DNA of 58,116 bases. Source: an uncultured Bacteroidaceae bacterium (lineage in GTDB: Bacteria; Bacteroidota; Bacteroidia; Bacteroidales; Bacteroidaceae). Each line of letters starts with the position of its first letter. Position 1 is the first letter of the stretch. A program made the position numbers and the translations under genes. Positions 1-58,116 of the stretch are shown here, piece by piece. The notes beneath the pieces were generated by a model. The model did no database searches. It saw only the letters and a list, made by a program, of their open reading frames with translations, and was not told the DNA's origin. The stretch covers positions 1 to 58,116 of the forward strand of contig CAJONZ010000015.1 in assembly GCA_905236065.1 (NCBI GenBank), in the 5' to 3' direction.

Positions 1-6
1 CGTCCT

Positions 7-57
7 TTTAACTTCCAAGCGGAGCGATAACTTCTTTTTAACTTCCCTTTAACTTCC
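7..57 (+). repeat. TTTAACTTCC leader repeats before V-ATPase A
   Basis: TTTAACTTCC occurs at 7-16, 37-46 and 48-57, in the stretch before the subunit A start codon. Similar sense-strand TTTAACTT repeats precede the ACT-domain gene (46944-46980) and the DUF721 gene (about 25485-25515). No gene is visible in 1-93. The function of the repeats is unknown. Confidence 0.55.
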
Positions 58-93
58 AAAAAAGTTGAGCTTGCGAAACTTAAATAATAATAT

Positions 94-1839
94 ATGACTA
101 AAGGAACAGTTAGTGGCGTTATTGCCAACATGGTGACCCTGTCGGTGGACGGTCCTGTGGCCCAGGGCGAGATTTGCTATATCGAGACGGGCGGCGACCG
201 GCTGATGTCGGAGGTTATCAAGGTGGTTGGCACGGACGTGTATGTCCAGGTGTTTGAATCCACACGTGGACTGAGGGTTGGGGCTCCAGCCGAGTTTACG
301 GGACACATGCTTGAGGTGCAGTTGGGGCCTGGCATGTTGTCGAAGAACTATGATGGTCTGCAAAATGACCTTGACAAGATGGAGGGTGTGTTCCTCAGAC
401 GCGGTCAATATACCGAGCCGTTGGACGAGGATCGCCTTTGGGACTTTACGCCTATCGCCAAGGAGGGTGATGAGGTGCAGAGCAGTGATTGGCTTGGAGA
501 GGTGGTTGAGAATTCGCAGCCGCTGAAAATCATGGTGCCGTTCCAGATGGAGGGCAAAGCCAAGGTGAAGAGCGTGGCAAAGGCTGGGCAGTACAAGATT
601 CACGACGTGATGGCTGTGTTGGTGAAGGAGGATGGCTCGGAGGTGAAGGTCGATATGGTGCAGCACTGGCCTGTGAAGTTTGCCATGACGAATTACAAGG
701 AGAAACCGCGTCCCTTCAAGTTGCTGGAGACGGGCGTGAGAACCATCGATACGTTCAACCCGATTGTGGAGGGTGGTACGGGCTTCATCCCGGGGCCTTT
801 CGGTACGGGTAAGACGGTGCTGCAACATGCCATTTCGAAGCAGGCGGAGGCGGACATCGTGATTATTGCTGCCTGTGGTGAACGTGCAAACGAGGTGGTG
901 GAGATTTTCACGGAGTTCCCGGAGCTGGATGACCCGCACACGGGCCGCAAGCTGATGGAGCGTACCATCATCATTGCCAACACGTCGAACATGCCTGTGG
1001 CTGCGCGTGAGGCTTCGGTCTATACGGCCATGACGATGGCTGAGTATTACCGCTCGATGGGACTGAGGGTGTTGCTGATGGCAGACTCAACCTCCCGTTG
1101 GGCTCAGGCGTTGCGTGAGATGTCGAACCGCATGGAGGAGTTGCCTGGTCCCGATGCGTTCCCGATGGACTTGGGTGCGCTGATTAGTAATTTCTATGGC
1201 CGTGCAGGCTATGTGTATCTGAACAACGGACGGGTGGGTTCCATTACGTTCATCGGTACGGTGTCGCCGGCAGGTGGTAACCTGAAGGAGCCCGTGACGG
1301 AGAATACGAAGAAGGTGGCCCGGTGTTTCTACGGTCTGGAGCAAGACCGTGCCGACAAGAAGCGCTATCCGGCTGTGAACCCGATTGACTCTTACTCAAA
1401 ATATTTGGAGTATCCGGAGTTTGCCGACTACATTGCCAAGAAGATTAACGACCGCTGGATTCCGAAGGTGCTTGCCCTGAAGACCCGTATGCAGCGTGGC
1501 AAGGAGATTGCGGAGCAGATTAACATCCTGGGTGACGACGGTGTGCCTGTTGACTACCACGTGGTGTTCTGGAAGTCGGAAATCATCGACTTCGTCGTCT
1601 TGCAGCAGGATGCCTTCGACGAGGTGGATGCCGTGACCAGCCTGGAGCGTCAGGAGGCTATCCTGGACTTGGTTACCGACATTTGTGAGACAGACTTCCA
1701 TTTTGACGATTTCTTGCAGGTGGTTGACTATTTCAAGAAGATGATTAACATTTGCAAGCAGATGAACTATTCGGAGTATAAGTCGCCGCAGTATGAGATG
1801 TTCCGTCAGCAGGTTATTGACATGTTAAAACAGAAGTAA
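94..1839 (+). CDS. ntpA: V-type ATP synthase subunit A (catalytic)
   Basis: Catalytic A subunit of the rotary V/A-type ATPase, which alternates with B in the A3B3 head and hydrolyses or makes ATP. The 581 residues match the family. An N-terminal beta-barrel starts at the ATG, the P-loop GPFGTGKT lies at residues 234-241, and the A-specific non-homologous insert lies between them (about 110-190). The start is set by the family N-terminus [14 protein letters not shown]. Subunit B follows after 2 bases, so the two are co-transcribed and probably translationally coupled. In Bacteroidetes this operon normally begins with subunit E and a DUF2764 gene, which would lie left of the window; that is family knowledge and not seen here. 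Confidence 0.97.
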
Positions 1840-1841
1840 TT

Positions 1842-3164
1842 ATGGCAACAGCTTTTCAGAAAATATATACAAAGATAGGTCAGATTACGAAGGCCACCGT
1901 GGCGCTGAAAGCCAGGGGAGTAGGCTATGATGAGCTGGCCACCATCAACGGCAAACTGGCTCAGGTGGTGAAGATTGCCGGCGACGATGTGACATTGCAG
2001 GTGTTTGAGGGTACGGGCGGTATTCCGACGAATGCGGAGGTCGTGTTCCTCGGCAAGGCTCCTTCCCTGAAAGTGAGCGATGGGCTTGCAGGCCGTTTCT
2101 TTAACGCATACGGACAGCCGATTGACGGAGGCCCAGAGATTGAGGGAAAGGAGGTAGAGATTGGTGGCCCGTCGGTGAACCCTGTGCGCCGCAGACAGCC
2201 AAGTGAACTGATTGCCACGGGTATTGCGGGCATCGACCTGAACAATACGCTGGTGTCGGGACAAAAGATTCCGTTCTTTGCCGACCCCGACCAGCCCTTC
2301 AACGAAGTGATGGCGTTGGTGGCCTTGCGAGCAAAGGCCGACAAGATTATCCTTGGCGGTATGGGTATGACGAACGATGACTATTATTTCTTTAAGAATA
2401 CGTTCTCGAATGCTGGTGCGCTGGACCGTATCATCGCGTTCATGAACACGACGGAAGACCCTGCCGTGGAGCGTCTGCTGGTGCCGGACATGGCCCTGAC
2501 GGCTGCGGAGTATTTTGCCGTGGAGAAGCATGAGAAGGTGCTTGTGTTGCTGACGGATATGACTTCGTATGCAGATTCGTTGTCGATTGTGTCGAACCGT
2601 ATGGACCAGATTCCTTCAAAGGACTCAATGCCGGGTTCACTCTATTCCGACCTTGCAAAGATTTACGAGAAGGCCGTGCAGTTCCCAGAGTCTGTGGGTG
2701 GCGGTTCCATCACCATCATTGCCGTAACGACGCTTTCGGGTGGCGACATTACTCATGCCGTGCCTGACAATACGGGATACATCACGGAGGGTCAGCTCTT
2801 CTTGCGTCGTGACTCTGACATTGGCAAGGTCATCGTCGATCCATTCCGCTCGCTTTCACGTCTGAAGCAGTTGGTTGCCGGAAAGAAGACCCGCAAAGAC
2901 CACTCCCAGGTGATGAATGCGGCCATCCGTCTGTACTCCGATGCTGCCAACGCCAAGACAAAGCTGGAGAACGGTTTCGACCTGACGGACTATGACAACC
3001 GTTGTCTGGACTTTGCCAAGGAGTATGCCAACAAGCTGCTGGCCATTGACGTGAACCTCGACACGGAGGAAATGCTTGACGTGACCTGGTCGCTCTTCCG
3101 CAAGTATTTCAAACTGGAAGAGGTAAATATCAAGAAAGAGTTTACGGACCAATATTGGAAATAA
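1842..3164 (+). CDS. ntpB: V-type ATP synthase subunit B
   Basis: Non-catalytic B subunit of the A3B3 head (440 residues, normal length). It has the F1/V1 nucleotide-binding fold but no P-loop: the region corresponding to Walker A reads FADPDQPFNE, as expected for B rather than A. The conserved VTTLSGGDITHAVPDNTGYI stretch near residue 290 is typical of B. The ATG lies 2 bases after the subunit A stop. A 70-base gap holding an inverted repeat separates it from subunit D, unlike the tight joins elsewhere in the operon. Confidence 0.97.
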   Translation: MATAFQKIYTKIGQITKATVALKARGVGYDELATINGKLAQVVKIAGDDVTLQVFEGTGGIPTNAEVVFLGKAPSLKVSDGLAGRFFNAYGQPIDGGPEIEGKEVEIGGPSVNPVRRRQPSELIATGIAGIDLNNTLVSGQKIPFFADPDQPFNEVMALVALRAKADKIILGGMGMTNDDYYFFKNTFSNAGALDRIIAFMNTTEDPAVERLLVPDMALTAAEYFAVEKHEKVLVLLTDMTSYADSLSIVSNRMDQIPSKDSMPGSLYSDLAKIYEKAVQFPESVGGGSITIIAVTTLSGGDITHAVPDNTGYITEGQLFLRRDSDIGKVIVDPFRSLSRLKQLVAGKKTRKDHSQVMNAAIRLYSDAANAKTKLENGFDLTDYDNRCLDFAKEYANKLLAIDVNLDTEEMLDVTWSLFRKYFKLEEVNIKKEFTDQYWK

Positions 3165-3166
3165 TC

Positions 3167-3221
3167 TACGGTCATACGGTCGTGTGGTTGCAATATGCCG
3201 CAGGGAAACCGTAAATCCGTA
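3167..3221 (+). other. Inverted repeat in the ntpB-ntpD gap
   Basis: TACGGTCATACGGT (3167-3180) can pair with ACCGTAAATCCGTA (3208-3221). Eleven of 14 positions pair, as two arms around a small internal loop, with 27 bases between the arms. No U-run follows, so it is not a standard terminator. It lies where the operon passes from head subunits needed in three copies to the single-copy stalk subunit. Confidence 0.5.
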
Positions 3222-3234
3222 AAACCGTTGAATA

Positions 3235-3852
3235 ATGGCAATCAAGTTTCAATACAATAAAACTTCTTTGCAGCAGATTGAGAAGAACCTGAAGATGCGT
3301 CAGCGCACCTTGCCCATCATCAAGAGCAAGGAGACGGCTTTGCGTCTGGAGGTGAAACGCTGCAAAGAGGAGGCCGAAGAGCTTGAGCGGAAACTGCAAA
3401 GTCAGATTGCCGGCTACGAGTCGATGTTTGCCTTGTGGGGAGAATTCGACACGTCGTTGGTCTGCCTGAAAGATGTGCAGCTGGATGTCAAGAAGGTAGC
3501 CGGTGTGCGTGTGCCCGTCCTGAAAAGCATTGAACTGGAGGTGAAACCCTTCGGTCTTTTCAGTTCGCCGAAGTGGTACTTCGATGGCATCCGCCTTTTG
3601 CAGGGACTTGCCAAGACCGCCGTGGAGCGTGAGTTCGTGTTTGCGAAGCTCTATCTGCTTGACCATGCACGGAAAAAGACCACGCAGAAGGTGAACCTCT
3701 TCGAGAAAGTGCAGATTCCTGGATTCCAGGAGGCAATCCGCAAAATCAAACGATTCATGGAGGATGAGGAGAATCTGTCCAAGTCCTCGCAAAAGATACT
3801 CAAGTCTCTGCAGGAGGCTCGGGCAAGAAAGGAGGTAGCTGAAGCTGTATGA
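3235..3852 (+). CDS. ntpD: V-type ATP synthase subunit D (central stalk)
   Basis: Central rotor shaft, the V-type counterpart of F-type gamma. The 205 residues are mostly long helices rich in Lys and Glu at both ends (about 1-65 and 140-205), as expected for the coiled coil that inserts into the A3B3 head, with a short beta/alpha segment between. The product begins MAIKFQYNKTSLQQIEKNL, the usual Bacteroidetes N-terminus. Its stop overlaps the subunit I start by 4 bases (ATGA), so the two are coupled. Confidence 0.93.
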   Translation: MAIKFQYNKTSLQQIEKNLKMRQRTLPIIKSKETALRLEVKRCKEEAEELERKLQSQIAGYESMFALWGEFDTSLVCLKDVQLDVKKVAGVRVPVLKSIELEVKPFGLFSSPKWYFDGIRLLQGLAKTAVEREFVFAKLYLLDHARKKTTQKVNLFEKVQIPGFQEAIRKIKRFMEDEENLSKSSQKILKSLQEARARKEVAEAV

Positions 3853-5879
3853 TTCAGAAAATGAAAAAACTCACGTTCCTCCTTACCAATGGAGAGTACG
3901 ATAAATTCATCAGTGACATTCGTCAGTTGGGCATCGTCCATGTCGAAGAGCTTCAGCGAGGAGCCACCAGTCCGGCGCTTATGAAAGGACTGGCTTTGGC
4001 AGAGCGTTACAAGAACGCCCTTCAAATTCTCGATGTGGCCTACCACTTGTACGGGCGTGGACACAAGAAGTACGAGAAACTGCTGAAAAAACAGCAGGCG
4101 AACGGCGACCTTTCTGAGGAGGAGATTGCCTTGATTGAGAATGTCAAGGAGCGTAAGAAGGCGCTGAAGATGAAGGGACAGCTTGGCAGCAAACTGATTG
4201 ATACCGTGTTCTCGGAGAAACCAGCCGAGGAGCAGCGGGCACTTGAAGTGCTTGAAAGTGTGGAGCGTGCCTCGGCTGAGGAAATCGACCTTCATCATCA
4301 GATTGATGCCACCATCGCCGACATCCGCCGTCTGGAGCCATGGGGCAACATCGATTGGGAAAAACTCGACCGCATCGAAGCGTTAGGTTACAAGGTCAAC
4401 TTCTTCCGCACTCGTGACAAGAATTTCAAGGCCGAGTGGGTGGAGAAATACTATGCGACAGAGGTCTCCAGCGAAGGCAAATACACCTACTTCGTCACAT
4501 TCTCGCCCGAACAGCCCGACATTGCTGCCGAACAGATTTTCCTTCCTCGTGAGACACTGTCCGACTTCTATGCAAAGGAACGCAGCTTGAACGAACAGCT
4601 GACTGCCATTCACTATGAGATGTGCCGCATTCAGGGTGAGGAACTGCCGACACTGTTGGCGGGACAATTGGCCGTGGAGAACGACATTTCCCTCTCCAGA
4701 GTCCACTTGAGCAACGAATCCGTTGCCGACGGTGCCGTGAAACTCATGGTGGGCTGGACGTTGGAGGAAGATGCCGCTGAAATCACCAAATACCTGGATC
4801 AGGCACATATCTATTATAATATAGAGAACCCTGCATTCGACGACGATGTGCCCATCAAGCTGAAGAACGACGGTTTCTCCCGGCTTTTCGAGCCCATCCT
4901 TCGCATGTACTCCCTGCCCAACTACCACGATATCGACCCGTTACCATTGTTCGCACCCTTCTTCATGCTCTTCTTTGGCCTCTGTATGGGCGACCTTGGT
5001 TACGGATTACTCATCATGGCAATCTCGCTGGCCGTCGTGCTGATGAGTCCGGCCAACAAAGCATACGGAAAACTGGGACTCCTGTTGGGCGGCATGACCT
5101 GTGTCTGCGGTTTCATCACGGGCTCCTTCTTCGGTATCGACCTCTCGAAAGTGGATTGGGCATTCATAAAGCCCATTCAACCTTACTTTGTGAACGACTC
5201 CATGAAGGAAAGCTTCTTCGGCTACTCACCCATGATGGTTATTTCCGTCATCATCGGACTCATCCAGGTGCTTCTGGGCATGTTGATGGCAGGCTGTAAG
5301 GCCGTGAAGAACTATGGCTTTATCTACGGCGTGGGAAAATTCTCATGGGTGCTTGCTCTCCTTTGCCTCGTTGCCCTGTTCGGACTTCCCATGTTCGGCG
5401 TGGTCATTCCTTTGGCTTTGCAATCTGTGCTCTATGTCCTGATTGGAATTGCTGCCTTCGGCATCTATTTCCTCAACAATCCTGCGGCCTACGCCAAGGC
5501 CGGCAGCTTGAAGAAGCTGCTCGGCATCGGTGCCAACCTCGGTGGAGGTGTATGGGCTACCTACGGCATGTCCACCGGCCTGTTGGGCGACCTTCTGAGC
5601 TACATCCGCCTCTTTGCCCTCGGACTTACCGGCGGCGTACTCGGTGGTGTGTTCAACCAGCTGGCCACACAGATGTCGGAGGGACTTCCTGCTCAGTTGA
5701 GATGGGGGGTATTTCTGGGTATCCTGCTCTTTGGACACGGTATCAACTTCGGTCTCTGTCTCATTTCTTCGTTCGTACATCCGATGCGACTCACGTTCGT
5801 GGAGTACTTCAAGAATGCCGACTTCTCAGGCAATGGCAAGGAGTATAAACCCTTTAAAATCATTCGCAATCATGATTGA
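3849..5879 (+). CDS. ntpI: V-type ATP synthase subunit I (membrane stator)
   Basis: Membrane stator subunit, equivalent to the a-subunit of V-ATPases, which forms the ion path against the K ring. The 676 residues divide into a cytoplasmic N-terminal half with long charged helices (to about 340) and a C-terminal half with about eight hydrophobic segments. The conserved LLSYIRLFALGL segment carries the essential arginine at residue 587. The start overlaps the subunit D stop (ATGA). A 97-base AT-rich leader separates it from subunit K. Confidence 0.96.
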   Translation: MIQKMKKLTFLLTNGEYDKFISDIRQLGIVHVEELQRGATSPALMKGLALAERYKNALQILDVAYHLYGRGHKKYEKLLKKQQANGDLSEEEIALIENVKERKKALKMKGQLGSKLIDTVFSEKPAEEQRALEVLESVERASAEEIDLHHQIDATIADIRRLEPWGNIDWEKLDRIEALGYKVNFFRTRDKNFKAEWVEKYYATEVSSEGKYTYFVTFSPEQPDIAAEQIFLPRETLSDFYAKERSLNEQLTAIHYEMCRIQGEELPTLLAGQLAVENDISLSRVHLSNESVADGAVKLMVGWTLEEDAAEITKYLDQAHIYYNIENPAFDDDVPIKLKNDGFSRLFEPILRMYSLPNYHDIDPLPLFAPFFMLFFGLCMGDLGYGLLIMAISLAVVLMSPANKAYGKLGLLLGGMTCVCGFITGSFFGIDLSKVDWAFIKPIQPYFVNDSMKESFFGYSPMMVISVIIGLIQVLLGMLMAGCKAVKNYGFIYGVGKFSWVLALLCLVALFGLPMFGVVIPLALQSVLYVLIGIAAFGIYFLNNPAAYAKAGSLKKLLGIGANLGGGVWATYGMSTGLLGDLLSYIRLFALGLTGGVLGGVFNQLATQMSEGLPAQLRWGVFLGILLFGHGINFGLCLISSFVHPMRLTFVEYFKNADFSGNGKEYKPFKIIRNHD

Positions 5880-5955
5880 AAGCCCCTTCAAGCCCTGTTA
5901 AGCCCTTCTCATGGGTGGCAGAAGTGTGGATCAACTTTCAGTCTCTAATTATTAA

Positions 5956-6423
<468 letters not shown>

Positions 6424-6460
6424 TGAAAGCATAATTCATAATGCTTAATGCATAATGAAA

Positions 6461-6494
6461 GGCTTCCACCTTGTTATGGGGTGGAAGTTTTTTT
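6461..6494 (+). terminator. Rho-independent terminator of the V-ATPase operon
   Basis: CTTCCACC (6463-6470) pairs with GGTGGAAG (6480-6487) around a 9-base loop and is followed by seven Ts. It lies 40 bases after the subunit K stop. Confidence 0.85.
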
Positions 6495-6604
6495 GTTTTC
6501 AGCCAGGGTCGGAATGGATTTTTGGCTTCGCAGGCGAAACCCTCCCCTGTCTCCTTGACCTTAAAGATATTCGCTTGTGACAATATGTTTTTCAGCTTGT
6601 TGCA

Positions 6605-6682
6605 ACGCAGTACTCTATCCGAGATGAAGCTTAACTCTATTCAAGATGACGCAGTACTCTATTCAAATGTAGAGTTCTGCGT
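6605..6682. repeat. 22-bp periodic direct/inverted repeat element, copy 1
   Basis: Three direct units begin at 6605, 6627 and 6649, exactly 22 bases apart. Their 12-base cores are ACGCAGTACTCT, AAGCTTAACTCT (degenerate) and ACGCAGTACTCT. An inverted core, AGAGTTCTGCGT, follows in register at 6671-6682. The element lies between the convergent V-ATPase operon and ygiQ. Two more elements with the same layout are at 25029 and 41847. The rest of 6424-6712 holds only the operon terminator and short AT-rich sequence. Confidence 0.85.
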
Positions 6683-6712
6683 GAAATCTGAAGGCATGAG
6701 CCTTGGCCGTGC

Positions 6713-8581
6713 TTATCCAAAAAGTTTTTTGATGAGGTCGGGGCGACCCATGCGTCGAAGTTCGTTGATGATGCGTTGTCGCTCGGCAGGTTTATACCAG
6801 AAGAAAAACTGGCGTTGTGCGAGTTTTTCCTGCTGCGTCTTGGCCGAGAAGACGGGTTGCAGGGTATAGGGGTGAAAGCCCGTGTACCAAGTCTCGGTGG
6901 CCACGGTCATGGGAGTGGGGGTGAAGTCCTGCACCTGTTCCAGGTGGAAATCCAGTTTTTTTGTGATGACGGCCAGTTCGGCCATGTCCTCGGCGGTACA
7001 GCCAGGATGGCTGCTGATGAAGTAGGGGATGATTTGCTGGCGCAGGCCGGCCTCGCGGCAGGTCTGTTCAAAGATGCGCTTGAAGTCGTAGAACAGCCGG
7101 AACGAGGGTTTTCGCATGAGTTGGAGCACGGCATCGCTGGTGTGCTCTGGGGCTACCTTCAGGCGTCCGCTGACGTGGCGGGTGATGAGTTCGTGGGTGT
7201 ATTGGCGGTTGATGCGGTTCGTGTGCTCGTTGCCGGTGTCGTGCAACAGGAGGTCGTAGCGCACACCACTTCCGATGAAGCTTTTCTTGATGCCCGGCAG
7301 GGAATCGACGGCGTGGTAGATGTCGAGCAGGGCTGAGTGGTCGGTGTTGAGGTTGCGGCAGATGCCTGGATGTATGCAGGAGGGGCGCTTGCACTGGTGG
7401 CAGAGGTTGAGGTCTTTGCCGTGCATGGCGTACATGTTGGCCGAGGGACCGCCCAGGTCGCTCAGGTAGCCCTTGAATCCGGGCAGCTGGGTGATGGCCT
7501 TCACCTCGCGCAGGATGCTTTCCTTGCTGCGGGAAGTGATGAACTTACCCTGATGGGCAGAGATGGTGCAGAAAGCACAGCCGCCGAAGCAGCCCCGGTG
7601 GAGGTTGACGGAGAATTTAATCATCTCGTAGGCGGGAATGCGCTTGTCCTTGTATTTGGGATGGGGCAGGCGGGTGTAGGGCAGGTCGAAAGCGGCATCG
7701 AGTTCGGTCTGGCTCATGGGCTGGTAGGGAGGGGTGACGACGATGAAAAGTGGCTCAGAACCTGCCGGTTGGTTTATGGGCTGTATGATTCTTTGGGCAT
7801 TGTATTTATTAGACTCCTCCTCGATGTGGCGGAAGTTCTCGGCTTGGGCGCGTTTGTTGCGGAGGCATTCCTCATGGCTGTGCAGGAGGATGTCGTCGGG
7901 GCGGATGCCGCCGGGAATCTCTTTCTTGGTCATGAGCATCACCGTCTGGCGTTGCGGGTGGCGCATCATGAGATTTCGGAAGAGGGTGGTGTCAATCTCG
8001 CAGTCCTGTTCCATGAGCAACTGGGCAATGGCGGTGTTGGGTTTCTCGCCCATGCCATAGACCAGCAGGTCGGCCCCAGCGGTGTAGAGGATGCTGGGGA
8101 GGAGGCGGTCTTGCCAGTAGTCGTAGTGGGTGAGCCGACGGAGTGACGCCTCGATGCCGCCGAGTAAGACGGGCACGTCGGGGTAGAGCTGTTTGAGGAT
8201 GCGGGTATAGACGATGGTGGGATAGTCGGGGCGCAGGTCGGTGCGTCCGTCGGGCGAGTAGGCATCCTCGCTGCGCAAGCGCTTGTTGGCCGTGTATTTG
8301 TTGACCATGGAGTCCATGCAACCGGGCGAGATGCCGAAGAAGAGGCGGGGCCGGCCCAATTTCTTGAAGTCGCGGTAGTCGCCGTGCCAGTCGGGTTGTG
8401 GCACGATGGCAACGCGAAGACCCAACGACTGGAGTACACGCCCGATGACTGCAGCACCGAACGAGGGATGGTCAACGTAGGCATCGCCAGAGAAGAGGAT
8501 GACGTCGAGTTGGCTCCATCCGTGCAGTTCGCACTCTTTTTTGGTGGTGGGAAGGAAGTCAAGATAATTGGTGCTTGCCAT
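6713..8581 (-). CDS. YgiQ family radical SAM protein
   Basis: Radical SAM protein of the YgiQ/UPF0313 family, whose substrate I cannot name. The 622 residues match the family. The cluster motif CxxxCxxC is at Cys331, Cys335 and Cys338 (RGCFGGCAFC), preceded by a B12-binding-like N-terminal domain. Two more conserved segments are visible: the Cys-rich CHQCKRPSCIHPGICRN after the radical SAM core and the VAPEHTSDAVLQLMRKP segment. The gene converges on the V-ATPase operon. Upstream lies a 73-base gap with a 9-bp periodic array, then the amidase gene on the same strand. Confidence 0.92.
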   Translation of the reverse strand: MASTNYLDFLPTTKKECELHGWSQLDVILFSGDAYVDHPSFGAAVIGRVLQSLGLRVAIVPQPDWHGDYRDFKKLGRPRLFFGISPGCMDSMVNKYTANKRLRSEDAYSPDGRTDLRPDYPTIVYTRILKQLYPDVPVLLGGIEASLRRLTHYDYWQDRLLPSILYTAGADLLVYGMGEKPNTAIAQLLMEQDCEIDTTLFRNLMMRHPQRQTVMLMTKKEIPGGIRPDDILLHSHEECLRNKRAQAENFRHIEEESNKYNAQRIIQPINQPAGSEPLFIVVTPPYQPMSQTELDAAFDLPYTRLPHPKYKDKRIPAYEMIKFSVNLHRGCFGGCAFCTISAHQGKFITSRSKESILREVKAITQLPGFKGYLSDLGGPSANMYAMHGKDLNLCHQCKRPSCIHPGICRNLNTDHSALLDIYHAVDSLPGIKKSFIGSGVRYDLLLHDTGNEHTNRINRQYTHELITRHVSGRLKVAPEHTSDAVLQLMRKPSFRLFYDFKRIFEQTCREAGLRQQIIPYFISSHPGCTAEDMAELAVITKKLDFHLEQVQDFTPTPMTVATETWYTGFHPYTLQPVFSAKTQQEKLAQRQFFFWYKPAERQRIINELRRMGRPDLIKKLFG

Positions 8582-8586
8582 TTTTT

Positions 8587-8649
8587 TAATGGGGCTATAG
8601 GGAGTATAGTAACTATAGTGATTATAGTGGCTATAGAGGGACTATTGGG
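8587..8649. repeat. 9-bp periodic TATAG array
   Basis: TATAG occurs at 8596, 8605, 8614, 8623 and 8632, exactly 9 bases apart, with degenerate units at each end (TAATG at 8587, a broken unit at 8641). The four bases between units vary. It fills the gap between the amidase stop and the ygiQ start, so it would be transcribed as the ygiQ leader or operon spacer. Confidence 0.75.
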
Positions 8650-8654
8650 GGCTG

Positions 8655-11462
8655 TTATTCTCTCAGGAAGGCCATGAAGGCGGCCATGAGTTGGTGGATT
8701 TTGCTGGTCTCGGTGATGCTCTCGATGGGAAAGCCCAGTTTGATGTAGCGTTGGCCGGCGTTTTTGGCTATGCCTGCCGAGGTGCCGTCCTGGTAGAGCA
8801 GCATAGTGAAGGCGTTGACGGTGGGTTGCAGGGTGGTGGGGGCCGGTACGCTGTAGCTGTAGGGGTTCATCTCGCGCCAGATGGTGAAGGAGGTGCCGCA
8901 GCCACTGATGGTAGCCTGTGTCTTGTCGGTCAGTGGTGTCTCGCCGATGTTGGCACCGCTGATGAGGGTGCGTCCGCCTTGGTTGATGTAGTCGTCAACG
9001 AGTCGGGAGGTGGCGGGGTTGAACTCTTTCTGAACGCCGTAGATGACATCGAGCAGGGGAAACTGGCGCAGGATGTCGGTGGCCTTGATGTAGTGGGTGA
9101 GCAGGGCTCGCTCACTGGTGGAGGTGAAGGAGTGGCCGGCGTTGAGGAGGGCTTTGCCGTGGATGGCGGCATAGTCGAAGGTGTTGCCCATAACGAGGGT
9201 GCCGGCCAGTTCCTCGCCGCTGTAGCCCAGTCCGTCCTTGGCCTCGCTGCCGGGTTTGGCCTTGTTGAAGCTGAGTTGGCGACCGCTGAATCCGGCAAAG
9301 GCACCGTACTGTACGCCAGGGTCGGCATCGAGGTCGAAGCCCAGGCGGTCGGAGGTGTTGACCATCTTAGGGCCTTCGAGGCGGGTGAAGGCATTGACAA
9401 CGAGGGTGGTTCCGTGATTCTGGCGACTGATGCCCGCTGCAAGGGTCTCGGAGGGGAAGCTCTCGCCGCCTTTGTTGACGGCAGTGACCTTGAAGGAATA
9501 GACCATGTCGGGCTCCAGGCGTAGGCTGAAGCTGGTGCCGCTGACGAGGGTACCATTGTCGAAGGCTGTGTTTCCGATGCGGGTATAGACGATGTATTTC
9601 TGTGGCGTGGCCGTCGGTTCAAGGGGGTCGTTGACAGGGGCCCAGCTGAGGGTCACCGTGCGTTTCCGCTCGTTGAGTGCGAGGTGGAAGTCGGTGACGG
9701 GCAGAGGCTGTATGACGTAGCTGCGCTTGTGTTCTGTAGCAATGAACTTGACGATGCTCTTATAGATAGACCGGCACATGTCGAACTTGAATTTTGGGTC
9801 GTAGCCCATGCGGAGGTCGTCGAAGTCCTGGTGTGAGAGCATTTCGAGGATGCAGCACGGAATTTGCGGGTCGCGGGCCTCGCCGTAGTTGCGGTTCCAC
9901 AGGTTGCGGACGGTCCAGCGGTAGTCGTGGAGGTCGGTGGTGAAGTTGGTCACGAACAGGCTGGCCAGGTCGCGGGAAACGTAGCGGTCGAGTCCGGCGG
10001 CGGTCAGTCCGTTGTTGAAGTCAGTCTTGTAGATGGCCAGTGAGCCCATGTACTCGCCCAGCGGACGATACCACGCATCGGTGTGGAAGGCGACGTTGAG
10101 TTCCAGGGGAATGCGAAGCCCCTCGGTTGCCTGTGGATTGTAGATGCTGCCGCCGGAGAGGTAGTTGATGGCGGCGGAGCGGGCGCTGATGTCGTTGCTG
10201 TAGTCGTCGTTGTCGAAACGTCCGCTATGTATCTTGTAGGGGAAACCATACCACTGGGCGGAGTATTTTGCGGCCTCGGCCCATCGGGGCATTCCGCTGG
10301 TGGGGATGGAACTGTCGGGTACCGTGCGCCCCATGCCGCCGCCGAATCGCACGGCATCGGCAGAGACGACTCCCTTGTGGGCACTCTGGTTGCTGAGGAC
10401 GACCATGCCACTGTCGTGGATGCCCCTGCTGAACTCGAAGGTGCCGAGATAGACCCACGTGCCGCCGCCTATCTGCTGGTTGACAGTGAAGGTCGTGGTG
10501 CCACCCTTGTGGAAGACCGTGTAATGGGCATCGGTCACACTGTTCTCACAGGATTTATAGGTGACATAGACAGCGTATTTACCGGCTTCCGGGATGTCGG
10601 GAACCCACTGCGCACAGGCTGACTCCTTGTTGCCGCTGACGGTGGCGATGTAACGAGCCGTGCCGTCGGTGAAGGGATTATCGGTGGCCTGATAGACGGT
10701 CTTGTAGTAGGCAAACGCCTCGCCGGAGGCTGTCGTCCAGATTTTTTTGTTTTTCTTTTTGCGCTGACTCTCGATGTAGAGTCCGTTCTTGGTGGGGCTG
10801 TCGTTGTCAACGATCACTTCGTTGCGCTGCCAGTCGCGTTCACGGGGCGTAAAGACGATGGCACCTGCGTTTTGTAGCATGGGGATGATGTATGGCACGA
10901 CAAAAGTCTGGCTGAAGAGGTCCTCGCAGGTGGCATAGAGGCTGGGACGCTGCCATTTCCATTCGGATTTGGCGTGTTTCCAGTATCTGCCGTGACTCTG
11001 CCAAAGGGAAAGATGCACGTTTTCAAGTCCGTCGGGTGCGGTGTAGGGGCGAGAGGTATTCTTGACCCAGGGTGCTCCGCTGTAAGTGTTTTTCAGCAAG
11101 CGGCTTGGGTCTTTCTTGTTTTTTCGGAAGAAGTTGGGTATAAGCTCTTCAATGAGTTGGTCCTCCGTCATGACGGCCAGGTCATAATGCTTTTTGTTGT
11201 TGGGGATGAAGGTGCGGATGCGGCTGTAGATGGAATCGACGACAACGGGGGTGAAGTATTGCTCGGAGAATCCGCCACCGAACGTAATTTCTATGCGGCG
11301 TTTGTTGTCATCGACGTTGCAACTTGTCAAGGTGCAACGGCTGGTGCTCACGTCCCAGCGTTTGTAGGTGGAAAGCCAGTCGTTCAGTTGGCTTTCCAAG
11401 GTCTGTGAAAAGCCGCCAAGTGACTGAAAAAGAAATATAAGAAAGAGAATCGTTGCTTTCAT
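8655..11462 (-). CDS. Golvesin C-terminal-like / amidase-fold protein ('xanthan lyase'-type)
   Basis: A 935-residue exported protein with a Sec signal peptide at 1-19 (ending GGFSQ). The middle holds a golvesin C-terminal-like beta domain (about 275-375, with WVPDIPEAGKYAVYVTYK). An N-acetylmuramoyl-L-alanine amidase-like fold is suggested by HLSLWQSHGRYW before it and by NVAFHTDAW and ILEMLSHQDF after it. A fibronectin III domain lies at about 605-700, and the C-terminal domain is unassigned. Similar proteins are often annotated as xanthan lyase, a label I would not trust. The likely role is cell-wall or envelope glycan processing in the periplasm. I see no T9SS C-terminal sorting domain. 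The gene starts 26 bases after the T9SS plug gene, so they probably form an operon. Confidence 0.72.
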   Translation of the reverse strand: MKATILFLIFLFQSLGGFSQTLESQLNDWLSTYKRWDVSTSRCTLTSCNVDDNKRRIEITFGGGFSEQYFTPVVVDSIYSRIRTFIPNNKKHYDLAVMTEDQLIEELIPNFFRKNKKDPSRLLKNTYSGAPWVKNTSRPYTAPDGLENVHLSLWQSHGRYWKHAKSEWKWQRPSLYATCEDLFSQTFVVPYIIPMLQNAGAIVFTPRERDWQRNEVIVDNDSPTKNGLYIESQRKKKNKKIWTTASGEAFAYYKTVYQATDNPFTDGTARYIATVSGNKESACAQWVPDIPEAGKYAVYVTYKSCENSVTDAHYTVFHKGGTTTFTVNQQIGGGTWVYLGTFEFSRGIHDSGMVVLSNQSAHKGVVSADAVRFGGGMGRTVPDSSIPTSGMPRWAEAAKYSAQWYGFPYKIHSGRFDNDDYSNDISARSAAINYLSGGSIYNPQATEGLRIPLELNVAFHTDAWYRPLGEYMGSLAIYKTDFNNGLTAAGLDRYVSRDLASLFVTNFTTDLHDYRWTVRNLWNRNYGEARDPQIPCCILEMLSHQDFDDLRMGYDPKFKFDMCRSIYKSIVKFIATEHKRSYVIQPLPVTDFHLALNERKRTVTLSWAPVNDPLEPTATPQKYIVYTRIGNTAFDNGTLVSGTSFSLRLEPDMVYSFKVTAVNKGGESFPSETLAAGISRQNHGTTLVVNAFTRLEGPKMVNTSDRLGFDLDADPGVQYGAFAGFSGRQLSFNKAKPGSEAKDGLGYSGEELAGTLVMGNTFDYAAIHGKALLNAGHSFTSTSERALLTHYIKATDILRQFPLLDVIYGVQKEFNPATSRLVDDYINQGGRTLISGANIGETPLTDKTQATISGCGTSFTIWREMNPYSYSVPAPTTLQPTVNAFTMLLYQDGTSAGIAKNAGQRYIKLGFPIESITETSKIHQLMAAFMAFLRE

Positions 11463-11488
11463 GCGTTTGGATTGAATATTGAAAATAG

Positions 11489-12733
11489 TTAATTGTCGAT
11501 GTTGTAGGTGTAGCGGTTGAAGCCGACCAGTTTGTCGTAACGCTCACCGAAGGGACGGTGATAGATGTAAATCCAGTATTCGTTTTCCGTCTGGTGGAAG
11601 CTGCCCTCACATGTGACAGGGGTGCCTCGTGTCTCGCCTTCCGGCACGAAAAGGTACTGATAATTATAAGAGCCTTGCTTCAAGGGTCGGACTATCTCGT
11701 AGCAATGGTCGATGAGGTTGTATTCCATCTTGTTCTCTTCGTAGAAGTGACCGTTCGTCAGGTCACCGTTCAGGTAGATGTCGCCTCCTGCCACCGGAGG
11801 CATGACCAGCCGGAAATGGGTGTAGAAATAGTCGCTCTCCGTGTCGTTATCGACATTGTTGCCGTTGCGAATCCAATAGCGTCCGTTCTGGTCCTTGTCG
11901 AAAAGGTAGGACACACGTTTCTTGTCCTCAAACAGCGTGGCATGGTAATAAGGGTCGTGGTAGGACATGCTATATACGTGCATCGTCGGCACATATTCGT
12001 CGAGAATCTCGAAGCGGCGGTACTCGTTGCCTGCTTCAAAGATGAGTTGCCGGTTATGGGTGAAAACCAACTCGTTGTTACGGAGATAGGTGGGGCGGAT
12101 GTTCTCCACGTGATTGTCCCAACGGCGGTTTTGCAGCACGATGGCCTTCAGGTCGCTGATGGGATCCTGCACCACATAGCCCTGGTAGTTCACCCGGAAA
12201 TCAATCTGTTGGTGCGAATGCCAAGTGTCGATATCGGTATTGCCGCTGGCACTGATGCTGATGCTGACACGGGGCTCGAACACACAGAAGCAGGCCTGGG
12301 CCACAGGCTCCTCGCGTCCATCCTCGAAAATGTCGATACGGTAATTGCCTGAGAGTTTGAGCCTGACGTCGTCGTTGGGAATCGTGAAAGAATAGTGGTT
12401 GTACTCCATGCGGGTGTTCATCGACGGCTCATAATCGTCAATGCGCTGGTCGTTGAAGCCGTCCATGTACTCGCTGACGATTAAATCGCTAGGTGTCCAG
12501 TCTGCATTGCAATGCACAATGCTGTAGGTGTAGCGCACATAAGTGTGCTGAAGGTCGTCGAACGAGATTTCCAGAAAGTTCTCTCCACCCAACAAGAGGA
12601 CGGGGGGCTCGCCCCATTCGCCGTTCAGTTTTACTTGCAAGGTCTTGATGTTGCTGACAAACGTGTCGTTGGTCTGGGCTGTGATGGCCAGGGGCAGCAG
12701 CAACGTGAGCAACAGTATGCGGAGGATTTTCAT
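11489..12733 (-). CDS. Type IX secretion system plug protein (DUF5103)
   Basis: A 414-residue secreted protein with a signal peptide (about 1-20, ending AITAQ). The N-terminal domain (about 25-140) carries the family hallmark YTYSIVHCNADWTPSDL, and the C-terminal domain ends in the GERYDKLVGFNRYTYN stretch. The family is known as DUF5103, later named after the Plug protein that closes the lateral opening of the SprA/Sov translocon. It points to a T9SS in this organism, although no other T9SS gene lies in the window. A -7 promoter element lies 22 bases upstream, and the amidase-like gene follows on the same strand. Confidence 0.85.
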   Translation of the reverse strand: MKILRILLLTLLLPLAITAQTNDTFVSNIKTLQVKLNGEWGEPPVLLLGGENFLEISFDDLQHTYVRYTYSIVHCNADWTPSDLIVSEYMDGFNDQRIDDYEPSMNTRMEYNHYSFTIPNDDVRLKLSGNYRIDIFEDGREEPVAQACFCVFEPRVSISISASGNTDIDTWHSHQQIDFRVNYQGYVVQDPISDLKAIVLQNRRWDNHVENIRPTYLRNNELVFTHNRQLIFEAGNEYRRFEILDEYVPTMHVYSMSYHDPYYHATLFEDKKRVSYLFDKDQNGRYWIRNGNNVDNDTESDYFYTHFRLVMPPVAGGDIYLNGDLTNGHFYEENKMEYNLIDHCYEIVRPLKQGSYNYQYLFVPEGETRGTPVTCEGSFHQTENEYWIYIYHRPFGERYDKLVGFNRYTYNIDN

Positions 12734-12755
12734 CGATGGGTTCGTAATTTTTCCT

Positions 12756-12763
12756 CAAAATTA
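12756..12763 (-). promoter_or_regulatory. Bacteroidetes -7 element for the plug gene
   Basis: Read on the minus strand the sequence is TAATTTTG (consensus TAnnTTTG), 22 bases upstream of the plug ATG. No convincing -33 TTTG is seen. Confidence 0.5.
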
Positions 12764-12806
12764 CTGATTTCTTCTGAACCATTCTCTATAATTCTTTAAA
12801 AATATG

Positions 12807-12814
12807 TACTTTTG
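12807..12814 (+). promoter_or_regulatory. Bacteroidetes -7 element for the ABC ATPase gene
   Basis: TACTTTTG matches TAnnTTTG, 53 bases before the ATG at 12868. The -33 box is weak. It lies back-to-back with the plug-gene promoter. Confidence 0.45.
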
Positions 12815-12867
12815 CATGTTTTTAGCACGGCAAGTGTGAAACTTTTCATTGTGACTATCCCTTTTTT

Positions 12868-14487
12868 ATGCAAAAGATTATCGAGATAAAGGGCGGCGTT
12901 GCCCGCCATCCGCTATATAAAATGAAGTCGCCGGTGGATTTTGAGGTGCTTTGTGGTGAGCAGATTGCCATTGTAGGCCCCAACGGTGGCGGAAAGAGTA
13001 TGCTGGTTGATATGATTACCGGTGCCCACGCCTTGATGCCTGCGAACGACGTGCGGTATGACTTCCGACCGTCGAAGGCCAAGATGGTGAGCGACAACAT
13101 CAAGCACCTGACGTTCCGTGACTCTTACGGAACGAACGACGGCACGTATTATTACCAGCAGCGTTGGAACCAGAACGATTTGGACGAGACCCCGCTGGTC
13201 AGCCAGTTATTGGATGAAGCTTTTGCCCTGGCCGATACGGGATTGACCCGGAAGACGAATTTCGACAAATTCATTGTTCGCAACGAGACCCCGGAGCAGG
13301 AGGCGCAGCGGTTGGCACAGGAGGAGGCCGACCGACGGGCCATGCATACCGAGTTGGAGAAAGTGAGGAAGCGGCTTTACGAGATGTTCCATCTGGAGCA
13401 GCTGGTTGACAAGCATGTAATCATGCTCAGTTCGGGGGAGCTTCGCAAGTTTCAGCTGACAAAAACTCTGATGACCAATCCGCGAGTGCTCATCATGGAC
13501 AATCCGTTTATCGGACTGGATGTGAAGGCGCGTGGCCAGTTGCACGACTTCCTGAAAGTGCTTTCGGAGGAAACGGACATCACGATTATCTTGGTGTTGT
13601 CAAAAACTGACGACATCCCGGCATTCATCACGCATGTCTATCGGGTGGAAGACATGACGGTGCTGCCCAAGCAAACCTTGGCGGAGTATCAGGCGACGGC
13701 AAGGCAGACTTACGAAAAGGTGCTTTCTGACGAGAAAGAAGCTGCAATTCTGGCCTTGCCCGATGCGGGACAGGAGGAGGTGAAAGCCGGTACGCAGCAT
13801 GTGATAGATTTTAACAACGTGAACATCCGCTACGGGCAACGTACCATCCTGAAAGACTTGAACCTCACCGTGATGAACGGTGAACACTGGGCTCTCTCCG
13901 GCGAGAACGGTTCGGGAAAATCGACGTTGCTCAGTATTGTCTGTGCCGACAATCCGCAGGCATACGCCAACAACATCGTGCTTTTCGGTCATCAGCGTGG
14001 CAGTGGAGAGAGCATTTGGGACATCAAGCGCCATATCGGTTATATTTCGCCAGAAATGCACCGTGCCTATATGAAGGATGTTCCTGCTATCGACATCGTT
14101 GCCAGTGGAATGAGCGATATGACAGGGCTATATGCCTTGCCCAAGCTGCTCCGTCCGCGCAACGACCATGAGGAGGAACTGCGCTGCCAGTGTCTTTTTT
14201 GGATGGATATTTTCGGGGTGGGGCAGTATGCCGACCAGACTTTCCTAAAGCTATCCAGCGGTGAGCAACGCCTGGTGCTTTTGGCCCGTGCCTTTGTCAA
14301 AGACCCTTCGCTGCTCATCCTCGATGAGCCTTTGCATGGGCTTGACATGAGAAACCGCCGTCTGGTCAAGGAGGTCATCGAGGCTTTTTGCAAGCGCAAA
14401 AACAAAACGCTCATTATGGTCACGCATTATGAGGAGGAACTGCCGCCTTGCATAGACCACAGCATTTTCTTAAAGAAGATTGGCTGA
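12868..14487 (+). CDS. Tandem ABC ATPase, ModF/PhrA-like
   Basis: A soluble protein of 539 residues with two ABC nucleotide-binding domains and no membrane segment. It resembles E. coli ModF (photorepair protein PhrA), whose biochemical role is unclear. NBD1 has Walker A GPNGGGKS (37-44) and signature LSSGE (about 187), but its Walker B ends LIMDNP, so Asn212 replaces the catalytic glutamate. NBD2 is complete: GENGSGKS (345-352), LSSGE, and LILDEP with Glu487. Only the second site looks fit for hydrolysis. The gene stands alone between its own promoter and a strong terminator. An ABC-F assignment is less likely because no ABC-F linker is evident. Confidence 0.8.
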   Translation: MQKIIEIKGGVARHPLYKMKSPVDFEVLCGEQIAIVGPNGGGKSMLVDMITGAHALMPANDVRYDFRPSKAKMVSDNIKHLTFRDSYGTNDGTYYYQQRWNQNDLDETPLVSQLLDEAFALADTGLTRKTNFDKFIVRNETPEQEAQRLAQEEADRRAMHTELEKVRKRLYEMFHLEQLVDKHVIMLSSGELRKFQLTKTLMTNPRVLIMDNPFIGLDVKARGQLHDFLKVLSEETDITIILVLSKTDDIPAFITHVYRVEDMTVLPKQTLAEYQATARQTYEKVLSDEKEAAILALPDAGQEEVKAGTQHVIDFNNVNIRYGQRTILKDLNLTVMNGEHWALSGENGSGKSTLLSIVCADNPQAYANNIVLFGHQRGSGESIWDIKRHIGYISPEMHRAYMKDVPAIDIVASGMSDMTGLYALPKLLRPRNDHEEELRCQCLFWMDIFGVGQYADQTFLKLSSGEQRLVLLARAFVKDPSLLILDEPLHGLDMRNRRLVKEVIEAFCKRKNKTLIMVTHYEEELPPCIDHSIFLKKIG

Positions 14488-14494
14488 AAAACAA

Positions 14495-14535
14495 GACATT
14501 CCGAAAGCGATTTGCCTTCGGAATGTCTCGTTTTT
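14495..14535. terminator. Bidirectional terminator between the ABC gene and mnmA
   Basis: GACATTCCGAA (14495-14505) pairs perfectly with TTCGGAATGTC (14517-14527). Five Ts follow on the plus strand (14531-14535). On the minus strand, TTGTTTTTC follows the hairpin. It can therefore serve both convergent genes. Confidence 0.88.
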
Positions 14536-14541
14536 ACGTGT

Positions 14542-15645
14542 TTAGTTGATTTCTCCGCTGCCGTAACAAAGGTGATGGTTCTCGTCATAGATGACACAGA
14601 ACTGGCCAGGGGCGACACCGTGGATTTTTTGCTCGGCCTGAAGATGCCAAGTGCCGTCTGTGTGTTGCTTGATGTGGCCTGGAAGGTATTCTGGCGTGTG
14701 ACGGATTTTAAAGGTGATTTTTTTCGGTTGCAAAAGAAGGGACGTATTGTCAGAACCCGATTCTCTTGCGCATTCTTCTGCCCACGGATTGGCCGTAATG
14801 AAATGGAAATCATTCATGGTGACGTGGTCCTTATAGACTTTTTCGGGGTCGTAGCCGTGAGAGACGAACAGGATGTTGCGCTTGAGGTTCTTCTTGACAA
14901 CGAACCAAGGTCCGCCGCTGAATCCCAAGCCTTTGCGCTGTCCGATGGTGTAGAACCAGAGGCCACGGTGTGTGCCAATCTTATGCCCAGTTTCAATCTC
15001 ACGGACGTCACCTGGCTGTTCGCCAAGGTATGCCTTGATGTAGTCGCGGAAGTCGATATTGCCCAAGAAGCAAATGCCTTGTGAGTCTTTCCGTTCGGCG
15101 TTGAGCAAGTGGGCCTGCTCGGCAATCAGGCGTACCTCATGTTTCCATAAGTGGCCAATGGGGAAGAGCAGTTTGCTGACTTGCAGGGAGTTGATTTGAC
15201 AGAGAAAATCGGTCTGGTCCTTCACTGGGTCGGGCGAGGTGGACAGCCAGGTTTTGCCGTTGAACAGCGTGGTTGTGGCATAGTGTCCTGTGGCCGTGTA
15301 GTCGAATTCGTGGCCGATTTTTTCTTCAAACACACCGAACTTGATGAGCTTGTTGCACATGACGTCGGGGTTGGGGGTGAGTCCTTGGCGGGCTTTCTCC
15401 ATGGTGTAGCCGACGACGTGTTCCCAATAGTCTTTGTGCAGGTCGATGATGTCGAAGCGCAGGCCATATTTCCGGGCAAGCCACTGGCAGATTTCCACAT
15501 CTTCCTCGGAGGTACAGTTCCACTCTGTGTCGCGGTCTGGACCGATTTTGATGTAGAAAAGGTGCGGGTTGATGCCTTGCTCTTTCAGCAAGTGAACGGA
15601 AACGGCGGAATCGACCCCGCCACTGACCAGTGCTGCTACGTTCAT
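14542..15645 (-). CDS. mnmA: tRNA 2-thiouridine(34) synthase MnmA
   Basis: Thiolates U34 of tRNA-Lys, -Glu and -Gln in the cytoplasm, taking sulfur from an IscS/Tus-type relay. The 367 residues are normal for the family. The PP-loop SGGVDSAV is near the N-terminus. The two catalytic cysteines appear in NPDVMCNKLIKFG and SQGICFLG. The C-terminal beta-barrel follows. The start codon overlaps the nadA stop by 4 bases (ATGA), so mnmA is coupled to nadA, an unexpected partner by function. It ends at a bidirectional terminator. Confidence 0.96.
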   Translation of the reverse strand: MNVAALVSGGVDSAVSVHLLKEQGINPHLFYIKIGPDRDTEWNCTSEEDVEICQWLARKYGLRFDIIDLHKDYWEHVVGYTMEKARQGLTPNPDVMCNKLIKFGVFEEKIGHEFDYTATGHYATTTLFNGKTWLSTSPDPVKDQTDFLCQINSLQVSKLLFPIGHLWKHEVRLIAEQAHLLNAERKDSQGICFLGNIDFRDYIKAYLGEQPGDVREIETGHKIGTHRGLWFYTIGQRKGLGFSGGPWFVVKKNLKRNILFVSHGYDPEKVYKDHVTMNDFHFITANPWAEECARESGSDNTSLLLQPKKITFKIRHTPEYLPGHIKQHTDGTWHLQAEQKIHGVAPGQFCVIYDENHHLCYGSGEIN

Positions 15646-16658
15646 TTGTTTGCCAAGGGAGATTTGAGTGCTTTGGAGATTTCGAGCATTTTGTTGATGG
15701 GGGCAATGGCCTTCTCGCTAATGACGGGGTCAACCTCGATGGTGGGCCATTCGTATTTCAGCGTGTTGTAGAGTTTGCTGAGGGTGTTCAGCTTCATGAA
15801 CGAGCATTCGTTGCAGCTGCAACCTACCGTCTCCGTTGTCTCTGGCGGGGCAGGAATGAAGGTCTTTTCCGGGCAGGCTTTCTGCATTTCGTGGAGAATG
15901 CCGCTTTCGGTTGCAACGATGAACTCGGTGGCCTCGTTTTCGATGGAATATTTTAGCAGTCCAGCCGTGGAGCCAATGACATCGGCCACTTTCTGGATGG
16001 GTGCCGGGCATTCCGGGTGGACAAGAATTTTTGCGTTGGGGTGTTCGGCCTTGATCGCCAGGATTTTCTCAAGCGAGAATTGGCCATGGACGTGGCAACC
16101 GCCGTTCCATAGGAGCATGTTGCGCCCCGTGACGGAGTTGATGTAGCCGCCTAAGTTCTTGTCAGGGCCAAAGATGAGTTTCTCGTCCTGCGGAAATGAA
16201 TCGATAATGAGTTTAGCGTTTGAAGAGGTCACTACCACGTCGGTGAGGGCCTTGACGGCAGCTGTGGTGTTGACGTAGCTAACAACTTTGTAGCCAGGAT
16301 GTTCGTTAACAAATTTTTTCAAGTCGTCGGCATTGCATGAGTCGGCGAGTGAGCAGCCAGCATTGAGGTCGAGCACAAGTACTTTCTTGTCGGGACAGAG
16401 GATTTTGTTTGTCTCGCCCATGAAATGAACGCCGCACATGACGATGATGTCGGCATCTGTCTTTGCCGACCATTGTGCCAGGGCGAGCGAGTCGCCAACA
16501 AAGTCTGCGATGTCTTGAACAGCGCCGTCCGTATAATAATGTGCAAGGATAACGGCGTTTTTCTCTTTGCACATGCGGCGAATTTCAGTTTTCAGGTCGA
16601 TGTCGGCGGGAATGGGTTCGTCAACATAGCCTTTCTGAATCCAGGTCTCTTTAATCAT
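15642..16658 (-). CDS. nadA: Quinolinate synthase NadA
   Basis: Condenses iminoaspartate with dihydroxyacetone phosphate to quinolinate in de novo NAD synthesis and carries a 4Fe-4S cluster. I start at MIKETWIQKG (338 residues). A longer reading would begin inside an inverted repeat at 16706 and add a non-conserved extension. The candidate cluster ligands are Cys75 (MCGVHFMGET), Cys188 (GGCHVHGQ) and one cysteine of GCSCNEC (280-285). Its stop overlaps the mnmA start. No nadB or nadC lies in the window. A hairpin and a 117-base gap separate it from rny upstream. Confidence 0.95.
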   Translation of the reverse strand: MIKETWIQKGYVDEPIPADIDLKTEIRRMCKEKNAVILAHYYTDGAVQDIADFVGDSLALAQWSAKTDADIIVMCGVHFMGETNKILCPDKKVLVLDLNAGCSLADSCNADDLKKFVNEHPGYKVVSYVNTTAAVKALTDVVVTSSNAKLIIDSFPQDEKLIFGPDKNLGGYINSVTGRNMLLWNGGCHVHGQFSLEKILAIKAEHPNAKILVHPECPAPIQKVADVIGSTAGLLKYSIENEATEFIVATESGILHEMQKACPEKTFIPAPPETTETVGCSCNECSFMKLNTLSKLYNTLKYEWPTIEVDPVISEKAIAPINKMLEISKALKSPLANK

Positions 16659-16690
16659 GATGATGAAAGATGTTATGGTTTTATAATTTT

Positions 16691-16730
16691 GTACGCAAAG
16701 ACGCAAGGTGTTCTTTGTGTCTTTGCGTAC
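16691..16730. repeat. Long inverted repeat upstream of nadA
   Basis: GTACGCAAAGACGCAA (16691-16706) pairs with TTGTGTCTTTGCGTAC (16715-16730): 15 Watson-Crick pairs and one G-U, with an 8-base loop. There is no U-run on either side, so it is not an ordinary terminator. From memory, palindromes built on 'GCAAAGACGCAA' recur between genes in Bacteroidetes genomes. Confidence 0.75.
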
Positions 16731-16775
16731 GATGACTATCTATAAACGAATGGTTTTCTGGTTGGGGCGGACAGC

Positions 16776-18329
16776 CTATTTTGCAAAGCTGACCGCACGG
16801 GTCTCTCGGATAACGGTAATCTTAACCTGTCCAGGATAGGTCATTTCATTCTGAATCTTTGTAGCGATGTCGTTGCTGAGTGTCTCGATTTCTGCATCGG
16901 AAATCTTGTCGGCACCGACGATGACACGCAATTCGCGGCCTGCCTGAATGGCGTAGGTCTTGGTAACGCCAGGGTAGCTGGCAGCTAAGGATTCAAGGTC
17001 ATTGAGGCGCTTGAGGTAGGCTTCCACGATTTCTCGACGGGCTCCTGGACGGGCTCCTGAGATGGCATCGCAGACTTGCACGATGGGAGCGAGTAGGGAA
17101 GTCATCTCCATTTCGTCGTGGTGTGCGCCGATGGCATTGCAAATGTCTGGCTTTTCCTTGTATTTTTCAGCGATTTGAGCACCGTAAAGTGCGTGGGGAA
17201 TTTCAAGTTGCTCGTCGGGCACCTTGCCGATGTCATGCAGCAAACCAGCGCGGCGGGCTTTCTTGGGATTGAGGCCCAGTTCTGCAGCCATGACGGCGCA
17301 GAGGTTTGCAGTCTCACGTGCGTGTTGGAGCAGGTTCTGTCCGTATGATGAGCGGTATTTCATCTTACCCACGATGCGGATGAGCTCTGGATGCAGACCA
17401 TGGATGCCGAGGTCGATGCTGGTTCGTTTACCTGTCTCGATGATTTCCTCTTCGACCTGTTTCTTGACCTTTGCCACAACCTCCTCGATACGTGCGGGAT
17501 GGATTCGTCCGTCGGCAACCAACTGGTGCAGGGCCAGGCGGGCAATCTCACGGCGTACAGGGTCGAACGCACTGATGACGATGGCCTCAGGGGTGTCATC
17601 TACGACAATCTCTACGCCTGTGGCAGCTTCCAAGGCACGGATGTTGCGGCCTTCGCGGCCAATAACACGGCCTTTGACCTCGTCGGAGTCAATGTGGAAG
17701 ACGGTGACGGAGTTTTCAATGGCCGTTTCTGTGGCAACCCGTTGAATGGACTGAATGACAATCTTCTTGGCCTCTTTGTTAGCTGTCATTTTGGCTTCAT
17801 CCACAATCTCATTGATGTATTGCTGGGCCTGGGACTTTGCCTCGTCTTTCAGGTTTTCAACCAATGCCTCTTTTGCTTCTTCAGCCGAAAGACCGCTGAT
17901 TTCTTCCAATTTCTTGATTTCCAGATCGCGCATGTTCTCAACCTCTTGCTTGCGTTGGGCGAGCTGCTCCTGTTGCTTGTCAAGTTGTGCCTTTTGTTTG
18001 TCGTTCTCCGACTGTTTGCGCTGCAGTTCCTCATGACGTTGGTTGAGGGTCAATTCACGTTGCTTCAGCTTGTTTTCCTGTTGCTGCATTTTCTGGTTGC
18101 GCTGGTTGGCCTCTTTTTCAAGTTCTGCTTTCTTGTTGAGGAACTTCTCCTTCAGCTCAAGCTGCTTGTTCTTCTTGAGGGTTTCTGCCTCAAGTTCAGC
18201 CTCTTTCATTTTGGTCTCATACACCTTGTCCAAATCTGCTTTGAACATCTTCATGCGCACAAAAATACCGACTCCGATGCCTAAAACGAGGCAGCCTGCG
18301 GCAATTGCTATTGTTATAAATAATTCCAT
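16776..18329 (-). CDS. rny: Ribonuclease Y
   Basis: Membrane-anchored endoribonuclease that starts mRNA decay. The 517 residues carry the full layout. An N-terminal membrane helix (about 3-25) is followed by a long charged coiled coil rich in Gln, Glu and Lys (about 30-190). The KH domain follows with [17 protein letters not shown], and the HD domain with [14 protein letters not shown]. The C-terminal region is conserved. The gene lies downstream of zapA on the same strand, with a 130-base gap that holds a candidate structured RNA. Confidence 0.97.
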
Positions 18330-18364
18330 GTTGTTTTTTGTTTTTTAATTATGTTAATACAATA

Positions 18365-18448
18365 CACAAACCAAGTTTGCATATCTTTTTTTCGTTTTTT
18401 TGAAAAGACATGCAACCGAAGAAAGGTGTTGGTCCGTAGTACTTTGTG
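18365..18448 (-). ncRNA. Candidate structured RNA between zapA and rny (possibly 6S-like)
   Basis: Read on the minus strand, the 130-base gap can fold into one long hairpin. The outer stem is CACAAA/TTTGTG (18443-18448 with 18365-18370). Next comes CCAA/TTGG, after a 10-base bulge on the 5' side. The inner stem is TTGCATGTCTTTT/AAAAGATATGCAA (18403-18415 with 18377-18389), 13 pairs with one G-U, after a 13-base bulge on the 5' side. A bulged rod resembles the 6S architecture, and I recall 6S-type RNAs annotated near zapA, including ssrS in E. coli. The 6S identity is a guess; the hairpin itself is seen. A leader structure for rny is the alternative. Confidence 0.38.
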
Positions 18449-18459
18449 AGGGAATGGTC

Positions 18460-18753
18460 TTATTTCTTGATGACTCCGTCAATCTCTTTTTCAAGATCGT
18501 TGATGGCCTCAAGAAAAGGCGCTGTCTCGTTGCGGTTGTAAATCCGGACGATTTCGACCGCAGTGTTGAGCATTGCCATGGCGTAGTAGTATTTGTCATT
18601 CAACGAGGGGTAGGCAGCACGTAGCTTCTGTACCCGGCTCTGTATCAATGACGCAGCATCGCGGTATTCCTTTTCTTCCTCGGCATCTGCCACTTTCATG
18701 GGAATCAGGATACCGTCAACAGATACTTTTATGTTTAGAACTCTATCGCCCAT
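18460..18753 (-). CDS. zapA: Cell division protein ZapA
   Basis: Small cytoplasmic protein that binds FtsZ and stabilises the Z-ring. The 97 residues begin MGDRVLNIKVSVDG, the beta-strand start of the family. The EEKEYRDAASLIQSRVQKLR segment follows, then a C-terminal helix suited to the tetrameric coiled coil. It lies downstream of a 98-residue coiled-coil gene and upstream of the candidate RNA and rny, a layout common in Bacteroidetes. Confidence 0.88.
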   Translation of the reverse strand: MGDRVLNIKVSVDGILIPMKVADAEEEKEYRDAASLIQSRVQKLRAAYPSLNDKYYYAMAMLNTAVEIVRIYNRNETAPFLEAINDLEKEIDGVIKK

Positions 18754-18848
18754 TCTTTTTGATGTTGTTTACAATGGTAGTTTGCTTTTTTGCCCGTTTT
18801 CTGAACGTGTCCTTATATATTAATAATGTGTGGATGGATTAGAAAAGG

Positions 18849-19145
18849 TTATTGTGCATTGAGCAAATTGATACAATTGTTTACCTCACGAACCAAGTTG
18901 GTGATTTTCTGTTTAGCATCCTTGAAATCGGAGTCGCTAATTTCAATCATCCTTGCCAATCTCAGGTTGTTGTAGTCTTCCTTGTACAGGGCTGCCTGTT
19001 GTTGGAGAGCGTCAATCTCTTTCTCCTTCTTTTCAAGCTCCTCGTACAATTCAGCATTTTCGCGCTGCAGCGCAACGTAAGAAGCGATAAGGCGCCGAAC
19101 CTTCGCATCGAACTTTTTCAATGTGCGTCTGTCTGCTTCTGTCAT
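18849..19145 (-). CDS. Conserved coiled-coil protein upstream of zapA
   Basis: A 98-residue protein, almost all helix. A long coiled coil spans about residues 20-60 (ALQRENAELYEELEKKEKEI), followed by a second helical part ending VREVNNCINLLNAQ. I do not recognise a named family. Small coiled-coil genes next to zapA are common in Bacteroidetes, and by position it could be a ZapB-like or other division partner. That is inference from neighbourhood. The start MTEADRRTLKKF is the first ATG in frame. Confidence 0.72.
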   Translation of the reverse strand: MTEADRRTLKKFDAKVRRLIASYVALQRENAELYEELEKKEKEIDALQQQAALYKEDYNNLRLARMIEISDSDFKDAKQKITNLVREVNNCINLLNAQ

Positions 19146-19180
19146 TTTTGCCGCTTTGCTTTTGGGGGATGTATTTTATG

Positions 19181-19831
19181 TTATTTCTTAATCTTCTTCA
19201 ATGCGGCCAGCTCCTCCTCTTGAGTGGGAGTCGGCTCTTTCTTGGCCAGCATGATAACGTTGTAGGTGTATTCTTTCATCCACTCGGTTGAAAATCCTAA
19301 CGTTTTCTGGTATTGACGAATGGCGAATACAGTTTTTTGTACGCCGGCATCGTTCCAGACATTCTTAGTTGCGATTTCATCGATGGTATTGTTGATTACT
19401 TTTTTCATCATTCCTTTCATGAAGCCAGGAATGCGGAATTTCCATTTGAGAAGATTGCCCAACAACATCATGAGGTCTTCACTGAAACCCTGAAAGGCAT
19501 ACAGATAGCTTTGAACCTGCGTCTGGCTTTTGCATCCTTTTTTAATGCTGAGGTCAATTTCTTTGAAGAAGTTGTCGCTGATGCCATAGAGGTCTTGCAT
19601 CATTTGTTGGCATGCTTTCTTCTCACCTAATCCGAGTTTGTTGTTGATTGTGGGGACGTGCAATGTGCGTTTGAAGGTGGCTAAGTCTGGTAGCATTCTA
19701 ATGTTTGAGATACCGTTGTTTGCCGCAATCACACTTTGGAAATAGACCTTTATGAGGGTCATAAAGTCTTCCATCCCTCCCACATTCTCCTCTTTAGGCT
19801 TTTTTTTGAATAATTTATCTAAAACAATCAT
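19181..19831 (-). CDS. Conserved hypothetical protein (216 residues)
   Basis: I do not recognise this family. It has no signal peptide or membrane segment. It is mostly helical and basic, with a Lys/Glu-rich start (LDKLFKKKPKEENVGG) and end (EEELAALKKIKK). The central part has a Met/Leu-rich stretch (DLMMLLGNLLKWKFRIPGF) and a basic turn (MKGMMKKVI). It is first in the minus-strand run leading to the coiled-coil gene, zapA and rny, 35 bases ahead of the coiled-coil gene. A good -7 element (19915-19922) lies upstream, so this gene probably heads the transcript. Confidence 0.75.
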   Translation of the reverse strand: MIVLDKLFKKKPKEENVGGMEDFMTLIKVYFQSVIAANNGISNIRMLPDLATFKRTLHVPTINNKLGLGEKKACQQMMQDLYGISDNFFKEIDLSIKKGCKSQTQVQSYLYAFQGFSEDLMMLLGNLLKWKFRIPGFMKGMMKKVINNTIDEIATKNVWNDAGVQKTVFAIRQYQKTLGFSTEWMKEYTYNVIMLAKKEPTPTQEEELAALKKIKK

Positions 19832-19914
19832 TTGTCAAATAATACCTGATTTTTTTTGAATGTTACAATCGGGAAGAAAAACGTTCTGTTTTCTGTGTTC
19901 TTCCGATTATTATG

Positions 19915-19922
19915 CAAAGTTA
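19915..19922 (-). promoter_or_regulatory. Bacteroidetes -7 element for the zapA-region transcript
   Basis: The minus strand reads TAACTTTG, matching TAnnTTTG, 83 bases before the ATG at 19831. No clear -33 box is seen. It diverges from the autokinase promoter 72 bases away. Confidence 0.5.
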
Positions 19923-19993
19923 CGCAATTTTTCTATAGAAAGAGAATTATTTCTAAAAAAAATAACGGTGGGAAAAACATTTTTGCGTTTTTT

Positions 19994-20024
19994 TTTGCCA
20001 TGTGCTGAAAAATAGCTAATTTTG
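19994..20024 (+). promoter_or_regulatory. Full -33/-7 promoter of the tyrosine autokinase
   Basis: TTTG (19994-19997), then 19 bases, then TAATTTTG (20017-20024). This is an essentially perfect match to the Bacteroidetes sigma-ABfr consensus in sequence and spacing. The start codon is 79 bases further on, after an AT-rich leader. Confidence 0.75.
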
Positions 20025-20103
20025 CAGCTAAATTTGTAATAATTGATGAATAGGATTGTAGCTTTCGTCCAATTGTAAAGCTTTTTTAATCATTTTTGTT
20101 TTT

Positions 20104-22584
20104 ATGATAGAGAATAATCAATCGCAAGATTTCCAGAATGCAAATGCAGGTGGTAATGAAGAAGGTTCTGGAATTGACGTTCGTGTGTTATGGGAAATAT
20201 TTTTAGGTTATAAATATTGGTTTTGTGCTTCTGTATTAGCCTGCCTTGTCGCTGCTTTTGTGTATCTGAGATATGCAACGCCCATATATCAAGTGACTAC
20301 AAAGGTTCTGATTAAAGATAAGGAAAACCGCCGTTATTTGCAAAACTCCATCGGTAACACATTTTCCGAAATGGGTTTGATGAACAATAGTAATGGTTTC
20401 GACAATGAGCTTGAAATCATTGGTAGTAAGACCCTCAACAGAAGAGCTGTCAAGGATCAGAAATCATACGTTTCCTATTTCACGGAAGGAAAAGTAAAGA
20501 CCATTGAGATTTATTCCAAGGAATCTCCTTACTTGGTTGATATGGACGAGGAAGTGATAGACACCCTGAACGTGTCTATAGCCTTGCGTCTTGAGCCGAA
20601 AGATGATGGACTCCTCACCACGGTGGAAGTACGAGACTTTAAGACGGAAAAGATGGTCAAGGCTTTCCCCTCTTATATTGATACTCCTTTCGGACGTGTG
20701 ACTATTGACCGCAATCCTTTGGTTTTTAAGGATGCGGAAAGCCCGATGGAAGTCCATATCAGTCCAATTGACCCTGTGGCTCAACGTATGGCTAATGTCA
20801 TTTCTGTGGCAGCTACTTCCAAGACGACGACCGTTGCCCAGCTTACCGTGAATGACAACTTGCCTGAGCGCAGTGCCGACTATTTGCAGCAGTTGGTAAA
20901 AGAGTATAACAAGGATGCAGATACTGACAACAACACTGAGGCTACCCGCACTGCAGAGTTCGTGGAAGAGCGTTTGGGCGAAATCAGCAAGGAGTTGAAC
21001 ATGACCGAGGCTGAGATTGAGCAGTACAAGCGCAGTAGCGGCATCGTTGATTATAAGGCAGACGCAACCATCAATGCCACTCAGAACATCCAGTATGAGC
21101 AGATGGTAGTGGAGGCAAGCACTCAGTTGAGCCTTGTGAACTACCTCGTGGAATATGTAAACAAGCGTGAGAACCATCTCCAGACTATTCCCTCAAATGT
21201 GGGCATCACCGATCCATCATTAAGTCAGTCTATCACAAAATACAACGAAATCATCATCGAACGCAATCGTCTGTTGCGTTCCGCTTCCGAGAATTCACCT
21301 GCGGTTACTGCTATTACCAGCGAGGCTGAGTCTTATTTTACGGCTGTAAAGTCATCTCTGGCGAGTGCGCAGCGTCAGTACACGATGAAGAAGAACGATT
21401 TGCAGAACCAGCAGAACAAATACTCTTCCCGTCTTACCTCTTCTCCGACGAAGGAGCGTGCCATCATCGACATGGGACGTCAACAGGAGGTAAAGGCACA
21501 GCTTTACATCATGCTTCTGCAGAAGCGTGAGGAAAACCTCATTACGCTGCACTCTTCTGCCTACAAGGCAAAGGTCATTGAGGATCCTATCATCTCTGGC
21601 CCCGTTTCTCCAAAGCGCAACATCATCATGCTTGCAGCCCTGCTCTTGGGTCTTGCCTTACCTTATATATATATATTCCTGCGCGAATTCTTCAGCTATC
21701 GCATCGAAGGCAAGGAAGACTTGGCAAAAGATTGTGCCGTACCGTTCTTTGGCTCTGTCCCCAATGTGAAGGCATTGCAAAGTGGCACACGTACCATTGT
21801 GCTTGAAGAGAACCGCAACAGTCTGATGATGGAGGTCTATCGCTCTTTACGTTCAAACCTCCCATTCGTCTTGAAACCAGGCCAAAAGGTAATCCTCTTT
21901 ACCTCCACTTCTTCGGGTGAAGGAAAGACGGTGACAGCAGCCAACCTTGCAACCAGTATTGCTTTCGTCGGCAAGAAAGTCCTCCTGGTTGGTCTTGACA
22001 TCCGAAAGCCGCGTCTGGCAGGTCTGTTCGAAATCGAGGACACCGAGAAGGGTATCTCTAACTTCCTTGCCCGCGAGGCCGATGATTACCCATATCTTGA
22101 AAAACTGATTCACACGACCAAGATAAGTCCCAACCTTCATGTTCTTCCTGCAGGCTCCATTCCTCCAAACCCATCGGAGTTGCTTGAGCGCGAGAACCTT
22201 TCTTCTGCAATTAACTATCTGAAGACCAAGTACGACTACGTTATTCTTGATACCGCTCCTATCGGTATGGTTTCCGATACTTATTCCATTGCGAAGAACG
22301 CCGACCTCACACTCTATGTCGTTCGTGTTAACTTCACCTTGAAGTCCGACATTGGTTTGATTAATGCGTTGAATGCTGACAAGCGCCTGCCGAACATGAA
22401 CATCATTATCAACGGTGTTGAAACACAGGGTTCTGGCTATGGCTACAAGCGCTACGGCCACTATGGTTATGGCTATGGAAAATATGGCTACGGCAAGGGC
22501 TACGGTTACGGCTATGGATATGGTTATGGCTACGGTTACGGCTATGGATATGGCAACACTGGCAAAAAGCTTGAGGAGGTATAA
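20104..22584 (+). CDS. Polysaccharide biosynthesis tyrosine autokinase (Wzc-like)
   Basis: Inner-membrane bacterial tyrosine kinase that controls capsule or exopolysaccharide chain length and export. The 826 residues run as follows: cytoplasmic start, first membrane helix (about 37-57), Wzz-type periplasmic domain with a long coiled coil (to about 500), second membrane helix (about 505-530), and a cytoplasmic kinase domain. That domain has Walker A STSSGEGKT (about 601-609), the A' motif LLVGLDIRKPR and Walker B YVILDTAP. The tail is a tyrosine cluster of 17 Tyr in about 42 residues, mostly GY repeats, the expected site of autophosphorylation. A HAD-like gene follows after 2 bases. The Wza-like exporter and Ugd lie about 20 kb away. 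Confidence 0.94.
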   Translation: MIENNQSQDFQNANAGGNEEGSGIDVRVLWEIFLGYKYWFCASVLACLVAAFVYLRYATPIYQVTTKVLIKDKENRRYLQNSIGNTFSEMGLMNNSNGFDNELEIIGSKTLNRRAVKDQKSYVSYFTEGKVKTIEIYSKESPYLVDMDEEVIDTLNVSIALRLEPKDDGLLTTVEVRDFKTEKMVKAFPSYIDTPFGRVTIDRNPLVFKDAESPMEVHISPIDPVAQRMANVISVAATSKTTTVAQLTVNDNLPERSADYLQQLVKEYNKDADTDNNTEATRTAEFVEERLGEISKELNMTEAEIEQYKRSSGIVDYKADATINATQNIQYEQMVVEASTQLSLVNYLVEYVNKRENHLQTIPSNVGITDPSLSQSITKYNEIIIERNRLLRSASENSPAVTAITSEAESYFTAVKSSLASAQRQYTMKKNDLQNQQNKYSSRLTSSPTKERAIIDMGRQQEVKAQLYIMLLQKREENLITLHSSAYKAKVIEDPIISGPVSPKRNIIMLAALLLGLALPYIYIFLREFFSYRIEGKEDLAKDCAVPFFGSVPNVKALQSGTRTIVLEENRNSLMMEVYRSLRSNLPFVLKPGQKVILFTSTSSGEGKTVTAANLATSIAFVGKKVLLVGLDIRKPRLAGLFEIEDTEKGISNFLAREADDYPYLEKLIHTTKISPNLHVLPAGSIPPNPSELLERENLSSAINYLKTKYDYVILDTAPIGMVSDTYSIAKNADLTLYVVRVNFTLKSDIGLINALNADKRLPNMNIIINGVETQGSGYGYKRYGHYGYGYGKYGYGKGYGYGYGYGYGYGYGYGYGNTGKKLEEV
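22498..22554 (+). repeat. 30-bp tandem repeat encoding the GY tail
   Basis: A 30-base unit (22498-22527) is followed directly by a second copy, identical over its first 26 bases (22528-22553). The units encode alternating Gly-Tyr. Gain or loss of a unit would change the tail by five tyrosines without shifting frame. Confidence 0.85.
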
Positions 22585-22586
22585 TC

Positions 22587-23021
22587 ATGGTAATTGCTGT
22601 AGATTTTGACGGCACAATCGTGGAGCATTGCTATCCTAACATTGGAGAGGAACGCCCCTATGCGACAGAAATACTGAAAAAGCTCATTGCGGACAGACAT
22701 AAGCTCATCTTATGGACTGTCCGCGAGGGCAAGTTGTTGGACGAAGCCGTAAATTGGTGTGCGGAGCGGGGTGTGACATTCTATGCCGTCAACAGTGATT
22801 CCTCCGATATGTTTAAAGAGGCCAAGGACAAGAACTTCTCCTGCAAGCTGAATGCAGACTATTTTATTGACGACAAGAACATTGGTGGTCTGCCCGACTG
22901 GCCCACAATCTACAAGATTATCACAACGGGCCTGTCTTACAGACATATTCTATACAAACGAATCAGGGAAGAATTTGTAGAGCAGCGTCCTCCCTCTCCA
23001 AAATGGATGTTTTGGAAGTGA
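22587..23021 (+). CDS. HAD-superfamily hydrolase-like protein
   Basis: A 144-residue cytoplasmic protein. The first HAD motif DxDGT is at residues 6-10 (VDFDGTIV), and the late acidic pair appears in ADYFIDDKNIGG. LILWTVREGK supplies the second motif, with Thr in place of Ser. There is no cap domain, so it is a minimal HAD, similar to the BT0820-type proteins of Bacteroides. The substrate is unknown. The ATG is 2 bases after the autokinase stop, so they share a transcript. A phosphatase acting in the polysaccharide pathway is possible but unproven. Confidence 0.82.
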   Translation: MVIAVDFDGTIVEHCYPNIGEERPYATEILKKLIADRHKLILWTVREGKLLDEAVNWCAERGVTFYAVNSDSSDMFKEAKDKNFSCKLNADYFIDDKNIGGLPDWPTIYKIITTGLSYRHILYKRIREEFVEQRPPSPKWMFWK

Positions 23022-23045
23022 TTTGTTTACTTAACAACAATTTTT

Positions 23046-23105
23046 ATGGATTCAGACAGTTATCCGGCGGTAAGCAGTGACCGCATTCCTGGCGACAACA
23101 TTTAG
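23046..23105 (+). CDS. Possible 19-codon small ORF
   Basis: An ATG in the gap between the HAD-like gene and the CNNM gene opens a 19-codon frame (MDSDSYPAVSSDRIPGDNI) ending in TAG, 18 bases before the CNNM ATG. It is GC-richer than the flanking AT-rich spacer. It may be a leader peptide or chance; nothing confirms translation. Confidence 0.2.
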   Translation: MDSDSYPAVSSDRIPGDNI

Positions 23106-23123
23106 TTAATATTATTGAACATC

Positions 23124-24191
23124 ATGGAATTAATAATTATTTATATGATGTTGTCGCTCGTCATTTCAGCAATGTGCTCATTGCTTGAAGCGACACTTCT
23201 TTCAACCCCCTTATCGTTCGTAACCACCTTGGAAACACAGAAAGTCAAGGGGTGGGAACTTTTGAAGCAGTATAAGACAAACATCGACCGTCCTATCTCT
23301 GCCATTCTCGTAGTCAACACCGTAGCAAACACCGTGGGTGCTTCCCTCGTCGGTTCGCAGGCTGCCAACTATGCGGCTGAGGTTTTCCAGACGAATCATG
23401 ATGTCAGCCTCTTCATTGGTGGCGTTTCTGGTGTTTTCACCTTCCTGATACTTGTTTTTTCTGAGATATTCCCAAAAACCATCGGTTCAACCTATTGGCG
23501 CAAACTGGCCCTGCCTGCTTGTCAGGTCATTAGGGTGCTGATTGGGCTTTCGTGGGTGGTCGTCGTCATCCTGGAGAAACTGACCCATCGCATTTCCGAC
23601 AACACCCAGCAAGAGTCTGTCACCCGCGACGAGGTGGCGGCCATGGTTACCGTAGGAGCCGAGGAAGGCGTTCTTGAGAAAAAGGAGAACCGCATGATTC
23701 AGCACCTGCTGAACCTCGACAACATCACCGCCCATGAGATTATGACCCCGAGTGTGGTCGTAACTATGGCCGAGGAAGAGATGACGCTCCGCGAATTCTA
23801 TCAGAATGAGGAGTTTAAGAATCACTCCCGCATCCCTGTCTATAAGGGCGACGAGAGTGACTACATCACTGGCTACGTGTTGCGGCAAACCATCCTTGAA
23901 CGCTTGGCCGAGGACAAGTTCGACATTACCCTGGGCGAACTGGCCCGTCCCATCCTCTCCTTCAGCGAGGACGAGGAGGTTTCCGACATCTGGGAAAAAC
24001 TCTTGGAAAAGAAGGAGCATATCAGCATTATCATCGACGAGTACGGCTGTTTCCGTGGTCTTGTTACCATGGAGGACGTCATCGAGACCATGCTCGGCTA
24101 CGAGATTGTCGATGAGAAAGATGAAGTGGTCGATATGCAGGAGCTTGCCAAAGCCCAATGGAAGCAGATGAAGAAGCAGCAACACACGTAA
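23124..24191 (+). CDS. CNNM/CBS-domain transporter-like protein
   Basis: Inner-membrane protein of the CNNM (DUF21) family, related to Mg2+/Co2+ efflux proteins and 'hemolysin C'-type proteins. The DUF21 domain has about four membrane segments (to about residue 160) including the conserved VVNTVANTVGASLVGSQA stretch. A CBS pair follows (about 200-325, with NITAHEIMTPSVVV and IIIDEYGCFRGLVTMEDVIETMLG). The usual CorC_HlyC C-terminal domain is absent; the protein ends soon after the CBS pair at 355 residues. I chose ATG 23124 over a TTG three codons earlier. tcdA follows after 16 bases. Confidence 0.85.
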   Translation: MELIIIYMMLSLVISAMCSLLEATLLSTPLSFVTTLETQKVKGWELLKQYKTNIDRPISAILVVNTVANTVGASLVGSQAANYAAEVFQTNHDVSLFIGGVSGVFTFLILVFSEIFPKTIGSTYWRKLALPACQVIRVLIGLSWVVVVILEKLTHRISDNTQQESVTRDEVAAMVTVGAEEGVLEKKENRMIQHLLNLDNITAHEIMTPSVVVTMAEEEMTLREFYQNEEFKNHSRIPVYKGDESDYITGYVLRQTILERLAEDKFDITLGELARPILSFSEDEEVSDIWEKLLEKKEHISIIIDEYGCFRGLVTMEDVIETMLGYEIVDEKDEVVDMQELAKAQWKQMKKQQHT

Positions 24192-24207
24192 AAATGTACC
24201 ATTTACC

Positions 24208-24954
24208 ATGTGCAAAGAACCAGTTGCCGTTCGGCAAGGTCTGATCTTTCAGCGTGAGGAACTCCTTTTAGGCTCTGATACCCTGGCTGCAATCGCCAGC
24301 CAGCGTGTCATTCTTTTTGGTGTGGGCGGCGTCGGTTCTTGGTGTGCCGAAAGCCTCGTTCGCTCCGGCATCCACCACCTGACGATTGTCGATAGCGACT
24401 GCGTCTGTGCCAGCAATATCAACCGCCAGCTTCCGGCTACCACCAAGACCCTTGGTCAACCCAAGGTAGAGGTCTTGCGCCAGCGTCTGCTCGACATCAA
24501 CCCTGCCGCCGAGATTACCGCCCTGCAAGCCACCTACAACGCCGAGACTTCTCCTTCTTTTCAGCTTGAAACCTACGACTACATCATCGATGCCATCGAC
24601 TCGCTGAAAGACAAAGCCCACCTCATTCTCACGGCGACTTCCACTCCTGCCGTGCTCTTTTCTTCCATGGGGGCCGCCCTCAAAATGGATCCCACCCGCA
24701 TCAGTGTGGCCGAGTTCTGGAAGGTGAAAGGTTGTCCCCTCGGAGCCGCCCTTCGCCGCCGTTTCAAGCACGTCAAAACCTTCCCCACCAAAAAGTTCCG
24801 TTGTGTCTATAGCGAGGAACTCCGTAAGAATCAGGGAACAAGCGAAGAACGTGCCAATGGTACCATCTGCCATGCCACCGCCATCTTCGGCCTCACCCTC
24901 TCCAGCCTTGTCATCATGGATATAGAACGAAAGGTGCAGGAGAGTCTGGCTTAA
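24208..24954 (+). CDS. tcdA: tRNA threonylcarbamoyladenosine dehydratase TcdA
   Basis: E1-like ATP-dependent enzyme that cyclises t6A37 of tRNA to ct6A (E. coli TcdA/YgdL/CsdL). The 248 residues begin with the adenylation fold: GVGGVGSWCAE nucleotide-binding loop, IVDSDCVCASNINRQL, and KVEVLRQRLLDINP. YIIDAIDSLKDK follows in the middle. FGLTLSSLVIMDI near the C-terminus is membrane-like, as in the family. ThiF and MoeB are the alternatives, but the INRQLPATTKTLGQPK pattern and lack of zinc CxxC pairs favour TcdA. It converges on DUF721 across the second 22-bp repeat element. Confidence 0.88.
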   Translation: MCKEPVAVRQGLIFQREELLLGSDTLAAIASQRVILFGVGGVGSWCAESLVRSGIHHLTIVDSDCVCASNINRQLPATTKTLGQPKVEVLRQRLLDINPAAEITALQATYNAETSPSFQLETYDYIIDAIDSLKDKAHLILTATSTPAVLFSSMGAALKMDPTRISVAEFWKVKGCPLGAALRRRFKHVKTFPTKKFRCVYSEELRKNQGTSEERANGTICHATAIFGLTLSSLVIMDIERKVQESLA

Positions 24955-25028
24955 AGACACTCCTATGACCCTTTCATCTTCTTCATCCTCAAGTCCTTCT
25001 GTTTTTATTTCAAACTGTTTCAAAAATC

Positions 25029-25128
25029 ACGCAGTACTCTTTCCGATTTCACGCAGAACTCTATTGGAGACAACGCAGAACTCTTTAAATGAATACAGTT
25101 CTGCGTCGTCTCAGATACAGTTCAGCGT
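25029..25128. repeat. 22-bp periodic direct/inverted repeat element, copy 2
   Basis: Direct cores ACGCAGTACTCT (25029), ACGCAGAACTCT (25051) and ACGCAGAACTCT (25073) are each followed by a 10-base spacer. In the same register come inverted cores ACAGTTCTGCGT (25095-25106) and ACAGTTCAGCGT (25117-25128). The element sits between convergent tcdA and DUF721. The rest of 24955-25189 shows no gene. Confidence 0.9.
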
Positions 25129-25189
25129 CATTTTCGGTCCTTTGAATATTCAAAGAGTTGTAATCTGTAAAGAGATATAAAAGAGGGGA

Positions 25190-25480
25190 CTAATAAAATC
25201 GGATGTCGGTGATGACCTGTGTGCCGACGGCGGCGTTGAGCTGTTGGACTATTTTTGTGCGACTCATGTTGAGTTCCTGCCGTAGCACGGAAGACTTGAG
25301 CTCCACGTTCAGCGTCTGGTTTTTGATGAACGTGTTGCCGATGTAGCGCGAGATGCCATGTCCCAACACGTCCTCCAACGCCTTCATCAATTTGAATTGG
25401 TTGTAAGGGGTCTCAAGCCCTTCCTCACGAAGGAATTGCTGAATGACTTTTCCGATGGGTTCTGTGTTGCTTTTGCGCAT
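25190..25480 (-). CDS. DUF721 domain protein
   Basis: A 96-residue cytoplasmic protein of the DUF721 family. The pattern is typical: an N-terminal helix (EPIGKVIQQFLREEGLE), then LNVELKSSVLRQELNMSRTKIVQQLN, in which the SSVLRQEL segment is the family hallmark. Its function is unknown. In actinobacteria and Bacteroidetes it often lies beside recF or gyrB, as here, downstream of recF with a 53-base gap. That suggests a link to DNA replication or repair by association only. The leader carries CTTTAACTTTCAACTTTCC just before the ATG. Confidence 0.85.
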   Translation of the reverse strand: MRKSNTEPIGKVIQQFLREEGLETPYNQFKLMKALEDVLGHGISRYIGNTFIKNQTLNVELKSSVLRQELNMSRTKIVQQLNAAVGTQVITDIRFY

Positions 25481-25533
25481 CTTGGAAAGTTGAAAGTTAA
25501 AGGTTGAAAAAGAAAAGTGAAAACAGTCCCCTC

Positions 25534-26655
25534 CTAATTTTTCTCCCCTATTGAAGGAGAGGAACTTACGATGACTCCAGCCTTTACATTGAAAATCTTA
25601 AACTCGCCGTCGGCTCTTTCCAAGATTTGGTCGAGATTTTCCCGGTTGGTGTCGGTGATGAAGATTTGTCCGAAGTCGGGTTGGGAGAGGAGTCGGATGA
25701 TGTTCTCCATCCGGGTGGCATCGAGTTTGTCGAAAATGTCGTCCAACAAAATGATGGGCGTGGTTTGGCTGCCGGTATGCTTCAGGAAGTTGAATTGGGC
25801 GAGGCGCAGGGCGATGAGATAGGTTTTGTTCTGCCCCTGCGACCCTTCCTGCTTGATGGGGAAGCCGCTGAGGCACATTTCCAAGTCGTCCTTGTGGATT
25901 CCGTGCAGCGAGTACCCCATGATGCGGTCTTTGGGCCGTCCTACCTGTATGATGTCCAGGAGGTCGCCCCGTTGGGCATGACTGATGTATCGGAGGCTGA
26001 CTTGCTCGCTCTCAGCCGTGATGCTTTCGTGAATCTGCTGAAAGACAGGGATGAACTCCTCCACGAATGCTGCTCGTTTCCTGTAAATCTTCTCTCCGTA
26101 AGTGGCCATCATTTCCTCATAGACGCAGAGAATGTCAAGGTTGGGCTCCTCGTCGGCCTTTAGCATGGTGTTCCGCTGCATCAGCGCTTTGTTGTAGGCC
26201 GTGAGGGCCGTAATGTACTCCCTGTCGTATTGGGAGATAACGACATCCATGAATTTGCGGCGCTGGTCGCTGCCTCCCAGAATCAGTTCCGTGTCGTTGG
26301 GGGAGACCATCACCAAGGGGAGCAGTCCGATGTGCTCGGAGAGCCGCTTGTATTCCTTCTTGTTGCGTCGCACATGCTTTTTCTGATGGGCTTTCAGGCC
26401 GACCGAAATGTCCTCCTCCGTGCCGTTCAGGTCGTAGATTCCCTGTACCATCATCATGTCCTGTCCGTGCCGGATGTTGAGCGAGTCGATGCTACAGGCG
26501 GTGCTTTTGGCAAAGGAGAGGAAGTGGATGGCATCGAGCAGGTTCGTCTTCCCCTCACCGTTTTGGCCGATGAGGCAGTTGATTTTGCTGGACGGCGAAA
26601 TGTCCGCCTCGGCGATGTTTCGGTAATTGAGAACCGAGAGTTTTTTCAGAATCAT
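25534..26655 (-). CDS. recF: DNA replication/repair protein RecF
   Basis: SMC-like ATPase that loads RecA at gaps with RecO and RecR. The 373 residues match the family. Walker A GQNGEGKT is at 30-37, the ABC-type signature region SEGQ-like (KQEGSQGQNKTYLIALRLAQ) lies near residue 270, and Walker B PIILLDDIFDKLD follows. The start MILKKLSVLNYRNI is the conserved RecF N-terminus. A -7 promoter element ends only 4 bases before this ATG, so the transcript may be leaderless. DUF721 follows on the same strand. Confidence 0.96.
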   Translation of the reverse strand: MILKKLSVLNYRNIAEADISPSSKINCLIGQNGEGKTNLLDAIHFLSFAKSTACSIDSLNIRHGQDMMMVQGIYDLNGTEEDISVGLKAHQKKHVRRNKKEYKRLSEHIGLLPLVMVSPNDTELILGGSDQRRKFMDVVISQYDREYITALTAYNKALMQRNTMLKADEEPNLDILCVYEEMMATYGEKIYRKRAAFVEEFIPVFQQIHESITAESEQVSLRYISHAQRGDLLDIIQVGRPKDRIMGYSLHGIHKDDLEMCLSGFPIKQEGSQGQNKTYLIALRLAQFNFLKHTGSQTTPIILLDDIFDKLDATRMENIIRLLSQPDFGQIFITDTNRENLDQILERADGEFKIFNVKAGVIVSSSPSIGEKN

Positions 26656-26659
26656 GCGA

Positions 26660-26667
26660 CAAAGTTA
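26660..26667 (-). promoter_or_regulatory. -7 element immediately before recF
   Basis: The minus strand reads TAACTTTG, then four bases, then the recF ATG. Transcription starting about 7 bases after the element would begin at or next to the start codon. Confidence 0.5.
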
Positions 26668-26689
26668 TGAAATTTTTGTAGGAAAATAG

Positions 26690-26719
26690 TTGTAGAGTCG
26701 TATAAAATTACTAATTTTG
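26690..26719 (+). promoter_or_regulatory. Promoter of tRNA-Gly
   Basis: TTG (26690-26692), 19 bases, then TAATTTTG (26712-26719), ending 16 bases before the mature tRNA 5' end. The spacing matches the Bacteroidetes consensus. Confidence 0.6.
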
Positions 26720-26735
26720 CAACGATTTTGGGTTT

Positions 26736-26808
26736 GCGATAGTAGCTCAGTTGGTAGAGCATTGGCTTCCCAAGCCGAGGGTCGCGGGTTCGAGTCCCGT
26801 CTGTCGCT
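26736..26808 (+). tRNA. tRNA-Gly (anticodon CCC)
   Basis: A 73-base cloverleaf. The acceptor stem is GCGATAG/CTGTCGC, the D-arm GCTC-AGTTGGTA-GAGC, the anticodon arm TTGGC-TTCCCAA-GCCGA with anticodon CCC, the variable loop GGGTC and the T-arm GCGGG-TTCGAGT-CCCGT. The discriminator base is T, as expected for glycine. CCA is not encoded. It reads GGG codons. It lies 23 bases upstream of the antiporter gene and may share its promoter. Confidence 0.95.
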
Positions 26809-26831
26809 CAAAATATAGGCGTGGTAATAAT

Positions 26832-28214
26832 ATGTTGCTGACTACCTTATTCATCGTGTCGGTGTTGCTTTTTGCCTTTGTGGTCATGAGCACCGAACAG
26901 TTTAACCATCTAAACCGGGCCGCAGTTGCAATGTGTTGTGGCGTTGTGGTTTGGGTGGTTTACCTTCTTCACGCAGGTGATTACATTCGCCTGATGCATC
27001 CCGAAGAATATTCCTTTTTCCTTTCAGGCGTCCAGTCCAGCACAAGCTCTGTGAAGGAATTTGTTGCCAAAAACATCATTATCAACTACATTAGCGAAGC
27101 TTGCAGCGTAATTCTATTCCTGATTGCCACGAACACCATCGTCGAAGTGCTGCATAACAACGGTGTCTTTGACTCACTGGTGAATTGGTTGCGGATGCGC
27201 AACAGCCGTTTGTTCCTCTGGATTATATCCTTTCTGACCTTCATCCTTTCGGCCAACGTCGATAACCTGACTACGGTTGTGCTGATGATGGGCATTATGG
27301 GCAATATCGTCCGCTCACACTACCAGCGTGTGGTCTATGCCTGCTCCATCATGGTTTCTGCCATGCTGGGCGGTTGCTTCACGGTGATTGGCGACATGAC
27401 TTCGCTCATGCTTTGGGTGCGTGGATTGGTGACCCCCACCATGTTCTCTGCGGGTTTGTTCCTGCCTGCGTTGACGAGTCTGTGCGTCTTTAATTTCCTG
27501 ATTGAAAAACGCCTGAAGGGTGGGGTGGAAGTCGTTTCTGTCTTCTCACGCTACAATGGCGACGACTCTTATCTGGCCGCCTGGCAGAAAATCTTGCTTT
27601 TGCTCATTGGCATCGGCGGCCTGTGGTTCATTCCCACGTTTCACTATATTACCCAACTGCCTCCTTTCCTGGGTGCACTCACCGTCCTTGCTTTGATGTG
27701 GATGATCGAGGGGCTTTTCAACCTGGAGCGCAACGGTAATGTCCTGTTGGTACAACGTCATTATTTCCGGAACACGGAGTTCATCGGTATGCGTATGATT
27801 CTCTACTTCCTGGGTGTCACCCTCTGTGTGGGTGCGTTGACCGAATGTGGTGCCCTCTCCTACGTGGGCGGTTGGCTTTCCACTAATATAAATAATGTAT
27901 ATATATACGGAGGCCTGACGGGCTTGCTCTCCAGCATCCTGGACAATGTCCCCCTGATGATGCTGGGCATGAACCTTTTTCCTCTTGATGCCCAAGCAGG
28001 TTCAGTCTCAGAGTTCGCTTTGAATGGTACCTATTGGCAGTTGCTTTCTTTCTGCTGTGCAATGGGTGGTTCAATCCTGTTTATCGGGACATTGGCCGGA
28101 CAGGCTGTTCTCCAGGTAGAGAAAATGCACTTCGGCTGGATGCTCCGTCACTATTCCTGGCGTGTGTTCTTGGCTTGGTGCGCTGGGCTTTTGGTCTTCT
28201 GGCTGATACATTAA
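26832..28214 (+). CDS. NhaD-like sodium:proton antiporter
   Basis: Inner-membrane ion transporter of the NhaD / ion-transporter superfamily with about 12 hydrophobic segments in 460 residues. The two conserved acidic re-entrant segments appear in ILSANVDNLTTVVLMMG and LLSSILDNVPLMMLGMN, which is why I favour NhaD over a dicarboxylate carrier. I chose ATG 26832. An in-frame start at 26751 would lie inside the tRNA gene and is rejected. miaA starts 2 bases after its stop. With Rnf and a Na+-type V-ATPase in the same window, a role in the sodium cycle is likely but inferred. Confidence 0.82.
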   Translation: MLLTTLFIVSVLLFAFVVMSTEQFNHLNRAAVAMCCGVVVWVVYLLHAGDYIRLMHPEEYSFFLSGVQSSTSSVKEFVAKNIIINYISEACSVILFLIATNTIVEVLHNNGVFDSLVNWLRMRNSRLFLWIISFLTFILSANVDNLTTVVLMMGIMGNIVRSHYQRVVYACSIMVSAMLGGCFTVIGDMTSLMLWVRGLVTPTMFSAGLFLPALTSLCVFNFLIEKRLKGGVEVVSVFSRYNGDDSYLAAWQKILLLLIGIGGLWFIPTFHYITQLPPFLGALTVLALMWMIEGLFNLERNGNVLLVQRHYFRNTEFIGMRMILYFLGVTLCVGALTECGALSYVGGWLSTNINNVYIYGGLTGLLSSILDNVPLMMLGMNLFPLDAQAGSVSEFALNGTYWQLLSFCCAMGGSILFIGTLAGQAVLQVEKMHFGWMLRHYSWRVFLAWCAGLLVFWLIH

Positions 28215-28216
28215 GC

Positions 28217-28969
28217 ATGAACGTTCTCACCATACTTGGTCCTACGGCTTGTGGCAAAACAACCTTTGCCACCCAGTTGGCATTGCGTCTCGACGGAGAG
28301 ATTATCAGTGCAGACAGCCGTCAGGTTTTCCGTCGGATGGACATCGGGACGGGGAAAGACTTGGCCGACTATGAGATTGACGGCCATCACATTCCTTACC
28401 ACCTGATTGACATTGCGGAGCCAGGTACCCGCTACAGCGTCTATCGCTTTCAGCAAGATTTCCATGCCGCCTACAACGACATCCTGTCAAGGGGCAAGAC
28501 ACCGATTCTTTGTGGCGGAACGGGGCTGTATATTGAGAGCGTGATCAAGGGCTATGAGTTTGACGGTCGCCTGTTGCCCCCCTTGCGTAGCCTGAACATC
28601 GGACTGTTGATTGACCGTGACGAACGTCGCCGAAAAATCTCTGCACGTTTGCGCACTCGTCTTGAGGAGGGCATGGTGGAGGAAGTGCAGGGACTGATTG
28701 ACAGCGGTGTCCCGACGGATGCACTCATCCGCTACGGACTTGAATATAAATACGTCACACTATACCTGCTTGGCAAACTCTCCTACGACGAGATGTTCCG
28801 TCTGCTCGAAATAGCCATCCATCAGTTTGCGAAACGTCAGATGACTTGGTTTCGGGGTATGGAGGAGCGGCGCGGAGTGCCAATCCATTGGATACGTTGT
28901 GATTTACCAATAAAAGAAAGAATAGAAATAGTAGAAGATTTATGGCAGAAACAACTAACGAGCGAATGA
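28217..28969 (+). CDS. miaA: Compact MiaA-like tRNA dimethylallyltransferase
   Basis: Would transfer dimethylallyl to A37 of tRNAs reading UNN codons. The core is clear: P-loop GPTACGKT (8-15), EIISADSRQVFRRMDIGTGKD, HHIPYHLIDIAEPG, PILCGGTGLYIESVIKGY, and the C-terminal FAKRQMTWFR. The protein has only 250 residues against about 300. The insertion domain normally between the GGTGLY segment and the late nucleotide-binding strand, including the RVIRALE motif, is missing, so the chain runs straight to LNIGLLIDRDERRRKI. It may be a second, minimal paralogue. ATG 28217 follows the antiporter stop by 2 bases; its end overlaps the lipid kinase gene. Confidence 0.78.
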   Translation: MNVLTILGPTACGKTTFATQLALRLDGEIISADSRQVFRRMDIGTGKDLADYEIDGHHIPYHLIDIAEPGTRYSVYRFQQDFHAAYNDILSRGKTPILCGGTGLYIESVIKGYEFDGRLLPPLRSLNIGLLIDRDERRRKISARLRTRLEEGMVEEVQGLIDSGVPTDALIRYGLEYKYVTLYLLGKLSYDEMFRLLEIAIHQFAKRQMTWFRGMEERRGVPIHWIRCDLPIKERIEIVEDLWQKQLTSE

Positions 28970-29943
28970 TGAACCAGCAGGAAGCGGGCTTTGACGAGCG
29001 TGCGGAAATGCGCCGAAGTCAGTTGAACAGTCGTTGGGGAGTTGTGTATAGTTCACATTCGGGTTCTCATAAGGCACATAAGCGCTGGGCGAACATCCGT
29101 GCATACATGCAGCAAAAGGGCGTCCAGTACGATTTCGTTCAGTCGGAGTCCTATGGTTCCGTCGAGCGATTGACCACGATGCTCTGTCAGAACGGCTACC
29201 ACACCATTGTCATTGTAGGAGGTGACGGAGCCTTGAATGATGCCATCAATGCGGTGATGAACAACCGTGAATCTTTGCCCGACGACTTTGCCCTGGGTAC
29301 CATCCCCAACGGCATTGGCAACGACTTTGCCCGCTTCTGGGGCTTTTCGGACGAGAATTATCGTCAGACGGTGGATAGCCTGATTGCCCATCGTACCCGG
29401 AAGGTGGATGTGGCCTACTGTGTCTATCAGGACGACACCATTCCGCAGAAACGCTACTTCCTTGATTGCATGAACATCGGGCTGGGAGCAAAGCTCATCA
29501 AGGGCACCAACGATGCGGCTCGTCTTATCGGTTCCAAACGTTTATCCATTATCCCTGCTTTGCTGACCCGTATCTTTGAGCGAAAATCCTTCAAATTCAA
29601 GATAAAAATAGATACGGAAGAGATTGAAGGCGAGTATATGTCGGTCTGCATCGGCAATGCTTTGGGCTACGGACAGACCCCCAATGCCGTTCCGTATAGC
29701 GGCTTTCTGGACATTTCTGCCATTACACGACCAAAGTGGTGGCAACTGTTTGAAGGTTTCTGGCTACTGGGCAAGGGACGTTTCCTCAACTATAAGAATG
29801 TACACCCCTATCGTGCCAGCAAAATTGTCATTGAGGAATGTGAGAAAGCCTCCGTCAGTTTGGATGGCCTTTACCTGCATGGCAAAGGCTTTACACCCAT
29901 GAAGATTGGCTTGGAGCGTGAAGCTTTCAGTTTCATTATCTGA
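28942..29943 (+). CDS. Diacylglycerol/lipid kinase family protein
   Basis: ATP-dependent lipid kinase of the DAGK catalytic/LCB5-YegS family. The nucleotide-binding GGDGALNDAINAVM starts at about residue 93, followed by LGTIPNGIGNDFAR, both hallmarks. The C-terminal beta-sandwich runs from about residue 150 to the end. The lipid substrate is unknown; Bacteroidetes make sphingolipids, so a ceramide- or diacylglycerol-type substrate is possible. The gene overlaps miaA by 28 bases. An alternative start at ATG 28966 would give the 4-base ATGA overlap used elsewhere here and would remove eight non-conserved residues. Confidence 0.85.
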   Translation: MAETTNERMMNQQEAGFDERAEMRRSQLNSRWGVVYSSHSGSHKAHKRWANIRAYMQQKGVQYDFVQSESYGSVERLTTMLCQNGYHTIVIVGGDGALNDAINAVMNNRESLPDDFALGTIPNGIGNDFARFWGFSDENYRQTVDSLIAHRTRKVDVAYCVYQDDTIPQKRYFLDCMNIGLGAKLIKGTNDAARLIGSKRLSIIPALLTRIFERKSFKFKIKIDTEEIEGEYMSVCIGNALGYGQTPNAVPYSGFLDISAITRPKWWQLFEGFWLLGKGRFLNYKNVHPYRASKIVIEECEKASVSLDGLYLHGKGFTPMKIGLEREAFSFII

Positions 29944-29952
29944 TTTGTCAGT

Positions 29953-30663
29953 TTATCCAATCTTGCTTATCTTCTTGATTTGTTCCTCGTCTATCAGCTT
30001 AATCTTCCGACCGTCAATGGCAACGATGTGCTCGTTGGCAAAAGCTGAGAGGGTGCGGATGGCGTTCGACGTGGTCATGTTGGAAAGGTTGGCAAGGTCT
30101 TCGCGTGAGAGGTAAATAGAGAGTGTGGCGCCGTCCTCCTCCAGTCCGTAGCAGTCTTTCAGGAAAAGCAGGGCTTCGGCCAGACGTCCCCGGATGTGTT
30201 TTTGGGTCAGGTTGACGGTGCGTTGGTCGCTGCTGCCCAGTTCGATGGAAAGCAGACGTACAAAGAACAGGGCGAGCTTCAGGTTTGTCTTAGTCCATTT
30301 GTCCACCAACTCCATGGGAATCAGGCACAGGGTTGACGACTCAAAGGCTGCTGCCGCAGTCACATAGTTTTGGTTGGCAAAGTAGGCCCTGTAGCCAAAA
30401 AATTCCACAGGCTTTATCACACGGATAATCTGTGTACGGCCTCCAACTCCATCCTTATACACCTTTACTTTTCCGCTGAGCAGGCAGTGGAAGTAGAGGG
30501 GAACATCCCCCTCTTTGTACATGATTTGGTTCTTCTTGAAATGGCGGATGGAAAGGTGGTATTTCAGTTCCTCGACTTGCTCAAAATCGAGCAATTCGAT
30601 GATAGGAGCCAGATGTTCCATGAGGTCTGACATTGCTATCGTTTCCTGTCTCTTTTTTACCAT
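29953..30663 (-). CDS. Crp/Fnr family transcriptional regulator
   Basis: A 236-residue regulator with an N-terminal cyclic-nucleotide-binding-like domain (about 20-140, with FKKNQIMYKEGDVPLYFHCLLSGKVKVY) and a C-terminal winged helix (YLSREDLANLSNMTTSNAIRTLSAF). The Fnr cysteines are absent, so it is not an oxygen-sensing Fe-S type, and the ligand is unknown. It converges on the lipid kinase gene with 9 bases between stops and is divergent from the glycogen operon across a 268-base region with promoters on both strands, so it could regulate that operon. That is an inference from position. Confidence 0.87.
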   Translation of the reverse strand: MVKKRQETIAMSDLMEHLAPIIELLDFEQVEELKYHLSIRHFKKNQIMYKEGDVPLYFHCLLSGKVKVYKDGVGGRTQIIRVIKPVEFFGYRAYFANQNYVTAAAAFESSTLCLIPMELVDKWTKTNLKLALFFVRLLSIELGSSDQRTVNLTQKHIRGRLAEALLFLKDCYGLEEDGATLSIYLSREDLANLSNMTTSNAIRTLSAFANEHIVAIDGRKIKLIDEEQIKKISKIG

Positions 30664-30688
30664 TTTAATACTTTTCGATTTTCGGTTG

Positions 30689-30696
30689 CAAAGTTA
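30689..30696 (-). promoter_or_regulatory. -7 element of the Crp/Fnr regulator gene
   Basis: The minus strand reads TAACTTTG, 25 bases upstream of the ATG at 30663. Confidence 0.55.
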
Positions 30697-30831
30697 GTGC
30701 TAAACTCCGAAAAAATGCAAGAAAATTGGTATTTTTGTGTTTTATAGCATGTTTTTTGAATTTGACGGACAAAAAAAACTAAAAAAGAATCAAAAAAAAC
30801 TCAATATCTTGTTTGTAAGAAATTAAATTGC

Positions 30832-30839
30832 TAATTTTG
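30832..30839 (+). promoter_or_regulatory. -7 element of the glycogen operon
   Basis: TAATTTTG matches TAnnTTTG. CTTG at 30808-30811 is 20 bases upstream and could be the -33 box; a TTTG at 30812-30815 gives a short 16-base spacing. The leader to the ATG at 30932 is about 90 bases, and I see no clear structure in it. Confidence 0.55.
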
Positions 30840-30931
30840 TTGGGTCAACATGTCGCTGCTCCAATCGTTTTGCCAGCCACATGGGGACAAATCCATACTA
30901 TGGACACTTTCATAAACCTTAAAATACAACT

Positions 30932-32875
30932 ATGAGTTATTTACGTTTTGACAAACCCCTGATGACCAATTTGCAGGAGTCTCTGCCAAAGGAGATTCTG
31001 CGTACAAACAAGTCGGGTGCGTATTCTTGCTCTTCAATCGTTGATTGCAATACGCGTAAATATCACGGATTGTTGGTGGTACCTGTACCAGAGATTGACG
31101 ACGACAACCATGTGCTGCTGTCCTCGCTCGACGAGACAGTCATTCAGCATGGTGCGCAGTTCAATCTGGGCCTTCACCGCTATGCCGGAGGCACTTATAG
31201 TCCTAACGGACATAAGTATATCCGTGAGTTTGAATGGGAAAAGCTTCCTACAACCATCTACCGTGTGGGAGGCGTAATTCTGAAGAAGGAGCGTGTGTTC
31301 CAGCACTTTGAGAACCGCATCCTGATTCGTTACACCCTGCTCGACGCACACTCGGTAACCACCCTTCGCCTGCGTCCCTTCCTGGCTTTCCGCTCCGTGA
31401 AGAAATGTACCCACGAAAACGGAATGGCCAACCGCGAGTACAAGGTGGTCGATAACGGAATCTCCACCTGCATGTATGCCGGCTATCCCGAACTGTTCAT
31501 GCAGCTGAACAAGAAGAACGATTTCATTTATGACCCCAACTGGTATCGCGGCATCGAGTATCAGAAGGAAATGGAATTGGGCTACGAGTTCAAGGAAGAC
31601 CTCTACGTGCCGGGCTATTTCGAGTTCGACATCAAGAAGGGCGAGAGCGTTGTCTTTTCTGCCGGAGTCAGCGAACTCAAGACCAACCAGCTGAAGAAAC
31701 TCTTCGATCATGAGTACGAAGTACACGTGCCTCGTGAGAATTTCCAATCCTGCCTGATTAATGCAGCCCACCAATTCCACTACGAGAAAGACGGCGAGAA
31801 CTACATCATTGCCGGCTATCCGTGGTTCAAGTGCCGTGCCCGCGACATGTTTATCGCCCTGCCCGGACTCACCCTGTCCATCGATGAGGTTGACTACTTC
31901 GAGCGCACTATGCAGACGGCAGAGAAGGCCATCAACGACTTTATCGCAGGCCGTCCACTCAGTGTTAATATCTCGGAATTTGAAAAACCCGACATCCTGC
32001 TCTGGGCCATTTGGTGCATCCAGCAATATGCCCGCCTCGTTTCGCAGGAAGAGGCTACCCGCAAATATGCAGCCTTGGTTGAGAAAATCGTCAATTTCAT
32101 CAAGGCTGACGGACACCCCAACCTGCAGCTCCACGAAAACGGCTTACTCTATACCAACGGTCGTGAGACACCAGCCACATGGATGAACTCCGAAGTGAAC
32201 GGCTATCCCTGCGTACCACGTTCTGGCTATGTGGTTGAAATCAATGCACTTTGGTATAACGCCCTGATGTTCTGTGCCGACATGCTCATTTCACAAGGTC
32301 GTGGCGGCGATGCCTCAGCGCTCACCCAGCTTGCCGACAAGACAGGCGTAAGCTTCAAGGAAACCTTCCTTAACCAGCACGGCTACTTGCTCGACTACGT
32401 TGATGATGGCTATATTTCTTGGAGTGTACGCCCCAACATGCTGATTGCTTCCTCTCTGGAATACTCTCCACTGACAACTCCCGAGAAGAAGAAGATTTTC
32501 GACATCTGTACTAAGGAACTGCTCACACCGAAGGGCATACGTTCACTCTCTCCGAAGTCAGGTGGCTATAACCCAATGTATGAAGGTGGCCAGCAGCAGC
32601 GCGACGCTGCCTACCATCAGGGCACCGTTTGGCCTTGGCTCTCAGGATTCTACTTGGAAACTTGCCTCAAGGTCTATAAGCACAGTGCCTTATCCTGGAT
32701 TGACCGCCATTTCGTCGGTCTGGAAGAGGAACTCTTCTATCATTGCATCGGTACGCTTCCCGAACTCTTCGACGGCAATCCGCCATTCCATGGCCGAGGT
32801 GCACTCTCCTTCGCCATGAACGTGGCCGCCGTTCTGCGTGTCAACAAGGTTCTTGCAAAATTCTATAACTATTAA
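30932..32875 (+). CDS. Glycogen debranching enzyme (amylo-alpha-1,6-glucosidase)
   Basis: Bacterial/archaeal-type glycogen debranching enzyme, which removes alpha-1,6 branch stubs from glycogen or limit dextrins. The 647 residues have an N-terminal beta domain (about 1-230, with DCNTRKYHGLLVVP) and a C-terminal (alpha/alpha)6 domain of the GDE family (about 260-640). The latter contains AGYPWFKCRARDMFIALPGL and YHQGTVWPWLSGFYLE. There is no signal peptide, so it acts in the cytoplasm on stored glycogen. It is the first gene of a three-gene cluster with a GT4 and a GH57 enzyme, a set conserved in Bacteroides. Confidence 0.93.
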   Translation: MSYLRFDKPLMTNLQESLPKEILRTNKSGAYSCSSIVDCNTRKYHGLLVVPVPEIDDDNHVLLSSLDETVIQHGAQFNLGLHRYAGGTYSPNGHKYIREFEWEKLPTTIYRVGGVILKKERVFQHFENRILIRYTLLDAHSVTTLRLRPFLAFRSVKKCTHENGMANREYKVVDNGISTCMYAGYPELFMQLNKKNDFIYDPNWYRGIEYQKEMELGYEFKEDLYVPGYFEFDIKKGESVVFSAGVSELKTNQLKKLFDHEYEVHVPRENFQSCLINAAHQFHYEKDGENYIIAGYPWFKCRARDMFIALPGLTLSIDEVDYFERTMQTAEKAINDFIAGRPLSVNISEFEKPDILLWAIWCIQQYARLVSQEEATRKYAALVEKIVNFIKADGHPNLQLHENGLLYTNGRETPATWMNSEVNGYPCVPRSGYVVEINALWYNALMFCADMLISQGRGGDASALTQLADKTGVSFKETFLNQHGYLLDYVDDGYISWSVRPNMLIASSLEYSPLTTPEKKKIFDICTKELLTPKGIRSLSPKSGGYNPMYEGGQQQRDAAYHQGTVWPWLSGFYLETCLKVYKHSALSWIDRHFVGLEEELFYHCIGTLPELFDGNPPFHGRGALSFAMNVAAVLRVNKVLAKFYNY

Positions 32876-32876
32876 T

Positions 32877-32884
32877 AAAGGAGG
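32877..32884 (+). promoter_or_regulatory. Strong Shine-Dalgarno sequence before the GT4 gene
   Basis: AAAGGAGG lies 10 bases before ATG 32895. Almost no other gene in this window has such a site; most starts are preceded by A/T-rich leaders, as is usual for Bacteroidetes. Confidence 0.7.
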
Positions 32885-32894
32885 ATAAGAATAT

Positions 32895-34169
32895 ATGAAA
32901 GTTATGATGTTTGGTTGGGAATTCCCACCTAAAATTTATGGCGGTCTTGCTGTTGCTTCCTATGGTATCACCAAGGGAATGGTAGAAGGTCAGCCAGATG
33001 CTGAGATTACATTCTGCCTCCCAAAGCCAACGGGCGAAGAAGAAAAGTTCCTGAGGATTATCAACATGAGCCAAGTGCCCGTGGCATGGCGTGACGTACA
33101 GTACGACCAAATCAAAGACCGTTTCGTAGGTCATACCGCAGAGGACTACTATCGTTTCCGCGACAACATCTACGCCGATTTCAACTACATGGGCGTTGAC
33201 GACCTCGGCTGTCTCCAGTTTGCAGGCGGCTATCCGTCCAATCTGCATGAGGAGATTAACAACTTCTCCATCATTGCCGGCGTATTGGCTCGCAGCGAGC
33301 AGTTCGACATCATCCATGCGCACGACTGGCTTACCTATCCAGCCGGTGTCCATGCCAAGATGGTTAGCGGAAAACCACTCTGCATCCACGTACATGCCAC
33401 CGACTTCGACCGTTCGCGTGGTAAAGTGAATCCCACCGTCTATTCCATCGAGAAAAACGGAATGGATCATGCTGACTGCATTATGTGTGTGTCTGAGCTT
33501 ACTCGCCAGACCGTCATCAAAGAATATCATCAGGATCCGCGCAAGTGCTTCGCCATGCACAACGCCGTTTATCCACTGCCACAGGAATACCTCGACATCC
33601 CACGGGTTGATAATGGCAAGGAGAAAGTAGTTACTTTCCTTGGACGTATCACCATGCAGAAAGGTCCTGAATACTTCATCGAGGCAGCCGACTTGGTCTG
33701 CAAGCGTTCCAAGAACATCCGTTTCTGCTTTGCTGGTTCTGGCGACAAATATTGGGAAATGGTCGATTTGGCAGCCGCCAAAGGCATTGCCGACCGTTGC
33801 CACTTCCCGGGATTCCAGCGAGGCAAGCAAGTGTATGAATGCTACAAAGCCAGCGATGTTTTTGTCATGCCGTCCGTTTCCGAGCCCTTTGGCATTGCAC
33901 CGCTTGAAGCCATGCAGTGCGGTACGCCCTGTATCATCTCCAAGCAGTCCGGCTGCGGCGAGATACTCGACAAGGTCATTAAAGTCGATTACTGGGACAT
34001 CAACGCCATGGCCGATGCCATTTACTCACTCTGCACCAACGAGGGCTTGCACCGCTACCTGCGCGAGGAGGGCTTGAAGGAGGTTGCCGAAATCACTTGG
34101 GTAAAGGTCGGTCATCGCATCCGCAAGCTCTACGATGAGTGCATCTACAACGGAGGCTTCATACACTAA
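32895..34169 (+). CDS. GT4-type glycosyltransferase, probable glycogen synthase
   Basis: Cytoplasmic GT-B fold glycosyltransferase of 424 residues. The N-terminal domain opens with FGWEFPPKIYGGLAVASYG, the substrate loop of glycogen/starch synthase-like enzymes, and HAHDWLTYPAG follows. The C-terminal domain has the GT4 signature VMPSVSEPFGIAPLEAMQCG with the E-x7-E pair. Its place between the debranching enzyme and the GH57 enzyme suggests a role in glycogen synthesis, presumably from a nucleotide sugar; the donor is not shown by sequence. It has an unusually good Shine-Dalgarno sequence. Confidence 0.88.
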   Translation: MKVMMFGWEFPPKIYGGLAVASYGITKGMVEGQPDAEITFCLPKPTGEEEKFLRIINMSQVPVAWRDVQYDQIKDRFVGHTAEDYYRFRDNIYADFNYMGVDDLGCLQFAGGYPSNLHEEINNFSIIAGVLARSEQFDIIHAHDWLTYPAGVHAKMVSGKPLCIHVHATDFDRSRGKVNPTVYSIEKNGMDHADCIMCVSELTRQTVIKEYHQDPRKCFAMHNAVYPLPQEYLDIPRVDNGKEKVVTFLGRITMQKGPEYFIEAADLVCKRSKNIRFCFAGSGDKYWEMVDLAAAKGIADRCHFPGFQRGKQVYECYKASDVFVMPSVSEPFGIAPLEAMQCGTPCIISKQSGCGEILDKVIKVDYWDINAMADAIYSLCTNEGLHRYLREEGLKEVAEITWVKVGHRIRKLYDECIYNGGFIH

Positions 34170-34225
34170 GCTATAACAACAGCTCACAAACTCAATAACT
34201 CAACAACTTAAAAAACTCAAAACTC

Positions 34226-35599
34226 ATGAAAAAGATTTGTCTTTATTTTGAGATTCACCAGATAATCCATCTCAAGCGCTATCGTTTCTTCGACATTGGT
34301 CGTGACCACTACTACTACGACGACTACGAGAACGAGCGTTCCATTAATGATATTGCAGAGCGCAGCTACGTCCCCGCACTCCAGACACTCATCCAGATGT
34401 GCAAGGATAATCCTGAATTCCGCGTTGCTTTTTCGCTCTCCGGCGTCGGACTGGAGCAGCTTGAATTCCATGCCCCCCAGGTTATAGACCTCCTTCAGGA
34501 AATCAATGCCACCGGCCAGGTCGAATTCCTCTGCGAACCTTATAGCCACGGTCTTGCTTCCCTCGCTAACGAAGAGAGCTTCCGTCTGGAGACTGAGCGC
34601 ATGAGCAAGAAAATCAAGGAACTCTTCGGCAAGACCCCGAAAGTGTTCCGTAACTCATCCCTCATCTACAACGACGAAATCGGCGCACAGGTAGCCGCCA
34701 TGGGCTTCAAAGGCATCCTCACTGAAGGCGCAAAGCAAGTGCTGGGTTGGAAATCCCCACACTACATCTACCACTGTGCCCTCGACCCACGCCTTAAGAT
34801 ACTCATGCGCGACATCAACCTTTCTGAGGACATCACCGAGCGCTTCTCGTCCCGTCCGCTCATGGCCGACCAGTGGCTCGACTGGATTGCCTCCACACCC
34901 GAAGGCGAGAACATCATCAACATCTTTGGTGAGCTTGTTACCTTCGGCATCTTCCACCCACTCTCAGGCGGCATCCTTGAATTCCTTAAAGCCATCCCTG
35001 TGCTTGCTAAGCAACGCAACATCGGCTTCATCCTGCCATCCGAAGCTTGTGCCGAGAAGAGTGTCGGTGCAGTCGAAGTTCCCTACAATATCTCCTGGGT
35101 TGACGAAGAGCGCGACACTTCTTGCTGGCTTGGTAACCACCTACAGCGCGAAGCCTTCCACAAACTCTACAGCGTGGCTGATCGTGTGCGCATTTGCGAT
35201 GATCGCCGCATCAAGATGGACTGGGACTACCTACAGGCATCAAATAATTTCCGCTTCATGACCACCAAACCAGGTATGCAGTTCCGTGGCATCTACGACT
35301 CACCCTACGATGCCTTCACCAACTACATGAACATCCTGGGCGACTTCATCTCTCGCGTCAACAACCTCTATGGTGGTGCCGAGAACGAAGAGATTGACAA
35401 CCTCATCACGACCATTCACAACCAGGACGACGAAATCGCAGCTAAGGACAAGGAAATCGAGAAACTCCAGAAACTCCTTGCCAAGTACAACCCCGTAGAG
35501 GCTAAAAAGGCTACTGCCCCGACCTCGAAAGAGGCTGAGCCAGCAAAGAAACCAGCCAAGAAGGCTCCTGCCAAGAAGGTTGCCAAAAAAGCTGAATAA
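34226..35599 (+). CDS. GH57 alpha-glucan enzyme with Lys/Ala/Pro-rich tail
   Basis: Glycoside hydrolase family 57 protein acting on alpha-glucans (amylase, glucanotransferase or branching enzyme). The 457 residues begin with CLYFEIHQIIHLKRY, the first conserved GH57 region. The probable nucleophile is Glu167 in LTEGAKQVLGW. MADQWLDWI and the segment around residue 230 (NIFGELVTFGIFHP) follow. There is no signal peptide. A short coiled coil (about 400-425) leads to a tail of about 35 residues made mostly of Lys, Ala and Pro, resembling a histone H1 tail. It ends the glycogen operon before a terminator. Confidence 0.9.
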   Translation: MKKICLYFEIHQIIHLKRYRFFDIGRDHYYYDDYENERSINDIAERSYVPALQTLIQMCKDNPEFRVAFSLSGVGLEQLEFHAPQVIDLLQEINATGQVEFLCEPYSHGLASLANEESFRLETERMSKKIKELFGKTPKVFRNSSLIYNDEIGAQVAAMGFKGILTEGAKQVLGWKSPHYIYHCALDPRLKILMRDINLSEDITERFSSRPLMADQWLDWIASTPEGENIINIFGELVTFGIFHPLSGGILEFLKAIPVLAKQRNIGFILPSEACAEKSVGAVEVPYNISWVDEERDTSCWLGNHLQREAFHKLYSVADRVRICDDRRIKMDWDYLQASNNFRFMTTKPGMQFRGIYDSPYDAFTNYMNILGDFISRVNNLYGGAENEEIDNLITTIHNQDDEIAAKDKEIEKLQKLLAKYNPVEAKKATAPTSKEAEPAKKPAKKAPAKKVAKKAE

Positions 35600-35631
35600 C
35601 CCAATCGTTCAGACAACCTGACATTGATACC

Positions 35632-35670
35632 AAGCCCCCTGACACTTCTGGTGCCAAGGGGCTTCTTTTG
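35632..35670 (+). terminator. Terminator of the glycogen operon
   Basis: AAGCCCC (35632-35638) pairs with GGGGCTT (35658-35664), with a partly paired interior, followed by CTTTTG. It begins 32 bases after the GH57 stop. The U-run is short. Confidence 0.65.
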
Positions 35671-35809
35671 TGTTATTTTGTCGTTATCAAACCATCGGTA
35701 GAGGTTTGTGTAGCGCTTAATCTGTCGGTCTTTTCCTGTTTGCGGAGCGGTTTTGTGGGTAAAAGATGATTTTTTTGCCTTTGTGCTTTTTTGTTTGGTT
35801 GAATTATCT

Positions 35810-35817
35810 TAATTTTG
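35810..35817 (+). promoter_or_regulatory. -7 element of the rnf operon
   Basis: TAATTTTG, 28 bases before the RseC-like ATG. A TTTG at 35790-35793 lies 16 bases upstream, a little short for the consensus spacing. T-runs precede it. Confidence 0.55.
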
Positions 35818-35845
35818 CAGACGTAAAGTTGACCTAAATAACCCA

Positions 35846-36259
35846 ATGAGTGATAAGATAGAGCATCAGGGTGTGGTGGAAAGCATCTCCGAAGGCCATG
35901 TCCGTGTGTCTATTATGCAGGTGGCCGCTTGTAGCGAGTGTAAGGCCAAGGCATTGTGTACTTCTTCTGAGAGCAAGGAGAGGTATATTGACGTATATGG
36001 GGATTATGCGGAACGCTACAAAGTGGGTGACGCAGTAAAAGTGTGTGGCTCGTTATCGATGGGACAGAAGGCGGTGCGAATTGCGTTTGTCTGGCCTTCG
36101 TTGATTTTGTTGCTGACGTGCTTCGTGGCTATGAATGTATTGGGGCTTTCGGAGGTTGCTGCCATGGGATTGATGCTGTTGACGGTCGGGGTATATTTTG
36201 GTGTACTGTATCTGAACCGTACACGCATTGGACGGGAGTTCACGTTCTGGATTGAATAA
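35846..36259 (+). CDS. rseC: RseC/MucC-like positive regulator, SoxR-reducing family
   Basis: A 137-residue inner-membrane protein of the RseC/MucC family, found as first gene of Bacteroidetes rnf operons. The N-terminal beta part carries a cysteine cluster, ACSECKAKALC, which may bind a metal or Fe-S cluster. Two membrane helices follow (about 72-92 and 97-120). In E. coli the related RseC acts with the Rsx (Rnf-like) complex in keeping SoxR reduced. SoxR itself is not in the window, so the role here is by family only. The gap to rnfB is 78 bases and A-rich. Confidence 0.85.
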   Translation: MSDKIEHQGVVESISEGHVRVSIMQVAACSECKAKALCTSSESKERYIDVYGDYAERYKVGDAVKVCGSLSMGQKAVRIAFVWPSLILLLTCFVAMNVLGLSEVAAMGLMLLTVGVYFGVLYLNRTRIGREFTFWIE

Positions 36260-36337
36260 CTTTCGATTGCCACACATTATATTATATAAGAAAGAAAAAG
36301 AGTAAAGATTCTATAAACAATTAACAAATTAAAAATT

Positions 36338-37456
36338 ATGGAGGTAATTCTAATTGCTGTAATCGTTCTTGGTGCCATCGCGATTATTCTGGTGTGTAGC
36401 ATTTTCGGGGTGGGCAAGAAGTTTGCAGTTAAGGAGGATCCGCGTATCGGTCAGGTGCAGGAAGTGTTGCCTGGTGCCAATTGCGGTGGATGCGGTTTTC
36501 CAGGTTGTGGCGGTATGGCTGTGGCCTGTGTGAAGGCGGCTGACGCAGGTTCGCTCGAAGGGCTGAATTGTCCTGTGGGTGGTGCCGACTGCATGAAGAA
36601 AGTGGCGGATATTCTGGGTATGGAGGTTGCGGTAGCTGCGCCAAAGGCAGCCTTTGTCCGCTGTAACGGTACGTGTGAAAACCGTCCGAAGGTGAATGTC
36701 TATGATGGTGTGAAGAGTTGTCGTGTAGCCAATTCGACGAGCATGGGCGAGACGGCTTGTGCATACGGCTGTCTGGGCTGTGGCGACTGCGAGGCTGCTT
36801 GCCAGTTCGATGCCATCAAAGTAAACCCGGCGACAGGCATTCCAGAGGTTGATTTGCAAAAGTGTACGGCCTGCGGTGCCTGTGCGAAGGCTTGTCCGCG
36901 TAGCATCATCGAGATTCGCACAGTGAGTGGCGAGAAGAAGGATGCGTTCGTGGTTGAATGTATGAACAAGGACAAGGGTGCGGCTGCGATGAAGGTTTGT
37001 GCCAATGCCTGCATTGCTTGCAAGAAGTGTGAGAATGCTTGTGGAAGCGATGCCGTTCATGTGGTTGACAACAAGGCGTACATCAATCCTGATGCTTGTG
37101 TGCTTTGCGGTTTGTGCTATGAGGCTTGTCCGCGTGGCACGATTGCCTCTGTCAGTGTGAAGGGTATTGAGCGTAAGCCAAAGACGAAGCCGACAGCCAA
37201 ACCAGCCGCTAAGCCTGTTGCCAGTGGTGCTGCTGCCAAACCTGCCGCTGTAGCAAAGCCAACAGCTTCTGCCAAGGAATGGAAGCCAATAGAGATTAAG
37301 TGGAATGCGCCGCTGATGCCGTCGCAACAGATTCTGTTGGCTGGTCCGAAGGATATCAGTAATCCTGTGGCTCCTGCCAAGGAGGCTCAGTTCGAGCCGA
37401 AGCGGACGGATGCTCCACTGCCGCCGAGTCAGATGATTTTGCTCGGATTGAAGTAA
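36338..37456 (+). CDS. rnfB: Rnf complex subunit RnfB with C-terminal extension
   Basis: Electron-entry subunit that takes electrons from ferredoxin. It has an N-terminal membrane anchor (about 3-25), then the 4Fe-4S motif NCGGCGFPGC starting at Cys49. Two ferredoxin-type domains follow: CLGCGDCEAAC from Cys145 with CTACGACAKAC, then CIACKKCENAC with CVLCGLCYEAC. The core ends at about residue 280. About 90 more residues follow: a Lys/Pro/Ala-rich linker, then two copies of a short motif, APLMPSQQILLAG and APLPPSQMILLGL, the second at the very C-terminus. The extension is longer than I expect for Bacteroides RnfB and has no known function. Confidence 0.94.
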   Translation: MEVILIAVIVLGAIAIILVCSIFGVGKKFAVKEDPRIGQVQEVLPGANCGGCGFPGCGGMAVACVKAADAGSLEGLNCPVGGADCMKKVADILGMEVAVAAPKAAFVRCNGTCENRPKVNVYDGVKSCRVANSTSMGETACAYGCLGCGDCEAACQFDAIKVNPATGIPEVDLQKCTACGACAKACPRSIIEIRTVSGEKKDAFVVECMNKDKGAAAMKVCANACIACKKCENACGSDAVHVVDNKAYINPDACVLCGLCYEACPRGTIASVSVKGIERKPKTKPTAKPAAKPVASGAAAKPAAVAKPTASAKEWKPIEIKWNAPLMPSQQILLAGPKDISNPVAPAKEAQFEPKRTDAPLPPSQMILLGLK

Positions 37457-37487
37457 AATAAACGTACCAACTTAAAAACGTACTATA

Positions 37488-38855
37488 ATGAAGACATTTA
37501 GAATAGGTGGGGTTCATCCTGCGGAGAATAAGCTGTCGGCGGCTGAACCCATCATAAAAGCCGAACTTCCGAAGGTTGCCGTCTATCCGATGGGACAGCA
37601 TATCGGCGCACCCGCAAAGCCTATCGTGCAGAAAGGCGACAAGGTGAAGGTGGGCACGATGATTGCCGAGGCTGGTGGTTTTGTGTCGGCACCGATTTTC
37701 TCTGGCGTCAGTGGCACGGTGTTGAAAGTGGATACCGTGATTGATGCCAGTGGATATGCAAAGCCTGCGGTGTATATCACCGTTGAGGGTGACGAATGGG
37801 AAGAAGGTATTGACCGTTCAGAGAAACTCGTTACGCTGAAGGAGAAGCCAGAATTGACTCCAGAAGTGATTGTCGATAAAATCAAAGCTGCCGGCATCGT
37901 GGGTATGGGTGGTGCTTGTTTCCCTACTCATGTGAAGTTGTGCCCGCCTCCGGGCAATACGCCGAAGTGGGTGATTATCAATGCTGTGGAGTGTGAGCCT
38001 TACTTGACGGCAGACCACCGACTGATGTTGGAAAAGGCTGATCAGGTGTTGGTTGGCGTTGACTTGCTGATGAAGGCTGGCAAAGTAAGCAAAGGCTTCA
38101 TTGGTATTGAGGAGAATAAGCCCGATGCCATTAAGTTGCTCAGTGAGAAATGTGCAGCCAACTATCCGAACATCGAGGTTGTGCCGTTGAAAACAAAATA
38201 TCCGCAGGGTGGTGAGAAGCAGCTGATTGATGCTGTGGTTCGCCGTCAGGTTCCTGCACCGCCAGCTTTGCCGGTGAGTGTGGGTGCCATTGTGCAGAAT
38301 GTGGGGACGGCATACGCTGTGTATGAGGCTGTGATGAAGAACAAGCCGCTGTTTGAGCGTGTCGTCACGGTGACGGGTAAGTCGTTGAAATATCCACGCA
38401 ACTTCCTGGCCAGAATGGGTACACCGATGAGTCAGCTGATTGATGCTTGCGGCGGTCTGCCTGAAGATACGGGCAAGGTGATTGGTGGTGGCCCGATGAT
38501 GGGTAAGGCGTTGGTCAACATTGAGGTGCCGATTTGCAAGGGCTCTTCCGGTGTTCTGATTATGAACGAAAAGGAGGCACGCCGTGGCGAGGAGAAGACC
38601 TGTATCCGCTGTGCGAAGTGCGTGGGTGCTTGTCCGATGGGCTTGGAGCCTTATCTGTTGGCTACTGCCAGTGCGAAGCAGATGTGGGACAAATGTTTGG
38701 CAGAAGGCATTCCTTCGTGCATTGAATGTGGCTCTTGTCAGTTCACCTGTCCTTCCAACCGTCCGTTGCTCGACTATATCCGTGTGGGCAAGACGACGGT
38801 CATCGGTATTATCCATGCCCGTAAGATAGCAGAAGGAACAAAGAAAAATATATAA
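37488..38855 (+). CDS. rnfC: Rnf complex subunit RnfC
   Basis: Peripheral subunit that binds NAD(H) and FMN and passes electrons between RnfB and NAD+. The 455 residues include the flavin/NAD-binding Rossmann-like region (GIVGMGGACFPTHVKL), the SLBB region, and two 4Fe-4S motifs: CIRCAKCVGACPMG from about Cys372 and CIECGSCQFTCPSN from about Cys411. It starts 31 bases after rnfB. Six rnf genes and the RseC gene run in one direction without a terminator. Confidence 0.97.
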   Translation: MKTFRIGGVHPAENKLSAAEPIIKAELPKVAVYPMGQHIGAPAKPIVQKGDKVKVGTMIAEAGGFVSAPIFSGVSGTVLKVDTVIDASGYAKPAVYITVEGDEWEEGIDRSEKLVTLKEKPELTPEVIVDKIKAAGIVGMGGACFPTHVKLCPPPGNTPKWVIINAVECEPYLTADHRLMLEKADQVLVGVDLLMKAGKVSKGFIGIEENKPDAIKLLSEKCAANYPNIEVVPLKTKYPQGGEKQLIDAVVRRQVPAPPALPVSVGAIVQNVGTAYAVYEAVMKNKPLFERVVTVTGKSLKYPRNFLARMGTPMSQLIDACGGLPEDTGKVIGGGPMMGKALVNIEVPICKGSSGVLIMNEKEARRGEEKTCIRCAKCVGACPMGLEPYLLATASAKQMWDKCLAEGIPSCIECGSCQFTCPSNRPLLDYIRVGKTTVIGIIHARKIAEGTKKNI

Positions 38856-38870
38856 TACATTATAAAGTTT

Positions 38871-39863
38871 ATGAACAAATTAATCGTATCACTTTCACCT
38901 CATGTCCACAGTGGAGACTCCATTGCAAAGAACATGTATTGGGTTATCATTGCCCTTGTACCTGCCTTGCTTTGCTCGTTCATCTCGTTTGGCGTGGGTG
39001 CAATCATAACGACAGCCATCAGTGTGGCTGCCTGTGTGTTCTTTGAGTGGGCCATCAACAAGTTCTGCCTGAAGAACCCCGTGAACACGGTCTGTGACGG
39101 CTCTGCCATTCTTACGGGTATTTTGCTGGCATTCAATATGCCTAGCAACATTCAGCCTTGGATTATTATCATTGGTGCCTTCTTTGCCATTGCCGTGGTG
39201 AAGATGACTTTCGGTGGCCTGGGTTGCAACCTTTTCAATCCGGCTTTGGCAGGACGTGCCTTCCTGCTGATTTCTTTCCCGGTTCAGATGACCACATGGC
39301 CGTTGCCGGGACAGGGCTTCGGTACGTATCTTGATGCTGAGACGGGTGCCACGCCTTTGGCTATCATGAAACAGGCTTTCAAGGATGGCGATATGAGTGT
39401 GCTCAACCAGCTGCCTTCTTTCCAGGACATGCTGTTGGGAAACACAGGCGGATGTTTTGGTGAGGTTTGTGGCTTGGCCCTGTTGCTGGGCTTGGTTATC
39501 CTGCTGGTGAAGAAAGTCATTACTTGGCATATCCCTGTCAGCATTCTGCTCACCGTGGTTATCTTCTCTGGCTTGTTGAATTTGGCTAATCCTGTTTATG
39601 CCAATCCGCTTGCAGAGTTGCTGAGTGGCGGTCTGTTGCTGGGTGCCATCTTCATGGCCACCGACTATGTGACTTCGCCGATGTCGGCCAAGGGCCAGCT
39701 TGTCTATGGCGTTGCCATTGGTGCTTTGACAGTGATTATCCGTACCTACGGCGCATACCCAGAGGGTATGTCGTTTGCCATCCTCATTATGAACGCATTC
39801 GTTCCGCTCATTAACGCTACGTTTAAACCAACCCGCTTCGGTGAAGTGCCGGCAAAAAAGTAA
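38871..39863 (+). CDS. rnfD: Rnf complex subunit RnfD
   Basis: Integral membrane subunit carrying covalent FMN, likely part of the ion path. The 330 residues have about nine membrane helices. The flavinylation threonine lies in the ETGATPL motif at Thr161, attached by ApbE in characterised systems. No apbE gene is in the window, so it must be elsewhere. It starts 15 bases after rnfC and its stop is 6 bases before the rnfG ATG. Confidence 0.96.
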   Translation: MNKLIVSLSPHVHSGDSIAKNMYWVIIALVPALLCSFISFGVGAIITTAISVAACVFFEWAINKFCLKNPVNTVCDGSAILTGILLAFNMPSNIQPWIIIIGAFFAIAVVKMTFGGLGCNLFNPALAGRAFLLISFPVQMTTWPLPGQGFGTYLDAETGATPLAIMKQAFKDGDMSVLNQLPSFQDMLLGNTGGCFGEVCGLALLLGLVILLVKKVITWHIPVSILLTVVIFSGLLNLANPVYANPLAELLSGGLLLGAIFMATDYVTSPMSAKGQLVYGVAIGALTVIIRTYGAYPEGMSFAILIMNAFVPLINATFKPTRFGEVPAKK

Positions 39864-39869
39864 TTGGAT

Positions 39870-40514
39870 ATGAAAAAGCTTAAATCTTCATTTACAAACA
39901 TGTTGGCGGTACTAACCGTCATTTCCGTTGTAGCGGGAAGTTTGTTGGCTTACGTCAATGCTTCAACAGAAGATACCATCAAGGCCATAGAACAGAAAAA
40001 TCTGGAAGATGGTTTGAAAGTAGTGCTTTTGGATGAATCTGCTACAGTTCAGAAAGAAAATATAGATACTATCTATTTTAAGGGAAAAGAGCCGAAAGAA
40101 GGTGAAAAACCTAAAGATGATGCCATCCAGTTTATTGTCTATCATACCAGTGCTGGACTTGCCGTAAGTACTAAGGAAAATGGCTTTGGTGGTTTGCTGA
40201 CCGTATTGGTAGGATTTGATGATAATGGTTCGATCAAAGGTTATAAAGTGCTTAAACATACCGAAACTCCGGGACTTGGTGCCAAAGCAGGCGACTGGTT
40301 CCAGAAGGACAGTAAGGGCAATATCATCGGCAAGAATCCTGGCAATTGTAATTTCACGGTCAGCAAAGACGGCGGCGAGATTGATGCCATCACGGCTTCC
40401 ACCATCACCAGCCGCGCTTTCCTTCTGGCCATTCAGAATGCCTACGACAAATTCTTTGCCGCACAGGATGCTGACACTGGTGCAACGAAGCAGGTTGAGC
40501 CTGAAAACGATTAA
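39870..40514 (+). CDS. rnfG: Rnf complex subunit RnfG
   Basis: Single-span membrane subunit (helix about 10-30) with a periplasmic FMN-binding domain. The flavinylation site is Thr178, in DAITASTITS, a variant of the usual SGAT signature with Ala-Ser before the threonine. GFGGLLTVLVGFD and HTETPGLGAK are family hallmarks. I chose ATG 39870 because the TTG six bases earlier adjoins the rnfD stop and has no support. The product has 214 residues. The gene is more A/T-rich at third codon positions in its first half than its neighbours. Confidence 0.94.
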   Translation: MKKLKSSFTNMLAVLTVISVVAGSLLAYVNASTEDTIKAIEQKNLEDGLKVVLLDESATVQKENIDTIYFKGKEPKEGEKPKDDAIQFIVYHTSAGLAVSTKENGFGGLLTVLVGFDDNGSIKGYKVLKHTETPGLGAKAGDWFQKDSKGNIIGKNPGNCNFTVSKDGGEIDAITASTITSRAFLLAIQNAYDKFFAAQDADTGATKQVEPEND

Positions 40515-40541
40515 CTACTTAAAAGAAAGGAACAAGACATT

Positions 40542-41129
40542 ATGAACAACATGAAAGTTTTGCTGAACGGTATCATCAAGGAGAACCCTACCTTTGTCCT
40601 TCTTTTGGGTATGTGTCCTACGCTGGGTACCACGTCTTCAGCTATCAACGGTATGTCGATGGGACTGGCCACTATGGCTGTGCTCATTGTATCAAACCTC
40701 ATTATCTCTTTGATTAAGAATTTTGTACCAGACATGGTACGTATTCCCTCCTACATTGTAGTCATTGCCAGCCTTGTGACGGTGCTTCAGATGCTGATTA
40801 AGGCATACGCTCCGGATGTGGACAAGAGCCTCGGTCTGTTCATTCCGCTGATTGTTGTGAACTGCATCATTCTGGGACGCGCCGAAGCCTTCGCTGCCAA
40901 GAACAATCCTATAGCCTCCATCTTCGACGGCATCGGCATTGGTTTGGGTTTCACCATTGCACTCACTTGTCTGGGTGCAGCTCGTGAACTTCTGGGCACA
41001 GGCGCCATTTTCGGTCAGACGCTTTGGGGCGAAAGCTACGGAATGCTGATGTTCGTGCTTGCCCCTGGTGCCTTCCTTGCCTTGGGCTATCTCATCGTTG
41101 TGTTTAACAAAATCTTCAAGAAAGCATAA
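40542..41129 (+). CDS. rnfE: Rnf complex subunit RnfE
   Basis: Integral membrane subunit of 195 residues with six membrane helices, homologous to NqrD and to RnfA. The conserved NPTFVLLLGMCPTLG and LGLFIPLIVVNCIILGRAEAFA segments are present; the cysteines at each helps hold the Fe-S cluster that spans RnfA and RnfE. A weak AAAGGAA precedes the start. The rnfA ATG follows its stop by 2 bases. Confidence 0.96.
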   Translation: MNNMKVLLNGIIKENPTFVLLLGMCPTLGTTSSAINGMSMGLATMAVLIVSNLIISLIKNFVPDMVRIPSYIVVIASLVTVLQMLIKAYAPDVDKSLGLFIPLIVVNCIILGRAEAFAAKNNPIASIFDGIGIGLGFTIALTCLGAARELLGTGAIFGQTLWGESYGMLMFVLAPGAFLALGYLIVVFNKIFKKA

Positions 41130-41131
41130 TT

Positions 41132-41743
41132 ATGGAAACAGTACTTAGTTTGATTCTTATCATTATTACGGCCATTTTTGTCAACAATGTCGTTTTGGCC
41201 CAGTTTCTTGGCATTTGTCCCTTCCTTGGAGTCTCGAAAAATGTTAGTACAGCTTCGGGCATGGGCGGGGCCGTGACAGCCGTACTTATTGTGGCCACAG
41301 CTGTTACCTTCGCTATTCAGAAACTCGTCCTCGATGTATATGATTTAGGTTATTTGCAGACCATTGCGTTTATCCTTGTCATTGCGGCATTGGTTCAGAT
41401 GATAGAAATCATCTTGAAAAAATCCGCGCCCACTCTCTATCAGGCACTGGGTGTGTTCCTTCCGCTGATTACGACCAACTGCTGCATCCTCGGTGTGGCT
41501 ATCCTCGTCATTCAGAAGGATTTCAATTTGTGGGAAGGGTTAATCTATGCTGGTTCCACTGGTCTCGGTTTCCTGTTGGCCATGGTACTTTTTGCCGGCC
41601 TGCGTGAGCAGTTGGAAATGGTGAACGTGCCCAAGTCGTTTGCTGGCGTACCCATCGCTCTCATCACGGCAGGTCTTCTTGCCATGGCTTTCATGGGATT
41701 CAGTGGCGTTGACGGTGGCCTCAAGATTTTGTTCGGCTTGTAA
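41132..41743 (+). CDS. rnfA: Rnf complex subunit RnfA
   Basis: Integral membrane subunit of 203 residues with six helices, the inverted partner of RnfE. NNVVLAQFLGICPFLGVSK and LGVFLPLITTNCCILG carry the conserved cysteines of the shared cluster. It ends the operon and is followed after 59 bases by a strong terminator, then by the third 22-bp repeat element. In Na+- or H+-pumping Rnf the A, D and E subunits form the ion path. Confidence 0.97.
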   Translation: METVLSLILIIITAIFVNNVVLAQFLGICPFLGVSKNVSTASGMGGAVTAVLIVATAVTFAIQKLVLDVYDLGYLQTIAFILVIAALVQMIEIILKKSAPTLYQALGVFLPLITTNCCILGVAILVIQKDFNLWEGLIYAGSTGLGFLLAMVLFAGLREQLEMVNVPKSFAGVPIALITAGLLAMAFMGFSGVDGGLKILFGL

Positions 41744-41802
41744 TCCTCCGTTCTTGATTTTTTCTCTTCTCTAATTCGGAGAAATTCAGAACGTTTTTTT
41801 AT

Positions 41803-41834
41803 AAATCTCCATCTTCGGATGGGGATTTTTTTTT
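41803..41834 (+). terminator. Terminator of the rnf operon
   Basis: AAATCTCCATC (41803-41813) pairs with GATGGGGATTT (41818-41828), 11 pairs with one G-U and a TTCG tetraloop. The Ts run on to 41834. Confidence 0.92.
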
Positions 41835-41846
41835 GTCCTTGGAATG

Positions 41847-41946
41847 ACGCAGTACTCTTCCCGATTTCACGCAGTACTCTTCTCGACTTCACGCAGAACT
41901 CTTTTCGTTTCTACAGTTCGTCGTGAAATCGGGAAGAGTTCTGCGT
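41847..41946. repeat. 22-bp periodic direct/inverted repeat element, copy 3
   Basis: The most regular copy. Direct cores are at 41847 (ACGCAGTACTCT), 41869 (ACGCAGTACTCT) and 41891 (ACGCAGAACTCT). Inverted cores in the same register are ACAGTTCGTCGT (41913-41924) and AGAGTTCTGCGT (41935-41946). The spacer of unit 1 (TCCCGATTTC) is also mirrored in the inverted half, giving long complementary arms. It lies 12 bases after the rnf terminator. Confidence 0.92.
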
Positions 41947-42212
41947 GATTTTGCATAGTCATGCCTCTCGCTTTGTCTCAATTCTTTTCTTGGGGCTTGT
42001 TTTCACACAAAAGAAGGGACTCTTTGGGCTTGTTTCGTCTATTTTTAGCAATAATGCGTGGTGGATTGCGAAAATATGCTTAAATTTGCAGGCATTTTGT
42101 GAGTAATCTATGAGACGTTCCGGACACATTGACAGTGAATAGTGAAATTTCAAGTTATCCATAAGATGTAAAACGCATAAAACGTATAAACTTAAAAACT
42201 TAAAATATAGCC
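41947..42212 (+). promoter_or_regulatory. Intergenic leader before the Wza-like gene
   Basis: The gene-free stretch 41744-42212 is the longest in the window. Beyond the terminator and repeat element it holds two GGGCTTGTTT copies (about 41993 and 42027). It also holds a -7-like TAAATTTG (42081-42088) and an A-rich leader with AACTTAAAAACTTAAAA just before the ATG. I see no gene in it. Confidence 0.45.
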
Positions 42213-44627
42213 ATGTTCAAGAACCTTCTTTTTGCCGCATGTCTTTCTTTGGCACCCCTTTTTATGTTTGCACAGTCAATGACCGATGCTCAGGTTGTTG
42301 ACTATATTCAGAGAGAGCAGGCGAAGGGTACCCCGCAACAGCAGATTGCAGTCGATTTGATGCGAAAGGGAGTCTCTACCACCCAATTGCAGAAAATCCG
42401 TCGTAAATACCAGCGTCAGCAGCAGGAGATGGTTGCAAAGGACAAAGGTATGGCCACTTCTGAGACGGCAGAGACACACGCTGCACCCATCTATGGCGAC
42501 TCGCTCAGGGCGGAGATTGATGATATGAGGGAGACTTCACGGGTTTTTGGACGTAATATTTTCAACAATAAGTTGCTGACCTTCCAGCCCAGCCAGAACA
42601 TGGCCACGCCTCAGAACTACCGCTTGGGGGCAGGCGACCATGTGGTGATTGAGGTGTGGGGCGCTTCTCAGGAGACGTTTGAGAAGACCATTTCCTCCGA
42701 CGGCACGGTCACGATTGAGGGTGTGGGTCCTGTCCGTCTGGCAGGATTGTCCGTCAGTCAGGCGAACAGCGCCTTGAAGACTTCGCTTGGGAAATATTAT
42801 AATGGCTCGAATATTCAGCTCACTGTGGCCGATGTCCGTTCCATTCAGGTTCAGGTGTTGGGTGAAGTGAAAATGCCTGGAACTTATACTTTGAGCTCGC
42901 TTTCTTCAGCATTCAACGCCCTCTATTCCGCTGGTGGCATCAACGAACTGGGTACGTTGCGCGACATCAAGGTCTATCGCAATGGCCGGAAAATTTCAAC
43001 CATTGACGTTTATGACTATATCCTGACGGGTAATTCCAGCGGTGATGTCCGTTTGCAGGATAATGATATTGTTGTCGTAGGTCCCTACGCCAGTCTGGTG
43101 GCTGTCGAGGGTGGCGTGAAGCGTCCGATGCTTTACGAAATGAAAAAGTCTGAGACCGTCGGTACGCTCTTGGACTATGCTGGTGGCTTCACGGGTGGCG
43201 CATACAAGAAGAGTGTCACGCTGACCCGTCGTTCAGGTGCAAACTACAGCATTCACACCGTTGATGAGTTCCAGTTCAGTAATTTCACGCTGGATGATGC
43301 CGATTCTATTTTTGTGGGTACGACCTCCACGGAGTTTGCTAACAAAGTGGAAATCCGGGGTGCAGTGGAGCGTCCGGGCGAATACGAGTTGGGCGGTACG
43401 GTGAACAGTGTGAAGGAATTGGTAGCCGTGGCTGGCGGATTGCGTAAGGAAGCGTTCACCAGCCGTGTGATAATCCATCGCAAAAAGCCGGATATGACAC
43501 TGGAGATTGTCAACATGAATATTCAGGCCATTCTGGACGGAACGGCTCCCGATGTTCCTTTGAAGAAGGATGACCGCCTGTTCATTCCTAACAAGACAGA
43601 CATGCAGGGATTGATGACTTTGAACGTGGAGGGAGAGGTTCGTTACCCAGGCGTTTATCCATACGCAGAGAACACGACGGTTGAAGACCTGATTCTTCAG
43701 GCCGGTGGCCTGACCGAGGCTGCCTCGTTGGCCAAGGTAGATGTCTTCCGTCGCATCACTGATGCTTCAGCCATGGTTGAGACCGAGGATTTGACCCAAA
43801 ATTTCTCTTTCTCTCTGAAAGAGGGTTTTGTGATTGACGGTGAGCAGGGTTTCAAACTTCAACCTTACGATCAGGTGATTGTACGCAAGAGTCCTGTCTA
43901 TCGTGAACAGGAGAATGTCACGGTTGACGGTGCGGTGAACTTCACTGGAAAATACGCCATGTCTAACAAGCACTACCGTCTGACCGACCTGATTAAGCAG
44001 GCAGGCGGACTTTCGCAGTTTGCATACGCAAAGGGTGCTCGCTTGAGGCGTGTGCTCAGCACAGAAGAAGTTCAGATTCGTGAACAGATGATTCGTGCGC
44101 AGCAAATTGAGATTCTGGAAGAGGCTACGAAAGGTGACAAGGATTTCAATGCGGCACTTACCGACTCGCTGCTATCCATGAAGATGAATCAAGGCTCCAC
44201 TTACCTTGTGGGTATCGATTTGGAGGCAGCCATGAAAAATCCTGACGGCCCGGAGAACATAGAACTCCGTAAGGGTGATTTGCTCTATGTCCCGCAGTAC
44301 TCAAGCACCGTGAAGGTGTCGGGTGCGGTGGCCTATTCGGTTTCCATGCCATACGTAAAGGGCAAGTCCATGAAGTATTACATTGAACACGCAGGTGGTT
44401 TCGATGATAAAGCCAGGAAGAAAAACGTGTATGCCATCGGTCTGAACGGACGAGTGACCAAACTGAAAAAGACGTCGAGCAAGGGTATTGAGCCTGGCTG
44501 CGAGATTGTTGTCCCGACCAAGACTAACAATGGCAACAAGATGTCCACAGCCGAGATTCTCAGCATCGGCTCTTCTTCGGCATCCATCGCGGCGGTGATT
44601 GCCACTATCGCCAATCTGATTAAATAA
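42213..44627 (+). CDS. SLBB-domain polysaccharide export protein (Wza-like)
   Basis: Outer-membrane or periplasmic polysaccharide export protein. A signal peptide (1-20, ending MFAQ) is followed by a Gln-rich region. The Poly_export domain comes next (about 130-215, YRLGAGDHVVIEVWG), then a series of SLBB beta-grasp domains, each opening with a VxGxVxxPG-type turn such as VQVLGEVKMPGTY, VEIRGAVERPGEY and LNVEGEVRYPGVY. The C-terminal 25 residues are hydrophobic. At 804 residues it is about twice E. coli Wza, as is common in Bacteroidetes. No lipobox is seen. The ugd gene follows after 56 bases. Confidence 0.9.
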   Translation: MFKNLLFAACLSLAPLFMFAQSMTDAQVVDYIQREQAKGTPQQQIAVDLMRKGVSTTQLQKIRRKYQRQQQEMVAKDKGMATSETAETHAAPIYGDSLRAEIDDMRETSRVFGRNIFNNKLLTFQPSQNMATPQNYRLGAGDHVVIEVWGASQETFEKTISSDGTVTIEGVGPVRLAGLSVSQANSALKTSLGKYYNGSNIQLTVADVRSIQVQVLGEVKMPGTYTLSSLSSAFNALYSAGGINELGTLRDIKVYRNGRKISTIDVYDYILTGNSSGDVRLQDNDIVVVGPYASLVAVEGGVKRPMLYEMKKSETVGTLLDYAGGFTGGAYKKSVTLTRRSGANYSIHTVDEFQFSNFTLDDADSIFVGTTSTEFANKVEIRGAVERPGEYELGGTVNSVKELVAVAGGLRKEAFTSRVIIHRKKPDMTLEIVNMNIQAILDGTAPDVPLKKDDRLFIPNKTDMQGLMTLNVEGEVRYPGVYPYAENTTVEDLILQAGGLTEAASLAKVDVFRRITDASAMVETEDLTQNFSFSLKEGFVIDGEQGFKLQPYDQVIVRKSPVYREQENVTVDGAVNFTGKYAMSNKHYRLTDLIKQAGGLSQFAYAKGARLRRVLSTEEVQIREQMIRAQQIEILEEATKGDKDFNAALTDSLLSMKMNQGSTYLVGIDLEAAMKNPDGPENIELRKGDLLYVPQYSSTVKVSGAVAYSVSMPYVKGKSMKYYIEHAGGFDDKARKKNVYAIGLNGRVTKLKKTSSKGIEPGCEIVVPTKTNNGNKMSTAEILSIGSSSASIAAVIATIANLIK

Positions 44628-44683
44628 AATGATTGCCGCCTGCGACAATTCAGATTTCCATTTTTTATTTTTTACTTTAATAT

Positions 44684-46033
44684 ATGAGAGAATTTCAAGA
44701 CATTAAGGTTGCCGTAGCCGGAACGGGATACGTGGGACTTAGCATTGCAACCTTGCTTTCACAGCACCATGAGGTGGTTGCCGTGGATGTCGTTCCAGAG
44801 AAAGTTGACCTTATCAACAACAAAAAATCGCCCATACAGGACGACTATATTGAGAAATACTTGGCAGAGAAGGAGTTGAAACTCACGGCTACGCTGGACG
44901 GTGCATCAGCCTACAAAGACGTTGACTTTGTGGTCATTGCCGCTCCTACGAACTATGACCCCGTGAAGAACTACTTCGACACAAGCCATGTGGAAGAGGT
45001 CATTGACTTGGTATTGGAAGTAAATCCAGATGCCGTCATGGTCATCAAGAGTACGATTCCCGTGGGTTATTGCCGCAGTCTCTATGCAAAGTATGCACTG
45101 AAGTTCCTGAGCAATCCCCACTTGGCAGGTAAAAAGTTCAACCTGCTTTTCTCGCCGGAGTTCCTTCGTGAGTCCAAGGCTCTCTACGACAACCTGTACC
45201 CCAGCCGTATCATTGTCGGCTATCCGAAAATTATTCATGACGGCGACAGTTCCTATGCCAGTGAGAATGCTGCCATCGAGGCCATTGCCGGCCCAAATCT
45301 TGAGGAGGCTGCCCACACGTTTGCAAAACTCTTGCAGGAAGGTGCTTTGAAGCCTGAGATTGACACCCTTTTCATGGGTATGAAGGAGGCAGAGGCCGTG
45401 AAACTTTTTGCCAACACCTACTTGGCACTTCGTGTCAGCTACTTCAACGAACTCGACACCTATGCCGAGGTGAAAGGCTTGGATGCCAGTGCCATTATTC
45501 AGGGCGTCGGACTCGACCCGCGTATCGGCGCACACTACAACAACCCTTCGTTTGGCTATGGCGGCTATTGCCTTCCCAAGGACACCAAACAGCTGTTGGC
45601 CAACTATCAGGATGTGCCGCAGACCATGATGTCGGCCATCGTGGAGTCGAACCGCACCCGCAAGGACTTCATTGCCGACCGCGTCCTGCAGAAAGCCGGT
45701 TACTACAGCTATACGAACCGTATTCGCTGGAACCAGAGCGAAGAGCGCCAAGTGACCATTGGCGTGTTCCGTCTGACGATGAAATCCAACTCCGACAATT
45801 TTCGCCAGTCCTCTATCCAGGGCATCATGAAGCGTATCAAGGCCAAGGGCGCTACCGTCATCATCTACGAGCCGACCCTTGCCGATGGCACCACTTTCTT
45901 CGGTTCCAAAGTCGTGAACAACCTTGACGAGTTTAAGGCACAAAGCCAGGCCATCATCGCAAACCGCTACGATGCCTGTCTTGATGACGTTCAGGACAAG
46001 GTTTATACACGCGACATTTTCCGTCGCGACTAA
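44684..46033 (+). CDS. ugd: UDP-glucose 6-dehydrogenase family protein
   Basis: Oxidises a UDP-sugar (most likely UDP-glucose to UDP-glucuronate) with NAD+, giving a precursor for surface polysaccharide. The Rossmann motif GTGYVG is at 13-18, [18 protein letters not shown] and [12 protein letters not shown] follow E. coli Ugd closely, and the catalytic Cys296 is in [11 protein letters not shown]. At 449 residues it is longer than E. coli Ugd (388), with insertions near 140-155 and 180-210. A UDP-ManNAc dehydrogenase is the alternative but the sequence is nearer Ugd. It ends at a palindrome shared with the convergent thioesterase gene. Confidence 0.9.
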
Positions 46034-46043
46034 TCTCCCTCCT

Positions 46044-46071
46044 AACCCTTCCCCCGTATAGGGGAGGGGTT
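46044..46071. terminator. GC-rich palindrome between convergent ugd and thioesterase genes
   Basis: AACCCTTCCCC (46044-46054) pairs with GGGGAGGGGTT (46061-46071) with one G-U, and the stem can be extended outward with further wobble pairs. There is no U-run. It could stop transcription from both sides or be one of the CCCC/GGGG palindromes common between Bacteroidetes genes. Confidence 0.5.
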
Positions 46072-46083
46072 GGGGAAAAGGGG

Positions 46084-46509
46084 CTACTTATACCCTTCAA
46101 AAGGGAAATCTTTCTTCATTCTGTATGCCAACCCCGTCATGGCAGCAAGTAGCTCACCGTTTTGGTTGGTAATCTTCATGTCGCAGTAGGGTAGGCGGTG
46201 GTGGTCGAGCACCTCCGTACATTCTGCTACGATGTGCTCTCCCTGTTTCGCTGATTTCAGAAACGTAATGGTATTGGAGATGCCCAATGTCAATGTGCCG
46301 TGACTATTTGCCACAGCCGCAAATGCCAAATCGGCCAGCGTATAGAGCACACCTCCCTGGCATACCCCCGCACCGTTCAAATGGTGTTCCTCCACCGTCA
46401 GTTCTGCACGCGCATACCCCTCGCGTACCTCTGTCAACTGAGCACCGATGCTTCGTGCGAAGCGATCGGTGCTGTTCAGGGTATCAAGCAGGGAACGGTT
46501 ATTTACCAT
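46084..46509 (-). CDS. PaaI-like hotdog thioesterase
   Basis: Cytoplasmic acyl-CoA thioesterase of the hotdog fold, 141 residues. The family segment HLNGAGVCQGGVLYTLADLAFA contains the G-x-xxGG turn and the catalytic Asp of PaaI-type enzymes. It is the last gene of a minus-strand set with an ACT-domain gene (8 bases upstream) and a phenylacetate-CoA ligase. It probably clears aryl-CoA made by that ligase; the substrate is inferred from context. Confidence 0.88.
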   Translation of the reverse strand: MVNNRSLLDTLNSTDRFARSIGAQLTEVREGYARAELTVEEHHLNGAGVCQGGVLYTLADLAFAAVANSHGTLTLGISNTITFLKSAKQGEHIVAECTEVLDHHRLPYCDMKITNQNGELLAAMTGLAYRMKKDFPFEGYK

Positions 46510-46517
46510 ATCTTATT

Positions 46518-46937
46518 TTACTTGAAGTCCATTTCCGTGAGGAAGTCCATCTTGTTAATCATGATGGTCTCGTTGGCTTTTGTGTTGTCGTCGGTGCGGA
46601 ACACGAGTACGCCTTTGCCTTTCCAAAGGAAGGAATAGAGGTAGAGGATGTTGACACCAGAGGCGGAAATCTTGTCGATGGCCTTTGCCGCACAGCCGGG
46701 TGTGTCGTCTATGCTCAGTGCAATGACGTCGGAAAGCTGGACGTTGATGCCCCCTTCTTTCAGCAGCATGTAAGCTTGGGCAGGATTGTCGCAAAGCACA
46801 CGGTAGATGCCGTAGTCTTTGGTGTCGGCCAGGGTGGAGGCAATGATTTGAATGCCAGCCTTGCTGAGCATGTTGAGAACCTTGATAAGCGTTCCGCTCT
46901 TGTTCTCAATGAATATGGATAGTTGTTTGATAGTCAT
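46518..46937 (-). CDS. Tandem ACT-domain protein
   Basis: A small cytoplasmic protein of 139 residues with two ACT domains (about 4-70 and 72-138), starting TIKQLSIFIENKSGTLIKVL. It has no catalytic domain, so it is a ligand sensor, probably for an amino acid. The same pair with PaaK is frequent in Bacteroidetes and archaea that metabolise aromatic amino acids through 2-oxoacid oxidoreductases. The start is preceded by three AAGTTAAA repeats (46944-46980). Confidence 0.88.
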   Translation of the reverse strand: MTIKQLSIFIENKSGTLIKVLNMLSKAGIQIIASTLADTKDYGIYRVLCDNPAQAYMLLKEGGINVQLSDVIALSIDDTPGCAAKAIDKISASGVNILYLYSFLWKGKGVLVFRTDDNTKANETIMINKMDFLTEMDFK

Positions 46938-46943
46938 AAAGTG

Positions 46944-46980
46944 AAGTTAAAAATTGAAAGTTAAAATGGGAAAGTTAAAG
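46944..46980 (-). repeat. AAGTTAAA leader repeats before the ACT gene
   Basis: AAGTTAAA occurs three times in 37 bases at a spacing of 13-14. On the sense (minus) strand this reads TTTAACTT, as before subunit A and the DUF721 gene. It lies just before the ATG. Confidence 0.5.
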
Positions 46981-47024
46981 GGACGATACTAAGAAGTAAA
47001 GGCCCTATACAGGGAAAGTCCTGC

Positions 47025-48341
47025 CTATTGGTAAACCTTTCTCTTGTCCACCACTCTGACGGCTTTGCCTTCGCTGACGGGCAGGCTGCCTTTGGGTACG
47101 AGTTTTACGTGTGGCGTCAAGAGGATTTCGTCCTTCAAGCGGCGCTTGATTTCCTTCTCCAACTGGAGCAGACGCTGGTAGTCGTCGGTGAAGAGTTCTT
47201 CCAGTTCCACTTCCACAGTCATGTTGTCGTTGTCTTGGTCGGTAGTCAGCGTGATGAGGTAATTGGCAGCCAGTTCGGGGAATTGCATGAGAATCTTCTC
47301 AATCTGGATGGGGAAGATGTTCACGCCACGGAGCACAATCATATCGTCGGAACGTCCGCGCATACGGTCGATACGCACATGGTTGCGTCCGCAGGGACAG
47401 GTGCGACCCAGTACGCGGGTAAGGTCACGGGTGCGGTAGCGCAACAGTGGCATAGCCTCACGGCTCAAGGTCGTCAGCACCAGTTCGCCGATTTCTCCGT
47501 CGGGCACTGGCTCCAACGTTTCCGGGTCAACAATTTCCACGATGTAGTAGTCCTCCCAAAAGTGCATTCCATTTTGCTCCTTACACTCAAAGCCGACACC
47601 AGGGCCGCACATCTCGCTCATGCCGAACGAGTTGTAAGCCTTGACACCCATCATGTCCTCAATGCGTTTGCGCTGTTCCTCGCTGTGAGGCTCGGCACCG
47701 ATGGCCAGTACCTTCAGCTTGGTGTCGCGGCGTGGATCGATGCCCTGTTCCTGCATCACTTCATAGAGGCGGGTGACATACGAGGGAATGGCGTGGATGG
47801 CAGTGGTGCCGAAATCCTTGATGAACTTAATCTGGCGCAGTGAGTTGCCGGCGGCTGCGGGCACGGTGAGCATACCCAATTTTTCGGCACCGTATTGGAA
47901 GCCCAGACCGCCCGTAAACATGCCGTAGCCGCTGGAGTTCTGGAACACGTCGTCGGGTCGCAGACCTACCATCCACAGGTTGCGTGCCACTTGGTTGGCC
48001 CACTCGTCGAGGTCTTTCTGCGTGTGCAGGATGACGGTTGGGTTGCCTGTTGTGCCAGAGCTGGAGTGCAGGCGGACACATTGCCGGAGGGGTACGCTGG
48101 CCATGCCGAACGGGTAGGTGTCGCGTAGGTCTTTTTTGGTGGTGAAGGGGATTTTTCTGAGGTCGTCCAAAGTCTTGATGTCTTCGGGCTTCAGTCCGCA
48201 TTCCTCAAAACGTTTTTTGTAAAAAGGCGAATTCATGCAATGCTTTACGGTAGCTTGCAGACGCTCCAATTGAAGTTTTTGAATTTCTTCCCGAGAGAGA
48301 GTTTCGTACTCGGGGTGAAAGTAGGGTGACTTATCGTCCAT
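47025..48341 (-). CDS. paaK: Phenylacetate-CoA ligase (PaaK-like)
   Basis: AMP-forming ligase that makes aryl-acetyl-CoA from arylacetate, ATP and CoA. The 438 residues match PaaK. The AMP-binding loop LHSSSGTTGNPTVI is near residue 90, YNSFGMSEMCGPGVGFEC follows, and the YRTRDLTRVLG hinge and the C-terminal LRGVNIFPIQIE segment are present. It heads a minus-strand set with the ACT and thioesterase genes. Indolepyruvate oxidoreductase genes (iorAB), the usual partners, are not in the window. Confidence 0.92.
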   Translation of the reverse strand: MDDKSPYFHPEYETLSREEIQKLQLERLQATVKHCMNSPFYKKRFEECGLKPEDIKTLDDLRKIPFTTKKDLRDTYPFGMASVPLRQCVRLHSSSGTTGNPTVILHTQKDLDEWANQVARNLWMVGLRPDDVFQNSSGYGMFTGGLGFQYGAEKLGMLTVPAAAGNSLRQIKFIKDFGTTAIHAIPSYVTRLYEVMQEQGIDPRRDTKLKVLAIGAEPHSEEQRKRIEDMMGVKAYNSFGMSEMCGPGVGFECKEQNGMHFWEDYYIVEIVDPETLEPVPDGEIGELVLTTLSREAMPLLRYRTRDLTRVLGRTCPCGRNHVRIDRMRGRSDDMIVLRGVNIFPIQIEKILMQFPELAANYLITLTTDQDNDNMTVEVELEELFTDDYQRLLQLEKEIKRRLKDEILLTPHVKLVPKGSLPVSEGKAVRVVDKRKVYQ

Positions 48342-48405
48342 GAGTAATATATGATTTATAATTTACAATTGATAATAATTTCAAGTACGGATTGGAATTT
48401 TGTTG

Positions 48406-48413
48406 CAAAGTTA
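48406..48413 (-). promoter_or_regulatory. -7 element of the paaK transcript
   Basis: The minus strand reads TAACTTTG, 64 bases before the ATG at 48341. The -33 box is not clear. Confidence 0.5.
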
Positions 48414-48508
48414 GTTAAATAATCCTTGCTTGGTCACCTATTTCTGTGTTTTTTTGTCTCATTTTTCATTTATTTGTTTGCACAGTTGCTAAAAAAACAA
48501 AAAAAAAG

Positions 48509-48516
48509 TATCTTTG
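48509..48516 (+). promoter_or_regulatory. -7 element of msrA and the SusCD operon
   Basis: TATCTTTG matches TAnnTTTG, 25 bases before the msrA ATG. GTTG (48485-48488) lies 20 bases upstream and can serve as the -33 box. An A-rich run fills the spacer. No other promoter is evident before SusC. Confidence 0.62.
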
Positions 48517-48541
48517 CGACTTGAATACTAAATGCTTATAA

Positions 48542-49066
48542 ATGATTAGACAAATATATCTTGCTGGCGGTTGTTTCTGGGGAACCGAGCATTTTTTCAA
48601 ACAGATAAACGGCGTTAAAGCCACGGAAGTTGGTTTTGCCAATGGGCATACGGAATGTCCGACCTATCAGGAAGTTTATACGGACCAGACAGGTTATGCG
48701 GAAACCGTTCGGATTGAATATGACGACACGGTGGCTGACCTGTCCTTTCTGCTTCAGATGTTTTTCAAGGCCATTGACCCGACCAGCCTGAATCGTCAAG
48801 GCGAGGATGAGGGTACGAGATACCGCACAGGCATTTACTACACTGAAGCGGAAGACCTACCTGTGATTCAGGCAGTCATGGCTGCAGAGCAAGGACACTA
48901 CGATACTCCCCTTGTAGTGGAGGTCGAGCCTTTGCAGAATTTTTACCCTGCCGACGAGTACCACCAGGATTATTTGGAAAAGAATCCCAACGGTTACTGC
49001 CATCTGCCGCTTTCCCTGTTCGAGTTTGCGAGGAAAGCCAGGAAAAACGAAAATCCACATTATTAA
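48542..49066 (+). CDS. msrA: Peptide-methionine (S)-S-oxide reductase MsrA
   Basis: Repairs methionine-S-sulfoxide in proteins or peptides. The 174 residues have the catalytic Cys11 in AGGCFWGTEHFF and the family segments EVYTDQTGYAE and GTRYRTGIYY. A second cysteine near the end (NGYCHLP) may be the resolving one. There is no signal peptide, so it is cytoplasmic, and there is no fused MsrB. It lies 13 bases upstream of the SusC gene behind the only visible promoter, so it appears to be the first gene of that operon. Confidence 0.95.
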   Translation: MIRQIYLAGGCFWGTEHFFKQINGVKATEVGFANGHTECPTYQEVYTDQTGYAETVRIEYDDTVADLSFLLQMFFKAIDPTSLNRQGEDEGTRYRTGIYYTEAEDLPVIQAVMAAEQGHYDTPLVVEVEPLQNFYPADEYHQDYLEKNPNGYCHLPLSLFEFARKARKNENPHY

Positions 49067-49079
49067 TATATAGGAAAAG

Positions 49080-52000
49080 ATGATAAAACGAATACACATT
49101 AGGATTGCCCTTTGGTGTTTGCTGACATGCATTGCTACGGCTCAGGCTCAGGAAGTCAAAAAGACAGAGAAGCCTGCGTCGGTGCCCATGCAATCCATCT
49201 CTTCACAGCAGACCGGGGTGGGGCAGCGTGTGAATGTCCTGCTTTTGCAAGGTGTGATAAAGGACGCTCAGGGTGAGCCATTGCCTGGTGCCAATGTCTA
49301 TGTGCGTGAGACAAAGGGTGGTGCCGTCACCGATGCTGAAGGACGTTTCTCCGTTTCCATTCCCCGGGGTAAGAAAGCCACTGTCGATTTCTCTTTTGTT
49401 GGCATGAAGACGCAGACAAAGACTTACGACGGAAAAAAGAACTATGTGGGCCAGCAGATTATCCTTCAGGAGGATGGCCAGTTGAACGAGGTGGTTGTGA
49501 CGGGACTTTTCGACTATAAATCCTCCACGTTCACGGGCTCTACGGCTTCCTATACGCAGGAAGAGTTGAAGCAGGTTGGTAACAGCAACGTGTTGAAGAT
49601 CATACAGGCACTCGACCCCTCGTTTGTGGTCGATATGAACAGCATCAACGGTTCCAACCCAAACTATATGCCGGACATCACCATTCGAGGAAAAGCCTCT
49701 TTCGGTGGCCTGCAAGGTGAATACACCGGCAATCCCAATGCGCCGCTTTTCATCCTGGACGGTTTCGAGGCCACCCAGCAGCAGATTTTCGATTTGGATA
49801 TGAACCGTGTGAAGTCGGTGACCATCCTGAAAGACGGTGCAGCCAAAGCCATCTACGGTTCGAAGGCCAGCAACGGCGTCATTGTCGTGGAGACCATCTT
49901 GCCTGAGGCTGGCCGTCTGCGCATCACTTACACGGGCGATGTCAACGTGGAGGCTCCCGACCTTACTTCCTACAATTTGTGTGATGCTGCTGAGAAACTG
50001 GAAGTGGAGAGAAATTCCGGTCGTTATTCTTCCACGGTTCCCTATTATCAGGCTTTGCTTGATGAGCAGTCAAACAAGATTGCTGCAAACATAGCCCGTG
50101 GCGTGGACACATATTGGCTCTCGCAGCCGCTTCGCACAGGCGTGGGCCAGAAACATACGGCCTATTTGGAAGGAGGCACCCAGGAAATGCGCTATTCCGC
50201 CAGTCTGATGTACAACAAGGTGACGGGTGTGATGAAGCAGTCTGGACGCAGAACCCTTTCAGGCAACGTGAACCTCTCTTACCGTTACAAGAAATGGATG
50301 TTCCGTAACTCTCTCTCTGTCACGGGGAACAAGGCGGATGACAGCCCATACGGCTCTTTTTCAGACTATGTGGGTGTCAATCCCTATTTCTCTGCCTACG
50401 ATGATAATGGTAATGTGCAGAAAGTCTTGGGCACATACACTGCACCGGGTGCAAACGGTAGCACGACGACCTACTACAATCCGCTCTATAACGCCTCTAT
50501 CGGTACTAAGAATTTCTCAAAATACACGGAAGTCGTCGAGAACTTCTATCTGGAATTCCGTCCGATAGAAGACCTGCGCTTTACGGCTCGTGTGGGTTAC
50601 ACACACCAGAACAACAAGCGTGAAGATTTCTATCCTGGCGATCACACCCGTTTCTATGACTGGACGGGCGACCGCTATTTCCAGCGAGGCAGCTATTCCA
50701 TCACGAACGGTGAGACCAACAGCCTCTCGGTCGATGTAACCGGCCATTTCTCTCATCAATGGGGCAACCACCTCTTGTTGGCCAACACAGCCTATTCGCT
50801 TCAGTCGTCAAGTGCCATCTCTGAGGGCATGACAGCCTGGGGCTTCCTCAACAACCATGTGGATTACATCACCTTTGCCAAGCAATATGCCGAGGGCGGC
50901 GTTCCTTCCGGCACCGAAAGCCGCACCCGTTCTTTAGGTATCACGGGCGCAGCCAACTATTCCTACGACGAGCGCTACCTGCTCGACCTGAGTTTGCGTT
51001 TCAACGGTTCCTCCGTCTTCGGTAGCGACAACCGTTGGGGTACGTTCTGGAGTGTGGGTACAGGTTGGAATCTCCACAAAGAGCACTTCATGGAAGATGT
51101 GGATTGGCTGACACTCTGTAAGTTCCGTATCACCTACGGTCTGACGGGTAATCAGAACTTCTCGCCCTATCAGGCAAAGGCTACCTATAAATTCTACGAC
51201 AATATCATTTACGACAACATTTCGGGTGCCTACCTGATGGGAATGCCCAACAAGAACCTCAAATGGCAGCAGACAGGCGATTTCACCGTGGGACTCGACC
51301 TTGGCATTGCCAAAAAGCTCAATCTGCGTTTCGACTACTATGACAGCCGTACCCGCGACGCGCTCATTGCCATGTCCATCCCCACGTCCACGGGCTTCAC
51401 CACCTACATGGAGAACCTGGGAAATGTGCAGAACCGGGGTGTTGAGGCCACGGCCAACTGGCGATTCTTCCAGAGCGGCCAGTCCTACATGAGTGTGAGC
51501 GGTAGCATTGCGCACAATGTCAACAAGGTGACGAAAATCAGCGATGCCCTCAGTTCCTTTAACCGGGAACAGGATGCCGAAAACACAACCTCGCCCATCC
51601 TGCGTTACGAGGAAGGTCAGTCAATGACGGCGCTTTGGGCAGTCCGCTCTTTGGGCATCGACCCGGCTACAGGCCGTGAGATGTTCCAAAAGAAGGATGG
51701 TACTGCCACCTATGACTATACCACCGACGATTACATCATTGCCGGCGACTCCAACCCCAAGGTGCATGGAACCTTAGGTTTCAACGGCGAGTACAAAGGC
51801 ATCGGCCTCAGCCTGCTTTTCAGCTATCAGCTGGGTGGCGACTACTACAACCAGACTCTCGTTGACCGTGTGGAGAATGTGAACATTGCCAACAACGTCG
51901 ATCGCCGCGTGTTCAGCGACACCTGGAACGAGCCTGGCGACGTCGCCCTCTACAAGCACATCTCCAGTACGCCGACTACCACCTATGCCTCTACCCGTTT

Positions 52001-52211
52001 TGTACAGCGCAACAACATGCTCGACCTGACCAGCATTTCCGCCTACTACGACTTTAAATATTGTCCGTGGATTCAGCGTCTCAGTCTTGAGCGCCTCCGT
52101 CTCACGTTCTACATGAACGACGTCTTCCACCTCTCCACCGTCAAGGCCGAGCGCGGACTCAATTATCCCTACGCCCGTTCCTTCTCATTCTCGCTTACCG
52201 CAACCTTCTAA
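49080..52211 (+). CDS. SusC/RagA-family TonB-linked outer-membrane protein
   Basis: TonB-dependent transporter that forms the barrel under a SusD lid and brings large nutrients across the outer membrane. The signal peptide (1-23, ending AQAQE) is followed by a carboxypeptidase-regulatory-like domain (about 57-135, IKDAQGEPLPGANVYVRE). The plug domain starts near 150 with the ITIRGKASFGG motif, and the 22-strand barrel ends in FSFSLTATF with the C-terminal Phe. The 1043 residues are normal. SusD starts 12 bases later. Substrate specificity cannot be read from this sequence. Confidence 0.95.
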   Translation: MIKRIHIRIALWCLLTCIATAQAQEVKKTEKPASVPMQSISSQQTGVGQRVNVLLLQGVIKDAQGEPLPGANVYVRETKGGAVTDAEGRFSVSIPRGKKATVDFSFVGMKTQTKTYDGKKNYVGQQIILQEDGQLNEVVVTGLFDYKSSTFTGSTASYTQEELKQVGNSNVLKIIQALDPSFVVDMNSINGSNPNYMPDITIRGKASFGGLQGEYTGNPNAPLFILDGFEATQQQIFDLDMNRVKSVTILKDGAAKAIYGSKASNGVIVVETILPEAGRLRITYTGDVNVEAPDLTSYNLCDAAEKLEVERNSGRYSSTVPYYQALLDEQSNKIAANIARGVDTYWLSQPLRTGVGQKHTAYLEGGTQEMRYSASLMYNKVTGVMKQSGRRTLSGNVNLSYRYKKWMFRNSLSVTGNKADDSPYGSFSDYVGVNPYFSAYDDNGNVQKVLGTYTAPGANGSTTTYYNPLYNASIGTKNFSKYTEVVENFYLEFRPIEDLRFTARVGYTHQNNKREDFYPGDHTRFYDWTGDRYFQRGSYSITNGETNSLSVDVTGHFSHQWGNHLLLANTAYSLQSSSAISEGMTAWGFLNNHVDYITFAKQYAEGGVPSGTESRTRSLGITGAANYSYDERYLLDLSLRFNGSSVFGSDNRWGTFWSVGTGWNLHKEHFMEDVDWLTLCKFRITYGLTGNQNFSPYQAKATYKFYDNIIYDNISGAYLMGMPNKNLKWQQTGDFTVGLDLGIAKKLNLRFDYYDSRTRDALIAMSIPTSTGFTTYMENLGNVQNRGVEATANWRFFQSGQSYMSVSGSIAHNVNKVTKISDALSSFNREQDAENTTSPILRYEEGQSMTALWAVRSLGIDPATGREMFQKKDGTATYDYTTDDYIIAGDSNPKVHGTLGFNGEYKGIGLSLLFSYQLGGDYYNQTLVDRVENVNIANNVDRRVFSDTWNEPGDVALYKHISSTPTTTYASTRFVQRNNMLDLTSISAYYDFKYCPWIQRLSLERLRLTFYMNDVFHLSTVKAERGLNYPYARSFSFSLTATF

Positions 52212-52223
52212 ATCCTTATTCGC

Positions 52224-53681
52224 ATGAACTTGAAAACATATACACAAGCGGGCAGCACCCTGCGGACCGTCCTCCTCCTTGTCCTTCCTGCCCTTTTATT
52301 CTATAGTTGCAATAAGTGGCTCGATGTACAACCACGCTCACAGGTGGAGGATACAGAGCTTTTTTCCACCGAGAGCGGCTACAAGGAGGCGCTTGCAGGC
52401 GTCTATTCTTCCATGGTTTCCACCAAGACCTATTCCAAGGAGATGACATACGGCTTCCTTGGCATTTTGGGACAGGAGTGGGACTTCTACTACGATGCGC
52501 AGTACAAGGATGCTGCGGCCTACAACTATGAGGGCTCGTACCCAACGGCCACCATCCGCAACATTTGGGCCAACAGCTACAGCGGCATCGCCAACGTGAA
52601 CAACTTGCTTGCCCATATCGACGACGACGTCAGGCTCTTCTCGCAAGACAACCACGACGTCATCAAGGGCGAGGCCCTGGCCCTGCGTGCCTTCCTCCAT
52701 TTCGACCTGTTGCGCTGCTTTGGCGTCAGCTATGCCGTTGATTCCCTCCATCCCTCCATTCCTTACAGCACGGCGCTGACCTACAAGGTCTTCCCACAGC
52801 TTTGCGTTCGTGACGTTGCAGCGGCTGTTCTGCAAGACCTGTTGCAGGCCGAGGCTTTGCTGAAGACCTCCGACCCCATCGTGACCGAACGCGAGATTGA
52901 CGAATCGACCGACAACGGTTACCTGCTCAACCGTCAGCTTCACCTCAACTACTATGCCGTCAAGGCGTTGCAAGCACGGCTTTATATGTGGATGGGCAAC
53001 TACCCCCAGGCGCTTAGGGCTGCCGAAATCGTCATCAACTCCGATAAATTTCCCTGGGCCACCGTTTCTAACCTTCAGGCGGGCTATGACCGGTGCCTTG
53101 CCACGGAGCATCTTTTTGCGCTCAACAACCTGACCCTCACCGCCGATGTGGCCGATGAGTATTTCTCCGACAACTCAGCCTATAGCTTTGCCGTTACCAG
53201 TGATCGTCTGTTGGGCTATTTCGACCATGCCACGCAGGACTATCGCTACACCTTCCTGTTCAAGTCCGGCACTTCCACCCATGCTGCGAATCGTTACTTG
53301 ACGAAATACGACGAGCCCAGCGGTAACAACACCTATTATAAATATAAGATGCCGCTCATTTGCATTCCGGAAATGTTTCTGATTAAGAGCGAAGCGGAAT
53401 ATCGTACAGGCAATACCGATGCGGCAAAGGCCACGCTCAACCGTATGCGCATTGCCCGCAACCAGCCCGCACTCACGGAGTTGCCCGCCGACTTTTTCCT
53501 GGAGCTTATCCATGCCTACCGCCGCGAGTTTCTGGGTGAAGGTCAGCTCTTCTTCCTTTACAAGCGTTTGAACTGGCCGAACATACTCAATTCCGAGGTC
53601 GATGCCATTGCTGAGCGCATTTACACCTTCCCACTGCCAATCACCGAGACAGAGTCCATCCAGCGTGAAGACAACCGATAG
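52224..53681 (+). CDS. SusD/RagB-family surface lipoprotein
   Basis: Surface-exposed lipoprotein that caps the SusC barrel and captures the nutrient. The lipobox LFYSC has Cys29, followed by the acidic/Gln-rich stretch usual for exported lipoproteins. The family start NKWLDVQPRSQVEDTELF and the TPR-rich middle are present, and RREFLGEGQLFFLYKRLNW is the C-terminal SusD hallmark. The 485 residues are somewhat short for the family. The next gene starts 40 bases downstream. Confidence 0.94.
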   Translation: MNLKTYTQAGSTLRTVLLLVLPALLFYSCNKWLDVQPRSQVEDTELFSTESGYKEALAGVYSSMVSTKTYSKEMTYGFLGILGQEWDFYYDAQYKDAAAYNYEGSYPTATIRNIWANSYSGIANVNNLLAHIDDDVRLFSQDNHDVIKGEALALRAFLHFDLLRCFGVSYAVDSLHPSIPYSTALTYKVFPQLCVRDVAAAVLQDLLQAEALLKTSDPIVTEREIDESTDNGYLLNRQLHLNYYAVKALQARLYMWMGNYPQALRAAEIVINSDKFPWATVSNLQAGYDRCLATEHLFALNNLTLTADVADEYFSDNSAYSFAVTSDRLLGYFDHATQDYRYTFLFKSGTSTHAANRYLTKYDEPSGNNTYYKYKMPLICIPEMFLIKSEAEYRTGNTDAAKATLNRMRIARNQPALTELPADFFLELIHAYRREFLGEGQLFFLYKRLNWPNILNSEVDAIAERIYTFPLPITETESIQREDNR

Positions 53682-53721
53682 GTACATGTTCCATTTTTAT
53701 CATTTTGACAATTCTATTTTT

Positions 53722-54528
53722 ATGAGACATAGATTTCCTCCTTTCCATAATGCATTATGCATAGTCCTTTTTGCATGGCTTCTGATTTTCTTGGCGGGTT
53801 GCAAGAAAGAGGAAGTTTCCACTTTCGATACCTCCTACACGGCACTGAACATTTGGGTGGGTACGTCCGTCGGTGCCGTCTATGAGTCCGCGACTTACAA
53901 CTATTCCTATGCCTACGAGGAAGGTGCGGTTACATTCTATGCCCAAATCAGCGGGCTGCCCGCTTCCAACGACCGCACGTTCCGGCTTGAGGCTTTTGGC
54001 GGCGATTCAGCCCTCATGGCCAACACCGTGCGCACCGAGGACTATGTCATCCCTGCCGGCGAAGTAGGCGGAACCTATCAGGTGTATTTCAACACGCAGC
54101 GACTCTCCGACCCCACGCTCTTCGCCAACGAGGATGGCGTCATCTACTTCCGCATGGCCAGCAACAACCTCTTTTCCATCGGTTCAGAGAATCACCAGAC
54201 CTTCAAGGTCATTCTGAAGAATAGCCTCGCCAAGCCCACCAACTGGGACTCTGCTAACTATCCCAGCCGTCCCCTCTCGAAGTTCTTTGGCACATACAGC
54301 CGTGTGAAGTATCAGTTTATGATTGAACATCTCGGTTTGCGAGACTTTGAGGTGAACTACAACGCGCAAACCGCATACGACGAAGAGAGAAACGTCGTTT
54401 CCAATTCCTACGCCATCTACCTGCTTCAGGTGATGCAGCGAGCCTTGAAAGACTATAACGACACCCACGATACGCCGCTCACCGACGAGCAGGGCAATCT
54501 TGTTACCTTCCCCAATTCCGCCTACTAA
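53722..54528 (+). CDS. DUF4843 lipoprotein
   Basis: A 268-residue lipoprotein with a hydrophobic signal and lipobox FLAGC (Cys27), followed by Lys-Lys-Glu-Glu. The body matches DUF4843, found almost only next to SusC/SusD pairs, with a conserved FxVxxNPxx-type beta domain and the NSYAIYLLQVMQRALKDYN segment near the end. I start at ATG 53722; an earlier in-frame ATG at 53686 would add 12 residues ahead of the signal peptide. By comparison with the B. thetaiotaomicron BT2261-2264 set, it should be an accessory surface lipoprotein of the transporter. That comparison is from memory. Confidence 0.82.
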   Translation: MRHRFPPFHNALCIVLFAWLLIFLAGCKKEEVSTFDTSYTALNIWVGTSVGAVYESATYNYSYAYEEGAVTFYAQISGLPASNDRTFRLEAFGGDSALMANTVRTEDYVIPAGEVGGTYQVYFNTQRLSDPTLFANEDGVIYFRMASNNLFSIGSENHQTFKVILKNSLAKPTNWDSANYPSRPLSKFFGTYSRVKYQFMIEHLGLRDFEVNYNAQTAYDEERNVVSNSYAIYLLQVMQRALKDYNDTHDTPLTDEQGNLVTFPNSAY

Positions 54529-54540
54529 ATATTTTCGTTT

Positions 54541-56184
54541 ATGAAATATAATCTCTCACTTTTCCCTTTCAAAGCGGTTGCCTACTTCTCGCTTTTCGTT
54601 TTTCCCTTCTCGCTGCTCGTTTCGTGCTACAAGGACAAGGGCAACTACGACTACCACGAACTGGAAACCGTCGCCATCGATACGACCAACACGCAGATGC
54701 TGTCTGAATACGCCCTCATGCGTTTCGACTCCTTGTTGTTGGAGCCTAAAATCTATTTTGAGGGACAGCTCGTAACCGACGAGGCACAGGCCCCACTGGA
54801 CTACCTGTGGACCATCTTCAGTGCGACGACGGGTATGGGAGCCAATGTCGTGATTGACACCATCGGCACACAGCGCATCCTCAACACCCCCATCACACGC
54901 ACCGGCGGAAACTATTACGTCCAGCTGACCGTCACCAACCGCAACGACGGCATCCGGCAGTTCTTCCGCATACCCGTTTCCGTCAGCGAGGTCTTCGACG
55001 GCGGTTGGATGGTGTTCTACGAACGTGCCGACCGTCCCGGCTACTCCGACCTTGCCCTCATCTTCAATCCTTGGACCAAACTCAACGTCAACTACAACCG
55101 TTTCTATACCAATCTCTACGAAATAACCAACGGCGAACCGCTGAAGGGACTTCCCATTCGCTGTTTCGACATTGCTGTCTCACTGGCTTCGGGCAACAAC
55201 TACGTCGGCCTATGCACCGACTACACCCTCGTGGGTGTCAGCGAGAACGGCATTGAGCGGGCCCTTGAGTTCAACGACTTCTTCCATGAGCCGCCCACAA
55301 CGATGGCTCCCACATGGTACGGCCAGCACGGTTCGGGTGTGATGTCCGGCCAAAACTCCGAGGTGCTGATTAATGACAACCAAATCTACGTCAACACCTA
55401 CACCTACAGTGCCACCGAAGGTCGCAACACACGCTTCAGTGTGCCAAAGATTGCCAATGCCATCGGCACCCTCGCTCCCTGGAACGCCGAGCTGCCCCAG
55501 ACCCTGAACTACGGCGTCGTGGTCTATGACCAGACCTACCAACGCTTCCGCTATGCGGCCTGGAACTCCGCCCACTTGGAAGAGTTTGGTGCCCAAAGCC
55601 CCGATGCAGCCTTCGACGTCAACAATACGGGTATGCAGCTTCTCATGGGCGACTGGGGCAAGGGAGCGAATATGCGAGCCCCCTTCGACTATCTCCTGAT
55701 GACCAAAGGACAGGAGCGTTATCTGGCTGTGGCCAATTTCTCCACGACGGCCCCCTCCGATGCCAACATCGGCGTGAGGCTGTACCCCATGTCGTCGCTA
55801 TGTCCCGACATCGACAAGGCCACCAGCTTCTCGGCCAGCAACGTCGGCAGCTTCATCTACTACACCGCTGGCAACAAGCTCTACACCTTCGCCTACGACA
55901 GCAATCAGCCTGCGACCGTGGCTTGGGAGGCACCCTCTGCCGACGAGCAGCTCACTTGTGTACGCATCATGAAGTATTACCATAGCACCATCTACGCCTA
56001 TGGCTTTGTGCCCAGTGCCGACAACCTCGTCCACATAGCCACTTGGAACGAAACCACCCGTCAGGGCCATGTCTATGAGTATCGCATCAACCCCGCCAGT
56101 GGTATCCTCTCCACCGACACCTTCTACGACTATCCCATTCCCGGCAAAGTCAAGGACATGGCCTGGAAATTCTCCATGCAATAG
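54541..56184 (+). CDS. PKD-like family lipoprotein
   Basis: A 547-residue lipoprotein with a signal peptide and lipobox LLVSC (Cys29), then YKDKGNYDYHELETV, a start shared by the PKD-like lipoproteins that follow DUF4843 genes. A PKD-like beta domain covers about 40-150. The remainder (150-547) is beta-rich with repeated Tyr/Asn-rich segments and could be a propeller. It probably sits on the cell surface with the SusCD complex. No catalytic motif is visible. Confidence 0.8.
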   Translation: MKYNLSLFPFKAVAYFSLFVFPFSLLVSCYKDKGNYDYHELETVAIDTTNTQMLSEYALMRFDSLLLEPKIYFEGQLVTDEAQAPLDYLWTIFSATTGMGANVVIDTIGTQRILNTPITRTGGNYYVQLTVTNRNDGIRQFFRIPVSVSEVFDGGWMVFYERADRPGYSDLALIFNPWTKLNVNYNRFYTNLYEITNGEPLKGLPIRCFDIAVSLASGNNYVGLCTDYTLVGVSENGIERALEFNDFFHEPPTTMAPTWYGQHGSGVMSGQNSEVLINDNQIYVNTYTYSATEGRNTRFSVPKIANAIGTLAPWNAELPQTLNYGVVVYDQTYQRFRYAAWNSAHLEEFGAQSPDAAFDVNNTGMQLLMGDWGKGANMRAPFDYLLMTKGQERYLAVANFSTTAPSDANIGVRLYPMSSLCPDIDKATSFSASNVGSFIYYTAGNKLYTFAYDSNQPATVAWEAPSADEQLTCVRIMKYYHSTIYAYGFVPSADNLVHIATWNETTRQGHVYEYRINPASGILSTDTFYDYPIPGKVKDMAWKFSMQ

Positions 56185-56223
56185 TAACCTCTAAAGCCAA
56201 TAACCTCAAAAAACAATAAGATT

Positions 56224-57384
56224 ATGAAACTAAAATTCTTCATTCTTCATTTTTCACTTTTCCTTTTTAGCCTTTCCCTGATGGCTCAGGGCGTCAACTT
56301 CGAGCCCGAGGGCACAACCCTTGAGCAGGCATCTGCCAAGGCCAAGGCAGAGAACAAACTCATCTTCCTCGACTGCTTCACCCAGTGGTGCGGCCCCTGC
56401 AAGAAGATGGCCCGCGAAGTCTTCCCACAGGCAGCGGTCGGTGCCTACATGAACCCCAAGTTCATCAACCTCAAAATCGACATGGAGAGCGCCTATGGTG
56501 CGCCTCTGGCCAAGAAGCTCCAGATTTCCGCTTATCCCACTTTCGTCATCTTCAATGCTGACGCACAGGAGATTGGCCGCTTCCTTGGCGGCAGCGGGGC
56601 CGAAGAGTTCATGGCGAAGGTCGAGGACAAGAGCCGCGACAACTCCTCCGCCTCCTTGCAGGCCCGTTGGGAGAGTGGCGACCGCGACCCGCAGTTCCTC
56701 ATGGAATACCTCAAGACGCTCAATGCCAGCTATAAGAACGACGAGGCAAACCTCGTGGCCGAGGCCATCCTCGAAGGTCAGGAGGCTACCTTTGCCAACG
56801 ACTCCACCCTCCGCATGATTTTCATGCGTAGCATCAACAACCCCTTCGCCTCCTCCTTCGTCTATACGTTGGTGAATCCCAACGGACTGAAGGCACAGAT
56901 TGGTGACATGCCCGTGGAGATGAAAATCAGGAACGTGCTTGAAACTTACCACCGTCAGCTCATCACCGAGCACGACGGAACGGCCACTCTCGACCAGCAG
57001 AAGTTCGACCAGTTCATTGACTTGCTCAAAGACGCGGGCATCAAGGAGGCCGACCACTACCGCCTTTCCGCCCTCATCACCCTCTCCGAGAAGCAGAAGG
57101 ACTACGAAGCCTACCTGCGCTACATCCGGGAATACCTGGCCAACCCGTCTCTCGATGCCGACGACATGCAGCTGGCTCGTTGGGCAAAGCCCTTCTCCGA
57201 CCCCGCCGCTGCCGGTCAGTATAAAGAGCAGATGAAGGAAATCCTGCGTCAGCGTCTCGCCGACATCCGTGCCGGCAAGCATCAGCCCCAGCGTCGTGTC
57301 GGCAACATGACGCTTTCCCGTCCCACCGACGACCTCCTCGAAATGCTCATCAACGCCATGGATGGCAAGATGCCAACCCAGTAA
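56224..57384 (+). CDS. Secreted thioredoxin-fold protein
   Basis: Exported thioredoxin-like protein of 386 residues. The signal peptide ends at about residue 21 (LMAQG). The thioredoxin domain (about 30-140) has the active site WCGPC with Cys56 and Cys59 and a cis-proline in ISAYPTFVIF. About 240 helical residues follow with no domain I can name. It would act in the periplasm as a disulfide reductase or isomerase. As the last gene of the SusCD operon headed by msrA, it makes the locus flanked by thiol-redox functions. A cytoplasmic thioredoxin is excluded by the signal peptide. Confidence 0.85.
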   Translation: MKLKFFILHFSLFLFSLSLMAQGVNFEPEGTTLEQASAKAKAENKLIFLDCFTQWCGPCKKMAREVFPQAAVGAYMNPKFINLKIDMESAYGAPLAKKLQISAYPTFVIFNADAQEIGRFLGGSGAEEFMAKVEDKSRDNSSASLQARWESGDRDPQFLMEYLKTLNASYKNDEANLVAEAILEGQEATFANDSTLRMIFMRSINNPFASSFVYTLVNPNGLKAQIGDMPVEMKIRNVLETYHRQLITEHDGTATLDQQKFDQFIDLLKDAGIKEADHYRLSALITLSEKQKDYEAYLRYIREYLANPSLDADDMQLARWAKPFSDPAAAGQYKEQMKEILRQRLADIRAGKHQPQRRVGNMTLSRPTDDLLEMLINAMDGKMPTQ

Positions 57385-57400
57385 TTTTGATAATTATTCT

Positions 57401-57422
57401 AAGGAGCCAAGGAGTTAAGGAG
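57401..57422 (+). repeat. AAGGAG triplet repeat after the thioredoxin gene
   Basis: AAGGAG occurs at 57401, 57409 and 57417, 8 bases apart, followed by a T-run and a small hairpin TCGGCG/CGCCGA. The order (Ts before the hairpin) does not make a standard terminator. Confidence 0.45.
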
Positions 57423-57505
57423 TTTTTTTCGGCGTAACGCGCCGACGCAGATACAAAGGTTACAATTTTTTCCGTGCAACAGCAGATAATAAGCGGATTA
57501 TTTCG

Positions 57506-57513
57506 TAACTTCG
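57506..57513 (+). promoter_or_regulatory. Possible -7 element before the frameshifted small gene
   Basis: TAACTTCG resembles TAnnTTTG with one change, 19 bases before the ATG at 57533. The -33 box is unclear. Confidence 0.35.
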
Positions 57514-57532
57514 CAACGTTTTTTTAACATTC

Positions 57533-57872
57533 ATGATTATGGGAATATATCTACCGCTTTGACGAGGGATTGCAGTTCTGCATAAAAGCCATTCAGGATT
57601 TCGCCTATTCGGGCTTCGGCGGTCGTGGAGGCAAGCATGGAGACATCTTTTGGGATAACGAATCGTTTGCCATCAAGCAATACATGAAGATGTTTGCAGA
57701 CCTCGCAAGTGCAACATTGAAACAGGTGGCTAACTGGTTCGTCTGGCTGGCAAGCACTTTGGGCAAGTTCAATGCCAATGAACTGAAACGAGCTCACAAT
57801 GAGGTCCACGACATTGCAGATGGCAGATATGATGGGCGCATACAGAAGTACCAGCAAGGATTGTCGAGATAG
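57533..57872 (+). pseudogene. Small hypothetical gene with an apparent frameshift
   Basis: An ATG at 57533 reads only 9 codons before TGA. If one base of the GGG at 57541-57543 is dropped, the frame joins an open frame running to 57872 and gives about 112 residues (MIMEYIYRFDEGLQFC...). This helical frame has G/C-rich third positions like real genes here, including FWDNESFAIKQYMKMFADLA and ANELKRAHNEVHDIADGRY. I do not recognise it. Either a frameshift or sequencing error broke it, or translation starts at TTG 57570. A minus-strand frame over the same bases (57537-57917) is the rival reading; I think it weaker. Confidence 0.4.
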
Positions 57873-57894
57873 GATGTTTTCAGTAATAGAGCAA

Positions 57895-58116
57895 CTATTC
57901 TCCGAAAAATTCAACAAGTTTCGCTTTCAGTTCGTCAACGCTGTTAGGTACGGCAATGATGGTGCCGTCGCGGTCGATGAGGAACAGAGCACTATTTTGA
58001 GTGCCGTGTTTACGGAATACTCCGAACTCGTCATCAAGGTCAACGAGACAGGGCCAAGGAAAGGCGTGACGCTCGACGGCCTTGCGCATGGCATCGGTGG
58101 ACTTGAATTCGTGGGC
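57895..58116 (-). CDS. Thioredoxin-fold redoxin, C-terminal part (cut by window edge)
   Basis: The last 73 residues of a redoxin/peroxiredoxin-like protein; the start lies beyond 58116. Visible features are AFPWPCLVDLDDEFGVFRKHG and ALFLIDRDGTIIAVPNSVDELKAKL, the late strand pair of the AhpC/TSA or TlpA/ResA fold. The active-site cysteine would be off the window. The Cys in WPCLVD is the only one seen and is not a CxxC. The end at 57895 is a normal stop. Confidence 0.7.
   Translation of the reverse strand, partial: AHEFKSTDAMRKAVERHAFPWPCLVDLDDEFGVFRKHGTQNSALFLIDRDGTIIAVPNSVDELKAKLVEFFGE

Follow-up and report, generated by a model that had tools for sequence, protein, structure and literature searches.

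A dispersed intergenic repeat with oriented 12-bp cores on a 22-bp lattice in an uncultured Bacteroidaceae bacterium

Bacterial dispersed repeats are usually defined by their sequence or by the shape of their hairpins. Plasmid iterons are direct repeats set about two helical turns apart and are bound by one protein on one face of the DNA. The element described here resembles iterons in the direct repetition of its sites and in their spacing, close to two turns of the helix, but it occupies some ninety chromosomal intergenic loci and carries an inverted unit at one end.

Two chromosomal systems invite closer comparison. According to the part of the source available to us, REP families are marked by an unpaired tag, GTAG or CGTC, at one end of a palindrome of 20 to 40 bp, and they share with the present family many intergenic copies, dyad symmetry, arrays, and species-specific families (PMC3733652). 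The family described here differs from REP/BIME-RAYT systems, as far as that text describes them, in its fixed 22-bp lattice of separate cores and in having no transposase flanked by lattice repeats. Among 74 elements analyzed, none ends in GTAG, and 37 have CGTC at the right end; the CGT of that motif lies within the pairing core, and so it is not an unpaired REP tag. In a related genome (G063, below), GTAG also falls within the core, where it can pair with CTAC. There is thus no fixed unpaired GTAG or CGTC tag in the family, nor is the Y1_Tnp transposase gene found in its genome flanked by lattice repeats.

The system nearest in kind and lineage that we found is BrickBuilt, a MITE of Porphyromonas gingivalis. 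The available part of its description reports 23-nt tandem units, 1 to about 23 in a row and without spacers, in 19 copies, with a leader and tail of up to about 300 nt, IS5-like terminal repeats, and terminators predicted beside 10 of the 19 (PMC4596501). Like the present family, BrickBuilt, as described there, belongs to Bacteroidales, is always intergenic, has units of nearly equal length, is nearly species restricted, and is predicted to form long stem-loops. That text reports no inverted units, however, whereas the elements here mostly have three units in one orientation and one in the other. Relative to the same description, they also differ in their exact 22-bp step, made of a 12-bp core and a 10-bp variable spacer, in their some ninety copies, and in their short, weak flanks, where conservation extends about 20 bp leftward in one class and, weakly, about 40 bp rightward. 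The statement in the first-pass annotation that it knew of no described family with this layout needs qualifying: the one open library searched yielded no 22-bp family of this kind, but BrickBuilt is the closest relation in kind that we found.

The element in the window and its genome-wide family

The window, meaning the whole 58,116-nucleotide stretch analyzed, is contig 15 of the 130-contig, 2.73-Mb, 88% complete genome of a gut-type bacterium. The element occupies positions 41847..41946 (+) and consists of direct cores D1 (41847..41858) and D2 (41869..41880), both ACGCAGTACTCT, and D3 (41891..41902), ACGCAGAACTCT, followed on the minus strand by a degenerate inverted core with three mismatches (41913..41924) and an exact inverted core, ACGCAGAACTCT as read on that strand (41935..41946). 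All of these sit on a 22-bp lattice. Of the five cores originally claimed, four are exact copies of ACGCAGWACTCT, three of them direct (starting at 41847, 41869, and 41891) and one inverted (starting at 41935); the core at 41913 is degenerate. Similarly, the center of symmetry had been placed in the third spacer. Core orientation does change there, but the palindrome axis lies at 41896.5, inside D3, because spacer 1 (TCCCGATTTC) exactly complements spacer 4 (GAAATCGGGA), and the predicted fold of this copy shares the same register.

Two further elements on 22-bp lattices lie in the window. One, at 25029..25128 (+), has cores at 25029, 25051, and 25073 (+) and inverted cores at 25095 (one mismatch) and 25117 (two mismatches); the other, at 6605..6682 (+), has cores at 6605, 6627 (three mismatches), and 6649 (+) and one at 6671 (−). 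Across the window, 16 core matches at up to two mismatches were found versus 6.4 expected, a number reached by 0 of 100 shuffles. The upstream neighbor of the 41847 element is a 203-amino-acid open reading frame (41132..41743, +), which we take to be RnfA-like and which was used to locate the orthologous site in relatives. Between the two, a terminator-like hairpin with a T-run was read by eye at 41805..41834 (+). An Rfam search of the window at gathering thresholds returned only a tRNA, with no structured-RNA family matching the element.

Genome-wide, there are 280 exact cores (143 plus 137 by orientation) versus none for the reversed-word control, and so the family is not a product of chance. 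At up to three mismatches, 89 head-to-head centers and 201 direct pairs were counted. These matches make up some ninety short intergenic elements built on one 12-letter word in both orientations. We analyzed 74 elements (75 rows minus one duplicate) at 71 loci taken from among the matches listed, and further elements were seen beyond them. The canonical element, D1-s1-D2-s2-D3-s3-I, is 78 bp long and contains three direct cores and one inverted core separated by spacers s1 to s3; some copies, including that at 41847-41946, have an additional inverted core.

The spacing is strikingly rigid. When cores with up to one mismatch and within 200 bp were considered at the 71 loci and in the window, 204 neighboring-core intervals measured 22 bp, 5 measured 44 bp, and none took any other value (209/209). 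A subset picked by single exact cores alone (28 loci plus the window) gave intervals of 22 or 44 bp in 87 of 87 cases, and all exact cores among the matches listed (contigs 1 to 56) lie within lattice clusters. Moreover, the start-to-start step of 22 bp is unaltered across the switch from direct to inverted cores, as the first-pass annotation had said of the window copy. That annotation had further proposed a multicopy family with a fixed 22-bp step and had named two contrary outcomes, only three copies in the genome or a freely varying period; the 280 exact cores and the absence of any off-lattice interval among 209 uphold the proposal on both counts.

REP/BIME-like DNA had also been named as a possibility, and the distribution of the copies agrees with it. 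A simple gene caller based on codon usage puts none of the 74 elements entirely within a gene; two extend into the end of one, over 7 and 59 bp. A cruder list of open reading frames places six elements inside frames of 105 to 227 amino acids, all of which the codon-usage caller dropped. The 66 elements with genes on both sides lie in 28 tandem, 22 divergent, and 16 convergent contexts, and element-free gaps of at least 150 bp at the same loci comprise 23 tandem, 13 divergent, and 5 convergent ones. Elements sit closer to gene 3' ends (median of 70 bp, n = 60) than to 5' ends (median of 240 bp, n = 72). In tandem contexts, 16 elements have the same orientation as the genes and 12 the opposite. 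The 140 flanking proteins in this genome form small clusters only, the largest with 6 members, and association with a gene family was rejected for this genome.

Conservation, pairing, and linkage among copies

Across the 74 elements, mean column conservation of D1, D2, D3, and I is 93 to 96%. Spacers are conserved by position, at 83% (s1), 77% (s2), and 67% (s3), and the distal columns fall to 57% (s4), 57% (the would-be I2), 47% (s5), and 41% (the would-be I3). Spacers had been described as variable between units; their position-specific conservation of 67 to 83% and their occurrence as discrete variants show that they do not vary freely. D1 has at most one mismatch in 67 of 74 elements and I2 in 8 of 74. 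Because D1 and D2 are kept at 93 to 95% while their would-be partner positions fall to 41 to 57%, the outer direct cores persist without a pairing partner.

Pairing was evaluated by folding and by arm covariation. Predicted RNA folds of the three window copies on the given strand beat shuffles (z = −7.3, −5.4, and −2.2), as does the other strand of the first copy (z = −7.7). In block tests over the 74 elements, no covariation was detected for D2:I2 (z = −0.06), s1:s5 (z = −0.2), or D1:I3 (z = 0.55); s2:s4 complementarity is slightly above shuffles (z = 2.5, P = 0.0045), and D3:I1 shows a slight excess by column (0.930 versus 0.923, z = 2.3). The long hairpin proposed from the window copy is therefore well predicted for the window copies but is not supported as the conserved feature of the family, given that most arm tests lack covariation. 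The two halves of s3 pair less than shuffled halves do (z of −6 to −7), indicating that the element center avoids a perfect palindrome, and this center is found in both relative orientations (38 A/G and 18 G/A versus 2 G/G).

Linkage was examined in 48 nonredundant canonical elements, drawn from 58 canonical ones among the 74. Linkage of polymorphic columns is strong inside a spacer (mean z of 4.5 for s1, 4.9 for s2, and 3.2 for s3) and weak between spacers (mean z of 0.5 to 1.0, with z >3 for 7 to 16% of column pairs). Whether the W position reads A or T is unlinked among D1, D2, and D3 (z = 0.4, −0.7, and 1.2), although linkage in single columns reaches z = 5.3 (W1 with s3) and 7.8 (W2 with s1). 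For 5-mer types, linkage is z = 3.9 across D1 and 1.9, 1.3, and 1.4 across D2, D3, and I. This pattern would be explained if copies had exchanged segments, with breakpoints inside the cores or close to them; a burst of copying followed by multibase changes could mimic it.

Relatives, orthologous gaps, and transposase genes

In the collections searched, the core family is confined to this genome. Single cores number 0 to 2 in each of 60 relatives, level with the reversed control; the direct core pair is absent from 44 other congeners searched; the core was found 0 times in plasmids and 0 times in three scans of viral contigs; and a core-center scan of the genome_contigs collection gave 0 matches. 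The geometry extends further. Two of these congeners, G004 and G063, have their own 22-bp-lattice families of a related unit, GTGGCAGAACTGTGCCACTGCA, which occurs in either orientation and is interspersed with units of a second type. Pairs of GTGGCAGAACTGTGCCACTGCA at up to three mismatches number 46 in G004, 19 in G063, 21 in the window's genome, 1 in G018, and 0 in 41 others. On-lattice intervals account for 69/69 (G004) and 23/23 (G063) at element loci and for 10/10 and 4/5 in other stretches. The outer three arm bases of 123 palindromic units from the two genomes lack covariation (z = −1.1; 113 distinct units, z = −0.8).

G063 additionally has an unrelated core, GTAGGCAAT, with the same 22-bp geometry and several elements arranged D-D-I-I. 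Direct GTAGGCAAT pairs at up to two mismatches number 164 in G063, 0 in the window's genome, and 0 to 2 in each of the other genomes, where the reversed control gave 0 to 1. For 21 arm-spacer pairs of this type, hand-typed from listed rows, no covariation was detected (z = −0.4). The other 42 congeners have 0 to 2 matches in each of three pair searches, which means that a function, if there is one, is not shared across the genus. A pattern scan of 84,980 species genomes (genome_contigs, a collection that may leave out the window's own genome) gave 21 stretches, each of them in RUG14757 or RGIG3754, which match G004 and G063.

Steps between repeated intergenic 10-mers were also tallied. The commonest step is 22 bp in the window's genome (51 gaps, at loci chosen for the element), in G063 (13, followed by 14 bp with 10), and in G004 (7, followed by 14, 18, and 44 bp with 6). 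In G067, 22 bp occurs 4 times and 14 bp 5 times, and none occurs at 22 bp in G021, G025, or G068; steps of 14 and 21 bp are found in most of the genomes and stem in part from runs of heptamers. G067 has one TTGGAA..TTCCAA-like array at 22 bp, but exact TTGGAA-N6-TTCCAA occurs 0 times in 300 kb, and hence no family is claimed there.

Seven orthologous gaps hold lattice elements that differ in sequence. The window's genome shares two with G004 (L071/L218 and L067/L235) and five with G063: L042/L248, L086/L239, L096/L247, L080/L156 (where the G063 element is of the GTAGGCAAT type), and the window's 41847 site, where a 21-bp tandem in G063 is framed by an inverted repeat resembling GTAGGCAA. At this last site, downstream of an rnfA-like gene (L104:2182-2311), the tandem of about 21 bp is AAGAATCATTGTTTGATTCTT, enclosed by inverted repeats GGAGCGAGATAGGCAA and TTGCCTATCTCGCTCC. 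Five of the seven shared relative loci were selected for holding arrays and at least seven comparisons were negative, so the rate of sharing is biased and suggestive only; site sharing was accordingly rejected as proof of ancestral arrays, and elements may simply prefer the same gaps. No shared element was found for L035/L262, L088/L165, the window's 6605 site versus L140, or L050/L163, where G004 begins an Lcl-type gene; the 41847 site in G004 has no element; the G063 array at L138:1312 has no counterpart at window positions 26677-26831; and L145:15248 versus contig 114 gave no element among the matches listed. Among 14 loci of relatives that correspond to the 41847 site, 13 have no 9-mer repeated at 21 to 23 bp. 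At a locus common to G004 and G063, beside a gene that is presumably sigma-factor-like, the two arrays agree in their first units and then diverge unit by unit.

Some G004 and G063 arrays lie 3' of paralogous proteins (e.g., L218:38-1009, L228:1949-2995, and L243:1651-2919), two of three of which, when scanned, gave Big_2 and weak Lcl_C matches. Such a paralog adjoins the array at 7 of 20 G004 and 3 of 11 G063 element loci; in other stretches, there are 3 matches in 200 kb (G004) and 0 in 296 kb (G063). Lcl_C matches number 35 in G004, 17 in G063, and 1, a weak one, in the window's genome, and association with Lcl_C genes was therefore rejected as an explanation for the class.

A link to a REP-associated transposase, which the first-pass annotation had proposed to look for, is not supported. 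One Y1_Tnp gene was found in the window's genome (88% complete); it encodes a RAYT-like protein of 147 amino acids (L036:2760-3800; G000 C10:11959-12999), and the repeats beside it are about 93 bp apart with GACGCT..AGCGTC palindromes, not lattice cores. These may be the gene's own REP family. The nearest lattice element is about 0.8 kb from the end of the gene. One of two G004 Y1_Tnp genes ends about 0.35 kb from an array, with other repeats alongside, and by a rough reckoning both genes lie nearer to arrays than expected by chance. G063 (84% complete) gave no Y1_Tnp match despite its lattice families, and at the Y1_Tnp loci L280 to L289, none of the exact 9-mer repeats carries the cores of the window's genome. 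A RAYT-driven REP family was rejected for these reasons: other repeats adjoin Y1_Tnp in both genomes, and G063 is without a match. In G004, a Y1_Tnp gene on C23 (L232:400-1200) is flanked by inverted repeats with GCCGTAGGCAT and ATGCCTACGGC motifs; the 8-mer CGTAGGCA of these repeats also occurs in G063 GTAGGCAAT elements.

Candidate explanations for the lattice

With roughly even confidence, we propose that the element is a non-autonomous, BIME/MITE-like dispersed intergenic repeat that forms an array of oriented, putative duplex-DNA binding sites. Recognition of duplex DNA is favored by three features together: the spacing stays exact as the word changes, cores are conserved where a partner arm is missing, and covariation is mostly absent. 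Moreover, retention of the 22-bp geometry with different words in two related species, as judged from sequence, points to a binding-site array over a chance repeat. We infer that the 12-bp core would be the recognition word of a sequence-specific DNA-binding protein and that helical phasing would be the reason for the step, with 22 bp (about two helical turns) setting successive sites on the same face of the duplex and the protein reading one core per two turns; spacers would reassort by exchange between copies, and protein and word would change together between species. The earlier suggestion that the geometry suits a multisite DNA-binding protein agrees with the exact step, from which same-face placement would follow. 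Several observations weigh against this array of binding sites, however: common descent alone would carry the lattice along, hairpins of the window copies are strongly predicted, s2:s4 and D3:I1 show slight pairing excesses, residual linkage exists between spacers and across D1, the other 42 congeners have at most 2 matches per pair search, and the boundary analysis below gave no target-site duplication.

The predicted hairpins lend themselves to an alternative that we consider somewhat unlikely, in which the element acts in single-stranded form, either as DNA that is a REP-like HUH/RAYT substrate or as an RNA 3'-end structure. The folds of the window copies far exceed those of shuffles, G063 includes D-D-I-I elements that form nearly perfect hairpins, gene 3' ends are close by, Y1_Tnp genes end near arrays in two genomes, and half of the right ends (37/74) carry the CGTC known as a REP tag from the available part of PMC3733652. 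Yet D1 and D2 are conserved without partners, covariation is missing from three of five arm tests here and from both tests in relatives, G063 has 164 GTAGGCAAT pairs and no Y1_Tnp match, other repeats stand beside both Y1_Tnp genes, the CGT of CGTC sits in a pairing core, and orientation in tandem contexts is nearly even (16 versus 12). An inert selfish or mutational product, spread once by a transposase or by template switching, with the lattice merely inherited and read by no protein now, is unlikely in our estimation. It would account for the species restriction, the position between genes, the failure to find a dedicated gene, and the position-specific spacers, as copying predicts, but it fits poorly with cores held at 93 to 96% conservation amid drifting spacers and outer arms, with a step that stays the same in families whose words are unrelated or far diverged, and with 0 of 209 intervals off the lattice in the window's genome. 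The D3-s3-I layout (12-10-12, 34 bp) also resembles lox or FRT, with inverted arm sites around an asymmetric crossover and D1 and D2 as accessory sites. Such tyrosine-recombinase-like sites would suit the avoidance of perfect palindromes by the s3 halves, the occurrence of s3 in both relative orientations, and the loss of linkage between spacers; we nonetheless regard them as very improbable, because no recombinase is linked to the elements, gene conversion also predicts linkage loss, and the tandem arrays of the relatives lack a single central junction.

How the elements spread is addressed by their boundaries. Target-site duplications at the 0/78 boundary were seen in 0 of 74 elements for lengths of 3, 4, 5, 6, 8, and 9 bp and in 8 of 74 for 2 bp. 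When the start was varied over −30 to 0 and the end over 78 to about 125, one of the best 3-bp boundary pairs, among many tried, slightly surpassed shuffles (12 versus a maximum of 11), and none of the top three pairs per length of at least 4 bp exceeded shuffles. In canonical copies, the outermost cores form a 12-bp inverted pair, but the inner ones repeat that word and the sequence varies on either flank. Copies may have moved without duplicating their target, or they may have arisen by recombination or template switching with one another.

More broadly, we tentatively suggest, while thinking it somewhat unlikely as a whole, a class of chromosomal arrays in which geometry (22 bp, oriented units, variable center) is kept while the word is replaced genome-wide between congeners, partly at the same intergenic sites, with the arrays following an evolving DNA-binding or recombining protein and spacers exchanged as cassettes with breakpoints in the cores. 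Here the spacing is constant and the sequence variable, with three families in three species, which offers a way to ask directly how such repeats are selected. A search rule of lattice first and sequence second would find families missed by sequence comparison.

Other short-period repeats were noted in passing. Near Y1_Tnp genes, there is a tandem of about 21 bp in G019 (L284:3090-3175) and a short 22-bp repeat in G029 (L286:2119-2180), and low-complexity runs occur at L281, L283, and L284. G068 has several copies of a 23-bp tandem unit, ATTTAGCTTGATTACAAAAATAC, with an inverted piece at the end (L189:8007-8300). G063 carries AAATTGTCAAATTG-type low-complexity repeats at 23 bp (L138, L141, L147, and L149) and, elsewhere in its stretches, AAAAGTT heptamer runs.
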